From the NCBI GenBank assembly GCA_903888345.1, contig CAISTG010000055.1:1-52692 (forward strand): a DNA stretch of 52,692 nucleotides. Reading direction: 5' to 3'. Of the stretch, positions 1-52,692 are shown one piece after another. A model generated the notes under the pieces. It was not told the DNA's origin, made no database searches, and worked only from the letters and a program-made list of their open reading frames with translations. Numbering within the stretch: the first letter of the stretch is position 1; the number at the start of each line of letters is the position of its first letter. The translations under genes and the position numbers were made by a program. Source of the DNA: Candidatus Buchananbacteria bacterium. GTDB lineage: Bacteria > Patescibacteriota > Patescibacteriia > 2-01-FULL-39-33.

Positions 1-133
1 CGACCTGACGATACCATCTGAACCTTATTTCTTGAGGGGCGCTAAGCTTTGATCCTGGCATATATTTTGCTAAGTTTAGGTGAGTTAACAGTGTCACCCT
101 TATCTTACCAAAATGTCACCCTTTGATGTTAAC
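1..133 (-). mobile_element. End of an IS481-like insertion sequence (left edge)
   Basis: Two direct copies of TGTCACCCTT lie at 92-101 and 114-123, and the outer one continues into GTTAAC at 133. The same outward-reading end, TGTCACCCTT followed by TGTTAAC, closes the transposase fragment at the other edge of the window. This is seen directly. I infer that the end of a related element lies here, with its body left of position 1. A possible ATG at 15-17 on the minus strand could start its transposase, but only five codons are visible. No other gene is seen in 1-140. Confidence 0.45.
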
Positions 134-144
134 TGTACATACAA

Positions 145-173
145 TTGACAATCATTCATTAGTGTGATATATA
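145..173 (+). promoter_or_regulatory. Promoter of the 172-aa membrane protein gene
   Basis: TTGACA at 145-150, a 17-nt spacer, then TATATA at 168-173 preceded by the extended -10 TG at 165-166. The start codon follows at 230, leaving a leader of about 50 nt with a TCCTTTA motif at 186-192. Confidence 0.75.
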
Positions 174-229
174 TAATAATTGTTGTCCTTTACCATCAGT
201 CAATCGGGCACCGCCCAAAGGAGCAAAAC

Positions 230-748
230 ATGCTTAGCACAGCGACTTACTTTTTTTTGATCTCGGTTATTGCCGGCATTTTGGGACTCATGGCTATTTA
301 CTGGACTTCGAAAAAACCAAATTCTACAATTGCTTTCCTGGTTTGCGTCACTCTATGCACTATTTCATTTTTGAGTCTTTGTGTGCCAATCTGGAGTTTC
401 TTGCATAATGACATGAAAACAAGTATGAAGGAATTCGAGTTCGAGCAAAATGAACTTAGAACTCAATGGGTCAACGAAGCTCGGTCATTAACCGCCTATG
501 TCTGCGGTCAAAGCATCGATGGCGCTGAAGCTTGGTGGCCACCCTATACTCAGGATCAAGCGCTAAAGCACATTCTCAATCATCGCGATATCTTTGCTCC
601 GGCAATCGCCAGCATTGATGTTTATATTTTCAAGAATACTGATCGGCAAAAGCTGAGTACTGAACAATGGTACTATATAAACTCCTGGTGGCATAAAACC
701 GGAAAAGTAAAATTATCCGCGCCATTCTGTATGCAACTTCGTGATTAA
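230..748 (+). CDS. Hypothetical membrane protein, 172 aa
   Basis: I do not recognise the family. An in-frame ATG exists at 164, but it lies inside the promoter; the ATG at 230 has a clear AAAGGAG ribosome site at 217-223 and is preferred. The protein has two N-terminal membrane segments (about residues 5-22 and 32-55), a charged helix rich in Glu, and a soluble C-terminal part with a Trp-rich stretch (AWWPPYTQ, then WYYINSWW). Topology and the Trp pair resemble the protein at 29843-30325, which may be a distant relative. It is a single-gene unit with its own promoter and terminator. Confidence 0.7.
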   Translation: MLSTATYFFLISVIAGILGLMAIYWTSKKPNSTIAFLVCVTLCTISFLSLCVPIWSFLHNDMKTSMKEFEFEQNELRTQWVNEARSLTAYVCGQSIDGAEAWWPPYTQDQALKHILNHRDIFAPAIASIDVYIFKNTDRQKLSTEQWYYINSWWHKTGKVKLSAPFCMQLRD

Positions 749-757
749 CAGCCTACT

Positions 758-788
758 CCGGTACACTTAAACGTATACCGGTTTTTTT
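758..788 (+). terminator. Intrinsic terminator
   Basis: Stem CCGGTA (758-763) with TACCGG (776-781), followed by seven T. It ends the 230-748 gene and faces the end of the hydrogenase operon. Confidence 0.7.
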
Positions 789-799
789 ATTCTATAATA

Positions 800-1054
800 T
801 CAATCTCCCTCAATCTCTTTTAAAACCCAATCATTCCCAGATGACTCTACAATCGATATTTCTAGACCGCTGGCGATGTCGCCTTCAGCTAGCATCTTGA
901 TGTTGAACTCTAAATTTTCAGGCTGCACTGTTTCACCGTGTTCAATTATAGAACCCAGCTCGATAATTGCCTTAGTAACTTTTTGCAATTCGTGGTTTTC
1001 CGCCTCTTTGAGAATCGCCCGATAAATCAGATCGGCCACATGGAAATCATGCAT
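800..1054 (-). CDS. hypA: HypA-like nickel chaperone lacking the zinc domain
   Basis: HypA delivers nickel to [NiFe] hydrogenase; its nickel is bound by the N-terminal Met-His. Here the protein starts MHD and keeps the HypA pattern of an alpha/beta domain (VTKAIIELGS, then a PENLEF segment, MLAEGDIASGLE, and an EISIVE strand). At 84 aa it is about 30 residues shorter than usual and has no CxxC pair, so the zinc domain is absent. It is the last gene of the hydrogenase operon, 8 nt after the methyltransferase gene, which supports the assignment. Residue 3 is Asp where Glu is usual. HypB, which normally partners HypA, is not in this window. Confidence 0.7.
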   Translation of the reverse strand: MHDFHVADLIYRAILKEAENHELQKVTKAIIELGSIIEHGETVQPENLEFNIKMLAEGDIASGLEISIVESSGNDWVLKEIEGD

Positions 1055-1062
1055 AATATTAA

Positions 1063-1623
1063 TTAAAATTTATAAACAAAAGCATAATAATCGCGCTTCG
1101 CGTCTAAGGTTATTTTATTAACATAACTAATTTCTGGCAAGGGACAACCCTTGACGATAACCATGGCGCCTGGCTTTAATTCGTGTTTTAATTTCTGTGC
1201 CACGCGTCCCAATAACGGCGGAACCAGATAGACATAGACAAAATCAGCATCACTTAAATCAGCTCGAAAAAAGTTTTTGAAATAAACCCGAGCCAAACCG
1301 CGACCCTGAAACCATGATTTGATTAATGCTTGCAGAAACGGAAAAAGCGACAATTCATAACCCACGCATTTTTTGGGCTCAAACTGGGCCGCTGCCATCA
1401 AAAAATTTCCGCCACCACAACCGATGTCATAAATTACCGACTCCGAATTAATCCGAAATTGTGAAAAGATTGCATTAAAATGCTGCCGCTCGGTTTGAAC
1501 TGGTGGAACTTGAGTGACAAATAAAATAAACAAAATGTTAACTACCACATAAATAGAAACCACTGCGGTAACAACAACTGTCAAGCCCAAAATTACCAAA
1601 ACCAAATAATAAATAATAATCAT
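1063..1623 (-). CDS. Membrane-anchored class I SAM methyltransferase
   Basis: 186 aa. One or two hydrophobic N-terminal segments (residues 2-38) are followed by a Rossmann methyltransferase domain with the SAM loop DIGCGGGNF (near residue 67) and a later strand with the DADFVYVYLVP motif. This layout resembles the small membrane-anchored lysine methyltransferases of the FAM173 type, but the substrate is unknown. It lies 9 nt after the hydrogenase large-subunit stop. A second gene of the same layout lies in the same operon at 5149-5661. Whether it modifies the hydrogenase or is merely co-transcribed cannot be told. Confidence 0.75.
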   Translation of the reverse strand: MIIIYYLVLVILGLTVVVTAVVSIYVVVNILFILFVTQVPPVQTERQHFNAIFSQFRINSESVIYDIGCGGGNFLMAAAQFEPKKCVGYELSLFPFLQALIKSWFQGRGLARVYFKNFFRADLSDADFVYVYLVPPLLGRVAQKLKHELKPGAMVIVKGCPLPEISYVNKITLDAKRDYYAFVYKF

Positions 1624-1632
1624 AGTTTAAAA

Positions 1633-2931
1633 TTAATGCGTGGCACAAGAAATACACGGATCATAAGCGCGAATTAAGGCTCGAATTTTAATAGCCCGCT
1701 TCGCCTCCGGCAAGTCCATGACATTAGGCAAGTAGGCCAATAAATCATCTTCTAAATTTTTTAAAAAGGAAACGGTTGGCGTAATAATCTGACAATCAGC
1801 AATTATTCCGTCACGATTAATCCGATAGCCATGATACAATGTTCCCCGAGGCGCTTCCACAGCAGCGCAGCCATAACTTTCCTGACCCCGCGGATTAGCT
1901 TCGGCGATGAGTGCCAATTCCGCCGCCGGATTAACTTCCGGTCGCAAACTAACCCTTAAATCTCGCAGTAATAGCTCAGCCTCTTCCAAGCAATGGATAA
2001 TTTCAATGGCCTGAGCCACAATATTTTTAAAAGTATTATATTCCGGCAATTGCCAGTTTAAGCCCTTAAAAACACCCGCCGCTAGTGGCCGCAAATACCG
2101 ATGATTGATATTAAGGCGAGCCAACGCCCCCACCATAAACGGTTGACCGTCTAATTCAGCTGACTTAGCGGCACGATAAGGTTCTTCAATTTCTTTAATA
2201 CTCTTAGTAAATTTAGTTGCGGCAATAATCTTCTCGCTTCCATCTGCCTGCAATAACTTTAAATGCCCATCATAAAACGGATAGGTTTTACCGTCATAGA
2301 GCGCCACAAACTGGGTCGGGCGAGAAAATTTTGGTAGCTTCACTTTAAGCACCATATTGACAACTGCTAAAGCTTTTTTTAAAGCCTGAGGATAACGATT
2401 TAACAAATTATCTAATTCGGCCACCTCCGGCAGCACTTTAAAGCCACCGACTTCACAAGCAATTGGATGAACCGCCCGGCCGCCAACAACCTCAATTATT
2501 TTTAGTGCCCACTCACGCAATTCCATCGCCGCACTAGTTTCTTTTTTGTGCTGGCTAATAAACTTGAGATCATCGGTAATATCAAAAAAATCCGGCAATG
2601 ACAAGAAAAATAAATGTAAGGCATGACTATGAATCATTTGCGCCATCAGCATGAGTTTCCGCAACTTTATCGTTTGCGCTGATGGTTGAATTTCAAAAGC
2701 AGTTTCAATCGCTTTAATCGAACAAATTTTATGGACCACCGGACAAATACCGCAAATTCGCGAAGTAATAATTGGAGCCTCATAAAAATTTCGGCCGACC
2801 AAAATTCCCTCGATCAATCTCGCACCTTCCGTGGTCATCATTTTGGCCGACTTAACATCGCCACGTAAAATCTCGGCGACGAAATCGCTGTGGCCTTCCA
2901 TTTTACCAATATGATTGACTTGTATTTTCAT
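1633..2931 (-). CDS. hydA: Group 3b [NiFe] hydrogenase large (alpha) subunit
   Basis: 432 aa, normal length for the family. It carries the NiFe active site. Motif L1 is RICGICPVVH with Cys60, Cys63 and His67; motif L2 is DPCISCATH with Cys426, Cys429 and His432. The Glu of the N-terminal EGH motif is present. The alpha-beta-gamma-delta subunit set in one operon points to the soluble NADP-linked (sulfhydrogenase-type) group 3b. The protein ends exactly at the L2 His: there is no C-terminal peptide for a maturation endopeptidase to remove, and no such protease is encoded nearby. Gap to the small-subunit gene is 8 nt. Confidence 0.95.
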   Translation of the reverse strand: MKIQVNHIGKMEGHSDFVAEILRGDVKSAKMMTTEGARLIEGILVGRNFYEAPIITSRICGICPVVHKICSIKAIETAFEIQPSAQTIKLRKLMLMAQMIHSHALHLFFLSLPDFFDITDDLKFISQHKKETSAAMELREWALKIIEVVGGRAVHPIACEVGGFKVLPEVAELDNLLNRYPQALKKALAVVNMVLKVKLPKFSRPTQFVALYDGKTYPFYDGHLKLLQADGSEKIIAATKFTKSIKEIEEPYRAAKSAELDGQPFMVGALARLNINHRYLRPLAAGVFKGLNWQLPEYNTFKNIVAQAIEIIHCLEEAELLLRDLRVSLRPEVNPAAELALIAEANPRGQESYGCAAVEAPRGTLYHGYRINRDGIIADCQIITPTVSFLKNLEDDLLAYLPNVMDLPEAKRAIKIRALIRAYDPCISCATH

Positions 2932-2939
2932 AATTTAAC

Positions 2940-3719
2940 TTATTTTTTCTTTGGCGGGACAATCAGCGCTTTATTAATACTGTCGCGCGCACCAAAAATT
3001 TCCAAGACATGATTAATTTCCTGCTCCGTAAAATTTTGCTCGAGGTGAGCTAACAAATTCTTAACTGCCGCACCTTCAAATAACCCGCGACAACCCCAGC
3101 AAGCCTGCTTGCTTTTTAGGCAGACAGCATGGCAACCGCCCAAAGTAATCGGACCAAGACAAATTTGACCTTGTTGCAATAAACAGTCATAGCCATTATT
3201 CTGACATTCATGACAAACAGGATTTTGTGGCAATTTCGGCCGGCGGTTATTTATTAATTGCTGTAGCACCTCCATTAATTCATCACCCGTAACTGGACAG
3301 CCCGGAATAACGAAATCCACCTTAACAAAATTTTCAACCTCTTTAATGTCAGGATTTTCTACCCGCAACTGATTCTTATAGACATATTTGATGGTTTTCT
3401 TTTTCAAGCCATAATTCTTTAATTCCCAAACTCCTCCCAGGGCAGCACAATTCCCCAAAACCACCAGTAACTTCGAACGCTGGCGCATCTCCCTCAATAG
3501 CTTTAGATTTTCTTTAGTGACCGGATTACCCTCAATCAAACAGAGATCGTACTTAATATCCAGCATTGGCTTATCTTCAATCAAACGGAACTCATCAACC
3601 TCGAAATGCTGGAGTAAATCCAAAAATTTCTGGCCTTGATCCAACAAAACAAACTGGCAGCCTTCGCAGGAAGTCAGTCCAATAATCGCTAATCGTTTCT
3701 TTTTTATTTTAGCCCTCAT
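2940..3719 (-). CDS. hydD: Group 3b [NiFe] hydrogenase small (delta) subunit
   Basis: 259 aa. The small subunit carries iron-sulfur clusters that move electrons from the NiFe site. Cluster ligands are visible: TSCEGC (Cys18, Cys21), GNCAALGG, PGCPV, then a Cys-rich C-terminal part with CHEC, a single Cys, ICLGP, GGCHAVC and CWGC. No Tat signal is present, which fits a cytoplasmic enzyme. The ATG overlaps the stop of the HypC-HydE gene by 4 nt (ATGA type), so the two are translationally coupled. Confidence 0.94.
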   Translation of the reverse strand: MRAKIKKKRLAIIGLTSCEGCQFVLLDQGQKFLDLLQHFEVDEFRLIEDKPMLDIKYDLCLIEGNPVTKENLKLLREMRQRSKLLVVLGNCAALGGVWELKNYGLKKKTIKYVYKNQLRVENPDIKEVENFVKVDFVIPGCPVTGDELMEVLQQLINNRRPKLPQNPVCHECQNNGYDCLLQQGQICLGPITLGGCHAVCLKSKQACWGCRGLFEGAAVKNLLAHLEQNFTEQEINHVLEIFGARDSINKALIVPPKKK

Positions 3720-4981
3720 ATTAATATTTTAAGTTCACGTTCCATCATTTCGTAACTTAGCTCGCCCTTAAACAGCGCCCAGCGTTCATATTTTTTTTCA
3801 CTATCATAAAACTTGTCATCATAAATTTGGTAACTGCGCCGATAAGCTTCCGGCGTTAAATTAAACATTACGGAATTAGCGCCAGCTAGAAAGCATTTTT
3901 GGCGTGCCGCTTCTCCCCCGCCCAACGTTTCCATGGCGGTAGTAACCGGTATGCGCGCCGTTGGCAGTAATAATCTACAAGTGGCAATAAATTTGAGCAC
4001 CTGCTCAAAAATAATTGCCGGCGCTGTCGCTAAGGGAGTATTTGAACTCGGCACCAAGGGACCAAACGAGGGCATGAAAGTATCGAATTCTTTCAGTAAC
4101 CACAGATCATTAGCCAAATCTTCGACGGTCTGATCGGGTAAACCCAGGATACAACCGGTTGAGATAACAAAGCCTAAGTCTTTCATGGCTCGCAAATGAT
4201 CTAAGCGATCAGCCAAACCCTTGGCCGGATGTAACTTCTCGTAAAGTTCTGCATTGGAAGTTTCAAAGCGATATAAAACACCATTAACTCCGGCAGCTTT
4301 TAATTGCTCATAATCAGCGCGACTACGATCGCCGATACTCAGGTACAAAAACAAACGGCACTGCTTTTTTATTTCTTTAACGATTTCGACTAACTTATCT
4401 ATCGTATACCAATCGTCTTCACCGGACTGTAAAACCAGCAATTTATAACCTTTATCATTAACCGCGCTAACGGCAGTTTGAATTATTTCTTCCGGCGACA
4501 TCCGATACAACTGCTTACACTGATTGGATTTTCGTAAACCGCAATAATGGCAATCATTCTTGCAGTAGTTCGAAAATTCAATAATACCATGAATGCAAAT
4601 ATGGTTTTTGATGCTCGCTAAACGAACCACATTAGCCTCGGAATACAGTGCTAACAGATCTGCTTCTGTTGATAGTGATAATAATTCTTGTAAGTCAGCT
4701 TTAGTTAACGCGGAATTAGCGGCGCGTTCGAAGATCTCTTTTAATTCTGATCGGATTTCTGCCGCTACTGTTCGCGGATAACTGGTCAATAAATCTTCAA
4801 TTTCCTGAGCTTCTTCGGCCGATATTTTCTTGATCAAATAATCACCCGTAAACAACACAAAATCTCCGGGAGATAACGACTCTGCCGTACCGACTTTAAC
4901 CACCTGTTGTTGTCCATTATAGTCGATTTCAGCCAACAAACCGTTGACTGCTTTAACTTGGGCCGGCAGAGTTAAACACAT
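3716..4981 (-). CDS. HypC-HydE fusion: hydrogenase maturation chaperone joined to radical SAM protein
   Basis: 421 aa. Residues 1 to about 65 are a HypC domain: it begins MCLTLPAQV, giving the essential Cys2, and ends with GDYLIKKIS. HypC carries the Fe(CN)2CO group during [NiFe] maturation. Residues about 75-421 match HydE, a radical SAM enzyme of [FeFe] hydrogenase maturation: the 4Fe-4S motif CKNDCHYC uses Cys140, Cys144 and Cys147, and typical stretches EFSNYC, VLQSGED, ILGLPDQT and PVTTAMETLGGG follow. Finding HydE attached to HypC in a [NiFe] operon is unexpected. Both halves look intact. No HydG (tyrosine lyase type), HydF, HypD, HypE or HypF is in the window. Confidence 0.9.
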   Translation of the reverse strand: MCLTLPAQVKAVNGLLAEIDYNGQQQVVKVGTAESLSPGDFVLFTGDYLIKKISAEEAQEIEDLLTSYPRTVAAEIRSELKEIFERAANSALTKADLQELLSLSTEADLLALYSEANVVRLASIKNHICIHGIIEFSNYCKNDCHYCGLRKSNQCKQLYRMSPEEIIQTAVSAVNDKGYKLLVLQSGEDDWYTIDKLVEIVKEIKKQCRLFLYLSIGDRSRADYEQLKAAGVNGVLYRFETSNAELYEKLHPAKGLADRLDHLRAMKDLGFVISTGCILGLPDQTVEDLANDLWLLKEFDTFMPSFGPLVPSSNTPLATAPAIIFEQVLKFIATCRLLLPTARIPVTTAMETLGGGEAARQKCFLAGANSVMFNLTPEAYRRSYQIYDDKFYDSEKKYERWALFKGELSYEMMERELKILI

Positions 4982-4986
4982 ACCTC

Positions 4987-5130
4987 TTACATTTTTTTCT
5001 TATAGATCATTAAGACACCAATGACAATCAAAACGATCGGCCAAATAATATCCCAATTTACCATGGCTAAAATGCCAAGACTTTTGAGCAAAAAGATTGC
5101 TCCGACAATGATGAGGGCGTAAGCCAACAT
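4987..5130 (-). CDS. Small membrane protein, 47 aa
   Basis: A short frame from ATG at 5130 to TAA at 4987, sitting in the only gap of the hydrogenase operon. It predicts two hydrophobic helices (LAYALIIVGAIFLLKSLGIL and a second with WDIIWPIVLIVIGVLMIY) and a KKK end. The pattern resembles small two-helix membrane domains such as DUF5668, but the match is by eye only. Its stop lies 5 nt before the HypC-HydE start codon. Confidence 0.55.
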   Translation of the reverse strand: MLAYALIIVGAIFLLKSLGILAMVNWDIIWPIVLIVIGVLMIYKKKM

Positions 5131-5148
5131 ACGTTTGTTATTTATTAA

Positions 5149-5661
5149 TTAAACTTGATACAAATACATCGGCAAGTCCTTATCGGTGGGCTTGTCTTCT
5201 TTGACTAAATGATCTTTCCAGTCGGTCATATCCCAACAACCAACCACGACACGAGTCCCCGGCTTCAATTCTTTCTTGAATTTTGCTAACAAGCGTTTAT
5301 AGCTTTTGTCTTGCAAAAAAACAAAGACAACATCAGCGCCACTCAGATCATAATTAAATAAATCACCATACAAAATTGCTGCGCCTTTTTTAAAGATACT
5401 TTTGATCCAGGCATAGAAATACGGCAAGACGAAAATTTCAATACCAATTGCTTCTGCGCCCTGATTAGCGGCTTCAAAAACTAACCGGCCATCACCACAG
5501 CCCAAATCATAAACGCGTTCACCTGGCTTAATCGCCGCCAAAGCGACCATCCGGCCAACATCTTTGCGTTTGGTTGGCAACCAAGGAGCGGCAGAAATAG
5601 CACCATAAACAGCGGTGCCTAAAATTAAGAAGACTAGAAGATAAAGTAAGGTGGACATCAT
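5149..5661 (-). CDS. Membrane-anchored class I SAM methyltransferase (second copy)
   Basis: 170 aa from the ATG at 5661; an ATG two codons... immediately downstream (5658) is also possible, and a TTG at 5667 is less likely. A hydrophobic N-terminal helix is followed by the SAM loop DLGCGDGRL and a GADVVFVFLQDKSYKRL segment. It shares the whole layout, including the PGTRVVVG strand, with the methyltransferase at 1063-1623, so they are probably paralogues, about 30-40 percent alike by eye in the core. Substrate unknown; membrane lysine methyltransferase is the closest known type. Confidence 0.75.
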   Translation of the reverse strand: MMSTLLYLLVFLILGTAVYGAISAAPWLPTKRKDVGRMVALAAIKPGERVYDLGCGDGRLVFEAANQGAEAIGIEIFVLPYFYAWIKSIFKKGAAILYGDLFNYDLSGADVVFVFLQDKSYKRLLAKFKKELKPGTRVVVGCWDMTDWKDHLVKEDKPTDKDLPMYLYQV

Positions 5662-5682
5662 AATCAAATATTATTAATTGAT

Positions 5683-6504
5683 TTAAATTGCATTGGGGAT
5701 ATCTTTAAGTTGTGCATAAGAAAACACTGGGCCATCCTTACAGACATAATAGCGTCCGATAGCACAATGCTGGCAAACACCGTGACCACAATACATTTTG
5801 CGTTCCAGAGATAACCAAATATTTTCCGGCTTAACTTTTTTATTTAATAATTCTTTAATAACAAACTTATACATAATAGGCGGACCGACCAAAACAACAG
5901 CCGAATCAGAATTAATTTCATGCTTTTTGATTAATTCAGTCACTAAACCCTTCTCACCTTTCCATTTAGCGGATGGCAGATCTAAAATAATACCAAATTC
6001 CGCCTGACGATTCCACTTCGCATATTCTTGTTTAAATAGCAGGGTATTTTCATTCTGACAGCCATAAAAAATCTGTAACTTAGGCGTTTTTAAGCGACCC
6101 TCCATAAAATCAACAATCAATGGTCGTAGTGGCACAAACCCACAGCCACCACCGATTAAAATTAAATTTTTAGCACCAATTGCTCCTAAATCAAAGCCAT
6201 TGCCAAAAGGTCCCCGCACATAAACTTCGTCCCCCACCTGAAGCTGATTTAATTGATGCGTTAACTGACCGACATCACGAATGGCGAGTTCAAAATATTT
6301 GGCCGCATAAAACGGCGAAGAACAAATACTAATCGGACATTCACCATATCCTGCCAAGCCGATTTGCATAAATTGCCCGGCCAAAAAATCAAACTTTTTT
6401 TGATCCTTAAGTTCCTTAAACCGAAATCTAATCAATTTAGTATCAATTGATTCTTGTGAGACAGCCACGACTACCGCTAATTTTGGTTTATAAACGTTAA
6501 TCAT
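5683..6504 (-). CDS. hydG: Group 3b hydrogenase gamma subunit: FAD/NAD(P)-binding oxidoreductase
   Basis: 273 aa. It passes electrons between the hydrogenase clusters and NAD(P). A ferredoxin-reductase-like FAD domain (AGQFMQIGLAG) is followed by an NAD(P) domain with LILIGGGCGFVPLRP and by a C-terminal [2Fe-2S] site of the PyrK type with Cys239, Cys244, Cys247 and Cys255 (MYCGHGVCQHC and YVCKDGPVF). The start at 6504 is one nucleotide after the stop of the preceding gene; an upstream in-frame extension to 6567 would overlap that gene and lacks family similarity. The symbol hydG here means the sulfhydrogenase gamma subunit, not the [FeFe] tyrosine lyase. Confidence 0.92.
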   Translation of the reverse strand: MINVYKPKLAVVVAVSQESIDTKLIRFRFKELKDQKKFDFLAGQFMQIGLAGYGECPISICSSPFYAAKYFELAIRDVGQLTHQLNQLQVGDEVYVRGPFGNGFDLGAIGAKNLILIGGGCGFVPLRPLIVDFMEGRLKTPKLQIFYGCQNENTLLFKQEYAKWNRQAEFGIILDLPSAKWKGEKGLVTELIKKHEINSDSAVVLVGPPIMYKFVIKELLNKKVKPENIWLSLERKMYCGHGVCQHCAIGRYYVCKDGPVFSYAQLKDIPNAI

Positions 6505-6505
6505 T

Positions 6506-6859
6506 TTATTTACAATCTTTAGTACAATTACATTTATTTTCCCATTCTTCACATTTACCATTGCCACAGTTTGAACAAATGCTTGCTGACCCCATTAAGG
6601 GCACACACCCATCATCGTCAGCCATATCGTCGTGCGGGGAATACTGTAACCCACCTGAAATACCGACCAATCCAGAACAACATTCACCGAAGCGACCATC
6701 TGGGCCAAGAGAAGCATTTTCAAACGCCTCGCCGGCCTTTATACAGCCATTCAAACTAGATTCCTCTGTTGGTTTATACGAATATATAACAGCAAAAATT
6801 ACCAAAATAATTACCAATAGGCCGGCAAAACTACAAAATACTACATTTATTTTTTTCAT
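6506..6859 (-). CDS. Cys-rich exported or membrane-anchored small protein
   Basis: 117 aa. Residues 8-27 form a signal or anchor helix. The rest is predicted outside and holds about 13 cysteines, ending in the calcium/disulfide-like pattern CGNGKCEEWENKCNCTKDC, a motif (CGNGxCExxENxxxCxxDC) often found in surface proteins of uncultivated bacteria and archaea. It lies inside the hydrogenase operon, 7 nt after the beta-subunit gene and 1 nt before the gamma-subunit gene, so it is certainly co-transcribed. A cytoplasmic hydrogenase has no known need for such a protein; its role is unknown. Confidence 0.75.
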   Translation of the reverse strand: MKKINVVFCSFAGLLVIILVIFAVIYSYKPTEESSLNGCIKAGEAFENASLGPDGRFGECCSGLVGISGGLQYSPHDDMADDDGCVPLMGSASICSNCGNGKCEEWENKCNCTKDCK

Positions 6860-6866
6860 ACACTTA

Positions 6867-7850
6867 TTATTTAATCTTACTTAACTTAGCAATATTTTTA
6901 AAGATATCAATACCGACGGGACAAACCTTGCTGCAACGGCCACAAGAAACACAACCCGGCAGATTATATTGGTGCGGAATGCGGACGAATTTATGCTCAT
7001 ACCAAAAAAAGATCTTTTTCTTAATCGTTGCCAATTCTTTAAAGCCGCCGGCCAACTTTGAAAAATCATTGTAGAAACAACTACTCCTAACCCGATCACG
7101 CCGAGCATCATTGGGGTCAATTTTATCGACAAAATCGAAACAAAAACAAGTCGGACAAACATTGGAACATTTGCCACAAGCCAAACAAATATCATCAAGC
7201 GTACTCCAGAGGCTATGTTTAAGAGAATTTTCTAATTTCGTCTGCAATCCCATCATTCGCTTATCCGGACCCGATTCCGCCACCGCTCCAGCAAATTTGA
7301 TATTTGTGAAATCTTTAATGCCGTTTGTTTCCAGTAGCTTTCTTCCCTTTTCTGATCCGCTATAAAATTTCAACTTGTTATTCTTAATCCGAGCAATAAA
7401 AACATCAAACGGCACATGCTCTAGGACATCAGCTTCAAAATTATGCGAAAATACCTTTAATTTTTGATAATCATGCGGCCAGTCGGAGCTATAGCCAACT
7501 ATTAGCAAATTAGCTCGACGATTCTGGTAATAGACATCATTACTAAAGACTAAGTCTAGTAACATTAAAGCCTTTAAATCCAAAACATTAACTCCTAAGC
7601 ACAGTGTTAGGGGCTGCTGACCGGCGGTCGTCTGTAATTTATCACCAGTAATATCAAAAATGCGCTCTCGTGCTGGTATAATTATTTCCTTCCAAGAATT
7701 AGCCGGCATACTACCCGACCAATCAATTGCTCGAAAATCTTGAATTTCTTGGATTCTTAAAACCGAGCCGCTTTTAGTCGGCGCATAAATAAAGTAATCT
7801 TTAAGCCAGGTTTCAGCCAGCCGTTGGAGGATTACATCGCTTTTTAACAT
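6867..7850 (-). CDS. hydB: Group 3b hydrogenase beta subunit: 4Fe-4S protein
   Basis: 327 aa. The subunit forms the electron path between gamma and delta subunits. Two ferredoxin-type clusters are visible: CLACGKCSNVCPTC near residue 230 and CVSCGRCSKVCPVG near residue 305; the N-terminal half is the typical poorly conserved HydB domain. The ATG at 7850 gives MLKSDV; a longer frame to 7877 would run into the promoter. It is the first gene of the operon, and the ATG lies exactly where transcription should start, so the message may be leaderless. Confidence 0.92.
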   Translation of the reverse strand: MLKSDVILQRLAETWLKDYFIYAPTKSGSVLRIQEIQDFRAIDWSGSMPANSWKEIIIPARERIFDITGDKLQTTAGQQPLTLCLGVNVLDLKALMLLDLVFSNDVYYQNRRANLLIVGYSSDWPHDYQKLKVFSHNFEADVLEHVPFDVFIARIKNNKLKFYSGSEKGRKLLETNGIKDFTNIKFAGAVAESGPDKRMMGLQTKLENSLKHSLWSTLDDICLACGKCSNVCPTCFCFDFVDKIDPNDARRDRVRSSCFYNDFSKLAGGFKELATIKKKIFFWYEHKFVRIPHQYNLPGCVSCGRCSKVCPVGIDIFKNIAKLSKIK

Positions 7851-7856
7851 GTCTAT

Positions 7857-7865
7857 ATTATAGCA
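7857..7865 (-). promoter_or_regulatory. Extended -10 promoter of the hydrogenase operon
   Basis: TGCTATAAT on the minus strand. Six bases separate the -10 box from the ATG of the beta subunit, so +1 would coincide with the A of the start codon. No ribosome site fits between them. No good -35 box is seen. Confidence 0.6.
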
Positions 7866-7875
7866 GTTTCTGACC

Positions 7876-7910
7876 AAAATAAAAAGCGGACAACCATCTC
7901 GGTTATCCGC
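7876..7910 (-). terminator. Intrinsic terminator
   Basis: Minus-strand stem of 10 bp with one mismatch (7886-7895 with 7901-7910), followed by TTTTTATTTT. It ends the zinc-ribbon gene and isolates the hydrogenase operon. Confidence 0.8.
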
Positions 7911-7916
7911 AACTTA

Positions 7917-8096
7917 CTACTTCTTTTTGGGTACTAATTTCTGACCGCAACACTCGCACCGTAACAATTCCGCGGCGCACGGCTGACAAAACTTATGCCC
8001 CTTGGGAATACGATTATCGCAATCGTCAACTTGGCAAACAGCGCTCGGTCGATCAATGTTTTGCGGCAAATGATTACAGCTATCGCAAAGTGCCAT
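7917..8096 (-). CDS. Small zinc-ribbon protein, 59 aa
   Basis: Too short for most ORF cut-offs. ATG at 8096 has a good AAGGAG site 7 nt upstream. The protein starts MALCDSC and has CQVDDC, KFCQPC and CECC, i.e. eight or nine cysteines that can form two zinc sites, and ends KLVPKKK. Family unknown; probably a nucleic-acid or protein adaptor. It follows the 111-aa gene by 13 nt and ends at an intrinsic terminator. Confidence 0.7.
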   Translation of the reverse strand: MALCDSCNHLPQNIDRPSAVCQVDDCDNRIPKGHKFCQPCAAELLRCECCGQKLVPKKK

Positions 8097-8109
8097 GATT
8101 CCACTCCTT

Positions 8110-8445
8110 CTACCCGTTATAACTTATTTCCCAGACGCCAGTAAGGTGTTCCAGTGCCTTGGTTAAGTTGTTCTTGAAAAAATCGTGATGCTCACCATTT
8201 CGGATGGAAACCTTGATAAAATTGGCGGGACCATCGATCATGATCGACACTGAAATCTTCTGTCTCATGAACCAAGTCCGATCTTGATAAATAAAGAGAT
8301 AGCAGAGTGGCCCGAGCGGCCGTCGTACTACCTGATATTCTCGCTCACTAACCACATTGGCGTTGAGTTGCAGAACGATACCATTAAGTCGACTTTCGAT
8401 GTCATGAGCAACTAGTTTGACGTGTGCGTTTCGCATCTTTAACAC
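8110..8445 (-). CDS. Hypothetical protein, 111 aa
   Basis: No family recognised. A GTG at 8445 lies 6 nt after a strong AGGAGG, so GTG is the likely start rather than the ATG three codons later (spacing 15). The protein is soluble, basic, and rich in beta-strand patterns (KISVSIMIDG, FIKVSIRNGE). Probably in one unit with the zinc-ribbon gene downstream. Confidence 0.6.
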   Translation of the reverse strand: MLKMRNAHVKLVAHDIESRLNGIVLQLNANVVSEREYQVVRRPLGPLCYLFIYQDRTWFMRQKISVSIMIDGPANFIKVSIRNGEHHDFFKNNLTKALEHLTGVWEISYNG

Positions 8446-8487
8446 GAGTCACCTCCTATTGTTCTGCTGTATAAACTTTTTGATATT

Positions 8488-9297
8488 TTACCAACCGGCC
8501 GCGAGCCGGCGTTGCAATCGAGCGCAAAGGCTCGGATCACTGATGGGTAAGCGGTAAAGCGATCTAACTGTAGCATCAAGATCATAACTCAGACGCCGTT
8601 GCTCATAGGTTGAACCGACTTCCGTTAGCTCTAACAAGCCGTAAGCAGTTCTGGTGTCACTATCGCGAGGTTGACCGACACTACCGGGATTAATGATATA
8701 GCGAGCTTCCGCCAGAATTGGCAAAGTCACATAATCTTCAATCTGGCGATAATCGTGATAATTTGCTCGCAATTGCCCCGCAACACTTTCATAGAAATAT
8801 GGGATATGGGTATGACCCAAAAAAACAATCTTGATTTCCGGCACCATAAATTTGAGCTGACTATAGCAAGGCTCTTCGCCATAATCATCGCCCCGATAAC
8901 TGACATAACGAGCGTTACCAGGCTGAGTTAAGGTGTCATGCGAAATAGCAATGCCGCAATTATCAAACTGCTGATAACTCGGCAAGGCCTGCAGAAAATT
9001 ATACTCTTCATCCGACAACACCTTGTCGGCATGAACAATGCCCGGTAAAACTAATTCATTTTGACAATCTTCTCGCCAACATTCGTCTCGTAACATCAAC
9101 TCGTGATTGCCACGAACAAAATGTATTGGTCGAGCCAAACTTCGTAATAGCTCGAGACATTCCTTGGGCTGAGCAAAATAGCCGACAATATCGCCCAAGC
9201 AAAAGATTCGATCTACCTGTTGAGCCTCGATATCTTGCACTACTGCTCGCAAAGCGGCTAAATTCGAGTGAATATCACCAATAATCGCATATTTCAT
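8488..9297 (-). CDS. Calcineurin-like metallophosphoesterase
   Basis: 269 aa. Metal-binding motifs of the superfamily are all present: GDIHSN at residues 7-12, GDIVGY near 38, GNHE near 68, and GHTH near 160, then NPGSVGQPRD. This arrangement matches the YfcE/MJ0936 and ApaH-like group that splits phosphodiesters or dinucleotide polyphosphates; the substrate cannot be read from sequence. ATG at 9297 follows GGAG. Own promoter at 9346-9374. Confidence 0.88.
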   Translation of the reverse strand: MKYAIIGDIHSNLAALRAVVQDIEAQQVDRIFCLGDIVGYFAQPKECLELLRSLARPIHFVRGNHELMLRDECWREDCQNELVLPGIVHADKVLSDEEYNFLQALPSYQQFDNCGIAISHDTLTQPGNARYVSYRGDDYGEEPCYSQLKFMVPEIKIVFLGHTHIPYFYESVAGQLRANYHDYRQIEDYVTLPILAEARYIINPGSVGQPRDSDTRTAYGLLELTEVGSTYEQRRLSYDLDATVRSLYRLPISDPSLCARLQRRLAAGW

Positions 9298-9345
9298 CGT
9301 ATTTACTCCTATCGGTTGTTTTTTGTTTGTAAGGAACTTGTCGAC

Positions 9346-9374
9346 ACTATAAACTATTTTTGACTAATTGTCAA
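9346..9374 (-). promoter_or_regulatory. Promoter of the phosphoesterase gene
   Basis: Minus strand: TTGACA at 9369-9374, 17-nt spacer, TATAGT at 9346-9351. The leader begins with GTTCCTTACA (9328-9337). Confidence 0.75.
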
Positions 9375-9415
9375 TATTTTGGTGCAACATAAAAGCGAGC
9401 CAAGGCCCGCTCCCA

Positions 9416-9676
9416 TTATTTCAAACTAATAATTTGATAACCATATTTTTCGACGTCCTCCGCCGGCCAGAAAGCCAGATCTTTTACCTTGCCGACAAAG
9501 CCGACGATCTTACTAATTTCTCGCCCCGTATATTCCTCGGTCTGTGGATCCCATTCTTTCATGACTAAAGTATCACCCGGATTACATTCAAAATCCGCTA
9601 ACCGAAAATCATAAGTTTTTTCACCTGATAATATTTTCTCGAAATACTCCGGCCAAGTTTTTTTCTCGATAATCAT
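9416..9676 (-). CDS. DUF3850 (PUA-like) domain protein
   Basis: 86 aa. The pattern of a short N-terminal strand, YFEKILSGEKTYDFR, GDTLVMKEWDP and EYTGREI matches DUF3850, a small ASCH/PUA-like fold thought to bind RNA. Function is not established. It starts 3 nt after the RmuC stop and is probably its operon partner. Confidence 0.7.
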   Translation of the reverse strand: MIIEKKTWPEYFEKILSGEKTYDFRLADFECNPGDTLVMKEWDPQTEEYTGREISKIVGFVGKVKDLAFWPAEDVEKYGYQIISLK

Positions 9677-9679
9677 AAA

Positions 9680-10765
9680 TTATTCTTCAATCTTTTTTGG
9701 TCCATCTAACTGCAATGGTTCAATCACGCTTTCGGCTCCCGTAATTTTGACGACATCTTTATCGATTTTCTTCAGTTCTTTATCGGCCAAGTTATAAGCA
9801 TTGACTGTGGTCGCTAAACTATTGCCTAATTTTTTAAAATATTCATCGTAAGCCAAAACATGTTTATTCAAACCTTCGACGCGTTTAATAATATCTTTGG
9901 TTTGTTCTTCAATCTTTAACGCCCGCAAACCCTGCAAAACGGTCTGTAAATAAGCGGCAAAAGTAGTCGGTGAAACAATAATAACTCGTCGCTCCTTAAA
10001 CGCGTAATCAATCAAACTGCGGGTATTGATTTTAATGGCACCGACTTCATTCACTAGCAAATCATAATAAATTGCTTCGGCCGGAATAAACATAAACGCA
10101 AAATCCATCGTCCCCTTGTTTGGCTTAATGTATTTACTCGTCTCATCAATGCGTTTCTTTAAGTCATTCTTAAATTCTTTTTCATACACCAATTTCTTCG
10201 CTTCGTCATCTTCATTAACAACTCGATTATAATTATCCAGCGAAAACTTAGCATCAACCGGAATCAAACCGTCTTTAGTAAAGATTACAGCATCAACAAT
10301 GTCGCCATCATCAAAGCCATATTGTAATTTAAAAGCGGTTGGCGGCAAAATATTTTCTAAGACTAAATTAAGAGCGGCTTCGCCTAAATTACCGCGTTGT
10401 TTCTGGCTCGTCAAAACTTTTTCTAAATTTTTTAATTGCTCCGAAAAACCCATGACCTGTTTATTAGTTTGCTGCAACTCCACAATCTTTTCCGTAATGC
10501 CTTTGACGATATTCACACTCTGCGCAAATTGCGTCTGCATTTGTTGGGTTGATTGCGCCAACTTATTATCAACAGTTTGATTTAAGCCTTTTAGGCTCGA
10601 GTCCATAGTTTGGTTAAGTTCCTTAATGCGTTCAAACAACAGTAGAGAAGTTTTATCATTTCCAGTACTATCAGAAAGTTTCGTCAATTTCTGAGTAAAA
10701 ATGACGAAAATAAAAATAATCGCCGCGAGCAAAATTAACACTAAAATTATTAAAAATAGTTCCAT
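9680..10765 (-). CDS. rmuC: DNA recombination protein RmuC
   Basis: 361 aa. RmuC limits rearrangements at inverted repeats. An N-terminal membrane helix (residues 3-25) is followed by a coiled coil (about 40-115) and the nuclease-like domain, with QRGNLGEAAL, VDAVIF, LIPVDAKFSLDNY and the FMFIPAEAIY and VSPTTFAAYL stretches typical of the family. The cell location is inner face of the membrane. Confidence 0.9.
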   Translation of the reverse strand: MELFLIILVLILLAAIIFIFVIFTQKLTKLSDSTGNDKTSLLLFERIKELNQTMDSSLKGLNQTVDNKLAQSTQQMQTQFAQSVNIVKGITEKIVELQQTNKQVMGFSEQLKNLEKVLTSQKQRGNLGEAALNLVLENILPPTAFKLQYGFDDGDIVDAVIFTKDGLIPVDAKFSLDNYNRVVNEDDEAKKLVYEKEFKNDLKKRIDETSKYIKPNKGTMDFAFMFIPAEAIYYDLLVNEVGAIKINTRSLIDYAFKERRVIIVSPTTFAAYLQTVLQGLRALKIEEQTKDIIKRVEGLNKHVLAYDEYFKKLGNSLATTVNAYNLADKELKKIDKDVVKITGAESVIEPLQLDGPKKIEE

Positions 10766-10788
10766 ATTTATGTTTGTTTATTAAGCTT

Positions 10789-10816
10789 ATTATAGCCTAA
10801 TTAGTATAAAAATCAA
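10789..10816 (-). promoter_or_regulatory. Promoter of rmuC
   Basis: Minus strand: TTGATT (10811-10816), 16-nt spacer, TATAAT (10789-10794), about 24 nt before the ATG. Confidence 0.6.
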
Positions 10817-10823
10817 AGTAAAA

Positions 10824-10850
10824 TAAAAAAACGCCCATTTCTGGGCGTTT
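10824..10850 (-). terminator. Intrinsic terminator
   Basis: ACGCCC with GGGCGT and a 6-nt loop (10831-10848), followed on the minus strand by a T-run. It ends the 10867-11385 gene. Confidence 0.8.
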
Positions 10851-10866
10851 GATAATTCCAATACTA

Positions 10867-11385
10867 TTACCAACCAATTGCAATCCTCAGAAATAACTCA
10901 TCAAGGACTCTTATTCCCCTACATCCCGAGGTAATATTAATTGTATATCCAGATACTTCGCACCAAGCAATTAACTCGACACATCTTACGGCTAGGGCGA
11001 TGTTTACCGCCCTTACGGTTTCTGCTTCGTTATCAAACTTATAACGCTCATTCAGTAATGGATATATGCAGCGATTTGGATCGGCTGCGCTTGAATCAAC
11101 TTTCAATTTCGTCTCCAGTACATACTCTTTAGACTTCGGTTGACCAGTAGCATAATGCTCGATTTCCAACTGTAAATTATTGAAACCCTCTGGGGAATCG
11201 TATATAATTTTTTTGTCTTTTTGAATCTTCGCCAGTAATAAATCGGCGACTTCAGATGAGAAACCAACTAAGGTTGAAATTTTTTTCAGTCTGGTAGCGG
11301 CCTGAGCCTCCTCAAGTTTCTTCTGTTTATTATCGGCGGCATTAAGACGTTTGCAAATTCTACGAGTCTTTTCGGCTAGTTTCAT
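10867..11385 (-). CDS. Hypothetical protein, 172 aa (GW-ending family)
   Basis: No known family. A basic, helical N-terminal half (KTRRICKRLNAADNKQKK) is followed by a domain ending in a strand-rich stretch and the residues AIGW. The protein at 11528-12043 has the same length and the same final arrangement (Cys, then a beta-rich segment, then YGW), so the two are probably diverged paralogues. ATG follows AGGAG by 8 nt. Single-gene unit with its own promoter and terminator. Confidence 0.6.
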   Translation of the reverse strand: MKLAEKTRRICKRLNAADNKQKKLEEAQAATRLKKISTLVGFSSEVADLLLAKIQKDKKIIYDSPEGFNNLQLEIEHYATGQPKSKEYVLETKLKVDSSAADPNRCIYPLLNERYKFDNEAETVRAVNIALAVRCVELIAWCEVSGYTINITSGCRGIRVLDELFLRIAIGW

Positions 11386-11446
11386 AATATCATCTCCTGC
11401 GGTTGGGGTTGAGCAACTAATATTTAATGAACATTAACGATTACTA

Positions 11447-11475
11447 TTTATACCGCAAACCGATTAATCTGTCAA
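11447..11475 (-). promoter_or_regulatory. Promoter of the 172-aa gene
   Basis: Minus strand: TTGACA (11470-11475), 17-nt spacer, TATAAA (11447-11452). Leader motif GTTCATTAAA at 11423-11432. Confidence 0.75.
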
Positions 11476-11482
11476 GCAAATT

Positions 11483-11512
11483 AAAAAACCGTTTCTGCTG
11501 GGCAAAAACGGC
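11483..11512 (-). terminator. Intrinsic terminator
   Basis: Minus-strand stem GCCGTTTTT with AGAAACGG and six T. It closes the two-gene unit 12418-11528. Confidence 0.75.
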
Positions 11513-11527
11513 ATTATATTGTTTAAA

Positions 11528-12043
11528 TTACCAACCATAAACCACAAACTTTAGATGAAACCAAATAGCGTTAACTTTGAACCCAGTATTGATTGAAATA
11601 CCAGCCTTTAGCTCTTCCTGTTTACAGAAAGTCCTGATATTCTTAGCCATCTCATCAGCCTCAACCAAAGCTGTCAGTTTATCTTTCAGCAATACAAGCT
11701 CCCTGTCAGTTAGTTTTTCTTCTTCGTCGTCTTCAAAGATTGTGTCACTTGTCGTAATACTGGCAATGCCTACAACTTCCTGTTGCTCGTTATCGGCAGC
11801 TTCCAAAATCTTATCATAAAGAGCGCTGGTTGACGCAAAAGCTGACCCCCTGAGTAATTCCTTCTTTAAATGCTCAAAAATAAACTTGGCTTTGACATCA
11901 ATTTCTTTTTGCCTTTTCTTCATAGTAGCGTCAAGTTTGGCATTCACTATTTTTGCCGCGCGCGCCCTTAATGAGTCATTATTACCAGTCGCACCTTTGT
12001 CGCTTCCGGAAGATACGGTTTGGGTCCTTTTCTTTCGCTCCAT
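11528..12043 (-). CDS. Hypothetical protein, 171 aa (GW-ending family)
   Basis: Family unknown. A Ser/Thr-rich, basic N-terminus, a long charged helix region (about residues 25-130, including EDDEEEKLTDRE) and a beta-rich tail ending VVYGW. Probably a paralogue of the 10867-11385 product. ATG follows AGGAG by 8 nt. It lies 24 nt after the 116-aa gene and shares its promoter. Confidence 0.55.
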   Translation of the reverse strand: MERKKRTQTVSSGSDKGATGNNDSLRARAAKIVNAKLDATMKKRQKEIDVKAKFIFEHLKKELLRGSAFASTSALYDKILEAADNEQQEVVGIASITTSDTIFEDDEEEKLTDRELVLLKDKLTALVEADEMAKNIRTFCKQEELKAGISINTGFKVNAIWFHLKFVVYGW

Positions 12044-12067
12044 TTAACTCACTCCTGTGGTTGTTGA

Positions 12068-12418
12068 TCAGTGCTTCAACGAAAAGCGGGCGAAGCTGAG
12101 TTCGTCTCCATTACGGAGAATCGCGAATTGTGGCACCAGCGTCCGGCCATCAACCGTCACTCGTGTCTTAGACAGCAATTCCATTTCCGCTTTGCTGATT
12201 GTCGGTCCAAAAACGTTTTTGATATTAACCGCATTACAAGCCGCCTGCTTGATGATGCCAAATAACGGCAAAGCGCTGTCCGCCTCATTTACCGCCTCCA
12301 AACAATAGCGATACCCACCATCAAAAGGCATGGAACTAGTGGCTGAAAGTTGAATTTCCTGCTCAATCTGAACTTCATGATCCTGGATGGTCTGATAGAA
12401 CGCTTTAACGTCTGACAT
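12068..12418 (-). CDS. Hypothetical protein, 116 aa
   Basis: No family recognised. ATG at 12418 lies 8 nt after GGAGG; a TTG five codons upstream is inside the ribosome site and is rejected. The protein is acidic in its first half and ends with a beta-rich part (VTVDGRTLVPQFAILRNGDE). First gene of a two-gene unit. Confidence 0.55.
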   Translation of the reverse strand: MSDVKAFYQTIQDHEVQIEQEIQLSATSSMPFDGGYRYCLEAVNEADSALPLFGIIKQAACNAVNIKNVFGPTISKAEMELLSKTRVTVDGRTLVPQFAILRNGDELSFARFSLKH

Positions 12419-12481
12419 GTCTTGGTCCTCCAATTGGTTTGTTTACGTGAATGTATTTAAGGAACAAAAAAGCTTCCCCTA

Positions 12482-12510
12482 TTTATATCACCGAAAACCA
12501 ATCTTGTCAA
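12482..12510 (-). promoter_or_regulatory. Promoter of the 12418-11528 unit
   Basis: Minus strand: TTGACA (12505-12510), 17-nt spacer, TATAAA (12482-12487). The leader holds GTTCCTTAAA at 12456-12465. Confidence 0.75.
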
Positions 12511-12517
12511 GCTAGTA

Positions 12518-14662
12518 CTAAAACGGCAAATCACCAATATCGGCATTAAAATTTAACAACTTCTTTTTCTTCGGTGGTTGGGACTTTTCATATTCTTCAT
12601 CTTCATCAACATAAATCACTTCCTCAGCGTCAATCGACTCCCCGCTCTCCAAATCCCAGCGCTCATACAGCGCATATGGCAGCTCTTTAATAAACGGCGA
12701 TGGCTGCAAAACATTATCACGACTAAACAAGGGATAACTCAAATATAACTGTTCTTTGGCGCGAGTAACCGCCACATAAAATAAGCGTCGTTCTTCTTCC
12801 ATTTCTTGCGGCTTATCATAAGTGCGAGAATGCGGAAATAACCCATCAGCTAAACCTAAAATAAATACCGCTTTCCATTCTAAGCCTTTAGCCTGATGAA
12901 TAGTTGAAAGAACTATTTGCTCCCCCACTTCCTCCACCGAGCGATCACCATCACGTCCGCGAAAATTTTCGGATAAAGCAGTATCGGTCAAGAATTTTTC
13001 TAGGTCTTCATAAGTTGCCACAAAGGAAATCAACTGCTCTAAATCTTCAAGTCGCTCCTGATAATTTTCGAAATTTGCTTGCAAATATTTTTTATAACCA
13101 GAGTCAATGACAATTTTTACTAACGACGACAAGTCGGTTAGGTCAGCGCCCGCTAATTGTGTCAGTGTTCGTTTTAAAGCTTGCCAGCCAGATGCCGCTT
13201 TAGAGCTAAGCCTTACGTCATCCTGAGCCTGCGAAGGATCCCAAGTTTTTCCACGAGATCCTTCATTGCGCTCCGCTTCATTCAGGATGACATCCGAGAG
13301 AGAGCCAAACTGACTAATCCACTGCCAAATTTTATCAGCAGTCGCTTCACCGATGCCTGGTTGCATCGATAATAAACGTAACCACGAAACTTCGTCTTTA
13401 ATGTTAGCTAAAATTTTAAGATAGGCCGTAACGTCTTTGAGGTGCGCCTGTTCGAAAAATCTTAAACCACCCCGCATTTGATACGGAATATTACGTTTAT
13501 TAAGTTCCATTTCTAGCTCTAAAGATTGAAAATGCGAGCGGAATAAAACCGCCATCTCACTTAACGCAATTTTATCATCCCGCTGCAAATCTAAAATTCT
13601 CTGCGCCACAAATTCCGCCTGTTCATAATTATCGGTCGCTGAAAGTACCGCCGGTTTAGCGCCAGATGGCTTCACGGCTGATAATTTCTTATCGAATTTT
13701 TTGACATTTTTATTAATCGACAAATTTGCCAAGGCCAAAATTTCTGGAGTAGAACGGTAATTAATATCCAACTTAAACATCATGGCATCCTTATATATTT
13801 TGGGGAAATCTAAAATATTATTAACATCGGCGCCACGAAAACCATAGATGCTTTGGCTATCATCTCCGACTACTAAAATGTTATTCTGCGGTTGCGCTAA
13901 ATTATTAATAACGCGGCTTTGTAAATAATTGGTATCTTGATACTCATCCACTAGAATATATTGGAATTTACGCCCTAGAGCGGCGCGCAAGTGCGTGTCA
14001 GTTTCCAGCAACTCATTCCACTTCACCAAGAGATCATCAAAATCTAAAGCATTGGTTAATTTCTTCCGCTCGCCATATAAAAGCGCTGCTTTTTCAATGT
14101 AATATAAATGTTGACGATTAAGTTGATCAAAACGGTCCTCAATCGTTTCCTTTAAATCACGGCACAAATTAGAACTTAAGGAAATGACCGATTTAATTAC
14201 TCGCGGCTTGGGGAAATACTTATCGGCTGGTGGGTTAGTTTGCTGAATGCAATTTTTAAGCAAGGTTAAAGAATCCTCTTCGTCGAGAATTGTAAAGTTA
14301 CTAGCAATGCCAATCCGTTCACCATACATGCGCAACATCCGATTGCCGATATGATGGAAGGTTCCACCCCAGAGACCCTTAGCATCAGCTCCTAGTGCCA
14401 CGCTAATGCGTTCTAACATCTCCTTGGCCGCTTTATTAGTAAAAGTTACCAGCATGATACTGCTCGCTGGTACTCCCTGCTGTAAAAGATAGAGAACACG
14501 ATAAATCAAGGTGCGGGTTTTACCCGAACCCGCTCCCGCCAAAACTAAGCACGGTCCATCCCCATGCTCTACTACTGCTAGTTGTTCTGGATTTAATTCC
14601 TTAGCAAAATCGATATCAATTTTCTTTGTTAATTGCTCCGATTGAAGTTTATATATTACCAT
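12518..14662 (-). CDS. uvrD: UvrD/PcrA-type ATP-dependent DNA helicase
   Basis: 714 aa. Superfamily 1A 3'-5' helicase for repair and replication restart. Motifs in order: the Q motif LNPEQLAVV, Walker A GAGSGKT (residues 43-49), LVTFTNKAAKEM, VDEYQDTN (motif II), VGDDSQSIYGFRGA (III), NYRS (IV), STIHQAKGLEWKAVF (V) and VAVTRAKEQLY (VI). The C-terminus is acidic then basic, as in PcrA. Residues about 458-482 are a 25-aa insert encoded by a palindromic repeat at 13217-13291. The frame is intact, so the protein should be functional. Confidence 0.95.
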   Translation of the reverse strand: MVIYKLQSEQLTKKIDIDFAKELNPEQLAVVEHGDGPCLVLAGAGSGKTRTLIYRVLYLLQQGVPASSIMLVTFTNKAAKEMLERISVALGADAKGLWGGTFHHIGNRMLRMYGERIGIASNFTILDEEDSLTLLKNCIQQTNPPADKYFPKPRVIKSVISLSSNLCRDLKETIEDRFDQLNRQHLYYIEKAALLYGERKKLTNALDFDDLLVKWNELLETDTHLRAALGRKFQYILVDEYQDTNYLQSRVINNLAQPQNNILVVGDDSQSIYGFRGADVNNILDFPKIYKDAMMFKLDINYRSTPEILALANLSINKNVKKFDKKLSAVKPSGAKPAVLSATDNYEQAEFVAQRILDLQRDDKIALSEMAVLFRSHFQSLELEMELNKRNIPYQMRGGLRFFEQAHLKDVTAYLKILANIKDEVSWLRLLSMQPGIGEATADKIWQWISQFGSLSDVILNEAERNEGSRGKTWDPSQAQDDVRLSSKAASGWQALKRTLTQLAGADLTDLSSLVKIVIDSGYKKYLQANFENYQERLEDLEQLISFVATYEDLEKFLTDTALSENFRGRDGDRSVEEVGEQIVLSTIHQAKGLEWKAVFILGLADGLFPHSRTYDKPQEMEEERRLFYVAVTRAKEQLYLSYPLFSRDNVLQPSPFIKELPYALYERWDLESGESIDAEEVIYVDEDEEYEKSQPPKKKKLLNFNADIGDLPF
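13217..13291 (-). repeat. Palindromic repeat inserted in frame in uvrD
   Basis: 75 bp, exactly 25 codons. Outer arms GTCATCCTGA and TCAGGATGAC and inner arms AAGGATC and GATCCTT make a long hairpin. The first 24 bases (13217-13240) are identical to 26328-26351 inside the dihydrouridine synthase gene and are read in the same frame, as DPSQAQDD. Confidence 0.85.
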
Positions 14663-14685
14663 AAATATTTTACCATCATCTTAAC

Positions 14686-14717
14686 AAAAAAAGCGCTTCG
14701 AATCAATTCGAAGCGCT
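14686..14717 (-). terminator. Intrinsic terminator
   Basis: Perfect 12-bp palindrome arms AGCGCTTCGAAT and ATTCGAAGCGCT (14692-14717) with a T-run on the minus strand. It ends the 14729-15436 gene just before uvrD. Confidence 0.85.
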
Positions 14718-14728
14718 CAAAGTACCTA

Positions 14729-15436
14729 TTATTCGGCAATTGCAAAGGAAACGTTTTTCAGTTTCAGTCCAAATTCATGGAGTCGCAGGGTGAACCATTC
14801 TTCTGCCAAGGCCTTGAAGTCGGCCTGCTGCGTCTGGCTATACGGATTATAAAAATCCTTAAACAGGGCGGCATTTTTCTCGCAATATTCGAGAATCATA
14901 CTTCTAATGGGGTCGCCATTAACCAAACAATAATCACCTGACTCAATTAGTTCCAATTTGTGCAAGAGCACATGGCAACTAGTGGTATCAGTCGGCGGTG
15001 ATACTTCTACCCAACAACTGATTCGCCTAACCAGATCGGCGCAGATGACATAGGGAGATAACTCATGAAATTTTTGGTCACGCAAACTGATAAGGCGATA
15101 ATCGCTATAGGGGTTATCCCAGCGCCAAAAAAACCGATCCGTATCAAAGGCCACTTCGACCATGTTCGTGCTTTTGCGAACCGCGAAACTGCCCTGCTTA
15201 ATAACGACGCTAAATAAAGTGTTAAGTCCAGGATTCACTAAACAAAAAAAGCTATAACTCATGCAGAATATACCGCCAAACATCAGAAATAGCATTGGTA
15301 AAATGTATCCTGGACCGGCCTCTTCCGCTCGCCCATCACAAAGGACCATTGTGAGAGTAATAACCAGCATAGCGGTGCCAACCAACAAAATTATCCCGTG
15401 AAGCAAATTCAACTGCGACGATTCTTTACGGGTCAT
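14729..15436 (-). CDS. Hypothetical membrane protein, 235 aa
   Basis: Two membrane helices (about residues 12-34 and 46-68) followed by a soluble domain of about 165 aa with a FDTDRFFWRW stretch and a final LRLHEFGLKLKNVSFAIAE that resembles the end of SPFH/band-7 domains; this resemblance is weak. The ATG at 15436 is 6 nt after GAGGAGG; the ATG at 15442 touches the ribosome site. Single gene with promoter and terminator. Confidence 0.55.
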   Translation of the reverse strand: MTRKESSQLNLLHGIILLVGTAMLVITLTMVLCDGRAEEAGPGYILPMLFLMFGGIFCMSYSFFCLVNPGLNTLFSVVIKQGSFAVRKSTNMVEVAFDTDRFFWRWDNPYSDYRLISLRDQKFHELSPYVICADLVRRISCWVEVSPPTDTTSCHVLLHKLELIESGDYCLVNGDPIRSMILEYCEKNAALFKDFYNPYSQTQQADFKALAEEWFTLRLHEFGLKLKNVSFAIAE

Positions 15437-15533
15437 TGACATCCTCCTCTTGTTTGTCTGGCTGAAGTTCAGCTCAAACGGTTATAACCACTGTATAATG
15501 TGCGCCATAAAACCTACGATTTAGGTATTGCCC

Positions 15534-15562
15534 ATTCTACCATGTTAACATCAAACTGTCAA
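15534..15562 (-). promoter_or_regulatory. Promoter of the 235-aa membrane protein gene
   Basis: Minus strand: TTGACA (15557-15562), 17-nt spacer, TAGAAT (15534-15539). The leader is about 98 nt. Confidence 0.65.
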
Positions 15563-15587
15563 TGATACACGTTTCTAAATGCCAATC

Positions 15588-15607
15588 CTGTCGGATTTTT
15601 CCGACAG
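15588..15607. repeat. Hairpin CTGTCGG/CCGACAG
   Basis: Seven-bp stem with a 6-nt loop in a gene-free stretch. The same stem forms the terminator at 50718-50743; here no T-run follows, so terminator function is doubtful. Confidence 0.5.
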
Positions 15608-15666
15608 CTTCTATATATTTGTTTAAAATTAGATATATTTGAGCTAAAATCATTCTTTGAACAATT

Positions 15667-15703
15667 ACGCCCCATCGCAATTAAGCGATGAGGCGTCTTT
15701 TTA
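15667..15703 (+). terminator. Orphan plus-strand terminator-like hairpin
   Basis: Eleven base pairs with one mismatch (15667-15678 with 15685-15696), loop AATTAA, then CTTTTTAT. No plus-strand gene lies upstream, so an unannotated short RNA starting near 15600 is possible; no convincing promoter was found. Confidence 0.45.
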
Positions 15704-15735
15704 TAATAAATTTGTAAATTTCCCGCCCCCGCCTT

Positions 15736-15866
15736 GCGACCATTTGAAAATATTGTGCTGATTTTTGACGAGAACGAACGGCCCGCTAGGGCAAACCAAA
15801 ACAGCGACAGCGTTTTTGGTTTAGTGAGAGAAGTCAAAAATTCAGCCATGATTTTCAAATGGTCGC
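15736..15866. repeat. 131-bp nested palindrome
   Basis: Perfect 16-bp outer arms (15736-15751 and 15851-15866), a second stem (15757-15769 with 15833-15846, one bulge), and inner stems at 15793-15802 with 15812-15822. It lies between the sugar-transferase stop (15900) and the orphan hairpin. A minus-strand frame through it (15559-15858) is judged a by-product of the palindrome. Could be a structured RNA, a terminator region or a small mobile palindrome. Confidence 0.7.
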
Positions 15867-15899
15867 GACTTTTTTCTAGAAAAAGTGACAGAGATCATT

Positions 15900-17303
15900 T
15901 TATTCCGTTTTTCTTTTTTTGAGTACCGCCCAAGGCGTCTTAAATAAAATCATCAGATCTAACTTCATGGACCAATTCTCCATATACCAAACATCCAGTC
16001 GCACTTCTTCATCAAAGTCGAGATCACTACGGCCAGAAACCTGCGCCATCCCGGTCATGCCCGGCTTAATCGTTAAGACTCGACGATGATAATTTTCATA
16101 TTTAGCTACCTCTTCAATTTCGTGTGGCCGTGGTCCGACTAAACTCATCCTACCAATAAACACATTAAATAACTCCGGCAACTCATCAATCGAAAATTTA
16201 CGAATAAAGCGACCAATTGGAGTCACGCGCGGATCATTAGCAAATTTCATCATCGGACTCCCCTGGCGCAAATCTTCTTGCTGTTTGACGAACTTCGGAT
16301 CAAAGCGCAACTTATGCGCATCCTTAACCATCGAACGGAATTTAAAATAAGTAAACGGCTGGCCCTTTTCACCAATACGCTTATAAGTAAAAAACACCGG
16401 CCCCTCAGAAGTAAGCTTGATAATTAAGGCAACTATAATTAAAATTGGCGACAACAAAATAATCAATAAGGCGGAAATAGCCAAATCAAAAATGCGCTTG
16501 CCGATTCTGCCCCAGCCATCCAGCCGAGTTTTCTTAACTTCAACCACCGGTAAGCCAGCAATATTATTAATGATAAAATTACTAATCGGAAAATCAAAAA
16601 TATCAGCGATGAACTTTAATTCAACATGATTAACATAGGAAAAGTCATTCAATTTATCGAGCATTTCAGCTGACAAATGCGGACTCGCCACCAAAATCTC
16701 ATCAAACCGATCTTCGGCCTTAAGTTTGAATAGCAGCTTTTCTGTTGTCATGTCAAAATTCTCATACTGGTTAACAACCTTAAAGCCAGACCTAGTGGAG
16801 GCAGTAAAGGAAGCGATAATTTCTTTAGCCAAAACACCTTGCCCGATGATGACTATTCGATGATGACCAATACCAAAACGATAGAGACTACGTTGAATTA
16901 AACGCACTAATCCCCGACCTAGCATCACAAACAAGATTGAGAAAAACCAGGCCGCTAAAATAATAAAACGAGAATCAAATAATGAGCGAGAGAAAAAGAA
17001 AATAAACATTAATGCCGTAACTGCCGTTGAACAGGCAAAAATAATTTTGGAAACTTCATCAATCGCCCGAGAATTTCCGCGCATGCTATATAATCCCGCT
17101 AAAGCAAACATCACGGTCCAAATCAGGGCAAAGACGAGTAACCAATTAAAAAAGAACCAGAACGGCAAATTAAATATTACCGGACGGACAGCAATGATCG
17201 GCTCCCAAAAACGAGCATAGTAACCAACAATACCAGCGGCGATTACCATTAAGTAGTCGAGCGGCACTAAGGAGACGGAAATTGCTAATTCTGATCTTTT
17301 CAT
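15900..17303 (-). CDS. Polyprenyl-phosphate sugar phosphotransferase (exopolysaccharide biosynthesis)
   Basis: 467 aa. Moves a sugar-1-phosphate onto undecaprenyl phosphate, the first step of a surface glycan. Four or five N-terminal membrane helices (to about residue 135), a Rossmann-like middle domain (RIVIIGQGVLAKEI), one more helix (about 280) and the C-terminal bacterial sugar-transferase domain with KRIFDLAIS, FKFRSMV, SIDELPELFNV, SLVGPRPH and KPGMTGMAQVSGR. This is the WbaP/PssY-like full-length form. No other gene of a glycan cluster is adjacent; glycosyltransferases lie at 38.9-41.3 kb. Confidence 0.92.
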   Translation of the reverse strand: MKRSELAISVSLVPLDYLMVIAAGIVGYYARFWEPIIAVRPVIFNLPFWFFFNWLLVFALIWTVMFALAGLYSMRGNSRAIDEVSKIIFACSTAVTALMFIFFFSRSLFDSRFIILAAWFFSILFVMLGRGLVRLIQRSLYRFGIGHHRIVIIGQGVLAKEIIASFTASTRSGFKVVNQYENFDMTTEKLLFKLKAEDRFDEILVASPHLSAEMLDKLNDFSYVNHVELKFIADIFDFPISNFIINNIAGLPVVEVKKTRLDGWGRIGKRIFDLAISALLIILLSPILIIVALIIKLTSEGPVFFTYKRIGEKGQPFTYFKFRSMVKDAHKLRFDPKFVKQQEDLRQGSPMMKFANDPRVTPIGRFIRKFSIDELPELFNVFIGRMSLVGPRPHEIEEVAKYENYHRRVLTIKPGMTGMAQVSGRSDLDFDEEVRLDVWYMENWSMKLDLMILFKTPWAVLKKRKTE

Positions 17304-17336
17304 ACTTTCACTGTTAAATTTATTAAACAGAGAGGA

Positions 17337-19055
17337 TTAAAACATACTCATTACTTCTTCGGCCACATCTAATTTAGGGGTGGCGAAGGGGGTGGCGAAG
17401 GGGTTGGCGAATTTTTCGGTAACAGTCTCGCTGTCAGCGGCTATTGGCTCCTCATGAAAGTCAAGCGTTACATCTAATGGCTGAACATCGGTGCGTACCA
17501 CGCCCTTGATGGCAATTTTTGTATTTAAGGCCTCATTAATGGCTTCTTCAATTACCGGCCGATTAGTATTTGATTCTAGCCGTCCCTTATAAAAACTGCT
17601 AGTTACTGCGATTTCTAAGAAATTACCATGGAAACGTAACGGCTGGCTAATTCGCAAAACCGATCCGAGAGAAAAGTTATTGATTAGTAATTTTTGGATA
17701 ATATCCCCCCATTTACTGATTAATTCATCCCAGCTTAAGTCTGCAGTGCTACCAGATTGAGGCAGTGCTTCGGTTACAACTTCGACAGCGGCAGACTTAA
17801 CTGGTACGGTCGTCGGTTCAATCTTAGCCTCCACTTCCGCTTCTGCTTTTGTAATCGGCACCGGATTAACTTCAGGCTTTTTTTCTGGTGCCACGGGAAT
17901 ATTCGCTGGACGAGGAGTGACAGTCGGAGCGACAAACGCTACCGCATCCGGTTTCTGGCAACTAACATTATTTAATAACCGAATAACGGCAACTTCGAGC
18001 GGCAATTGCGCAATCGAAGCACCCTTAATCTCTTTGGCCTTATTTGAAAAGACTTCAATCATTTCAACCAATTCCGCCCAATTGAATTTTTTGGCCAAAT
18101 CAATGACTAACGTTCCAAGATCATCAGACAATTCAACACCATAAACCTCTAAACCGCCACTAGTCTTAACTAGCATCATTTGACGTAAAAATTCCAAAAT
18201 ACTGTCGGAGAAAAGCGACAAATCGAATCCCTCTTCCACTAACCGATTAATCAGTTCAATCGCTGCTCCCGGGTTTTTCTCGCTTAAATAATTGACGAAA
18301 TTAGCGACAACTTCAAAATTCGTCTTCGGTAAAACGATTTCCGCTTGCGCCACATCGATTACATCGCCCAGTGACAAGATTTTCGAGAGTAAACTCTCAG
18401 CATCACGCACACAGCCTTCTGACGCCAAAACAATGCGCTTCAAGACTTCTTCTTCAACTTGTTTATTTTCACCATCAGTCACCAATTGTAGTCGCTTTAG
18501 TAATTGTTCTCCGGTTACCTTCTTAAAATCAAACCGTTGGCAGCGAGAGATAATGGTCGGTGGCAACTTATGAATTTCCGTCGTACATAAAATAAAAATC
18601 ACGTGCGCCGGTGGTTCTTCCATGATCTTTAAAAGCGCGTTAAATGCGGAAGTCGAAAGCATGTGCACTTCATCGATCACGAAAACCTTATACTTTGAGC
18701 GAATCGGATTGAAACGAGAATTCTCAATAATATTTTCACGCACATTATCAACGCCCGTATTGCTAGCAGCATCAATTTCAATAATATCGACAGCTCGCCC
18801 CGCCATAATATCCAAACAAGATTGGCATTCATTACACGGCTCGCTCTCACCGAGAACCCGCTTTTCACAATTAACCGCTTTCGCAAACAAACGCGCACTA
18901 GTCGTCTTGCCCAAACCACGGGGACCACAAAATAAATAGGCGTGACCAATTTCGCCACGTTCTAACTCATGCTGCAAAGTGATTTTAATATGGCTTTGCC
19001 CAATCATTTGGGAAAAGGTCTGAGGCCGGTATTTACGGTATAAGGCAGAAGACAT
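17337..19055 (-). CDS. dnaX: DNA polymerase III gamma/tau subunit
   Basis: 572 aa. The clamp-loader ATPase. YRPQTFSQMIGQ start, Walker A GPRGLGKTT (residues 44-52), a zinc site (first Cys in VNCEKR, then CNECQSC), DEVHMLS (Walker B), TTEIHKLPPTIISRCQRF (sensor 1 region with arginine finger), a Pro/Glu-rich linker near residues 385-430 and a C-terminal tau-like domain. A short in-frame repeat encodes PFATPFATP near the end. No recR or YbaB gene follows, unlike in many bacteria. Confidence 0.95.
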   Translation of the reverse strand: MSSALYRKYRPQTFSQMIGQSHIKITLQHELERGEIGHAYLFCGPRGLGKTTSARLFAKAVNCEKRVLGESEPCNECQSCLDIMAGRAVDIIEIDAASNTGVDNVRENIIENSRFNPIRSKYKVFVIDEVHMLSTSAFNALLKIMEEPPAHVIFILCTTEIHKLPPTIISRCQRFDFKKVTGEQLLKRLQLVTDGENKQVEEEVLKRIVLASEGCVRDAESLLSKILSLGDVIDVAQAEIVLPKTNFEVVANFVNYLSEKNPGAAIELINRLVEEGFDLSLFSDSILEFLRQMMLVKTSGGLEVYGVELSDDLGTLVIDLAKKFNWAELVEMIEVFSNKAKEIKGASIAQLPLEVAVIRLLNNVSCQKPDAVAFVAPTVTPRPANIPVAPEKKPEVNPVPITKAEAEVEAKIEPTTVPVKSAAVEVVTEALPQSGSTADLSWDELISKWGDIIQKLLINNFSLGSVLRISQPLRFHGNFLEIAVTSSFYKGRLESNTNRPVIEEAINEALNTKIAIKGVVRTDVQPLDVTLDFHEEPIAADSETVTEKFANPFATPFATPKLDVAEEVMSMF

Positions 19056-19151
19056 GAAGAGAAAAGTTAGGTTATTTATGACTTAATTTTACAATAATCA
19101 AAGTCAGAAGTCAAAGCCAGTTTTCCGACAAAAATACAATAAAATACTAAT

Positions 19152-19187
19152 AAAAAACCCACCGTTCGGAAAACCTACTAAGTGGGT
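19152..19187 (-). terminator. Intrinsic terminator
   Basis: Minus-strand stem ACCCAC with GTGGGT and T-run TTTTTTATT. It ends the VirD4-like gene. Confidence 0.7.
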
Positions 19188-19207
19188 ATAATTATGGTTA
19201 ATGGTCA

Positions 19208-21778
19208 CTAAAACCCCAGCACGCTGCCTAGCGACTCACCTTCTGGCTTCTTATTCATCTGACCAATCTGGGAACGCTCCACAATGTCACGAATAACCGC
19301 CTGGCGATCCTTACCGTATTTAAGGCGGGACAACTCCTTCAGAGGCGCCACAATTTCCGGATTAGCTTTAAATAATTTGTAAGGCGGATAAGCGGCCATA
19401 TTAAAGGCCGGCATCGCGGTATTGTCGATCATGATACGGAAATAGGCGTTATACTTCTCTAAATTCAAAACATCATACTCACCGACTACTGGTGCTAATT
19501 GGCGGGCAATCAGTTCACTATCATCCACACCGATACGATAGACAACCAGATTACCAACGTTACCAAAAACTGCGTCACGCACGCGGGTATCGTTATTCTG
19601 GACTAATTGTGAAATAAATTGATGAGCTAAAGCCAAATTTAATTTGTATTTTCGAGCTTCCGACAAAATAATTGAAATTGAGTCAGAAACGAAATTCTGG
19701 AACTCATCAATATAGAGATAAAAGTCAGTACGTTGCTCCTCTGGAATATCAGCTCGGCCGAGGGCAGCCATTTGTAATTTAGCCACCGCAATTAAACCCA
19801 ACAGACTACTATTTGTTTCACCAATCTTACCTTTGGACAAATTCAACAACAAAATCTTTTGTTTATCCATGACGTCACGGAAATCGATACCACTCTTCCC
19901 CTGGCCGATAATGTTGCGCATTAATTCGTTCTCAATAAAGCGACCGGTTTTAGAAACCACGTAAGATAACATGTCTGAGGCCGTTGAGCCCTTTTGTGAA
20001 GCGGCATATTCTCGTTCCCAAAAATCTTTAACTAAAATATCAGTGACATGCTCTAATTTCTTTTTGCGGAAGGCATCATCAGTAAAAATACGACCCAACT
20101 CCACTAAGGTCCCGGGATTATCCTTATCAGCCATCAAGGCCAAGAGCGCATTACGCATGTAATGCTCAAACATCGGACCCGCCATCGAGGGATCCGGCAA
20201 TAATTTATAGAAAATATTAATCATTTCCTGCGCCGCCTTATCCATTTCAAAGCTGTTCTTAGCTTCAAGCATGTTCAGGCCAATCGGACGTTCAATATCA
20301 GAGGGATCAAAAATAATCACGTCTTCTAAACGCTCCTTAGGTACAAAGGGCAGGATTCGGTCAATCGACTCACCGTGCGGATCAATAAAACAAACGCCCT
20401 TGCCATTAACCATATCCTGAATACACATCGTTTCCATGGTAGTGGACTTACCAGTACCAGTCATACCAATAATATAGATATGACGACGACGGTCAGCCTC
20501 TTTCATGCGAATTAAAGTCGTCACGCCACGATAAACATTTTCACCCAAAATTACGCCATCATTAGACAGGTTCAGTGGCGGCGGTAACCGGCGGGCCGTC
20601 AGCCACTCAATTCGCGGCACCTCAGTATTGGGTAAAGGTAAATGCCAAAGCGAAGCTAATTCTTCAGTATTTAAGGTCATTTTCGTCTTCTCGTCGAAAT
20701 TGCGATAGATATAGTCATGAATTAGTTTTTTGCCATCTGACTTAACCACGCCCTTAAATCCATTCGCATATTGATAAGAGGAAAACTGAGAAAAACCGTC
20801 AATAATCCGGCGTAAATTGTCTTTAGCGGTAACTTCTAGCGGCGCAAAAGCCACAATTCGAATATTAACATCTAAACCGGCTTTCGACGCTTTTTCTTCA
20901 ATCGATTTAGCCATCTGCTCTTCCATGGGGGTTAAGCGATACTGGCCAATTTGACTCTGATCTTTGGGTTTGCCTGACAACAACTCAATTGGATTACCAA
21001 TTGTTTCTGCAAAAAATTTACTAAATCCCGAACCATTAGCTGCAGCCAAGGCTTTTTTCAAATCTTTACCTTGATGCATTTCTGAAGCGACTTTTACGCC
21101 CTTCTTTCGCCAACTAGCCGGCGCTGATTGCATCACCAACTGAATGGCTGCCGTCTGGCCGTCACTGAATTTCGATAATACACTCAATAAAGAAACCAAC
21201 GGATCAACATTATTCATCTGGCGATAAGTCAGTAATGGAAACATTGAATGCTTTAATAATTTTAAATGTCCGCAAGCAACAAAACCCTGACGATTAAAAA
21301 TATTATAATCCTCTTCTTCTTCAATCTGGGCATAAGGATATTTAGAAAATACCTGCTGTTTAACATACTCCGCTAGATAAACCGGCACAGCCATATAAAA
21401 AGCAATCAAATTGTTGTTGCCCAGAACGATTTCAAAAGACCAATTATCATAACGCCCGAATAGCCAGGTCTTAAAACCTTTATGAATCGGCAGACCGCCT
21501 AAACTACCATAAAAACCTTCAACTTCCGCGACAATTTCTGATAATTGTTTTTTTTCATCGTCTTGCTCCTTAATTCGTTGGGGCACCGTCAGTTTAAAAA
21601 TCTTTTTTTGGAAAACGGCCGGATAGATTTTTTTGGAATGGAAAAAAAGCCGCAAAATATTTAAAACGACAAAAATAATTACCACCAAAACAACCACCGC
21701 CACAATTAAATACACCACCTCAATCGGTATGTCGATGTTTAAGGAATCAATGCTCGGAAATGATTGGCTTTCACCCAT
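19208..21778 (-). CDS. VirD4/TraG-like membrane ATPase (type IV secretion DNA-binding domain)
   Basis: 856 aa. One N-terminal membrane helix (residues 18-42), a region of about 370 aa of mixed alpha/beta, then a FtsK/HerA-type motor with Walker A GMTGTGKST (near residue 440), FIDPHGES, Walker B YLYIDEFQNF (near 690), and the sensor stretch LALAHQFISQL. Proteins of this kind occur widely in the Candidate Phyla Radiation, often without other secretion genes, and none is seen here. A role in DNA or protein transfer across the membrane is inferred from family. It forms a unit with the 176-aa gene, 3 nt upstream. Confidence 0.88.
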   Translation of the reverse strand: MGESQSFPSIDSLNIDIPIEVVYLIVAVVVLVVIIFVVLNILRLFFHSKKIYPAVFQKKIFKLTVPQRIKEQDDEKKQLSEIVAEVEGFYGSLGGLPIHKGFKTWLFGRYDNWSFEIVLGNNNLIAFYMAVPVYLAEYVKQQVFSKYPYAQIEEEEDYNIFNRQGFVACGHLKLLKHSMFPLLTYRQMNNVDPLVSLLSVLSKFSDGQTAAIQLVMQSAPASWRKKGVKVASEMHQGKDLKKALAAANGSGFSKFFAETIGNPIELLSGKPKDQSQIGQYRLTPMEEQMAKSIEEKASKAGLDVNIRIVAFAPLEVTAKDNLRRIIDGFSQFSSYQYANGFKGVVKSDGKKLIHDYIYRNFDEKTKMTLNTEELASLWHLPLPNTEVPRIEWLTARRLPPPLNLSNDGVILGENVYRGVTTLIRMKEADRRRHIYIIGMTGTGKSTTMETMCIQDMVNGKGVCFIDPHGESIDRILPFVPKERLEDVIIFDPSDIERPIGLNMLEAKNSFEMDKAAQEMINIFYKLLPDPSMAGPMFEHYMRNALLALMADKDNPGTLVELGRIFTDDAFRKKKLEHVTDILVKDFWEREYAASQKGSTASDMLSYVVSKTGRFIENELMRNIIGQGKSGIDFRDVMDKQKILLLNLSKGKIGETNSSLLGLIAVAKLQMAALGRADIPEEQRTDFYLYIDEFQNFVSDSISIILSEARKYKLNLALAHQFISQLVQNNDTRVRDAVFGNVGNLVVYRIGVDDSELIARQLAPVVGEYDVLNLEKYNAYFRIMIDNTAMPAFNMAAYPPYKLFKANPEIVAPLKELSRLKYGKDRQAVIRDIVERSQIGQMNKKPEGESLGSVLGF

Positions 21779-21781
21779 AAA

Positions 21782-22312
21782 TTAAAATTCAATTTTTTTA
21801 TCGTCTTTAGCTAGAGCAATAATCTTGTCAGTTTTTATTTTGGCCTCTTGTTCTAAGAAAAATTTATTCATACCCGGAATGACCTTGAGCCAATTGCGAA
21901 TTAATTTGAGAATTTTTTTTACTTTGACTTTGGTCTGATGATAAACTAATTGAAAAACCGAGCGAGCGGTTTCTTCACCCTTAATCTTAAAAGCCTTTTG
22001 CTCTTTCGGCGTCAAATTATTATAGATTTCACCCAAATCCTCAGCTAAAACATCCTCAATCTGCTTATAAGCTTGGTAAGCCGGATCAGTCGCCGGTGAA
22101 TACGCAGCCGAGCTAGGAATCATATCTGGCCGCGCCAAACGCTCGCTACCACCAGCCATTCGGCCCGACTCCACCACATCGCCCGATTCTAAACTCGGAC
22201 GTTCTGGAGTACTATTAACTTCCGGAGCCGTCGACAAAGTTTCTGCCTGACTAGGGAATTCCGCGGCCGCCCCTGGTACAATATTTTTAACTTCTTTTGC
22301 ATCTAATGCCAT
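21782..22312 (-). CDS. Hypothetical partner of the VirD4-like ATPase, 176 aa
   Basis: A disordered Pro/Ser/Glu-rich first half (to about residue 75) followed by a helical, basic domain (QTKVKVKKILKLIRNWLKVI) ending in a Lys/Asp tail. No family known. It is the first gene of the unit, its stop only 3 nt from the ATPase start, so it probably acts with it. Transcription likely starts within the repeat at 22339-22415. Confidence 0.65.
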   Translation of the reverse strand: MALDAKEVKNIVPGAAAEFPSQAETLSTAPEVNSTPERPSLESGDVVESGRMAGGSERLARPDMIPSSAAYSPATDPAYQAYKQIEDVLAEDLGEIYNNLTPKEQKAFKIKGEETARSVFQLVYHQTKVKVKKILKLIRNWLKVIPGMNKFFLEQEAKIKTDKIIALAKDDKKIEF

Positions 22313-22338
22313 ATGAAAAAATTTAATTACTGACTATT

Positions 22339-22415
22339 CCCCGGATAAATCCTCCCACTTCGTTTACGGATTTTCCGAGGATGACGATAATTGATGAATT
22401 CTATTACCAATTATA
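22339..22415 (-). promoter_or_regulatory. Repeat carrying an extended -10 promoter and leader hairpin (copy 1)
   Basis: Minus strand: TGCTATAAT, then GGTAATAGAATT, then a 48-bp block (22339-22386) identical to 51115-51162. The block folds as a hairpin (CGGAAAATCC with GGATTTATCCG, one bulge). It lies about 27 nt upstream of the ATG at 22312. Confidence 0.75.
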
Positions 22416-22486
22416 GCATATTTTTTTAAAACAATGTATAATTAAATAGTGATAAGTCTATAAAGTCAAAAAGTTTAAGGTATAAA

Positions 22487-22831
22487 ATGAAAATTGAAAA
22501 ATTTGAAGATATTTTTGCCTGGCAAAAAGCTAAATATTTAATTTTAATCATATATAACAAATTTCATACCTCAAATGACTTTGGATTTAAGAATCAACTC
22601 GAACGAGCTTCGGTTTCTATCATGAATAATATTGCCGAGGGCTTTGAAAGAAAGGGACATAATGAATTTCGATATTTTTTGTACGTTGCCAAAGGCTCCT
22701 GCGGAGAAGTGAGGTCAATGCTATATCTAGCAAAGGAACTTGAATATATTAACGAAGAAGAATTTATTAATTTTTATACCAAGTCTATTGAAATATCCAA
22801 ACTATTATCCGGACTAATCAAAACACTCTAA
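22487..22831 (+). CDS. Four-helix-bundle protein (23S rRNA intervening-sequence protein family)
   Basis: 114 aa. FEDIFAWQKAKYL, FGFKNQLERASVSIMNNIAEGFER, a FRYFLYVAKGSCGEVRSMLYLA stretch and a final helix match the S23/IVP family found in rRNA intervening sequences and as free-standing genes. Here no rRNA is near. Function is unknown in spite of frequent occurrence. No strong ribosome site is seen. Confidence 0.9.
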   Translation: MKIEKFEDIFAWQKAKYLILIIYNKFHTSNDFGFKNQLERASVSIMNNIAEGFERKGHNEFRYFLYVAKGSCGEVRSMLYLAKELEYINEEEFINFYTKSIEISKLLSGLIKTL

Positions 22832-22845
22832 ACTTCCCAATTCCT

Positions 22846-22966
22846 TTCCCCACTTTCCACTTTACACTTTTTACTATTTACCCCCTTCCCCTCCCAACTT
22901 TCCACTTTACACTTTACACTTTCCACTTTTAACTTTACACTTTCCACTTTTAACTTTACACTTTAA
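22846..22966. repeat. Low-complexity minisatellite of ACTTT words
   Basis: Variable tandem units built from ACTTTACACTTTCCACTTTTA, with an apparent 21-bp period between 22905 and 22965. It fills the space directly before the CorA-like start codon. Confidence 0.8.
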
Positions 22967-22980
22967 TCTTCCCCACCAGT

Positions 22981-23922
22981 ATGCCTGACAATATTAATAC
23001 TTTAAAATCATCTACCGGCGGCTTCACTTGGGTTAATATTTTAAATGCCCGTAAGCCGGAAATTGATTATCTAAAGAAGAAATATAAATTTGACGATTTG
23101 GATCTGCGTGATTCCTATGCTGGCAATACCGCTCAACGGCCGAAATTTTATATTCGCAATAATTACAGCTTTCTGATCTTGCAATTCCCTGTTTTTAACA
23201 AAAAAACCCGCACCATTGATGCGGAAGAAGTTAATTTTTTCATTGGCAATGGGTTTATCATTACCTGCCATAAGAACAATCTCCCGCCACTAGTAGAGCT
23301 AACCAATCTCTGCAGTGTTGATAAATTCTATCGTGAACAATACCTGTCTGACCAGAATACCGCCCTGTTGTATGAAATCATCCTGCGTTTGCAAGAATAT
23401 TGCTATCCGATTCTCGACCATACCAGCTTAGACATTAAGAACATCGAAAATAACATTTTTAAGGAGCGAGAACGCGAAATGGTTCGTGAGACCCTCTTAA
23501 TTAAGCGCAATATCTTGAATTTCCGCAAAATCATGGAAGCCCATAAGGACGTCTTGCAGAAATTAGCCCGCACCAAGATCAGTTATCTCGATTATAGCGA
23601 CATGAAGAATTACTACAACGATTTAATTGAAAATACCAAGAACATTTGGGATGTCTTAAATGGCCAAAAAGAAATGATCGAAGCCCTTGAACAAACCAAT
23701 ACCGCCCTAATATCTTTCAAGTTGGGTGATGTAATGCGTTTTTTGACGATATTTTCAGTAATCATCTTTCCCCTTAACTTACTAGCTGCTATCTTCAGTA
23801 TGAAACCGGATAAAGGCATGCCTTTTGTTAATAATGCCTATGGCTTCTGGATTGTTCTGTCAGTTATAATTTTGGTTGCACTTTCGATGCTGACTTATTT
23901 TAAGCGCAAACGTTGGCTCTAA
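22981..23922 (+). CDS. CorA-family (Mg2+/divalent cation) transporter
   Basis: 313 aa. A cytoplasmic alpha/beta domain, a long helical stalk (about residues 140-245) and two C-terminal membrane helices (about 252-272 and 285-305) followed by a basic KRKRW tail, as in CorA. The filter motif GMN that normally ends the first helix is not found; the loop reads FSMKPDKGMPFVNN. Ion choice may differ. The start ATG has no clear ribosome site and follows the minisatellite. Confidence 0.8.
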   Translation: MPDNINTLKSSTGGFTWVNILNARKPEIDYLKKKYKFDDLDLRDSYAGNTAQRPKFYIRNNYSFLILQFPVFNKKTRTIDAEEVNFFIGNGFIITCHKNNLPPLVELTNLCSVDKFYREQYLSDQNTALLYEIILRLQEYCYPILDHTSLDIKNIENNIFKEREREMVRETLLIKRNILNFRKIMEAHKDVLQKLARTKISYLDYSDMKNYYNDLIENTKNIWDVLNGQKEMIEALEQTNTALISFKLGDVMRFLTIFSVIIFPLNLLAAIFSMKPDKGMPFVNNAYGFWIVLSVIILVALSMLTYFKRKRWL

Positions 23923-23935
23923 AATTTTATCAAAA

Positions 23936-23970
23936 AAAATAAGCCGCGGATTACTCCGGGGCTTTTTTGT
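23936..23970. terminator. Bidirectional intrinsic terminator
   Basis: Stem AAGCCGCGG/CCGGGGCTT with an A-run on the left and a T-run on the right; it serves the converging genes on both strands. Confidence 0.75.
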
Positions 23971-23974
23971 ACAA

Positions 23975-25075
23975 TTAAGAAACTTGAGCAACTACACCAT
24001 TAGATCGCTCCCAAACACCAGATTGCGGTGGTTCAGGGGTAAAATCAAATGAGTGATCAGGCTTGTCTCCGGCTTCACTGGCTGCTTCATCTTCCAAACT
24101 TTCAGTAATGGGAGGATGGTTAGTAACCAATGGCTGACAAACTGGAGTAAAAGCTATCCCTGATCCCGGAGTTGACGCCACTTGATTTAACTTATCATCA
24201 TAAACCCGAACCAGTCCACTTATTGGTCCCTCGTCTTCATTTAATGTCACACTAACCGGCGTCTCTATTTCAGAGCGGATACCAGAATCGGCAACAAGCG
24301 CTAATTTCTTGCGAGAGGCCAAGCGATTTACGCGATCAGTGTGATCCGCCAATTGATTTTTGGCCATGGCCAGCGCCGCTTGTTCGCGTTTCGTCACTTC
24401 CTCGATTTTCGCTTGCAGTTCCGACAATTCCGCTTCCAAATCAATCCGCACCAAGGCCGCATCCAGTAACTCACCGAGTACTAGCTTACGTTTCCTCATC
24501 ACGCCGATGAACTGTCGGATATCAACATCGTCAGCGTTAACAGTCAACATCGCTGCTAACTGATGAAGAACAGTATGTTCTCCCGACAACAAAATATCGA
24601 GATTGTCGCGACTGTAAAGATACAACAAATGCGAAATAGTATGCGACAGATCTTTGGCTGTTGCTAGCCGCAAATGCTTTTTGGCAATGGTCAGAATATG
24701 ACCATCAATATTGATACCATGATCAGCCATGGCTTCAAGCGATTCTTTGTCGGGCATCGATGGTATTACTTTTAGCAAATTGTTAATAGCCTTACTGGCA
24801 CGACGGCCGCAGAAAGTTGAATACAAAAATACCAAAACTACTGCCACTGTCATTAAGCCGGAAACGGCCGCACAAGCTGATAACAACCCGCTGATACTGG
24901 CCAGAAATTGCATCCCGCCAAACATATCGGCAAAATCAGTCAATTTACTATTGGTGTCCATCACAAAAAACGGACTAGTACCCGATAGCGCCCACAAGTA
25001 AGAGGAAAATATTGCCGTCACTGCCGCCAAACCAAAACTATAGGTATACTTCTTGGCAATCAGACGTCTTTTCAT
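23975..25075 (-). CDS. Hypothetical membrane protein with coiled coil, 366 aa
   Basis: Family unknown. Two or three N-terminal membrane helices (about 14-34, 58-90), a cytoplasmic helical region, a coiled coil (about 215-265, LEAELSELQAKIEEVTKREQ) and a disordered acidic, Pro-rich tail. ATG at 25075 lies 7 nt after GGAG; in-frame starts up to 25105 are closer to or upstream of the ribosome site. Single gene with its own promoter. Confidence 0.6.
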   Translation of the reverse strand: MKRRLIAKKYTYSFGLAAVTAIFSSYLWALSGTSPFFVMDTNSKLTDFADMFGGMQFLASISGLLSACAAVSGLMTVAVVLVFLYSTFCGRRASKAINNLLKVIPSMPDKESLEAMADHGINIDGHILTIAKKHLRLATAKDLSHTISHLLYLYSRDNLDILLSGEHTVLHQLAAMLTVNADDVDIRQFIGVMRKRKLVLGELLDAALVRIDLEAELSELQAKIEEVTKREQAALAMAKNQLADHTDRVNRLASRKKLALVADSGIRSEIETPVSVTLNEDEGPISGLVRVYDDKLNQVASTPGSGIAFTPVCQPLVTNHPPITESLEDEAASEAGDKPDHSFDFTPEPPQSGVWERSNGVVAQVS

Positions 25076-25140
25076 TGGCATGCTCCCTTTGTTGGTCATC
25101 CTCACAAAAAAATTTATTTCAAAGTACCACGTAATTGGTA

Positions 25141-25169
25141 AGATTAGGTGAATTTGGTATTTTTGTCAA
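25141..25169 (-). promoter_or_regulatory. Promoter of the coiled-coil membrane protein gene
   Basis: Minus strand: TTGACA (25164-25169), 17-nt spacer, TAATCT (25141-25146). Confidence 0.65.
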
Positions 25170-25247
25170 GGAAAACGAAAATTTAGTGCCAAAAATAGTT
25201 ATGCACAGAAATCTACTCTAAATTTAGATAAATTAAATAATTAGCTA

Positions 25248-25276
25248 TTGACAAATTTATTGATATGTGATATACT
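25248..25276 (+). promoter_or_regulatory. Promoter of the 96-aa gene
   Basis: TTGACA (25248-25253), 17-nt spacer, TATACT (25271-25276). The leader has GAACCTTAA at 25288-25296 and GGAG 7 nt before the ATG. Confidence 0.8.
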
Positions 25277-25321
25277 AATAATCATCTGAACCTTAAGCAA
25301 ACAACCCTCTGGAGATTACTA

Positions 25322-25612
25322 ATGTCAAAGCCCTTTCGCCTCGATACCATCGCCTGCATGGATTTCGTCATTAACGCCATCCACGAGCGCTTGCCGCTCG
25401 TCGACGTCTCGGCCATCGTGGCGAAATACAAGGAAAACGGCCAACCGATCGATGAGGGTCACTACCGCGAGATGGTGGCCATCAGGGATTTGAGCCAAGA
25501 ATGGATGGAGAAGGTCAGTGACCTCCTTCTCCACCATGGCACATCGGAAGAACTTTCCGACGCCCAGGAGGTCGTCCGAGCACTCAAGGCCATCTGGTCC
25601 ACCATCCATTAA
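25322..25612 (+). CDS. Hypothetical protein, 96 aa, GC-rich
   Basis: No family recognised. Mostly helical and soluble, with patterns MDFVINAIHERLPLVDVSAI and VVRALKAIW. The codons are clearly richer in G and C at third positions than in neighbouring genes (for example GTCGACGTCTCGGCC), while the promoter and leader look local. This suggests transfer from a GC-richer source. A long antisense frame exists, as expected for GC-rich DNA, but has no ribosome site. Downstream lie a terminator-like hairpin and the 82-bp repeat. Confidence 0.65.
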   Translation: MSKPFRLDTIACMDFVINAIHERLPLVDVSAIVAKYKENGQPIDEGHYREMVAIRDLSQEWMEKVSDLLLHHGTSEELSDAQEVVRALKAIWSTIH

Positions 25613-25625
25613 ACCCGCACGAAAG

Positions 25626-25651
25626 AACCCCGACGCCAACGCGCCGGGGTT
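25626..25651 (+). terminator. Terminator-like hairpin
   Basis: AACCCCG with CGGGGTT, 12-nt loop, then CAATTTATT. The T-run is poor, so termination may be partial. Confidence 0.5.
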
Positions 25652-25658
25652 CAATTTA

Positions 25659-25740
25659 TTAACGACGTAAAGCGAGAGAAATACAAAAGTCATCTTTTGT
25701 ATTTCCGAGCCGAGGAGTTAATGCAGGTCTAATACCTCGC
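25659..25740 (+). repeat. 82-bp structured repeat, copy 1
   Basis: 79 of 82 positions match 49353-49434. It has a perfect 11-bp stem GAAATACAAAA/TTTTGTATTTC with loop GTCATC, and further stems GCCGAGG/CCTCG and AGGT/ACCT. ATTAAC near its start is complementary to GTTAAT inside. The following 60 bases to 25805 contain more hairpins (GAGCAA/TTGCTC, GCTC/GAGC) and no gene. Confidence 0.9.
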
Positions 25741-25805
25741 GGCTTACCGCGCAATATGTGAGCAAGACGATTCCGATGATAACTCAGTGTTTGCTCCGGG
25801 GAGCT

Positions 25806-26963
25806 TCATTTTAGGGCTTCTTTAATTTGTTTAATGTTTTCTACCTTTACTAATCGAGATCGTAATTCGCGCGCATTCGGCCAACCAGAAACATACCAGA
25901 GTAAATGTTTGCGTAATTCTACTAAGCCATAAGTATCTTTTGACTTTAGCGCAAATTTCGCATGGTCGAGTATTACTTGTTTAATTTTCTTCGGCGTATA
26001 TTCCGGTATCTTACCAGTTTTTAAATATTTTTTAATTTGATCAAACAACCAGGGTTTGCCATACAACCCACGAGCCAAGCCTAGGCCGTCAACGCCGGTG
26101 AGTTCCAACATCTTTTTTGCATCGGCCAGAGTATTGATTCCTCCATTGCCGAGGACAATCGTATCCGGAAATTCAACTTTCAGATATTGAACACATTTTT
26201 TGATCATCTCATAATCGATCTCCGCCTGAAAAGGATTCTCATATGGCCGTCCATGAATCATGACAGCTGCCAGCGGTAAGCCCTTCATCGCTTTTAAAAA
26301 GTCGAGCGAGGTTACTACGCCTGCCTTGTCATCCTGAGCCTGCGAAGGATCTACGCTTTTTTTGATTGAAGTCCGTAACTTAATCGACACTGGTAATTTT
26401 GTCCCAGCTAGTGTCGCCTCAATAATCTGACGGCATTTATTTAAGTCTCGCATCATCGTCACGCCACCGCCACGACCAGCGACTTTCTTCGCTGGACAGC
26501 CGAAGTTAATATCAATGCCAGCAAATCCGGCTTGCTCTGCCAGCTGTGCCGCCTTGGTAAACTTTGACGGATCCTTGCCAAATAATTGAATCACCGCTGG
26601 TTGCTCCGATTTATGAAAATCAAGCATGGCCAAGGTTTTCTTAGCATCATAAAACAAGCCGTCAGCGGAAATCATTTCCGTATAGACAACATCCGCACCA
26701 TACTTTTTACAAACCTGGCGGAAAGCCGAATCGGTAATCCCAGCCATTGGTGCTAAGCATAAAATTGGCGCCATCGTCATTCCGCGCCCCAAGGTCTTCG
26801 ACGAAGCAAACTTGATCGGTGCTTCAGTTCCCGCTCCCGTCATTCCCGAATTTATCGGGAATCCAGTTCCCGCTCCCGTCATTCCGGGCTTGACCCGGAA
26901 TCTGAGCCCTTTCTTATTTTTTAATTTAAGCCAGAAATTGGCTTTCTTCTTTATAATTGACAT
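25806..26963 (-). CDS. dusB: tRNA-dihydrouridine synthase with two repeat-encoded inserts
   Basis: 385 aa; FMN enzyme that reduces uridines in tRNA. The core has LAPMAGITDSAFR, VVYTEMISADGL, QLFGKDP, IDINFGCPAKKV (catalytic Cys), VSIKLRTS, VMIHGRPYENPF, LGNGGI and GLGLARGLYGKPWLF. The N-terminus NFWLKLKNK is separated from APILCLAPMAG by about 46 extra residues (18-63) that are encoded by palindromic repeats, and eight further residues DPSQAQDD follow IKLRTSIKKSV. The frame stays open, so both inserts were tolerated. A shorter start at Met64 would drop the conserved NFW segment. Confidence 0.92.
   Translation of the reverse strand: MSIIKKKANFWLKLKNKKGLRFRVKPGMTGAGTGFPINSGMTGAGTEAPIKFASSKTLGRGMTMAPILCLAPMAGITDSAFRQVCKKYGADVVYTEMISADGLFYDAKKTLAMLDFHKSEQPAVIQLFGKDPSKFTKAAQLAEQAGFAGIDINFGCPAKKVAGRGGGVTMMRDLNKCRQIIEATLAGTKLPVSIKLRTSIKKSVDPSQAQDDKAGVVTSLDFLKAMKGLPLAAVMIHGRPYENPFQAEIDYEMIKKCVQYLKVEFPDTIVLGNGGINTLADAKKMLELTGVDGLGLARGLYGKPWLFDQIKKYLKTGKIPEYTPKKIKQVILDHAKFALKSKDTYGLVELRKHLLWYVSGWPNARELRSRLVKVENIKQIKEALK
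26328..26351 (-). repeat. 24-bp palindromic repeat inside dus
   Basis: Identical to 13217-13240 in uvrD, in the same orientation relative to the gene and in the same frame (DPSQAQDD). Length is a multiple of three. Confidence 0.85.
26775..26912 (-). repeat. Cluster of GTCATTCC palindromes inside the dus 5' region
   Basis: Two tandem units of 39 bp (13 codons) start at 26825 and 26864 on the plus strand, each with CAGTTCCCGCTCCCGTCATT followed by a palindrome; a third GTCATTCCG unit lies near 26778. They encode FRVKPGMTGAGT and FPINSGMTGAGT in frame. Confidence 0.85.
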
Positions 26964-26983
26964 TTTATTAAATTTGATATAAT
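26957..26983 (+). promoter_or_regulatory. Promoter of the 27046-27914 operon
   Basis: TTGACA (26957-26962), 15-nt spacer and extended -10 TGATATAAT (TATAAT at 26978-26983). It overlaps the dus start codon. Leader motif GTACCTTAACA at 27003-27013. Confidence 0.65.
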
Positions 26984-27045
26984 ATTAAATATTGATCCGA
27001 TTGTACCTTAACATTTTTTTACTTAAACAAAAAGGAGAATCTGCC

Positions 27046-27360
27046 ATGTCTCGCCGATACCTAAAGCCGGAGGCCGTTAGAAAAATTCTGACCAAAAAGG
27101 TCATGACGGAATGGTGCGAAGTAACTATGTTTCACATCAATGATCTTAAATTCAACTATTTTTCAAGCGACAAAATGGAATTTGATCGGTATTTACGATA
27201 CCTCGAATTAGATGTAAAAAATGAATACCTCATCATCGAAAGCGCTTTAAGTAAAACTCCGAGAGAAAAGGAAGAAGTGTATAGACAAGTAATCCCATTA
27301 AGTGGAATTTATCATATCTTCTGGATTGAAACTACAACAGAAAAGGATAGCAGGCCATGA
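27046..27360 (+). CDS. Hypothetical protein, 104 aa
   Basis: No family recognised. Soluble, with a basic N-terminus (MSRRYLKPEAVRKILTKK) and aromatic-rich strands. ATG at 27046 follows AAAGGAG; a start at 26992 would be in the leader. First gene of a three-gene unit; its stop overlaps the next start by 4 nt. Confidence 0.6.
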   Translation: MSRRYLKPEAVRKILTKKVMTEWCEVTMFHINDLKFNYFSSDKMEFDRYLRYLELDVKNEYLIIESALSKTPREKEEVYRQVIPLSGIYHIFWIETTTEKDSRP

Positions 27361-27608
27361 CTGACGACACAAGAACACCGACCCAAACCTTAACGAGAAG
27401 ACCACTTCACTTTGAGTATTGCGAATGTGGTTGCAAATGTAACACGGCCAGAGGCTTGCGTGCTTACTATAGCATTTTCCTGGCGTCTAAATCCTTACTA
27501 CGAATTAACCGCCAAGAACCTAAAGAGTACGAAAGTTATGAATTGGCCAAAGCTGCAGCAGAAGAGAATGAAGATAAAGCCTTCGCAGATTACGCGGCCG
27601 GCAACTAA
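27357..27608 (+). CDS. Hypothetical protein, 83 aa, with CxCxCxC cluster
   Basis: Begins at the ATGA overlap with the preceding stop. Cys-rich motif YCECGCKC near residue 22, possibly a metal site; the C-terminus is acidic. Family unknown. An overlapping frame at 27412-27636 is less likely because it lacks the coupling overlap. Confidence 0.5.
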   Translation: MTDDTRTPTQTLTRRPLHFEYCECGCKCNTARGLRAYYSIFLASKSLLRINRQEPKEYESYELAKAAAEENEDKAFADYAAGN

Positions 27609-27641
27609 CTTAATCCTCTACAACAAAAAAGGTTAATTAAC

Positions 27642-27914
27642 ATGGACAAGAAAGAGTATCTCCTGATTTTAGTTATTGGAGTTTACAAAACCTACTTGAA
27701 GCCTGATGAGCCGGTATTTGATACTAGCCATTACTACACCCGAAAGCTTGTGGGAAATTCCAAGACTGATATCGAGGCGGAGCTGGGCGAATTTCAAAGA
27801 GAGTCATTTATGACTCTGCGAAAGGCAATGAGCGAAACGCTCGACATAACAGAAAATGAATTCGATCTCAGATGCCAATTGGAAATAATACAACTCACCG
27901 TTACCACTCTTTAA
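27642..27914 (+). CDS. Hypothetical protein, 90 aa
   Basis: Helical soluble protein beginning MDKKEYLLILVIGVYKTYL. No family known. Third gene of the unit, 33 nt after the second, with a weak AAGG site. Its last 4 nt overlap the convergent uvrB stop. Confidence 0.5.
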   Translation: MDKKEYLLILVIGVYKTYLKPDEPVFDTSHYYTRKLVGNSKTDIEAELGEFQRESFMTLRKAMSETLDITENEFDLRCQLEIIQLTVTTL

Positions 27915-29752
27915 TCCTCAACAACATCAAAAAACTCCTCAATGTCCTTTCGCACGGTTTCAGCAATGATGCCGTGTTTTTTATTATAAGCAAGTTGCTT
28001 AACGCGGCGGCGTTCAACTTCACCAACGGCTCGCTTAATGGAACCAGTCATATTATCAGCATACAGAATTACCTTACCGGAGACATTTCTCGCGGCACGT
28101 CCCATGGTCTGAATCAATGAGGTTTCACTGCGCAGGAAGCCCTCGCGATCAGCGTCGAGAATTGCCACGAAGGTTACTTCCGGCAGATCCAAGCCTTCGC
28201 GTAATAAGTTAACACCAATCAAGATATCAAATTCTCCTCGACGGAAAGCCATCAAAATTTCGGTGCGCTCCATCGTCTTAACGTCACTATGTAAATAATT
28301 AGACTTAATCCCCTTCTGAACAAGAAAATTGTTCAGATCCTCGGCTTGCTTTTTAGTTAGCGTATTAATAATCACCCGCTCACCTTTGGCAATAACTTTT
28401 TCTGACTCGGCAATGACGTCATCAATCTGACTGTAATTTTTCTTCTTATCAAAGACAGGGCGAATCTCAATCGGTGGATCAACTAAACCGGTCGGACGAA
28501 TCACCTGCTCAACTAGCTGTTTAGAATTCCTAATTTCGAAGTCCCCTGGTGTCGCCGAAGTAAAAATCGTCTGACCAATGCGAGCCATAAACTCATCATT
28601 CTTAAGTGGTCGATTGTCTAGAGCCGACGGCAAACGCCAGCCATAATCAGCTAAAATCTTCTTGCGCGCTTGATCGCCAGCATACATGCCACGCACCTGT
28701 GGCAAACCGATATGGGACTCATCCATAATCAACAAGAAATCTGGTTTACCCTCTTTGGTTTTCGGGAAATATTCTAACAAACTATCTGGCGGTTCACCTG
28801 GCAACTTGCCCGACAAATGACGTGAATAATTCTCAATACCGTGGCAATAACCAATCGTATGTAACATTTCCATATCATAGCGAGTGCGCCGTTCAATTCT
28901 TTCGGCTTCAAGATACAGCTTTTTCTTTTTGAAATACGCTAAACGATCTTTTAATTCCGCTTTAATATTCTTAATCGCTATTTCAATTTGCGGTTGGTCG
29001 GAAACGAAGTGTTTAGGCGGGAAAATTATAATCTCTTTTAGTTCTTCCAAAATCGTCTGTTTCAATTGTTCAACTAAATAGATACCTTTAACTTTCTGAT
29101 CTTCCAGTTCAATGCGATAAATGATCTTCTCAGCGGCGGGCATAATTTCAAACACATCACCGCGAACCCGGAATAAGCCACGACTAATTTCGCCCTTGCT
29201 ACGCACAAAGTGCATTCGAGTTAATTGCTTAATCAAATCAGTACGCACGATTGGTTTATCCAATTCCAAATGTAAAGTAGAGTCTAAATAGGTCGATGGC
29301 ATACCTAACCCATAAATACAAGAAACTGAAGCCACAATAATCACGTCCTTACGCGTTAGAAGCGCCATAGTGGCTTGATGCCGCAAACGATCGATCTCTT
29401 CATTAATCATCGCTTCCTTATCGATATAGGTGTCAGTATTGGGCAAGTAGGCTTCGGGTTGATAGTAGTCGTAATAAGACACGAAATAGTTGACTGAGTT
29501 TTCTGGAAAGAAGTTCTTATACTCCCGATACAACTGCGCCGCTAAGGACTTATTTGGCGCCATGACTAGTACTGGCTTATTAAATTCCTGAATTACATTA
29601 GCCACCGTAAAGGTTTTACCCGAGCCAGTAATACCCAGTAAAGTCTGAAAATCGTCACCACGCTTAAGACCAGCACTTAATTTCTTAATTGCTTGGGGCT
29701 GGTCGCCAGCCGGTTGGTACTTGGATTTAAGCTTAAATAATTGTTTGGCCAT
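27911..29752 (-). CDS. uvrB: Excinuclease ABC subunit B without UVR domain
   Basis: 613 aa; damage-verifying helicase of nucleotide excision repair. Walker A GITGSGKT, beta-hairpin region YYDYYQPEAYLP, DESHIGLPQVRGM (Walker B), TSATPGDFE, and helicase motifs V-VI (GVNLLREGLDLPEV, QTMGRAARN). It stops after HGIIAETVRKDIEEFFDVVED, so the C-terminal UVR motif, which binds UvrC and is present in most UvrB proteins of about 660-670 aa, is missing. uvrA and uvrC are not in the window. Confidence 0.96.
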   Translation of the reverse strand: MAKQLFKLKSKYQPAGDQPQAIKKLSAGLKRGDDFQTLLGITGSGKTFTVANVIQEFNKPVLVMAPNKSLAAQLYREYKNFFPENSVNYFVSYYDYYQPEAYLPNTDTYIDKEAMINEEIDRLRHQATMALLTRKDVIIVASVSCIYGLGMPSTYLDSTLHLELDKPIVRTDLIKQLTRMHFVRSKGEISRGLFRVRGDVFEIMPAAEKIIYRIELEDQKVKGIYLVEQLKQTILEELKEIIIFPPKHFVSDQPQIEIAIKNIKAELKDRLAYFKKKKLYLEAERIERRTRYDMEMLHTIGYCHGIENYSRHLSGKLPGEPPDSLLEYFPKTKEGKPDFLLIMDESHIGLPQVRGMYAGDQARKKILADYGWRLPSALDNRPLKNDEFMARIGQTIFTSATPGDFEIRNSKQLVEQVIRPTGLVDPPIEIRPVFDKKKNYSQIDDVIAESEKVIAKGERVIINTLTKKQAEDLNNFLVQKGIKSNYLHSDVKTMERTEILMAFRRGEFDILIGVNLLREGLDLPEVTFVAILDADREGFLRSETSLIQTMGRAARNVSGKVILYADNMTGSIKRAVGEVERRRVKQLAYNKKHGIIAETVRKDIEEFFDVVED

Positions 29753-29756
29753 GGTA

Positions 29757-29785
29757 TTGACAAATTAGCAATTATTATATATAAT
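29757..29785 (+). promoter_or_regulatory. Promoter of the 160-aa membrane protein gene
   Basis: TTGACA (29757-29762), 17-nt spacer, TATAAT (29780-29785), right beside the uvrB start. Leader motif GAACCTTAACA at 29810-29820. Confidence 0.8.
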
Positions 29786-29842
29786 ATGATGAAGTTTGTC
29801 AACAGAATCGAACCTTAACATTCAACCGATGGGAGAAGAATT

Positions 29843-30325
29843 ATGACACTAATGACGCCATTACTATGGGAAATTATGATTGTCATGTTAATCGGCGCAA
29901 TATATTTTATATTTCACCTTGAGGATCTTGAAGAGAAGATAACTTCATTACGCTTTCTGAAAGTGACTACTAGCTTTTTAATAGTAATCATCGCCTACCT
30001 GGCTTTTAGTATAGTTGGTGGTATCACTGGGGCTCAGATTAATCAAAACCAAGCAACACAAACTCAAGCCAACCAATTCGAACTCGAGATTAGATACAAC
30101 CAGGAAGTCGCCACTGCCACTGAATGGAAAAACACCCAGAGACTTAAAGGTGGAAACGCCTGGTGGTTCAATATGACACCGGCTGAGCTCGAAGCTGAGT
30201 GCAACGCCATTGCCGGCAAAATGAACATGCACCATCAAGCGTTAATAGTACTCTTATCCAAACAAAACTGCATCCTAACTTGGGCTCCCGCCGGTTTGGA
30301 AATCCCAAAAACCAATCCTCAATAA
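29843..30325 (+). CDS. Hypothetical membrane protein, 160 aa
   Basis: Two membrane helices (about 8-24 and 41-63), then a Gln/Asn-rich, extracytoplasmic or soluble domain with GGNAWWFNMTPAELEAECN and one further Cys. ATG follows GGGAG by 7 nt. The layout and the AWW-then-acidic-helix feature resemble the 230-748 product. Family unknown. Confidence 0.65.
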   Translation: MTLMTPLLWEIMIVMLIGAIYFIFHLEDLEEKITSLRFLKVTTSFLIVIIAYLAFSIVGGITGAQINQNQATQTQANQFELEIRYNQEVATATEWKNTQRLKGGNAWWFNMTPAELEAECNAIAGKMNMHHQALIVLLSKQNCILTWAPAGLEIPKTNPQ

Positions 30326-30364
30326 GTCTTGGGAGGATAGTTTACCTTAACGCTCTTTCCCTGC

Positions 30365-30392
30365 CAGCTCCCCATAAGGAGCTGTTTTTTTT
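30365..30392 (+). terminator. Intrinsic terminator
   Basis: CAGCTCC with GGAGCTG, 6-nt loop, eight T. Confidence 0.85.
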
Positions 30393-30511
30393 ATGCCTAT
30401 TTTTTGATTGTCAATTTTAAATTTTTGTTTAGCTAAAAATACCGATGAAGTACGGTACGCCGGATTGCTGGATTGTTGTCCAACCTTGGCGCGAGTTTTC
30501 ATACGCTTAAA

Positions 30512-30928
30512 TTATTTTCTGCCACTGGAACCAAAGCCGCCAACTCCCCGAGCGCTAGCAGTCAATTCGCTCGCTTCCTCAAATTCAATTAAGGGGAAAG
30601 GCAAAACTAAAATTTGACCAATCTTATCGCCAATCTCATAGACCGCCTCGCCACCCTGACGAAAACGCAATTTCAATTCACCGCGATAGCCAGAGTCGAG
30701 TACGCCGACCGAGTTAGCCAAAGTTAAATTTAAATTAGAAATACTGCTGCGGGGGTAAAGTAACATGACATGATCACTTGGCAACTCAAACGCCAAACCA
30801 GTACCATATTCGATAAACTTATCCGTCACTACCTTACTCACAGCATAAACATCCATGCCCGCATCACCCGCATGTGCATATTGCGGCAGCACCGCCTCGG
30901 GCACGAGTTTTTTTATTTTAATTTTCAT
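30512..30928 (-). CDS. dut: dUTP diphosphatase (dUTPase)
   Basis: 138 aa. Hydrolyses dUTP to dUMP. All five trimeric dUTPase motifs are present: AGDAGMDVY, PRSSISN, VGVLDSGYRGEL, GDKIGQILVLP and ARGVGGFGSSGR. The ATG at 30928 is 2 nt from the deacetylase stop; the longer frame overlaps that gene and adds nothing family-like. Confidence 0.95.
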   Translation of the reverse strand: MKIKIKKLVPEAVLPQYAHAGDAGMDVYAVSKVVTDKFIEYGTGLAFELPSDHVMLLYPRSSISNLNLTLANSVGVLDSGYRGELKLRFRQGGEAVYEIGDKIGQILVLPFPLIEFEEASELTASARGVGGFGSSGRK

Positions 30929-30930
30929 AT

Positions 30931-31917
30931 TTAATTTATCGTCTTGGAATGATCCTCGTTTTCTAACCAATTAATAAAATCTTCGTCAATACGAGTATAG
31001 GGCCGAAGCCGATACAAAGAATACCGACTCTTAAAGCTTTGTTGATCACCTGGATAGGTTGAAACGCAAGATAAATATCCCGCCTTTTGACACAGGATTT
31101 CATCGCGTTTAGTAAAAAATCCATAAGGATAAGCTAAACTATAAACTGGGCGCCCCAAGATACTCTCCAATTGCTTCTTACTTTTACTAATTTCATCTTT
31201 GGCCACATTATCCGTAACCTTCTTCAAATTTTGATGACTCAAAGTATGGGAACCAAACTCGATTAAACCGGAATTGGCCATTTCAATCATTTGTTCCTTG
31301 GTTAAGTAACCCGGCGTACCAATATTATTGACAATCACAAACATCGTTGCTTTGACTTGATATTTTTTTAACAGCGGAAAGACATTATAATACCAATCGG
31401 CGTAGCCGTCATCAAAAGTCAACGTAATATTTTTGACCGGTAAAGATTTTTTGTCATACAGAACTTCGGCGACATCACGAACAAACATCGTTTGATAGCA
31501 ATGACTCTTTAAAGTTTTTAATTGGGCCTCAAAATAATAAGTGTTGATAAACAAATACGGCAATGACGAAGTATTGGCATCCTCAACATAATGATACATT
31601 AAAATTGGAGCTTTAATTTGAGTAACTTCAGCACTAGACGAGACAGCTCCAACACTAATGTTCGATGAAGTGGCACATAACGCTTTATAATCAATATTAG
31701 TGTTAGAAATCACTGTCGCGTTTGATTGGTGTTCCAGGCGCATCACAGTATTTTCAAATGCCCCCAACACATTGCCCTGCTGGCCATTAATGCGATTATT
31801 ACCTGACGAGTCAAGACAAAATACAAAAATAATCACCAAGCCGATTGCCAATACCGAGATGATGATTTTTTTATCTTTAGTCAATTTTTTAATAGCGGAA
31901 TTCACTGATCTTTTCAT
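30931..31917 (-). CDS. Membrane-anchored polysaccharide deacetylase
   Basis: 328 aa. A basic N-terminus and one signal/anchor helix (about residues 18-36) place it outside. The NodB domain has MYHYVED, TFDDGYADWY (catalytic Asp and metal Asp), GSHTLSHQNL (metal His pair) and LAYPYG. It removes N-acetyl groups from a cell-wall or surface glycan; the exact polymer is unknown. Third in a run MBL-deacetylase-dut with gaps of 9 and 2 nt. Confidence 0.9.
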   Translation of the reverse strand: MKRSVNSAIKKLTKDKKIIISVLAIGLVIIFVFCLDSSGNNRINGQQGNVLGAFENTVMRLEHQSNATVISNTNIDYKALCATSSNISVGAVSSSAEVTQIKAPILMYHYVEDANTSSLPYLFINTYYFEAQLKTLKSHCYQTMFVRDVAEVLYDKKSLPVKNITLTFDDGYADWYYNVFPLLKKYQVKATMFVIVNNIGTPGYLTKEQMIEMANSGLIEFGSHTLSHQNLKKVTDNVAKDEISKSKKQLESILGRPVYSLAYPYGFFTKRDEILCQKAGYLSCVSTYPGDQQSFKSRYSLYRLRPYTRIDEDFINWLENEDHSKTIN

Positions 31918-31926
31918 GTTTTACTT

Positions 31927-33291
31927 TTATATTTCGTAAATTTCATTTTTCTTTGGAATCTGAGTTTTTAAATTCAATTTGATCTTAATTCCGTCTTCTA
32001 GCATTAGATTAGATTTTTCTTCGCCATGATCAATAAACACTAATTGCGGCTTCGGCTGATTAATATTTTTGAGCCAATGCAAAAGCTTTGGTTGATCAGC
32101 ATGAGAAGAATAGGAACCAATGGCAGTAATTTTTGCCTTGACATTAACCTTCTCGCCATCAATCCAAACGCGTTTCTCACCGTCGCGTAATTGCCGACCA
32201 AGAGATCCATCAGCCTGGTAACTAATGATTAACATTTGATTTTTGGCATCAGGCAAATAGCGCTTTAAATGATACAGGATGCGACCGCCGTTACTCATGC
32301 CGCTACCGGCCAAAATTACTTTTGGTGCTGGGACGCTGTTAATCTTTTTGGATTGATCAACGGTGCGAGCCAATTGCAAGCCTTCAAATTTAAAGATATC
32401 GTCGCCAGATTCAATTCGCTTTCTTGATTCTGCGTCAAATAAATTAGTATACCGTTTATAAATATCGAGGGCGTTAATCGCCAAAGGACTATCTAAAAAC
32501 ACCGGTACTTTAGGAATTTGTTTGGTTTCCGCCAAATAACTCATTTCATACATAATCTCTTGCGTGCGTTCCAAGGCAAAGACTGGGATCATCAAGACGC
32601 CACCCCGCCCAATTGAGTCTAAAATGGCTTGGCGCAACAGATTAACCCGCATTTCTGATGGCTCATGAATGCGCCCACCGTAGGTAGATTCTAGCACGAC
32701 AAAATCGGCTCCGTCAATCATCGCCGTATCTCTAACAATTGGTGCTGGCGGGTTGCCCAGATCTCCAGAAAATACGATTTTTTTCTTTTTAATCCCCTCT
32801 TTGACCCAAACTTCGGCAATTGCCGAGCCCAAGATATGACCAGCATCTTTAAGTCTAACAGAAACCTCAGGTGAAATCTTCTCAATCACATCATAATTAA
32901 TGCCCCAAAATAATCCCATTACCCCATAAACATCCTTGTCTTTAAAGAGGATCGGGCCACCATGTTTCATCGCCTCCTCCTTAAGTACCTTGGCCGAATC
33001 CAGTAAAATTATCTCTGCTAATTCCTTGGTGGCGTTAGTGGAATACACCTTACCCTTAAAACCATCTACATATAATTTTGGCAACCGACCACAATGATCG
33101 ACATGCGCATGAGTCAGAATAACAAAATCAATTGTAGCCGGATCAAAAGTCCAGGCTTCAAAGTTTTCTTCACGGGCAAATCTTGAACCTTGAAACATGC
33201 CACAATCAACCAAAAACTTAGACTTTTTAGTTTCTATTAACATGCAAGAACCAGTCACCTCACTGGCCGCACCATGAAAAGATATTTTCAT
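31927..33291 (-). CDS. Beta-CASP metallo-beta-lactamase RNase
   Basis: 454 aa. Metallo-beta-lactamase motif HAHVDHCGRLP, later metal ligands DAGHILGSA and SGDLGN, a beta-CASP insertion with DSPLAINALDIY and SGMSNGGRILYHL, and the RNA-specificity C-terminal part with GSYSSHADQPKLLHWL. This is the CPSF/Ysh1-like bacterial family, likely a ribonuclease in RNA decay or processing. Confidence 0.92.
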   Translation of the reverse strand: MKISFHGAASEVTGSCMLIETKKSKFLVDCGMFQGSRFAREENFEAWTFDPATIDFVILTHAHVDHCGRLPKLYVDGFKGKVYSTNATKELAEIILLDSAKVLKEEAMKHGGPILFKDKDVYGVMGLFWGINYDVIEKISPEVSVRLKDAGHILGSAIAEVWVKEGIKKKKIVFSGDLGNPPAPIVRDTAMIDGADFVVLESTYGGRIHEPSEMRVNLLRQAILDSIGRGGVLMIPVFALERTQEIMYEMSYLAETKQIPKVPVFLDSPLAINALDIYKRYTNLFDAESRKRIESGDDIFKFEGLQLARTVDQSKKINSVPAPKVILAGSGMSNGGRILYHLKRYLPDAKNQMLIISYQADGSLGRQLRDGEKRVWIDGEKVNVKAKITAIGSYSSHADQPKLLHWLKNINQPKPQLVFIDHGEEKSNLMLEDGIKIKLNLKTQIPKKNEIYEI

Positions 33292-33336
33292 ATTTACAAT
33301 TAATATTCTATATATATTATACTAAAAAAATGCCAA

Positions 33337-33366
33337 ATAAAAAAGCCGCCTATTTTTCAAAGCGGC
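33337..33366 (-). terminator. Intrinsic terminator overlapping a stop codon
   Basis: Minus strand AGCCGC...GCGGCT then TTTTTTAT. The first stem arm is also the last codons (Pro, Leu) of the 33357-33653 gene. Confidence 0.8.
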
Positions 33367-33653
33367 TGGCCTGACTCGTCTTTGGGCCAGTTAGGTGCCA
33401 ATTCCTGCAAACACTCATAAAGATCTTCAGTAATGTGAAACCAGAATTTTTCGAAACACTTCGGGCATTCCACTATGACTATACCAACCATTTTATCATT
33501 GCCGGTGAATTTAGGTGAATCAGTTGAAAAACCGATAACGACCTTAACGGAATTCGGATAACCAAAATCATAATTACAGTCGAGACATTGCCAGCCACCA
33601 GCATAGCGAATATCTGGCGTATAAAAAGTGCCCCAGCCAACTCGTTTACTCAT
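33357..33653 (-). CDS. CxxC/NWP-family small protein, copy A
   Basis: 98 aa. One of four tandem relatives. Shared plan: N-terminal W-G and Y-A-G, CLDC, a VIGFS strand, VECPKC, WFH, and a C-terminal PNWP followed by an acidic tail. Two CxxC pairs suggest one zinc site. The family is unknown to me. ATG at 33653 lies 6 nt after GGAGG and overlaps the end of copy B by 8 nt, so A and B are coupled. Confidence 0.65.
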   Translation of the reverse strand: MSKRVGWGTFYTPDIRYAGGWQCLDCNYDFGYPNSVKVVIGFSTDSPKFTGNDKMVGIVIVECPKCFEKFWFHITEDLYECLQELAPNWPKDESGQPL

Positions 33654-33948
33654 CATCAACCTCCTTCGGCCAATTTGGACAACATTTTTGCGCCATTTCA
33701 TAATTTAATTCATCCAAATGAATCCAAACTTTTGTCTGACACTTCGGGCAATCAAGAATTACCATCCCTAATACTGGACGATCACTAGACTTAGGACTAC
33801 TAGAACTAAAACCGACAATATATCGCCACCAAGCGGATGTTTCTCGGCCGATAAATCCGAAATTACAATGTGAACACTGAAAATCTCCGGCATATTTTAT
33901 AAATGGCTCCCATTTCATTCCCCAATCCTCAGGTTTTTGTATCATCAT
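33646..33948 (-). CDS. CxxC/NWP-family small protein, copy B
   Basis: 100 aa. Same plan: WGMKWEPFIKYAG, CSHC, YIVGFSSSSP, LDCPKC, WIH, CPNWP. First of the A-B pair, driven by the promoter at 34093-34121 with a leader of about 140 nt. Two adjacent ATG codons (33948, 33945) are both possible. Confidence 0.65.
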   Translation of the reverse strand: MMIQKPEDWGMKWEPFIKYAGDFQCSHCNFGFIGRETSAWWRYIVGFSSSSPKSSDRPVLGMVILDCPKCQTKVWIHLDELNYEMAQKCCPNWPKEVDDE

Positions 33949-34092
33949 GACTCTCCCTTAGCCACTTCTGGCAAGTTTTCTATAGTCTATTTGCTCAAAT
34001 AACCAAACACAAGCGATAGGCGCTCCCACGATAAGGATCTTCAGTGAGGTTTAGTCTCTATAAATGTTAAGGAACGTAAATATCCATAAATC

Positions 34093-34121
34093 AAAATATC
34101 ATGCGAAATAGATTTTGTCAA
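34093..34121 (-). promoter_or_regulatory. Promoter of the copy B-A unit
   Basis: Minus strand: TTGACA (34116-34121), 17-nt spacer, TATTTT (34093-34098). Leader motif GTTCCTTAACA at 34075-34085; the leader is unusually long. Confidence 0.65.
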
Positions 34122-34129
34122 CCAAATAA

Positions 34130-34154
34130 AAAAGCCGCTTTTTTTAAAGCGGCT
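34130..34154 (-). terminator. Intrinsic terminator overlapping a stop codon
   Basis: AGCCGCTTT with AAAGCGGCT (34133-34154) and a minus-strand T-run. One arm encodes the last residues of the 34144-34458 gene. Confidence 0.85.
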
Positions 34155-34458
34155 CACCATTCTCGTCTACTGGCCAATTAGGATAAGCTTCGTTGGCAAC
34201 TCTAATTGAATTAATTGTTGACTCATAGCAATGCAACCAATACCGTTTAGTGCAATTGGGACACTGAATAATCAGGGTTCCAACAACATCACGATAGCGT
34301 GATTGATCACCAATTGACTTGAGAACAACATGGGAAAAACCGACCAACATCTTACCCCAATACACCAACTCCTGCGGACAACGAGTGCATTGTAAGTCAT
34401 TACCCCAAGCAATTGACGGATCAATTTCAACCCCCCATTCTGGCGGTCTATTTTCCAT
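34144..34458 (-). CDS. CxxC/NWP-family small protein, copy C
   Basis: 104 aa. WGVEIDPSIAWG, CTRC, MLVGFS, IQCPNC, YWLH, YPNWP and an acidic tail ending EPL. ATG at 34458 follows AAAGGAG; it lies 1 nt after the stop of copy D. Confidence 0.65.
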   Translation of the reverse strand: MENRPPEWGVEIDPSIAWGNDLQCTRCPQELVYWGKMLVGFSHVVLKSIGDQSRYRDVVGTLIIQCPNCTKRYWLHCYESTINSIRVANEAYPNWPVDENGEPL

Positions 34459-34459
34459 T

Positions 34460-34753
34460 TCAAACTCCTTTCGGCCAATTAGGACATCGATGTCGGGCCT
34501 TTGCAACTAAATCAGCGGCAGCGTGCAGATAAAATTCACGATGGCAACAGGAGCATTCAATAATAAATGCCCCAATAATTCCACCACATCTGTCGGCATC
34601 AGTCTTTGTCGGCGGAGCGTCTTTCGTAAAACCAACAATCCGTTCATACATTCCACGACCCCATAGGCGAGTCCGGCAATAATCACACCACGAATTTTCA
34701 GCGTGCTCAATATCTGTCGTATAATAAACGCCCCAATTCATTGGAATATCCAT
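34460..34753 (-). CDS. CxxC/NWP-family small protein, copy D
   Basis: 97 aa. NWGVYYTTDIEHAE, CDYC, RIVGFTKDAP, IECSCC, FYLH, CPNWPKG. First gene of the D-C pair; ATG is 7 nt after GGGAG. Confidence 0.65.
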   Translation of the reverse strand: MDIPMNWGVYYTTDIEHAENSWCDYCRTRLWGRGMYERIVGFTKDAPPTKTDADRCGGIIGAFIIECSCCHREFYLHAAADLVAKARHRCPNWPKGV

Positions 34754-34797
34754 GGTTTTTCTCCCAGTTTACTGTTAAAGGACGAACTTGATTCACT

Positions 34798-34826
34798 ATA
34801 TTATCATATTATTGATATTTTGTCAA
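34798..34826 (-). promoter_or_regulatory. Promoter of the copy D-C unit
   Basis: Minus strand: TTGACA (34821-34826), 17-nt spacer, TAATAT (34798-34803). Leader motif GTCCTTTAACAG at 34772-34783. Confidence 0.75.
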
Positions 34827-34879
34827 CATTATAAAAACGACCCCCATATTTAGGAATCGTTCCTATGCAAATGATTCAG

Positions 34880-35701
34880 TTATTCTTTTTCTAAAGTTAA
34901 GATAATTGCATGCAAACCCTTTATATCAGAATTAGCTGCATTCTCACGCAAACATTGCCATTTCCAGAGCGGGAAATTCAACAATATCTCCAAAAATTTA
35001 TTGCCATTGTAAAGTTGGGCATTCTTAGTCGTAATCCTACTGCTTTGCTCCGTACAATAAGTTTCATACTCAACAATTTTTAGATGATTATCGCTACATA
35101 ATTGCTGCAACTGCTCGAGCGTATAACCGGCACGCTTGTGGCCATAGGGATCGTGTAAGATATCTGGCTCAAATTTTTCGATTTCTTCGACTGTCGCTAG
35201 TGGCACGCTAAAAATCATTTTACCACCGCTTCTGAGCAATAAACACCATTCAGCAAAAGCGTGCTGGTCAAGAAACAAGTGTTCCAACACTTCAATCGCC
35301 ATTACCTTATCAAATAGTTGCTCACTCTGATTAAAGTATTCGCGTGTTTTAGTGATATTGGCGCGTTCAATTTTAGCAGTCGACTGCAACTCCTGACCCA
35401 TACTCTGAGCAATCTCGACAAAGGGACCATCATCAATACCTGTTATCTCCGCACCGGAGCGCGCAATAAAATGTGAATAAAACCCGCGACCACAACCGAT
35501 ATCCAGAATCCGCTCGCCGGCTTGTGGTGCTAATCTTTTAATTACTTTCGGGAAACGCATCGCCCCACCGATATCCGGATAACCGAACACCTTAATATAA
35601 TATTTGAAAACAGTGGCCAAAAAATCACTGCCCAATTTAAAATTTTTTTTAATTTCTGCTACCGAAAGTTCACTAACAAACCGACCATAGGACTGTTGCA
35701 T
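34880..35701 (-). CDS. Class I SAM-dependent methyltransferase
   Basis: 273 aa, soluble. SAM loop DIGCGRGFYSHF, acidic residue after the second strand (TGIDDG), and VMAIEVLEHLFLDQHAF, LLRSGGKMIFSVP (UbiG-like motifs). An N-terminal extension of about 60 aa and a C-terminal helical part. The substrate cannot be predicted; glycan or lipid methylation is possible because envelope genes are near. Confidence 0.85.
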   Translation of the reverse strand: MQQSYGRFVSELSVAEIKKNFKLGSDFLATVFKYYIKVFGYPDIGGAMRFPKVIKRLAPQAGERILDIGCGRGFYSHFIARSGAEITGIDDGPFVEIAQSMGQELQSTAKIERANITKTREYFNQSEQLFDKVMAIEVLEHLFLDQHAFAEWCLLLRSGGKMIFSVPLATVEEIEKFEPDILHDPYGHKRAGYTLEQLQQLCSDNHLKIVEYETYCTEQSSRITTKNAQLYNGNKFLEILLNFPLWKWQCLRENAANSDIKGLHAIILTLEKE

Positions 35702-35779
35702 ATTTTGAATAATGATTAAATTATCTGCTTTAATTATAGATAATTATCGTTTAAGAGTCAAAGCTCCAAAATCGACTAA

Positions 35780-35813
35780 AACAAAACTGCTACGTAACAC
35801 CTTACGTAGCAGT
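35780..35813 (-). terminator. Intrinsic terminator of glmS
   Basis: Perfect 12-bp stem ACTGCTACGTAA/TTACGTAGCAGT (35786-35813) followed on the minus strand by TTTGTTTT. Confidence 0.85.
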
Positions 35814-35833
35814 TAGTCGTCTATATTTGCAGT

Positions 35834-37657
35834 TTATTCTACAGTCACTGATTTCGCCAAATTTCTTGGTTTATCGACATCATAACCTCTACCGGTACCG
35901 ATATAATAGGCAAAGATCTGTAATGGTACTACAGCGAGCAAGGCTTCCAGCATTTCAATGGTTTCCGGCACATAAATCACATCATCAGCTAAGCTGGCTA
36001 AAGTGGAATTGCCCTCAGTGGCGATTGCCAAAACCTTACCGCTACGAGCCTTGATTTCCTCAATATTGCTGACCATCTTTTCATAAACAGTGTCACTTAA
36101 AGCTAAGGCAACAGTCGGGAAATTTTCATCAATCATAGCAATTGGGCCATGCTTCATTTCACCAGCACCATAACCTTCTGCATGAACATAAGAAATTTCC
36201 TTAAGCTTTAATGCGCCCTCAAAAGCAATTGGGAAAGTATACTTGCGACCCATAAATAAGAAGTCATCAAATTTGGCATACTTACTAGCCACAACTTTAA
36301 TTTCAGCCTCCTTGCTGAGAATGGTTTTAATCTTCTCTGGGAGCGCCATAATCTCCTGAACAACTTTTGTGTACATTTCAGTTTCGATGGTTCCGCGAAG
36401 TTTTCCGAGATATAAAGTAAAGAGAGCAAACAAGGTTACTTGGGACATAAATGCCTTGGTAGAGGCAACGCCAATTTCCGGTCCAATTTGATTAAACATA
36501 ACCGCATCAGATTCACGAGCAATCGTCGAACCGACAGTATTAACGATGGAAACAACGAGAGCGCCTTGGCGCTTGGCTTCACGAATAGCGGCCAAAGTGT
36601 CAGCAGTTTCACCAGATTGGGTAATAGAAATAATCATCGTGCCCGGTTCCACAATCGGACTGCGATAACGGAACTCACTGGCATATTCAATTTCTACCGG
36701 TACCTTGGCGATTTCTTCAATCATATACTCACCCACCATACCGGAGTATAAAGCGGTACCGCAAGAAGTAATAATGATGCGTTTAATGTCTTTTAATTTA
36801 TCAGCGACAACATCTAATTCTGGTAACTTAACTTCTAAAGTTTCCTCATTTAATCTTCCTCGAATTGAGTTCTTAATGACATTATCTCCTTCCATAATTT
36901 CTTTCATCATGAAATGATCATAGCCACCCTTTTTGGTTTGCTCGACACTCCATTCAATAACCTGGGGTTCACGCGCAATCGGCGCTCCTTCTAAATCATA
37001 CAATTGATAAGTGTCAGCGGTTAACTCGGCCCATTCGCCGTCATTTAAATAAATAACCCGTTTGGTATGCGGTACGATCGCTGAAGGATCAGAAGCTACG
37101 AAATTTTCGCCGTCACCAATACCCAAGACGATTGGACTACCCTTTCTAGCGATATATAATTTCTCCGGCTCATGAACACTAGAAATTACCAAGCCATAAG
37201 TACCACGGATGGTCTTTAGTGCCAAAAGTAAGGCCGCTGAAAAACTGATACCTTCCTTCAAGTTTTCTTCGATCAAATGAGCCACAACTTCCGTATCAGT
37301 TGCCGAGGCAAACTTGTGCCCCTTGGCGATCAATTCTGCCTTGAGCTCACCATAGTTTTCGATAATACCATTATGCGCTAACCAGATCTTACCCTCGCAA
37401 TCGCTGTGCGGATGAGAGTTAACTTCGGACGGCACGCCATGAGTTGCCCAACGAGTATGAGCTAAGCCAACAGATCCCCTAAGACCGTCACCAACCTTGG
37501 CCTCTAAATTCTTTACTTGTCCGACCGCTTTAACGCAACCGGCGCCAACCACATAGAGTCCGGCTGAATCATAGCCACGATACTCTAACGCCTTGAGACC
37601 ATTAATTAATATCGGTGCCGCCTCTTGCTTGCCGATATAACCAAAAATTCCACACAT
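35834..37657 (-). CDS. glmS: Glutamine-fructose-6-phosphate aminotransferase
   Basis: 607 aa, full length. Makes glucosamine-6-phosphate for peptidoglycan. N-terminal glutaminase domain with catalytic Cys2 (MCGIFGYIG), HTRWATHG, and HNGIIENY; two SIS domains with TSCGTALYSG, SITQSGETADT and STKAFMSQ; C-terminus DKPRNLAKSVTVE. No glmS ribozyme core was found in the leader. The gene follows an intrinsic terminator of a short transcript by about 165 nt. Confidence 0.97.
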   Translation of the reverse strand: MCGIFGYIGKQEAAPILINGLKALEYRGYDSAGLYVVGAGCVKAVGQVKNLEAKVGDGLRGSVGLAHTRWATHGVPSEVNSHPHSDCEGKIWLAHNGIIENYGELKAELIAKGHKFASATDTEVVAHLIEENLKEGISFSAALLLALKTIRGTYGLVISSVHEPEKLYIARKGSPIVLGIGDGENFVASDPSAIVPHTKRVIYLNDGEWAELTADTYQLYDLEGAPIAREPQVIEWSVEQTKKGGYDHFMMKEIMEGDNVIKNSIRGRLNEETLEVKLPELDVVADKLKDIKRIIITSCGTALYSGMVGEYMIEEIAKVPVEIEYASEFRYRSPIVEPGTMIISITQSGETADTLAAIREAKRQGALVVSIVNTVGSTIARESDAVMFNQIGPEIGVASTKAFMSQVTLFALFTLYLGKLRGTIETEMYTKVVQEIMALPEKIKTILSKEAEIKVVASKYAKFDDFLFMGRKYTFPIAFEGALKLKEISYVHAEGYGAGEMKHGPIAMIDENFPTVALALSDTVYEKMVSNIEEIKARSGKVLAIATEGNSTLASLADDVIYVPETIEMLEALLAVVPLQIFAYYIGTGRGYDVDKPRNLAKSVTVE

Positions 37658-37819
37658 AAATTTATGTTATTATTAGTATATTTACCCTGTTTAATATGAT
37701 TTGGATTATCCATCCATATTACCATTAACGATATTTTTATTAACTTTATCATTGACCCGTAATCTAGACTAAGTCCAAATCATATCCGCCGCGGCGGAGT
37801 ATTTCACGGGGTTTTAAAC

Positions 37820-37957
37820 AAACAAAAAATTCTCCCAGTTGGAGAATTTCAACGCCTCATCTCTCGGACAATCCGACAGACGAGGCTAAATCTGATTTTG
37901 CCCGCCAGATAAAGCTTGCTCCATCAGACGGGTAATTGATTTAATAATAGCTTTCAT
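37820..37957 (-). ncRNA. Candidate small RNA or 23-codon leaderless gene
   Basis: A complete minus-strand unit of about 137 nt: promoter at 37964-37992, a hairpin at 37854-37886 (13 bp with two mismatches, 3-nt loop), and an intrinsic terminator at 37824-37849 (AAATTCTCC/GGAGAATTT plus T-run). The first base would be the A of an ATG that opens a 23-codon frame (MKAIIKSITRLMEQALSGGQ...). It may be a small RNA, a small peptide gene, or both. It lies between the lipid kinase gene and glmS; the rest of 37658-37995 shows no gene. Confidence 0.5.
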
Positions 37958-37963
37958 AACTTA

Positions 37964-37992
37964 ATGATAATTGATTGGCGCTAGGCTGTCAA
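37964..37992 (-). promoter_or_regulatory. Promoter of the short transcript
   Basis: Minus strand: TTGACA (37987-37992), 17-nt spacer, TATCAT (37964-37969). Confidence 0.7.
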
Positions 37993-37995
37993 CTT

Positions 37996-38892
37996 TTAAA
38001 CCGCCTTGCCTTTAACAACCACACCTAAGGCGCGAGGCAAGACTTCTATTTCTATGACATTTGACACCTTGATTCTATCCCCGTCAATTTGCGCAGATTT
38101 TAGAAATTTTTTTCGTCTGATTTTTATCTTGAAATACTTATTATCCAAAGCAAAAATATGCTTCGGCGGATTAACATAAAACAAAACACCTAATGCCGCC
38201 TCAAGCATCGAGAAAAACGTTTTGTTGGTCACCACATATAGATTAAAAATCCCGTCAGCAATACTAATTTCCTTTCGCGGTTGAAAACCATAAAAATTAA
38301 AAGCATTAAAGATAATCAAGCTATTGCCCTTAACCCAGAATACATGATTTTGTGTTTCGATGCGAAATTTTATGCGGGGAATCTTAATTTTATTCCAAAA
38401 GAGACGCAACACATAGCCCACCGAACCATACCTACTCTTTAATGAATTTTCGGTATCAATAATCACCGATGAAACATACCCCAAAGAAAAACCGACTAGG
38501 AAATATCGCTCTTTATTGAGTCGCCCCACATCAATTTTCTCTACTTCAAAATGGTCCAAAACACTTAATGCTTCTATCGGCGTGGTTGGAATTTTCATTG
38601 TTGAAGCCAAGACATTAGCTGAGCCGAAAGGAATAATAGCAAGGGGCGCTGAAATATGACGCGAGATAATTTCTCGGGCGGCAACCTTAACTGTCCCATC
38701 ACCGCCAACTGCCACCACTATTTTAATATCAGATAAATCCAATGCCGCGATATTTTTTTCAAAATCAAAATCCAACAATAAAGTAATTGACTTGTACTGC
38801 AAGTCATTGAGCTTGGTTTCGACCAACTTCCTGACATCAAGTTTGGAAGCGAGGCCGGCCGTGGGATTAAAGATAACTAAGGCTTTATTCAT
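37996..38892 (-). CDS. Diacylglycerol/lipid kinase family protein
   Basis: 298 aa. DagK/YegS-like: NPTAG (residues 9-13), VAVGGDGTVKVAAREI (the nucleotide-binding GGDGT), PFGSANVLA, then the beta-sandwich C-terminal domain with a DGIFNLYVV stretch and AQIDGDRI. It phosphorylates a lipid alcohol; the exact substrate (diacylglycerol, undecaprenol or other) is unknown. Confidence 0.9.
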   Translation of the reverse strand: MNKALVIFNPTAGLASKLDVRKLVETKLNDLQYKSITLLLDFDFEKNIAALDLSDIKIVVAVGGDGTVKVAAREIISRHISAPLAIIPFGSANVLASTMKIPTTPIEALSVLDHFEVEKIDVGRLNKERYFLVGFSLGYVSSVIIDTENSLKSRYGSVGYVLRLFWNKIKIPRIKFRIETQNHVFWVKGNSLIIFNAFNFYGFQPRKEISIADGIFNLYVVTNKTFFSMLEAALGVLFYVNPPKHIFALDNKYFKIKIRRKKFLKSAQIDGDRIKVSNVIEIEVLPRALGVVVKGKAV

Positions 38893-38940
38893 AAGCTAAT
38901 TATAACATAGTCGGATTAATTTATCTAAATCACTCGACAG

Positions 38941-40095
38941 TTATTGTAATAATTTATCCAAATAGGTTTCAATCGTAAATTGCTGCGCCGCCTGCAGGCA
39001 TTTAGTTTTTAGTGGTGGCACCTTCTCGCGATTGGCCAAAATGAATTCAATCTGACGCTGTAAGTCAAATTGATCCTTCGGTTTAAAAAACCAGCCAGTT
39101 TCGTTTTCTTTGACTAATTGAGCCAAAGCACCAATTCTCGCGACAAGCGCCGGGATACCATGAGCCTGTGCTTCGACCACCACCATACCAAAACTCTCCG
39201 GTACGCGACTAGGATTAACCAGTAAATCGGCAACTGACCAAATTTTGTGTTCAAGTTCAGCAGTCGTAAGTCGACCCAAAAATTTCACTTTTTTATTATC
39301 GAGAGCTAATTTTTTAACTTCCCTTAACGCCGCACCATCTCCGGCGACCAATAATTGCCAATCGCCACTTAAACTATCTACTGCTTTAATCAAATCGATA
39401 ATACCCTTATAATCTTCGACTTGGCCGACAAAGGCCATAGTAAAGGTAGCTTGTTCTTTTGGTTTCGCCAGCTTGATTTTTAGATTTGGCGGAAGCGGAT
39501 TACCCAAAACGGACAAGCTTGATTTAGGAAAAAAATGATAGCGCTGATAAATATTGCGAAAGTATTCGGAAGGGAAAATAACAACTGACGGACTAGCGAA
39601 CAACCAGCGACAAACAGTTAAATAGAGTCGATAAGTCCAGTGTAAACTAACCTCGTTATTTAGTACACCCGCCGGATTAATCAATTGCACATCATGAATC
39701 GAATGAATATTTCTAATCTTTAATATTTTTAGCAGGCGCGGTATTTCATAACTCAAACCCTTGAGACTATGAGTCAAGGCGAGATCTGGCTTTTCACGAT
39801 TTAAAATTTTATAAATCTGCCAAGTTTGCCAATCATTAAACATATCAAAAATATGCCAGCCAGCACGCTTCCAAGCCGGTTGTTTTCCTAAGTCAAAAAA
39901 ATTAAAGATATTACGCGATTTAATTTTATAAACCTTAATGCCTCCAACCTCTAATACTTCATCAACGCGACCGACCGAGACGACAACCACCTCATGGCCC
40001 CGTTTCTTCAGGCCCTGAGCGATATTTTCCACGACCACTTCCGCACCACCGCGAGTTTCTGGTTTGTAGATTGAATGTAAAATTACGATTTTCAT
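38941..40095 (-). CDS. Glycosyltransferase family 4 (GT-B)
   Basis: 384 aa. N-terminal domain with PETRGGAEVVVENIAQGLKKRG, C-terminal GT1-type domain with FVGQVEDYKGI, VAGDGA, FLGRLT and the donor-binding PSRVPESFGMVVVEAQAHG. Probably builds a surface glycan. Starts 4 nt inside the end of the neighbouring glycosyltransferase gene (ATGA type), so both act in one pathway. Confidence 0.93.
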   Translation of the reverse strand: MKIVILHSIYKPETRGGAEVVVENIAQGLKKRGHEVVVVSVGRVDEVLEVGGIKVYKIKSRNIFNFFDLGKQPAWKRAGWHIFDMFNDWQTWQIYKILNREKPDLALTHSLKGLSYEIPRLLKILKIRNIHSIHDVQLINPAGVLNNEVSLHWTYRLYLTVCRWLFASPSVVIFPSEYFRNIYQRYHFFPKSSLSVLGNPLPPNLKIKLAKPKEQATFTMAFVGQVEDYKGIIDLIKAVDSLSGDWQLLVAGDGAALREVKKLALDNKKVKFLGRLTTAELEHKIWSVADLLVNPSRVPESFGMVVVEAQAHGIPALVARIGALAQLVKENETGWFFKPKDQFDLQRQIEFILANREKVPPLKTKCLQAAQQFTIETYLDKLLQ

Positions 40096-41309
40096 AACAG
40101 TTCAGAATATATTTTAATCAAAGTTGTAGTCACCGGTTGCCAGTCATACAGTTGCTTAATGCGCCCAACCGCTTGCTCTCCCAAAGTCGCAGCCAAGTCA
40201 GTATCGTCAAATAATTTTTGCAATTTATTTTTTAAATCAAGTTCATTACCTGGCTCTAATAAATAACCGGTTTCACCGTCAATAATGGTCTGTCGCACAC
40301 CCGGCCAATTGGCGACTAAAGCCGGCTTGCCACAAGCTTGCGCCTCGCCAACCACAATCCCGAAACTTTCGATTCTTTCGGTTGAAGGTAAAATGAACAC
40401 GTCACACAAATTATAGTATTCTGGCAACCGATCATTCTTGACCCAACCAGTAAAAATTACTTTATCGGCAATACCTAATTCTTGTGCCAATGCCTCAAAC
40501 TGTGGTCGCAAATTTCCATCACCGATAATCATCAAGCGGGCCACTCCCTTGACTTGGCTTAACTCACCCTTGATGGCTTCACCGCCGATCGGATCAGGAA
40601 AATAGCCTTGGCGTATTTGGGCGAACGCCTTAAGCAACACTGGCACCCCCTTAAAATAATGCTGATCATCCAATCCCCCGACAAACAACGCTAATTTATC
40701 CTGAACACTAATTTTGTACAGTTGCTGTAACGACGGTTCCTTGGATCGAGGAACAAATAGCTCGGTATCAATTCCATTGGGTAGGACAAAAAACTTCTCC
40801 GGAAACCGCTGGAGGTACTTGCCAATATAGGTATGCTCAGCGTGATCAACCGACAAAATCGCCACTCGATCCGCCAACTTGACCAGCAAGCCCAAAAATA
40901 ACTTGATCCAGATATAAAATATTCCACCCTTAATCCCCTGGGCCACTGGGTCCATGTGGTAATGTAATACCAACTTCACACGAGGATTAACAATTTTGTA
41001 TACCGCCACCACCAAGTCAGTGCCAAAAAATGGATAATATAAATGAATAATTTGATAAGAACTTAAACGCCTCCACAGACCGAACATAAAACCGGCTTTA
41101 CCAAAATTAAACCAGGCACGCAATGCCTGAAACTCAAAATTAAACGGTCCGCTTTCGATCGCCTTAAAAGCCATTGTAAACACACCTACCGGCCAGCCAG
41201 CCACAGCTAATTTCTTTACTTGATAATAAGCATTATTGCCAAACCCACCACCATTAGGCGGCCAGGCGCAAACCACAAAGGCTACTTTTTTTGAATTGTC
41301 ACTAGGCAT
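40092..41309 (-). CDS. Glycosyltransferase family 4 (GT-B)
   Basis: 405 aa. CAWPPNGGGFGNNAYYQ acceptor-side motif, LHYHMDP, FVGGLDDQHYFKG, IIGDGNL, FTGWVKNDRLPEYY and LPSTERIESFGIVVGEAQACG with the catalytic Glu pair region. First gene of the two-gene unit. Substrates unknown. Confidence 0.93.
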   Translation of the reverse strand: MPSDNSKKVAFVVCAWPPNGGGFGNNAYYQVKKLAVAGWPVGVFTMAFKAIESGPFNFEFQALRAWFNFGKAGFMFGLWRRLSSYQIIHLYYPFFGTDLVVAVYKIVNPRVKLVLHYHMDPVAQGIKGGIFYIWIKLFLGLLVKLADRVAILSVDHAEHTYIGKYLQRFPEKFFVLPNGIDTELFVPRSKEPSLQQLYKISVQDKLALFVGGLDDQHYFKGVPVLLKAFAQIRQGYFPDPIGGEAIKGELSQVKGVARLMIIGDGNLRPQFEALAQELGIADKVIFTGWVKNDRLPEYYNLCDVFILPSTERIESFGIVVGEAQACGKPALVANWPGVRQTIIDGETGYLLEPGNELDLKNKLQKLFDDTDLAATLGEQAVGRIKQLYDWQPVTTTLIKIYSELL

Positions 41310-41377
41310 AAATAATGCTATAATTCTCTTACTTCTATGCGTAAATTCTACAATTTTTAAGCAATTAAGTCAAAGCT

Positions 41378-41698
41378 ATGACCTTAGAGTTGATTGGTTG
41401 GCTCGGCGCCTTTTTACTGGCGACCTGTGGCCTCCCCCAAGCCTGGAAAACCTGGCGTACCAAGAAATGCGACGACCTCTCCTGGGGTTTTCTGATGTTT
41501 TGGTTTTGGGGTGAAGTATTTACTCTAACCTATATCATTTTAGATAACCTCAAAATCGGCAATCTTCAACCGCCACTTTACTTTAATTATGGTCTCAATA
41601 TTTCAATTCTTTTCTATTTAATTTATGCCAAGCTAATTTATGGCAATAAAAAAGGTGTCGACCAATTGGCGACACCAAATAAAGAACAACTTACTTAG
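41378..41698 (+). CDS. PQ-loop / SemiSWEET-like membrane protein
   Basis: 106 aa with three membrane helices. The first reads LIGWLGAFLLATCGLPQAWKTW, with the LPQ motif at the helix kink, and DDLSWGF follows, as in SemiSWEET sugar carriers and other PQ-loop proteins. It would work as a dimer. Divergent from the glycosyltransferase unit. Confidence 0.85.
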   Translation: MTLELIGWLGAFLLATCGLPQAWKTWRTKKCDDLSWGFLMFWFWGEVFTLTYIILDNLKIGNLQPPLYFNYGLNISILFYLIYAKLIYGNKKGVDQLATPNKEQLT

Positions 41699-41707
41699 CG
41701 ACTAAAT

Positions 41708-42127
41708 TTAGAGGCCTCGTTCCTCTTTCTGCTGATCATAGCCGCTTTCATAGAACTTAATGCTGCCACAAAATTCTGGTTCGCGACCCAACACAAATAT
41801 GTGGCGCAGCTGGTGATAAAATCGGTTAATCTCGAGCGGTTCGCGCAAGATCACCTCCGCATAGCCATGCCAATCGGGATCACCGATGGCTTTGCCAGAA
41901 AATGCTCCAATCGCCACCATCTGCTCAGTGAAACGTTGGACTGTCAAAGTGAAATTACTGACTTTAATCTCCATCTTATCTTCCTTCTGGAAGATTCTAA
42001 TGTCTGCCTCAGCCTCGGGGTCAGAAAGGGCCGCAATAAAGTTCGCAGTCAAATTCCGATCAACCCGGCATAAGTCATGGAGCCACTTATATACCGACAA
42101 TAACGCCTTCTTCATGTCTTCTTTCAC
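41708..42127 (-). CDS. Hypothetical protein, 139 aa
   Basis: No family known. A GTG at 42127 lies 7 nt after AAAGGA and is preferred over the ATG four codons later. A helical N-terminus (KKALLSVYKWLHDLCRVD) is followed by a beta-rich middle and a QLRHIFVLGREPEFCGSI stretch. Single gene with a good promoter. Confidence 0.55.
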   Translation of the reverse strand: MKEDMKKALLSVYKWLHDLCRVDRNLTANFIAALSDPEAEADIRIFQKEDKMEIKVSNFTLTVQRFTEQMVAIGAFSGKAIGDPDWHGYAEVILREPLEINRFYHQLRHIFVLGREPEFCGSIKFYESGYDQQKEERGL

Positions 42128-42176
42128 GTCTTGATCCTTTCTTTTTTTTGCTTCTTCTTATTATTTGTGAGCTTCA

Positions 42177-42205
42177 AGTATATCACGAACAGCCAAAAAA
42201 GTCAA
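42177..42205 (-). promoter_or_regulatory. Promoter of the 139-aa gene
   Basis: Minus strand: TTGACT (42200-42205), 17-nt spacer, TATACT (42177-42182). Confidence 0.7.
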
Positions 42206-42241
42206 TCAAATTATATAAATCCATATCAATGTTCAAATAAA

Positions 42242-43381
42242 ATGCTAAATTTAGACAAAAATATCTCAATGACTCTCTCGCGTACCGCCCTTGAGCATAA
42301 TATCAAGCTAATTAGGCAACAATTATCGCCTGATTGTCTCTTAAGTGTTGCCGTCAAAGCCAATGCTTACGGTCACGGACTAATTGAAACCAGTCGGGAA
42401 CTGGCTAAATTGGGCGTCGACTGGCTCTGTGTTACCTCGTCCGATGAAGGCGTTTTATTGCGCCAGGCCGGTCTAAAATTGCCTATACTAATCATTGGCC
42501 CAATTGGCCAGCCTGACCTCCTTAAGATACTTAAATTTAACCTCAAAACTTTCATTTACGACCTGAACTTAGCCAAAGAGCTTAACAATTTAGCCAAACA
42601 ATCGAAGAAATTTGCGGCGGTACACCTCAAAATTGACACCGGAATGAGTCGCCAAGGCATAAATATTAATGACTTAGAGCAATTTATCACCACTCTCAAC
42701 AAACTAACTCGGCTCAAGCTTGAGGGTATTGCGACTCATTTTGCGACAGCAGATGAGTCCAAGGATAATCCGCCATTCTTAAAACAACTCACAACCTTCA
42801 ATCGAGCCATAAAATTAGCGGAAGCAACTACTGGCAAAAAATTAATCAAGCATTGTGCCAATAGCGCCGCTACTCTCCTCTACCCTCAGACCCACTTCGA
42901 TTTAGTCCGTGTCGGCATTGCCGCTTATGGTTGCTATCCCTCTGCCGCCGTTTTTAAACTTTGGGAGCGACGACACCAGCCACTCCAACCGGTCATGTCA
43001 GTAACAACAAAAGTTTCCCAGCTAAAATCAATCAGTAAGGGAGTTGGCATTAGTTATGGCCTCACCTTCAAGGCGCCCCGACCGCTGAAACTAGCTTTAC
43101 TGCCAATCGGCTATTTTGACGGGTTAAATCGTCAGCTATCCAACCAAGGACAAGTCATTATTAACGGGCAACTAGCGCCAATTGTTGGTCGAATTTGTAT
43201 GGATATTACTTTGGTGGACGTTACCAAAATCAAAAATGTCAGCGTTGGTACCGTCGTTACGATTATTGGCATTAACAAACAACTGACAATTACGGCAGCT
43301 GATCTCGCCCAAAAAACCAATACCATTAACTACGAAGTTCTTACCAATTGGAAAGAAAGCATTGCCCGCAACTACCGATAA
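42242..43381 (+). CDS. alr: Alanine racemase
   Basis: 379 aa from ATG at 42242; an upstream frame to 42131 covers the divergent promoter and is not family-like. PLP enzyme that supplies D-alanine for peptidoglycan. PLP lysine is Lys39 in SVAVKANAYGHG; LKIDTGMSRQG, GIATHFATAD, HCANSAATL, RVGIAAYG, the catalytic Tyr in ISYGLTF and GRICMD are all present. It ends at the bidirectional terminator shared with the PHP gene. Confidence 0.94.
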   Translation: MLNLDKNISMTLSRTALEHNIKLIRQQLSPDCLLSVAVKANAYGHGLIETSRELAKLGVDWLCVTSSDEGVLLRQAGLKLPILIIGPIGQPDLLKILKFNLKTFIYDLNLAKELNNLAKQSKKFAAVHLKIDTGMSRQGININDLEQFITTLNKLTRLKLEGIATHFATADESKDNPPFLKQLTTFNRAIKLAEATTGKKLIKHCANSAATLLYPQTHFDLVRVGIAAYGCYPSAAVFKLWERRHQPLQPVMSVTTKVSQLKSISKGVGISYGLTFKAPRPLKLALLPIGYFDGLNRQLSNQGQVIINGQLAPIVGRICMDITLVDVTKIKNVSVGTVVTIIGINKQLTITAADLAQKTNTINYEVLTNWKESIARNYR

Positions 43382-43394
43382 ATTATTCGCCAAA

Positions 43395-43428
43395 AAGAAA
43401 ACCTCCGAGTTACCTCGGAGGTTGTTTA
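43395..43428. terminator. Bidirectional intrinsic terminator
   Basis: AACCTCCGAG with CTCGGAGGTT (43400-43423), T-runs on both sides; serves alr and the converging PHP gene. Confidence 0.8.
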
Positions 43429-44124
43429 TTTTTTCGGCCACCAAGCACGAATTTTTCGTCCCAGTAACCTGACCTGATACCAAAACATTTCCAGCGGCGT
43501 TTTCACCTGACTGACATTAGTGAAATTGCCGGAACGAATCGCTGCAAACACTGCTGCTACCGTCAGCTCTTCGATTTCGAGTACCGCATAATCATGATCA
43601 AGATAGGTCAAATCATGCAGGTCAGCAGTAGCAATAAACGGTAAACCAAGCTGCTGCGCGACCACGGCATTCTGTGCATTGGGATTAAATTTTCGAGAAT
43701 AATACCAGCAATGCTCAACCGCATCAAACAGCGACGAATACTTTTTTAACTGTCCGATCGTCAAAGCTACTAAAGCGCCATAATTCGGATGCGGCGCAAT
43801 CACAAAAATTTCCGAATGATTTTTTTTGTATTCAATAAGATCGGTAAAAGAATGTAAGTCCGCAGCTGCTTGATCACAATTCAGAGCCAAAACATGCTTG
43901 CCATCCAACTTCAATTCAATGCCAGGAATAACTAGAATTCCCTTGGATTGACCATAGGCGACATGTTCCGGCAGACACACAAAACTTTCGTGCCCGGTAA
44001 TCGCCAAAACACTAAAGTTCAACTGCTGAGCCCGATCAATCAGATCAAAAATTGAATAATCAATTATCGGCCCATCTTGATGGTCTTCCTTCGGGTGTAA
44101 ATGTAGGGAAGCTTTTATTTGCAT
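43426..44124 (-). CDS. PHP-domain phosphoesterase
   Basis: 232 aa. Metal-binding motifs: HLHPKEDHQDG near the start, ITGHESF, GIELKLDGKHVL, APHPNYG, a His in AVEHCWYY and TADLHDL. PHP proteins of this size hydrolyse phosphomonoesters or nucleotide-derived phosphates; the substrate is unknown. Its start overlaps the AlkD-like gene by 10 nt. Confidence 0.88.
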   Translation of the reverse strand: MQIKASLHLHPKEDHQDGPIIDYSIFDLIDRAQQLNFSVLAITGHESFVCLPEHVAYGQSKGILVIPGIELKLDGKHVLALNCDQAAADLHSFTDLIEYKKNHSEIFVIAPHPNYGALVALTIGQLKKYSSLFDAVEHCWYYSRKFNPNAQNAVVAQQLGLPFIATADLHDLTYLDHDYAVLEIEELTVAAVFAAIRSGNFTNVSQVKTPLEMFWYQVRLLGRKIRAWWPKK

Positions 44125-44837
44125 AGTTTTTCCTTTTTTAGGGCTAAGTATTTCTGGCGCTCGACTTCCGGTAAATGTTCAATCGCGTAACGCAACATCG
44201 TCCGCGGCATCTGACTTCCATAATGATCCAGAAAATCAGTTAACGCCATCTTCGAGACCCTTTTACCGACCTCTCGAAGCATCCAGCCGACCGCCTTCTG
44301 AATCAAATCATGATCATCTTCTAAAAGTTCAATGGCCAGGGCAGTAGCGTCCTGCGCATCACCTTCCTTAATATAGTAAAAAGTAGCCAAAATAGCAATG
44401 CGGCGTTCCCATAAATTTCGAGACTTGGCTAATTTATAAAGGATTTTGCGGTCTTTATCAACTAAATAAGCGCCCACAATACTGGGGGCTGATAAATCAA
44501 CCAAGTCCCAATTATTAATGAACCTAGTATTATTCAGATACAATTGATAAATGGCTCGTTGCTGCTGGGAAGTACTGCGCTTAAATTGTTCGACTAATAA
44601 CAGCAAGGCCGTCAGACGATCTTCATGATAGGGACTCTGCAAAAGTTTGGCCACCTCAGCCAATGGCAAAGTTAAAAATTGCTTCGCCACTAAACGTTGG
44701 GCAGGCACCACGATACCGAGAAATTTATCTCCCGCGCCATATTGGCCGGGACCAGTTTTAAAAAACCGTCGCAACTCGACCGCTTTTTGCGGATCAGCGA
44801 CGCGTCGTAATTCAGTTTGAATTTTTTTTGCTGACAT
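44115..44837 (-). CDS. AlkD-like DNA alkylation repair protein
   Basis: 240 aa. HEAT-like repeat glycosylase family: LRRFFKTGPGQYGAGDKFLGI, FINNWDLVDLSAPSIVG, SRNLWERRIAILATFYYIK, LIQKAVGWMLREVGKR and a PRTMLRYAIEHL stretch. Removes bulky or positively charged alkylated bases. The ATG at 44837 is chosen because the earlier ATG at 44861 lies inside the upstream terminator hairpin. Confidence 0.92.
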   Translation of the reverse strand: MSAKKIQTELRRVADPQKAVELRRFFKTGPGQYGAGDKFLGIVVPAQRLVAKQFLTLPLAEVAKLLQSPYHEDRLTALLLLVEQFKRSTSQQQRAIYQLYLNNTRFINNWDLVDLSAPSIVGAYLVDKDRKILYKLAKSRNLWERRIAILATFYYIKEGDAQDATALAIELLEDDHDLIQKAVGWMLREVGKRVSKMALTDFLDHYGSQMPRTMLRYAIEHLPEVERQKYLALKKEKLCK

Positions 44838-44852
44838 AAATATGATCAATTT

Positions 44853-44879
44853 AAAAAACATCGGAACGATGTTTTTTTT
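44853..44879 (-). terminator. Intrinsic terminator
   Basis: AACATCG/CGATGTT stem with runs of A and T on the two sides; ends the rdgB gene. Confidence 0.7.
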
Positions 44880-44892
44880 ATTTTCATTAATA

Positions 44893-45411
44893 CTAAGAAA
44901 GATTACTCAAATACTCACGTAATTTTTCGAACGCTAAGCGTCGATGCGAAATAGCTTGCTTCTCAGCTGGAGTCATTTCCGCAAAAGTCTTAGCTGATCC
45001 ATCAGGTTCAAAAATCGGATCCCAATGGAAGGTAGTGTCACCGCGAGGCTTCACAATCTTGCCACTAATTCGTCCCTGAAAAATCTCGCCGCTCGACAGT
45101 CCGATCGTACAAACCGCTTCGGCTGGTTCATTCAGATAGGCTTTGACCAAGCGATCGTTAGGCAAAAACTTAATCAGTGGACCAACTTCTTTTTCTAAAC
45201 CCAAATATAATGACGTGTCTTCAATAAAAAACAAAGCGCCGGGCAATTGCTTCCGCGCCTCCTGAATTTTATGACCAATCACCTCTTCGGCGTGAGTTGA
45301 TTGAATTTCCGCCAAATCAACATGATGTTGAATAACCTTAAAATCAGCACCCAATATTTCCTGAGCTTCGCGGAGTTTATTCTGATTGGAGGTGATAAAG
45401 ATGATATCCAT
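44893..45411 (-). CDS. rdgB: Non-canonical purine NTP pyrophosphatase (RdgB/HAM1)
   Basis: 172 aa, somewhat shorter than the usual 190-200. Removes ITP/XTP-type nucleotides. FITSNQNKLREAQEIL start, FFIEDTSLYLGL in place of the usual EDSGL motif, FHWDPIFEPDG and SHRRLAFEKL. All core residues seem present. Confidence 0.9.
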   Translation of the reverse strand: MDIIFITSNQNKLREAQEILGADFKVIQHHVDLAEIQSTHAEEVIGHKIQEARKQLPGALFFIEDTSLYLGLEKEVGPLIKFLPNDRLVKAYLNEPAEAVCTIGLSSGEIFQGRISGKIVKPRGDTTFHWDPIFEPDGSAKTFAEMTPAEKQAISHRRLAFEKLREYLSNLS

Positions 45412-45442
45412 ATGCCTCTATTATAGCAATATCTTTAAAATT

Positions 45443-45474
45443 AAAAAAGGACCGGAAACCGAAGTTTCCAGTCC
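45443..45474 (-). terminator. Intrinsic terminator
   Basis: Minus strand GGACTGGAAAC with GTTTCCGGTCC, loop TTCG, then TTTTTTAA; ends the serpin-like gene. Confidence 0.85.
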
Positions 45475-45497
45475 AGATATTTCAGATAAAATTGAGC

Positions 45498-46475
45498 TTA
45501 ACCCTCAAGTGAACCGGGATTGCTCCAGGCATCGTAATCGAGATACGCCGCGAATAGTGGCCGATTCATACCGGGTCGTTCTAGCCACATAAAGAAGGGT
45601 GAATTGACGATCAATTCAGTCAGCGGAGTAACGAAGCAGGTCCGCATAATGGCAACAGCCACGTCACTCTGCGCTCGAACACCAAACTGATTCATCTTCA
45701 GTTTATTCTGCTGCAAGGCTTGAGCGATACTAAAGTCCTCACCCGACACGGATTTCGTACTCATGCCACAAAGCCAAGAAATATCATTCTCCTGATCTAG
45801 AGAAATCATCGGCAGAGTGAGCTTGTGGTACGATTTTCGCGTAAGCGTGTGTAACATTCGTTTATCCATGCAGCCATCAACGATCAGCTCCAAAATATTT
45901 TTGATTGCCTGATCTTTCAATTCAGCAAAAGCAACGCCGGGTAATGGCTGCTCATCAGGCATTTCAATCAAGAAATTTACCAAATCACCATTATTGGTGT
46001 TGATCTGAATATGAATCGCTGAGGGATGAATATATCCGGGAGATGACATAAACATCATTTCGACACAATCAAAAGTAGCGATATGACTACGAAAATCTGT
46101 GTCCAAAGTAAAGGCATCATAAGTCTTTGAGTCAGCTCCCTGAAGCTTTCCCGCTGTCCCTTGCTTGATCCACTGCAGCAAAACATCCAAGATGGCCGCT
46201 GTATAAATACTACCATCACCGGCAGCATCAAGTCTAAGGCTGGATCCATGCTCAGCCAAAAACTTATTGATGACATCCACTGACAAATCGGCCGCACTTT
46301 CAATACAATCCAACATGCATAATTCTTTGCGGCAATAATCGAAGTGTAGACGGAGAAAGTCGAATTGGATAAAATTGTTCTGTAAGGGATTCCAAATGCG
46401 ATTCGGACCCAAAAACTTTTCCGCCGCTACTAAAGCAGCAATAATCGGATAATGCGCCAAGGTTTTACTGGACAT
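45498..46475 (-). CDS. Serpin-like protein (divergent)
   Basis: 325 aa. The C-terminal 70 residues line up by eye with serpins: a hinge-like GVRAQSDVAVAIM, a short loop, then LIVNSPFFMWLE and RPLFAAYLDYDAWSNP, matching the serpin pattern F-N-x-P-F-x-x-x-I...PLFxGxV-x-NP. An earlier VNFLIEMPDE matches the usual LPDE strand. The alanine hinge needed for inhibition is poorly kept, so it may be non-inhibitory. ATG at 46475 follows AGAGGAG by 7 nt. No signal peptide. It lies 25 nt after nadR in one unit. Serpin assignment is by eye; another fold is possible. Confidence 0.5.
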   Translation of the reverse strand: MSSKTLAHYPIIAALVAAEKFLGPNRIWNPLQNNFIQFDFLRLHFDYCRKELCMLDCIESAADLSVDVINKFLAEHGSSLRLDAAGDGSIYTAAILDVLLQWIKQGTAGKLQGADSKTYDAFTLDTDFRSHIATFDCVEMMFMSSPGYIHPSAIHIQINTNNGDLVNFLIEMPDEQPLPGVAFAELKDQAIKNILELIVDGCMDKRMLHTLTRKSYHKLTLPMISLDQENDISWLCGMSTKSVSGEDFSIAQALQQNKLKMNQFGVRAQSDVAVAIMRTCFVTPLTELIVNSPFFMWLERPGMNRPLFAAYLDYDAWSNPGSLEG

Positions 46476-46500
46476 TCGTGTTCTCCTCTGGTCGTCTTTA

Positions 46501-47505
46501 TTAAAACTGAGCCAAGAATTTATCAACGGCCTTGATCGCACAGCGCAATCTGGCCTTACCGCAGCCGGTGACCATTACATATGGCCGACCACGCTTTTCC
46601 AATTCTGCAACCAAAATCTGCTTCATCTCTTCACGACAATGACCCAGCTCACGCTGATCATCTTTTTCCCACGGCAAATCAATGTCACAGAACAGATGAA
46701 GGTCATGGCGCTTTTGGTTGGCGATTTCTTTGACCGTTTTCGGTACTCGATGATAACGATCCCGACAGAAAACAGAAGTGATGATCTGATCAGTATCCGA
46801 GAACATCACTTTGTTGGCTTTCTGGGCGGCCGCCTCTTCGAGCTGCACATGCCCTAAAGCTATCGGCGTAATATCCCGATAACCCCAGACGTTGCCCTGT
46901 GCGGCGCAATAATCGCGACCATACTCATGCACCCAAACTGTCTCGTAATGCTCTGCCAGCTGTTCAGCCAAAGTCGACTTTCCGGTCGACTCCGTTCCGG
47001 TAACGCAAATGCGCTTCACGAAATACGGCCGCACGACCTCCGGAATCATTTTCCAATTGCTCAATGGCTTCTCTCGCACCATGGTCGCCGAAATCGGCAC
47101 GACACTGCGATCACGATCAAAGCTGATGTGTTCGCAGTTCATATACTCCGCCAGATAATCACCATACTTCTCCGAAGAGAAGATGTAATCGATCCGACCG
47201 AAGCGCTGCATCAAGTACTGAGCCCAAACATAAGACGCCGGGCGCGAAGCTACTTTCTCCTGGGGCAGATCAGCTTTGATACTGGCGATCTTAACCAGTG
47301 GTTGCGAAACATAAATTTCCCGCAACCATTGCACTCGCAACTGAGGCGGAATGGTTTCTTCCGGTCGGCTGCAAACGGCCACAATCAGCTGATCGCATAA
47401 TTCGGATTCGATGCCGAAATCGACCAATTGTAAATGACCCAAATGCGGCGGATAGAACTTACCAATAACCAAGCCCACTTTCGATTTTCGTCTCCAGTCC
47501 TTCAT
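46501..47505 (-). CDS. nadR: NadR-like NMN adenylyltransferase / ribosylnicotinamide kinase
   Basis: 334 aa. N-terminal nucleotidyltransferase with GKFYPPHLGHL (HLGH at 21-24) and ISATMVRE (the ISxTxxR motif); C-terminal kinase with Walker A GTESTGKST and SDTDQIITSVFC. It turns nicotinamide riboside into NAD in two steps. The DNA-binding N-terminal domain of enterobacterial NadR is absent; regulation is probably by the nearby NrtR. ATG at 47505 follows GGAG by 6 nt. Confidence 0.94.
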   Translation of the reverse strand: MKDWRRKSKVGLVIGKFYPPHLGHLQLVDFGIESELCDQLIVAVCSRPEETIPPQLRVQWLREIYVSQPLVKIASIKADLPQEKVASRPASYVWAQYLMQRFGRIDYIFSSEKYGDYLAEYMNCEHISFDRDRSVVPISATMVREKPLSNWKMIPEVVRPYFVKRICVTGTESTGKSTLAEQLAEHYETVWVHEYGRDYCAAQGNVWGYRDITPIALGHVQLEEAAAQKANKVMFSDTDQIITSVFCRDRYHRVPKTVKEIANQKRHDLHLFCDIDLPWEKDDQRELGHCREEMKQILVAELEKRGRPYVMVTGCGKARLRCAIKAVDKFLAQF

Positions 47506-47554
47506 ATCTTGCTCCTGTTGTTTATCTGAAATTTTAACGTACAACGAATCGTCA

Positions 47555-47583
47555 ATTGTACACTAAAATCGAACTATTGTCAA
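47555..47583 (-). promoter_or_regulatory. Promoter of nadR
   Basis: Minus strand: TTGACA (47578-47583), 17-nt spacer, TACAAT (47555-47560). TAGTGT, half of the palindrome before nrtR, lies at 47560-47565 next to the -10 box. Confidence 0.75.
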
Positions 47584-47593
47584 GGATTAGACT

Positions 47594-48265
47594 CTATTTA
47601 GCTAATAGATAGCCGCGTTTTTCCTGTAGCCAATCAACTAGCCCCTTAATGGCAATCGCTAAGAAGATTATGTATTCGATGGAAATAAACCTAACATCTT
47701 TAGTGAAATACAGCACAATACCGATAATATCGACAATAATCCAATAATACCAGCATTCCACTTTTTTCTTCGCCATCAAGATCGTAGCAACAAAACTCAT
47801 TATTGTTGTAAAAGCATCCCAATAAGGCAAAGAAGCTGCCACCGGAAAATATACTGGCCAAATCAAGTGAATCTTAGACATAAAATATCCCAAGGCGAGA
47901 CTGCTAATGATAGTAACAATTATCCAAATAAAATTATCTTTTAAATTTAGCGTGCCAACTTTTAATTCATTATTTTTATCGGCCTCAGTTTTAGCGGGAC
48001 GAGTCCAAAGCCACCAGCCGACAAAAGTCATAATGAAAAAATATACTTGCTCAAACACATCAGAATATAGTTGGATTTGATAGAACAGAATAAAATATAA
48101 AATAATACCAACTAAACCAACTGGCCAAGTTAATACTTTTTTTCGCGCCGCTAGCCAAACGCACCACAAATTAAATATTGTGCCGACGAATTCTAAGTAA
48201 CTCATGTTGTAATCCCAAAAGGTAAACATGGTCGTGTTAACAGAAAATAAATCCATGATAGTCAT
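47594..48265 (-). CDS. pnuC: PnuC nicotinamide riboside/mononucleotide transporter
   Basis: 223 aa with about seven membrane helices. FVGTIFNLWCVWLAARKKVLTWPVG, then SDVFEQVYFFIMTFVGWWLW and VECWYYWIIVDIIGIVLYF are typical PnuC segments. It imports the precursor that NadR phosphorylates. Start at 48265 or the ATG at 48256. It ends just before the nadR promoter. Confidence 0.95.
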   Translation of the reverse strand: MTIMDLFSVNTTMFTFWDYNMSYLEFVGTIFNLWCVWLAARKKVLTWPVGLVGIILYFILFYQIQLYSDVFEQVYFFIMTFVGWWLWTRPAKTEADKNNELKVGTLNLKDNFIWIIVTIISSLALGYFMSKIHLIWPVYFPVAASLPYWDAFTTIMSFVATILMAKKKVECWYYWIIVDIIGIVLYFTKDVRFISIEYIIFLAIAIKGLVDWLQEKRGYLLAK

Positions 48266-48317
48266 ATATTTTTCTTTCTCTATTTAGATTGACAAGAGTC
48301 AGATCTAACTTATTAAT

Positions 48318-48995
48318 TTATAATATTTCAATAATTTTTAAATCTTTGGAAGTGAACTTATAAAGCAAGGCGGGGCGATGCGCGCCACCGACTGATTTAT
48401 TTTTGGTCGGCTTAATTAATTTTAGCGCGATGATTTTTTTGCTAAAATTTCGTTTATCCAACTTCTTGCCCAAAATTAATTCATATGCACCCATCAATTG
48501 ATTAAAGGTAAAGTCCTCAGGCAGCAATTCTTTAATCACATTAGTATAACCAATTTTTGCTTTTAAGCGTTCGATAGAATAATCAACGATCTTTTGATGA
48601 TCGTAGGCTAACTCTGGTAACTGACTAATCGGGTGCCAAGAAATTCCTTCATACGAACCAGTGGTCATTAATTTAATTCTCTGACTATCGGGGACCAAAG
48701 CTAAATAGGCAATCGAGACTACACGACCAAAGGGATCGCGCTCCACTTCGCCGAAAGCATAAAGTTGTTCCAAATAAACATCCTTAACACCGGCCTTATT
48801 TAACAAATGACGCTTAACTGAGTCCTCCACTGATTCGTCTGGATTAACCATGCCGCCGGGCAATGCCCATTTGCCGGCCAATTCAGGATGCTTAGGTTTA
48901 ATTAACAGGAGCTTTAATTCTTTATCTTCAACCACCAGCATTACCACGTCTGTCGCTACTGCGGTCATATCAAAACGTTTGTTTAATTTATTCAT
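48318..48995 (-). CDS. nrtR: NrtR-type Nudix/winged-helix regulator of NAD synthesis
   Basis: 225 aa. Residues about 10-150 form a Nudix fold (KWALPGGMVNPDESVEDSV...), residues about 155-225 a winged helix (FTFNQLMGAYELILGKKL, RNFSKKIIAL, RPALLYKF). In the Nudix box the catalytic RExxEE is replaced (RHLLNKAG), so hydrolysis is unlikely, as in other NrtR repressors that sense ADP-ribose. Adjacent pnuC and nadR are the probable targets, and a palindrome overlaps its own promoter. Confidence 0.92.
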   Translation of the reverse strand: MNKLNKRFDMTAVATDVVMLVVEDKELKLLLIKPKHPELAGKWALPGGMVNPDESVEDSVKRHLLNKAGVKDVYLEQLYAFGEVERDPFGRVVSIAYLALVPDSQRIKLMTTGSYEGISWHPISQLPELAYDHQKIVDYSIERLKAKIGYTNVIKELLPEDFTFNQLMGAYELILGKKLDKRNFSKKIIALKLIKPTKNKSVGGAHRPALLYKFTSKDLKIIEIL

Positions 48996-49004
48996 AATCT
49001 TAGT

Positions 49005-49051
49005 TAGTGTATTTATAACACTATACTACCGCAATAGTTTGTGTCTGTCAA
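49005..49051 (-). promoter_or_regulatory. nrtR promoter with palindromic operator
   Basis: Minus strand: TTGACA (49046-49051), 17-nt spacer, TAGTAT (49023-49028). The palindrome TAGTGT-N7-ACACTA at 49005-49023 begins at the -10 box and covers the start site, a position fit for repression, probably self-repression by NrtR. Confidence 0.65.
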
Positions 49052-49129
49052 GCACTTAATTAATATATTTATAATACAATTTATTTTATCTAAAATTAAA
49101 CAAAAAATACCACCCTGTGGAAAAGTACC

Positions 49130-49158
49130 TTTACTTTTTTTAGATAATGTTGTATAAT
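49130..49158 (+). promoter_or_regulatory. Promoter of the MFS leader transcript
   Basis: TTTACT (49130-49135), 17-nt spacer, TATAAT (49153-49158). Confidence 0.55.
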
Positions 49159-49176
49159 TAAAACATAATTAAAAAT

Positions 49177-49290
49177 ATGTTAAGAAAACACCAACAAAAC
49201 TGGATCTTATCTATGAACCCGACTTTCGTCGCTTATGACGATATCGGTAATTTTTCTCATAGTCTGGCCCAGGAAGTGTTTTATTCTTAA
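49177..49290 (+). CDS. Short leader ORF, 37 aa
   Basis: ATG at 49177, about 12 nt after the expected start of transcription, no clear ribosome site; stop at 49288. Reads MLRKHQQNWILSMNPTF... with no known family. A terminator follows 36 nt after the stop and the MFS gene 211 nt after it, so it may be a leader peptide or an independent small gene. The rest of 49060-49501 holds the terminator and the 82-bp repeat. Confidence 0.35.
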   Translation: MLRKHQQNWILSMNPTFVAYDDIGNFSHSLAQEVFYS

Positions 49291-49325
49291 ATCCCCTTTA
49301 TTTAGAACCAACACTCAAAGACTTT

Positions 49326-49350
49326 CTCGGCTAGACAGGCCGAGTTTTTT
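49326..49350 (+). terminator. Intrinsic terminator in front of the MFS gene
   Basis: CTCGGC with GCCGAG, 7-nt loop TAGACAG, six T. Confidence 0.8.
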
Positions 49351-49352
49351 AA

Positions 49353-49434
49353 TTAACGACGTAGAGCGAGAGAAATACAAGAGTCATCTTTTGTATTTCC
49401 GAGCCGAGGAGTTAATGCAGGTCCAATACCTCGC
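49353..49434 (+). repeat. 82-bp structured repeat, copy 2
   Basis: Differs from copy 1 (25659-25740) at three positions; one change in the central stem turns an A-U pair into a G-U pair and keeps pairing. It is bracketed by a 10-bp inverted repeat, GGCTAGACAG (49329-49338) and CTGTCTAGCC (49440-49449). Confidence 0.9.
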
Positions 49435-49501
49435 CTTTTCTGTCTAGCCAGCGACTGATGGTCTCAGTAACTTGTTCCTTACAACTCAAGGAGTTAGAAT
49501 T

Positions 49502-50689
49502 ATGACGACAGCACAAGCTGAACGTAACATTAGATTGTATTATATCTTTCAAATGTTTAAAGAGCCGCTGTTCTGGGGTGCGATTCTGGTAATCTTTATT
49601 ACTAGCGTCTCCTCCATGAGTCTGGCGGATCTGTATTTTATGGAAGCAATTTGCGTCTTAGGTTTAGTTGTCTTAGATGGCCCCTTTGGCGCTCTAGCCG
49701 ATTTGATCGGTCGACGCCAAACCATGCTAATCGGTTCAGGAATTTTTGCCCTTAAACTACTCGTCTTTGCCAGTGCAGTAAATCCCCTCATGATTTGGAT
49801 TGCTAATTTTATGTGGGTCTTAAGTTACAGTTTGATTAACGGCGCCGACAGTTCAATGTTGGCTGATACGCTAAAGTTCCTGGGACGTGATGCGGAATTC
49901 CAAAAAATTGAAGGCCGGTCTAATGCTTACCGCTGCGCTCTGATTGCCGTCTGTTCGATCCTCATCGGCTATCTGGCAGAAATCAACTTACGACTGCCAA
50001 TGTATTTGGGTACGCCCTTCATGCTAATCGCCTGCCTGGCCGTTTACTTCATGGTCGAGCCACCAATAATTGCCAAACAGACTAGAAGTCTATCGCGTTA
50101 CTGGCAGTTACTTTGGACCAGCGCTAAATTCATTTATCGCCGCAACGACATCATCTGGATTATTGCTTTTGCGACACTCATCATCGTCTGCTCCAAGCTC
50201 TGGTTTTTCACCTACAATCCTTACTTTAAGTTAGTGGAGCTACCTTTGCGTTATTATGGCTGGATCTTCTGTGCCCTGAATGTTGTCTCCGCCATCTTTA
50301 GCCATGAATCCGAACGGCTCAGCAAATGGCTCGGTGATTTTGGTAGCATCGTTATGATGGTAATGCTGATCGCCCTACCAATTTGGCTGATGGGATTTTA
50401 TACGGGCCAAATGATGATTTTGATGATTCTACTATCAAATGTAGTGCGCGGACATATGACACCTTTTATCGGCGTCATATTGCATCAACATCTAGATTCA
50501 GCCAACCGAGCCACTGTGGTTTCTCTGAAGTCTACTGTGAGTAATTTGGGAGAATTTTTTGCTTTGCTGTTCTCCTGGTATGCCCTTGAAAACTACCCAC
50601 TAACTGGCTATTTACAAGGATTGGGTATTTGTACTTTAATAATCGGCTTAATCTTGATTGCCACCTTTCGCAGAAGTCTGCGAAACTAG
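49502..50689 (+). CDS. MFS transporter
   Basis: 395 aa with about 11-12 membrane helices. The family signature between helices 2 and 3 is seen as GALADLIGRRQTMLIG. A drug or metabolite exporter is likely, but the substrate is unknown. ATG at 49502 follows AAGGAG; its leader has GTTCCTTACA at 49474-49483. No promoter is evident close by, so transcription may read through from 49153. Confidence 0.9.
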   Translation: MTTAQAERNIRLYYIFQMFKEPLFWGAILVIFITSVSSMSLADLYFMEAICVLGLVVLDGPFGALADLIGRRQTMLIGSGIFALKLLVFASAVNPLMIWIANFMWVLSYSLINGADSSMLADTLKFLGRDAEFQKIEGRSNAYRCALIAVCSILIGYLAEINLRLPMYLGTPFMLIACLAVYFMVEPPIIAKQTRSLSRYWQLLWTSAKFIYRRNDIIWIIAFATLIIVCSKLWFFTYNPYFKLVELPLRYYGWIFCALNVVSAIFSHESERLSKWLGDFGSIVMMVMLIALPIWLMGFYTGQMMILMILLSNVVRGHMTPFIGVILHQHLDSANRATVVSLKSTVSNLGEFFALLFSWYALENYPLTGYLQGLGICTLIIGLILIATFRRSLRN

Positions 50690-50717
50690 CATCACTATTA
50701 GCTAGAATTAAAAAACA

Positions 50718-50752
50718 CCCCTGTCGGAATTTTCCGACAGGGGTTTTATTTT
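50718..50752. terminator. Bidirectional intrinsic terminator
   Basis: CCCCTGTCGGA with TCCGACAGGGG (50718-50743), T-run to the right and A-run to the left; serves the MFS gene and the converging 79-aa gene. Confidence 0.85.
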
Positions 50753-50766
50753 TGATTGAAAGTTAA

Positions 50767-51006
50767 TTATTTCTTCAACTGTAAGCGCAACAGGAAGCAA
50801 CTTAGAATAAAGGCGGTTAAAAAGAAGAGGGCGCCATAAAAGCAAGGCGTAAAAAATGGATTTACCAACGAGCCAGTAGTAGCATAGCAGCCAATTGTGC
50901 AGGCCTGCCGATTAAGCCAAAGATATAATTCATAAGAGAAATTGCCCCAGGCGAAAACCGTACCGACTAGCAACACAATAAATTGAGAAACAATAATATT
51001 TTTCAT
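50767..51006 (-). CDS. Small membrane protein, 79 aa
   Basis: Two hydrophobic helices (about 6-24 and 52-74) with a loop containing QACTIGCYATTGSLVNPFFT, i.e. a conserved-looking pair of Cys and a TPC. Similar small proteins seem common in this group of bacteria; no function is known. Confidence 0.65.
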   Translation of the reverse strand: MKNIIVSQFIVLLVGTVFAWGNFSYELYLWLNRQACTIGCYATTGSLVNPFFTPCFYGALFFLTAFILSCFLLRLQLKK

Positions 51007-51085
51007 ATTTTCTGATTATTAATTAACTAGACCTAATTACATCTTAGCACGAAAGCATGAACTACCGCCAGAGCGCAAAATCTGT

Positions 51086-51162
51086 TATAATTGGTAATAG
51101 AATTTATCCTTTAACGTCATCCTCGGAAAATCCGTAAACGAAGTGGGAGGATTTATCCGGGG
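51086..51162 (+). promoter_or_regulatory. Repeat carrying an extended -10 promoter and leader hairpin (copy 2)
   Basis: TGTTATAAT at 51083-51091, GGTAATAGAATT, then a 48-bp block (51115-51162) identical to the minus-strand block 22339-22386. The gene start follows 34 nt after the block. Confidence 0.75.
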
Positions 51163-51196
51163 GGACTATCAATAATTAATTAATCATTCATTTTTT

Positions 51197-52486
51197 ATGG
51201 CCTACCTGACCACAAAAATAAAAAAATTCTTCAAAATTCTCGGACCCGGCGTTATTACTGGTGCGGCTGATGATGATCCATCGGGCATTGCCACTTACAC
51301 GCAAACCGGCGCGCAGTTCGGCTATGGCCAACTCTGGGTAGCAGTATTTATTCTTCCTTTTATGACCGCCACCCAAGAAGCGTGTGCGCGTATTGGTGCA
51401 GTCACCGGCAAAGGACTAGCTGCGGTTATTAAAGACAACTACAACAAAACTGTTTTATACATTGCTGTCTTACTAGTACTCGCCGCTAACACTATAAATA
51501 TTGGAGCCGATATTGGCGCGGTCGCTGCTGCAGCACAATTAATTATTCCCGTTCATTTTGCGATTCTGACCTTAGGATTTACGGCCATCATTTTAATTTT
51601 AGAAATTTTTACTTCTTACAAGATTTATTCAAAAATTTTAAAATGGTTAGCCATGGCATTGCTCGCCTATCCAATTACCGTCTTTATGGTCAGCCAACCT
51701 TGGACCACGATTTTAAAAGCCACCTTTGTCCCGAATTTCGAATTAACTTTTGCCTTCGTCTTTATTATTACTGGTGTTCTTGGTACCACTATTTCTCCAT
51801 ACATGTTTTTCTGGCAAGCCTCAGAAGAAGTAGAGGAAGAAAAAGCCAAACATTTACTACGTAAAGGTGCTAAACCAAAAATTAGCAAACGGTTCATGAA
51901 GAACCTGCGCTTGGACAATTTAGTCGGCATGTGTTTTTCTAATTTTGCGACTTGGTCCATCATTGTGGTGGCAGCTACCGTGTTGCATGCCAATGGAATT
52001 TTAGATGTCAGTACCACCGCCGATGCCGCTAAAGCCTTAGAGCCGCTAGTACAATCATTTCCTTACTCGGGGTTTCTCGCTAAATTAATTTTCGCTACCG
52101 GTGTTATTGGCCTTGGCTTACTCGGTATTCCGGTTCTATCAGGCTCAGCCGCCTATGCTGTTTCCGAAGCCTTCAACATGAAAGAAGGTTTAAACTTAAA
52201 ATTAAAAAAGGCGCACGGTTTTTATGGCGTCATTACTATCGCGACGATTATTGGTCTCATTATTAATTTTATCGGCATTAATCCGATTCAAGCCTTGGTC
52301 TTTGCGGCTGTCTTTAACGGAGTGGCCGCGGTACCACTGATTTTCTTAATTGCTAGAATTGCCGGCAGTAAGAAAATTATGGGTGAATATCAAAGTGGTA
52401 AAGTCTCAAAAGTTCTGGTCTGGACTACTTTTATCTTTATGGCCGCTTCAGCGGTAACGATGTTCTACACTTTATTTAGTCGCTAA
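51197..52486 (+). CDS. Nramp-family metal ion transporter
   Basis: 429 aa, about 11 membrane helices. LGPGVITGAADDDPSGIATYTQTGAQFGY corresponds to the helix-1 metal site; the usual DPGN is DPSG, and the helix-6 MPH motif is not kept (GTTISPYMFFWQASEE). This places it in an Nramp-related branch whose ion (Mg2+, Mn2+ or other) is uncertain. A divalent metal supply for the cell is the likely role. Confidence 0.88.
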   Translation: MAYLTTKIKKFFKILGPGVITGAADDDPSGIATYTQTGAQFGYGQLWVAVFILPFMTATQEACARIGAVTGKGLAAVIKDNYNKTVLYIAVLLVLAANTINIGADIGAVAAAAQLIIPVHFAILTLGFTAIILILEIFTSYKIYSKILKWLAMALLAYPITVFMVSQPWTTILKATFVPNFELTFAFVFIITGVLGTTISPYMFFWQASEEVEEEKAKHLLRKGAKPKISKRFMKNLRLDNLVGMCFSNFATWSIIVVAATVLHANGILDVSTTADAAKALEPLVQSFPYSGFLAKLIFATGVIGLGLLGIPVLSGSAAYAVSEAFNMKEGLNLKLKKAHGFYGVITIATIIGLIINFIGINPIQALVFAAVFNGVAAVPLIFLIARIAGSKKIMGEYQSGKVSKVLVWTTFIFMAASAVTMFYTLFSR

Positions 52487-52502
52487 ATATTTTATTAAAC
52501 AA

Positions 52503-52539
52503 AAAAACCACTCAAGCTAAATTCTGGGTGTTTTTTTTA
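52503..52539 (+). terminator. Weak terminator-like hairpin
   Basis: AACCAC can pair with GTGTT with one bulge across a 14-nt loop; eight T follow. Stem is weak. Confidence 0.35.
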
Positions 52540-52555
52540 GTTCTCGCCATGATGT

Positions 52556-52692
52556 TTAGTTAACAGTCAAGGGTGACACTTTTGATTCGACCGATGACAG
52601 ATATTGATTAAATTTTTGTATTGGGGTTAATCCGTTCATATCCTTACCTAAGTGATATCTCTCGTGATTATACCAATGAACATATTCTCTTA
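52556..52692 (-). CDS. IS481-like transposase, C-terminal fragment cut by the window edge
   Basis: 45 codons are visible before the stop at 52556: REYVHWYNHERYHLGKDMNG, then LTPIQKF, ending SPLTVN. The WYNxERxHxxLxxLTPxxxF pattern is the C-terminal end of the rve integrase domain in IS481-type transposases. The stop codon lies within the element terminus (GTTAAC preceded by TGTCACCCTT on the minus strand, 52559-52578), so the coding region runs into the inverted repeat. The same terminus occurs at 114-133. Confidence 0.8.
   Translation of the reverse strand, partial: REYVHWYNHERYHLGKDMNGLTPIQKFNQYLSSVESKVSPLTVN

What the first reader, a model, noticed from the sequence alone, without database searches (positions are those of the whole stretch)
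3716..4981. HypC fused to a HydE-like radical SAM enzyme inside a [NiFe] hydrogenase operon
Seen: residues 1-65 are HypC with Cys2, and residues 75-421 are HydE-like with a complete CxxxCxxC cluster (Cys140, 144, 147). Known: HypC carries Fe(CN)2CO for [NiFe] enzymes, HydE works in [FeFe] cofactor assembly, and the source of the CO ligand in anaerobic [NiFe] maturation is unsettled. Inference: the fused radical SAM domain may make or deliver an iron-ligand precursor directly to HypC, a different maturation route.
Basis: partly seen in the sequence, partly recalled or inferred. Interest (0 to 1): 0.88.

Follow-up and report, generated by a model that had tools for sequence, protein, structure and literature searches.

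The report
HypC-HydE fusion replacing HypDEF
A small uncultured bacterium carries a [NiFe] hydrogenase whose usual iron-ligand assembly proteins (HypD, HypE, HypF) are missing and seem to be replaced by one protein, a HypC carrier fused to a radical-SAM enzyme borrowed from the other hydrogenase class, and the same fusion recurs across many phyla, often next to HydG, the enzyme known to make carbon monoxide and cyanide on iron.

Summary
Window 4981-3716 (-) is one intact 421-aa ORF: HypC (1-65, Cys2) joined to a HydE domain (88-396, above NCBI's HydE cut-off, C140/C144/C147), inside a group 3b [NiFe] operon. It is no assembly join. Full-length fusions occur in 14 Patescibacteria genomes, and 76 of 80 loci fetched from GTDB carry it, from many bacterial phyla and DPANN archaea. 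HypD is absent from all 14 Patescibacteria fusion genomes (found in 13 of 380 others). HypE and HypF are absent from the eight tested. HydF is absent, and [FeFe] hydrogenase is absent except in one genome. Intact HydG sits beside the fusion in 6 of 14, and in 42 of the 76 fused GTDB loci. One Planctomycetota locus reads HypC-HydE, HydG, HypA, HypB plus [NiFe] subunits. I conclude: a HypDEF-free, radical-SAM route of [NiFe] maturation. Most likely HydG makes an Fe(CO)2(CN) unit that the HydE domain processes and hands to the fused HypC. The chemistry is inferred. The window's own genome lacks HydG, so its ligand source is open, and HydG's 2 CO:1 CN does not match the canonical 1 CO:2 CN. I found no description in the literature library. 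A second HypDEF-free candidate route (HypC + EamA + DUF6390) turned up alongside.

The parts
3716..4981 (-). HypC-HydE fusion gene, 421 aa
   Evidence: full length in 8 of 38 relatives, 7 of 380 phylum genomes and 76 of 80 GTDB loci
4787..4981 (-). HypC domain, residues 1-65, Cys2 at bases 4976-4978
   Evidence: PF01455 1.1e-13, full profile 1-65/65; MCxxxP in 77/80 fused sequences
3719..4759 (-). HydE-like radical SAM domain, residues 75-421 (TIGR03956 match 88-396)
   Evidence: 266 bits, cut-off 254.6; T. maritima HydE 1.4e-68; fused HydE domains group apart from [FeFe] HydE
4541..4564 (-). CX3CX2C [4Fe-4S]/SAM motif, C140-C144-C147
   Evidence: invariant in A1 and A2
2940..3719 (-). HyhS, [NiFe] small subunit, start overlaps the fusion's stop (ATGA)
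   Evidence: PF01058 1.3e-22; NF040831 3.7e-46
1633..2931 (-). HyhL, [NiFe] large subunit; RICGICPVVH and C-terminal DPCISCATH with no extension to cleave
   Evidence: PF00374 3.5e-39; NF040828 1.1e-69; sequence; aligned to P. furiosus SHI alpha
5683..6567 (-). HyhG, FAD/NAD(P)-binding subunit
   Evidence: NF006220, NF040830
6867..7877 (-). HyhB, 4Fe-4S electron-transfer subunit
   Evidence: PF17179 2.3e-25; NF040829
800..1054 (-). mini-HypA, 84 aa, matches only the first 68 of 112 HypA positions
   Evidence: PF01155 6.7e-7; conserved next to the hydrogenase in relatives
1063..1623 (-). methyltransferase-like MT1 in the operon (sub-threshold NF041081)
   Evidence: also in G001 and G005
5149..5667 (-). 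methyltransferase-like MT2 in the operon (sub-threshold NF041081)

Best explanation
The fusion is the central maturase of a HypDEF-free route for building the iron half of the [NiFe] active site. SHOWN: HypC is fused to a complete HydE-type radical SAM domain in [NiFe] operons; HypD, HypE and HypF are missing; HydF and, as a rule, [FeFe] hydrogenase are missing; HydG is next to it in about half of cases. INFERRED: HydG cleaves tyrosine and builds [Fe(CO)2(CN)(Cys)]; the HydE domain takes this unit and, by SAM radical chemistry, frees or remodels it; HypC Cys2, held on the same chain, captures the iron unit and carries it to the apo-large subunit; HypA (with or without HypB) then adds nickel. 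The fusion thus does in one chain what HypC+HypD, fed by HypE/HypF, do elsewhere. In HydG-less genomes such as this one the CO/CN source is unknown; the HydE domain may accept an externally supplied or differently made precursor.
For: Intact, conserved fusion in 14 Patescibacteria genomes and 76 GTDB loci. HypD 0/16 in the relatives set and in none of the 7 phylum-sample fusion genomes, although the same search finds it in 13/380 at up to 2.8e-154. HypE 0/16. HypF only by TsaD/YrdC/acylphosphatase-type partial hits, none over cut-off. All 7 fusion genomes of the phylum sample lack both HypD and DUF6390, while 34 of 42 other HypC-bearing genomes have one of them (Fisher P 7.5e-5, not corrected for shared descent). 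HydG over cut-off beside the fusion in 6/14 and in the locus of 42/76, mostly directly adjacent; CX3CX2C kept in 52/52 and CX2CX22C in 47/52 HydGs. L116: HypC-HydE, HydG, HypA, HypB, [NiFe] small and large, i.e. CDEF swapped for C-E plus G. HydF absent; [FeFe] in 1 of 14. HydE residues conserved between fused and [FeFe] HydE include R238, M303, T348, M372, Y384, Y387, while H131 (R in all 7 [FeFe] HydE) and F239 (H in 6 of 7) are fixed in the fused group. Large subunits keep RxCGxC, E-x-PRG, PT and DPCxxCxxH. HydG-to-HydE direct transfer of the Fe(CO)2(CN) unit is established for [FeFe] maturation (PMC11736057; PMC12752695).
Against: No biochemistry. HydG is absent from the window's genome and from 7 other fusion genomes, so HydG-made ligands cannot be the whole story. 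HydG makes 2 CO:1 CN per Fe, whereas the canonical site needs 1 CO:2 CN. Genomes are MAGs, and absences could be gaps, though they repeat. HypE/HypF were tested only in the 8 fusion genomes of the window's class, HypB was not tested in the window's genome, and nothing was tested genome-wide outside Patescibacteria.
Confidence: 0.58

Rival explanations
1. Radical-SAM route without HydG chemistry: the HydE domain itself makes or modifies a ligand (for instance the CO or CN) from another substrate on HypC-bound iron, and HydG is an optional helper that was lost in several lineages.
For: 8 of 14 Patescibacteria fusion genomes lack HydG, and 12 of 24 GTDB loci with all four hyh genes show none nearby. 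H131 and F239 are fixed in the fused group and differ from [FeFe] HydE.
Against: HydG adjacency is recurrent across distant phyla. Most HydE active-site residues are unchanged, and I know of no precedent for free-standing ligand synthesis by a HydE-type enzyme.
Confidence: 0.2
2. HypC-HydE is a bifunctional or recruited protein whose real job is [FeFe] maturation or another radical SAM reaction, with HypC merely a docking domain; the [NiFe] enzyme gets its cofactor by undetected HypDEF homologues.
For: HydE scores over the [FeFe] equivalog cut-off; one fusion genome (G265) has [FeFe] hydrogenases.
Against: No [FeFe] hydrogenase in 13 of 14 fusion genomes, no HydF in any, while a genuine [FeFe] genome in the same phylum (G063) has unfused HydE, HydG and HydF together. 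HypD, HypE and HypF searches were blank with working controls.
Confidence: 0.1
3. The [NiFe] hydrogenase is not functional or carries an incomplete cofactor; HypDEF were lost during genome reduction and the fusion is a leftover.
For: HyhL lacks the cleavable tail in the window's group; mini-HypA lacks its C-terminal part.
Against: All four cysteine ligands, E-x-PRG and PT motifs are kept, four subunits are intact and syntenic across families, and the fusion is conserved across distant phyla.
Confidence: 0.08
4. Artefact: frameshift or assembly join of hypC and hydE.
For: None found.
Against: The same fusion recurs in about 80 sequences from independent assemblies and the fused HydE domains form one lineage apart from [FeFe] HydE.
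Confidence: 0.01

Closest known systems
HypCDEF pathway of [NiFe]-hydrogenase maturation
   Same: Uses HypC with Cys2, serves a [NiFe] large subunit with four Cys ligands, sits with HypA (HypB in L116) and a HycI protease in many loci.
   Different: HypD, HypE and HypF are missing; HypC is fused to a radical SAM HydE domain and often neighbours HydG.
HydE/HydG(/HydF) pathway of [FeFe]-hydrogenase maturation
   Same: HydE fold and cluster, HydG with both cluster motifs, HydE/HydG adjacent as in [FeFe] operons.
   Different: HydF is absent, [FeFe] hydrogenase is absent in 13/14, HydE is fused to HypC, R-to-H at 131 and H-to-F at 239 (window numbering) are fixed in the fused group.
HypX-dependent aerobic CO supply
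   Same: An accessory source of the CO ligand for [NiFe] sites.
   Different: HypX uses formyl-THF and works with HypCDEF (PMC12134894); here a radical SAM protein appears to replace the scaffold itself. HypX was not searched for.
CPR group 3b hydrogenases hyd1/hyd2 (Jaffe et al. 2020, PMC7304191)
   Same: Same hydrogenase family; that paper noted a neighbouring family with HypC homology.
   Different: The passages read report neither the HydE fusion, HydG, nor the absence of HypDEF.

Membership tests
HypC/HupF chaperone | HypC/HupF domain with N-terminal MC motif (Cys2) | tested here: met
   PF01455 full length 1.1e-13; MCxxxP 77/80
HypC/HupF chaperone | TIGR00074 subfamily cut-off | tested here: not met
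   39.4 bits against 48 for the window protein; the G019 fusion reaches 56.3
HypC/HupF chaperone | partner HypD in the genome | tested here: not met
HydE ([FeFe] maturase equivalog TIGR03956) | score over curated cut-off and CX3CX2C | tested here: met
   266.2 vs 254.6; other fusions lie on either side of the cut-off
HydE ([FeFe] maturase equivalog TIGR03956) | occurs with HydF and [FeFe] hydrogenase | tested here: not met
   HydF absent, PF02906 in 1 of 14
HydE ([FeFe] maturase equivalog TIGR03956) | groups with [FeFe]-associated HydE in a tree | tested here: not met
   fused HydE plus two unfused relatives separate from all 7 [FeFe]-type HydE, SH-aLRT 96, quick tree only
Canonical HypABCDEF maturation system | HypD, HypE, HypF present | tested here: not met
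Canonical HypABCDEF maturation system | HypB present | not tested
   not searched in the window's genome; HypB present in L116
Group 3b [NiFe] hydrogenase | four subunits of sulfhydrogenase type, four Cys ligands in the large subunit | tested here: met
   best NCBIfam models ShyA-D/HydA-D type, all below equivalog cut-offs
HydG-HydE ligand synthesis | HydG present in the window's genome | tested here: not met
   only the fusion itself is hit by TIGR03955 in G000
HypC-HydE route of [NiFe] maturation (proposed) | CO/CN delivery to the [NiFe] site | not testable with these tools
   needs biochemistry/FTIR

The most novel reading that the evidence does not exclude
In these organisms the [NiFe] iron is built from the [FeFe] synthon: HydG's Fe(CO)2(CN) unit is carried on HypC-HydE into the large subunit, so either a ligand exchange converts 2 CO:1 CN to 1 CO:2 CN, or the mature site really is a NiFe(CO)2(CN) site, a [NiFe] cofactor with a different ligand set. 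[quoted passage not shown]
Probability: 0.3. Interest if true: 0.95.

Novelty: new variant of a known kind. Interest (0 to 1): 0.86.

Why it matters
[quoted passage not shown] 'radical SAM' and 'HydG' do not occur in its text (PMC12134894). Here are natural [NiFe] operons in which the CN-making and scaffold proteins are gone and a radical SAM maturase is fused to the carrier, frequently with the one enzyme known to make CO and CN on iron. It would link the two hydrogenase classes, whose sites are taken to be assembled by unrelated pathways, and offers a two- or three-gene alternative to hypCDEF for heterologous [NiFe] production.

Tried and rejected
Single-sequence scan of genome contigs found nothing; the alignment-based scan did. 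Frameshift/assembly join: rejected by recurrence. HypF hits at about 1e-9 in most genomes match only TsaD/YrdC-type or acylphosphatase parts, none over cut-off; the exception, a 415-aa C-terminal-half match in G032, is not a fusion genome. HydF hits at about 1e-22 are partial and match only the GTPase part of the model, except the full-length hit in G063. HydE-like 'radical SAM protein' on Bradyrhizobium plasmids lies beside efflux, ABC-transporter and sugar genes, not hydrogenase genes: used only as outgroup. Methyltransferases MT1/MT2 as a substitute ligand source: dropped, not consistent across HydG-less operons. The careful tree did not finish, so only the quick tree is used. The whole genome was not available as a file, so genome-wide tests rest on the genome search, whose 12 searches are spent.

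Full report
OBSERVATION. The ORF at 4981-3716 on the minus strand is intact, 421 aa, and its TGA overlaps the ATG of the [NiFe] small-subunit gene. Residues 1-65 are HypC (PF01455, 1.1e-13), residues 88-396 are HydE (TIGR03956, 266 bits against a curated cut-off of 254.6) with C140-C144-C147. Solved relatives are T. maritima HydE (1.4e-68) and, for the N-terminus, HypC. AlphaFold2 on 14 fusions gives a single confident model (pLDDT 90, pTM 0.90) whose best structural matches are HydE entries, including the complex-B-bound ones. The operon reads HyhB, HyhG, MT2, HypC-HydE, HyhS, HyhL, MT1, mini-HypA. HyhL has both Cys-pair motifs and ends at DPCISCATH, so there is no tail for a protease to cut.

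CONSERVATION. In 38 relatives the full fusion is found in 8 genomes of three families; the seven others are 45-61% identical to the window's. A scan of 380 genomes of the phylum finds it in 7, six of them new, so 14 Patescibacteria genomes in all (alignment A2). An alignment-based scan of GTDB genome contigs returned 80 loci, 76 of which carry HypC-HydE; at least one of the four others is only cut at a contig end. Some of these loci are the same genomes as. Record titles include Omnitrophota, Saganbacteria/Margulisiibacteriota, Elusimicrobia, WOR-3, Planctomycetota (with Kuenenia), Deltaproteobacteria, Spirochaetes, Lentisphaerae, Chlamydiae and DPANN archaea. These are MAG labels and some may be mis-binned. 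In a quick maximum-likelihood tree the fused HydE domains (with two unfused relatives, L152 and L165) separate from seven [FeFe]-type HydE with SH-aLRT 96. Two positions are fixed differently: H131 in 80/80 fused (R in 7/7 [FeFe]) and F239 in 79/80 (H in 6/7).

WHAT IS MISSING. HypD: 0 of 16 relatives; phylum-wide it is detected in 13 of 380 genomes with E-values to 2.8e-154 but in no fusion genome. HypE: 0 of 16. HypF: no hit over cut-off; fusion genomes show only partial TsaD/YrdC-type matches. HydF: none in fusion genomes, while G063, which has a true [FeFe] hydrogenase, has HydF at 319 bits and unfused HydE and HydG next to each other. [FeFe] hydrogenase: only G265 among fusion genomes. 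Among 49 HypC-bearing genomes of the phylum sample, none of 7 with the fusion has HypD or DUF6390, while 34 of the other 42 have one of these (Fisher P 7.5e-5; shared descent not corrected). The three routes overlap in one genome only (G298, HypD and DUF6390).

WHAT IS ADDED. HydG over its cut-off lies directly beside or one gene from the fusion in G007, G008, G019, G026, G164 and G219 and in the loci of 42 of 76 GTDB fusions; of 46 HydG ORFs, 38 are within 200 bases of the HydE gene. The SAM cluster motif is present in 52/52 HydGs examined and the auxiliary CX2CX22C in 47/52. Complete operons such as L137 and L150 read HyhB, HyhG, HyhS, HyhL, protease, mini-HypA, HypC-HydE, HydG (in L129, which has the same order without HydG, the protease and mini-HypA are confirmed as HycI and HypA by Pfam). 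L116 (Planctomycetota) reads HypC-HydE, HydG, HypA, HypB and a [NiFe] small/large pair of a different group: the CDEF set is swapped for C-E plus G. L120 pairs the fusion and HydG with a membrane-bound-type [NiFe] enzyme (TAT-type small subunit, large subunit, a membrane protein resembling cytochrome b by eye only, HycI); L159 with Mnh-like genes (named by eye) and HycI. So the route is not tied to group 3b.

MECHANISM. Established elsewhere: HydG turns tyrosine into CO and CN on a dangler iron and releases [Fe(Cys)(CO)2(CN)], which goes directly to HydE, where SAM chemistry reduces it to Fe(I) species (PMC11736057; PMC12752695). In [NiFe] maturation the Fe(CN)2CO unit is built on HypC-HypD with cyanide from carbamoyl phosphate by HypE/HypF, and the anaerobic CO source is unknown (PMC12134894). 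From gene content I infer that the fused HydE domain takes the place of HypD as the site where the iron unit is finished, with HydG upstream where present, and that HypC Cys2 takes the unit from the HydE domain to the large subunit. Most residues shared by all HydE, including the cluster cysteines, R238, T348, M372, Y384 and Y387, are kept, and the [NiFe] pocket motifs of the large subunits are kept, arguing that both ends of the pathway are functional.

GAPS. The window's genome (98.5% complete by the tool's estimate) has no HydG, nor do G001, G002, G005, G060, G165, G168 and G265. Twelve of 24 GTDB loci with all four hyh genes show none nearby, though it may lie elsewhere in those genomes. 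HydG's 2 CO:1 CN does not match 1 CO:2 CN. HypE/HypF absence was tested in 8 fusion genomes only, and outside Patescibacteria only local neighbourhoods were seen.

LITERATURE. Nine searches of the open-access library found no description of a HypC-HydE fusion, of HydG in [NiFe] maturation, or of DUF6390. Jaffe et al. 2020 described CPR group 3b clusters and a neighbouring family with HypC homology; the passages read do not mention this. The Saganbacteria paper has no mention of HypC, HydE, HydG or maturation. Subscription papers and preprints were not searchable.

VERDICT. The interpretation of a distinct maturation route is likely; its chemistry is a hypothesis that is directly testable.

Noticed in passing
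L034:9917-11752, L035:9283-10228, L037:9854-11507, L038:9327-11214, L095:4965-6813, L096:6087-7909: A second HypDEF-free arrangement in Patescibacteria: HypC, EamA permease and DUF6390 (PF19927) in or near [NiFe] hydrogenase genes, with no HypD in nearly all (G298 excepted). DUF6390 is in 31 of 380 phylum genomes; the predicted model has a helical half plus a HypC-like C-terminal barrel (top PDB hit HypC, weak, E 0.024), with conserved Cys and His residues.
   Followed up: partly
window 800-1054: mini-HypA of about 80-85 aa lacking the C-terminal part of HypA is conserved in these operons across phyla.
   Followed up: partly
window 1633-2931: Large subunit ends exactly at DPCxxCxxH with no cleavable tail in the window's family and several other Patescibacteria, while Omnitrophota/Saganbacteria versions keep a short tail and have a protease gene.
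   Followed up: partly
window 1063-1623 and 5149-5667: Two related methyltransferase-like proteins (weak matches to an archaeal protein-lysine methyltransferase model) lie inside the hydrogenase operon; MT1 recurs in G001 and G005.
   Followed up: no
window 6506-6859: 117-aa Cys-rich, apparently membrane-anchored ORF between HyhB and HyhG, overlapping the HyhG start; a similar ORF sits at the same place in L031 (11309-11692).
   Followed up: no
G221, G136, G283, G187, G059, G029, G258, G139: Patescibacteria genomes with HypC but no HypD, no DUF6390 and no fusion: possibly a fourth arrangement, or false HypC matches.
   Followed up: no
L091:3260-5119: 619-aa protein with a HydE-like segment (residues 79-365) in G095, a genome with a HypD fragment and no [FeFe] hydrogenase.
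   Followed up: no
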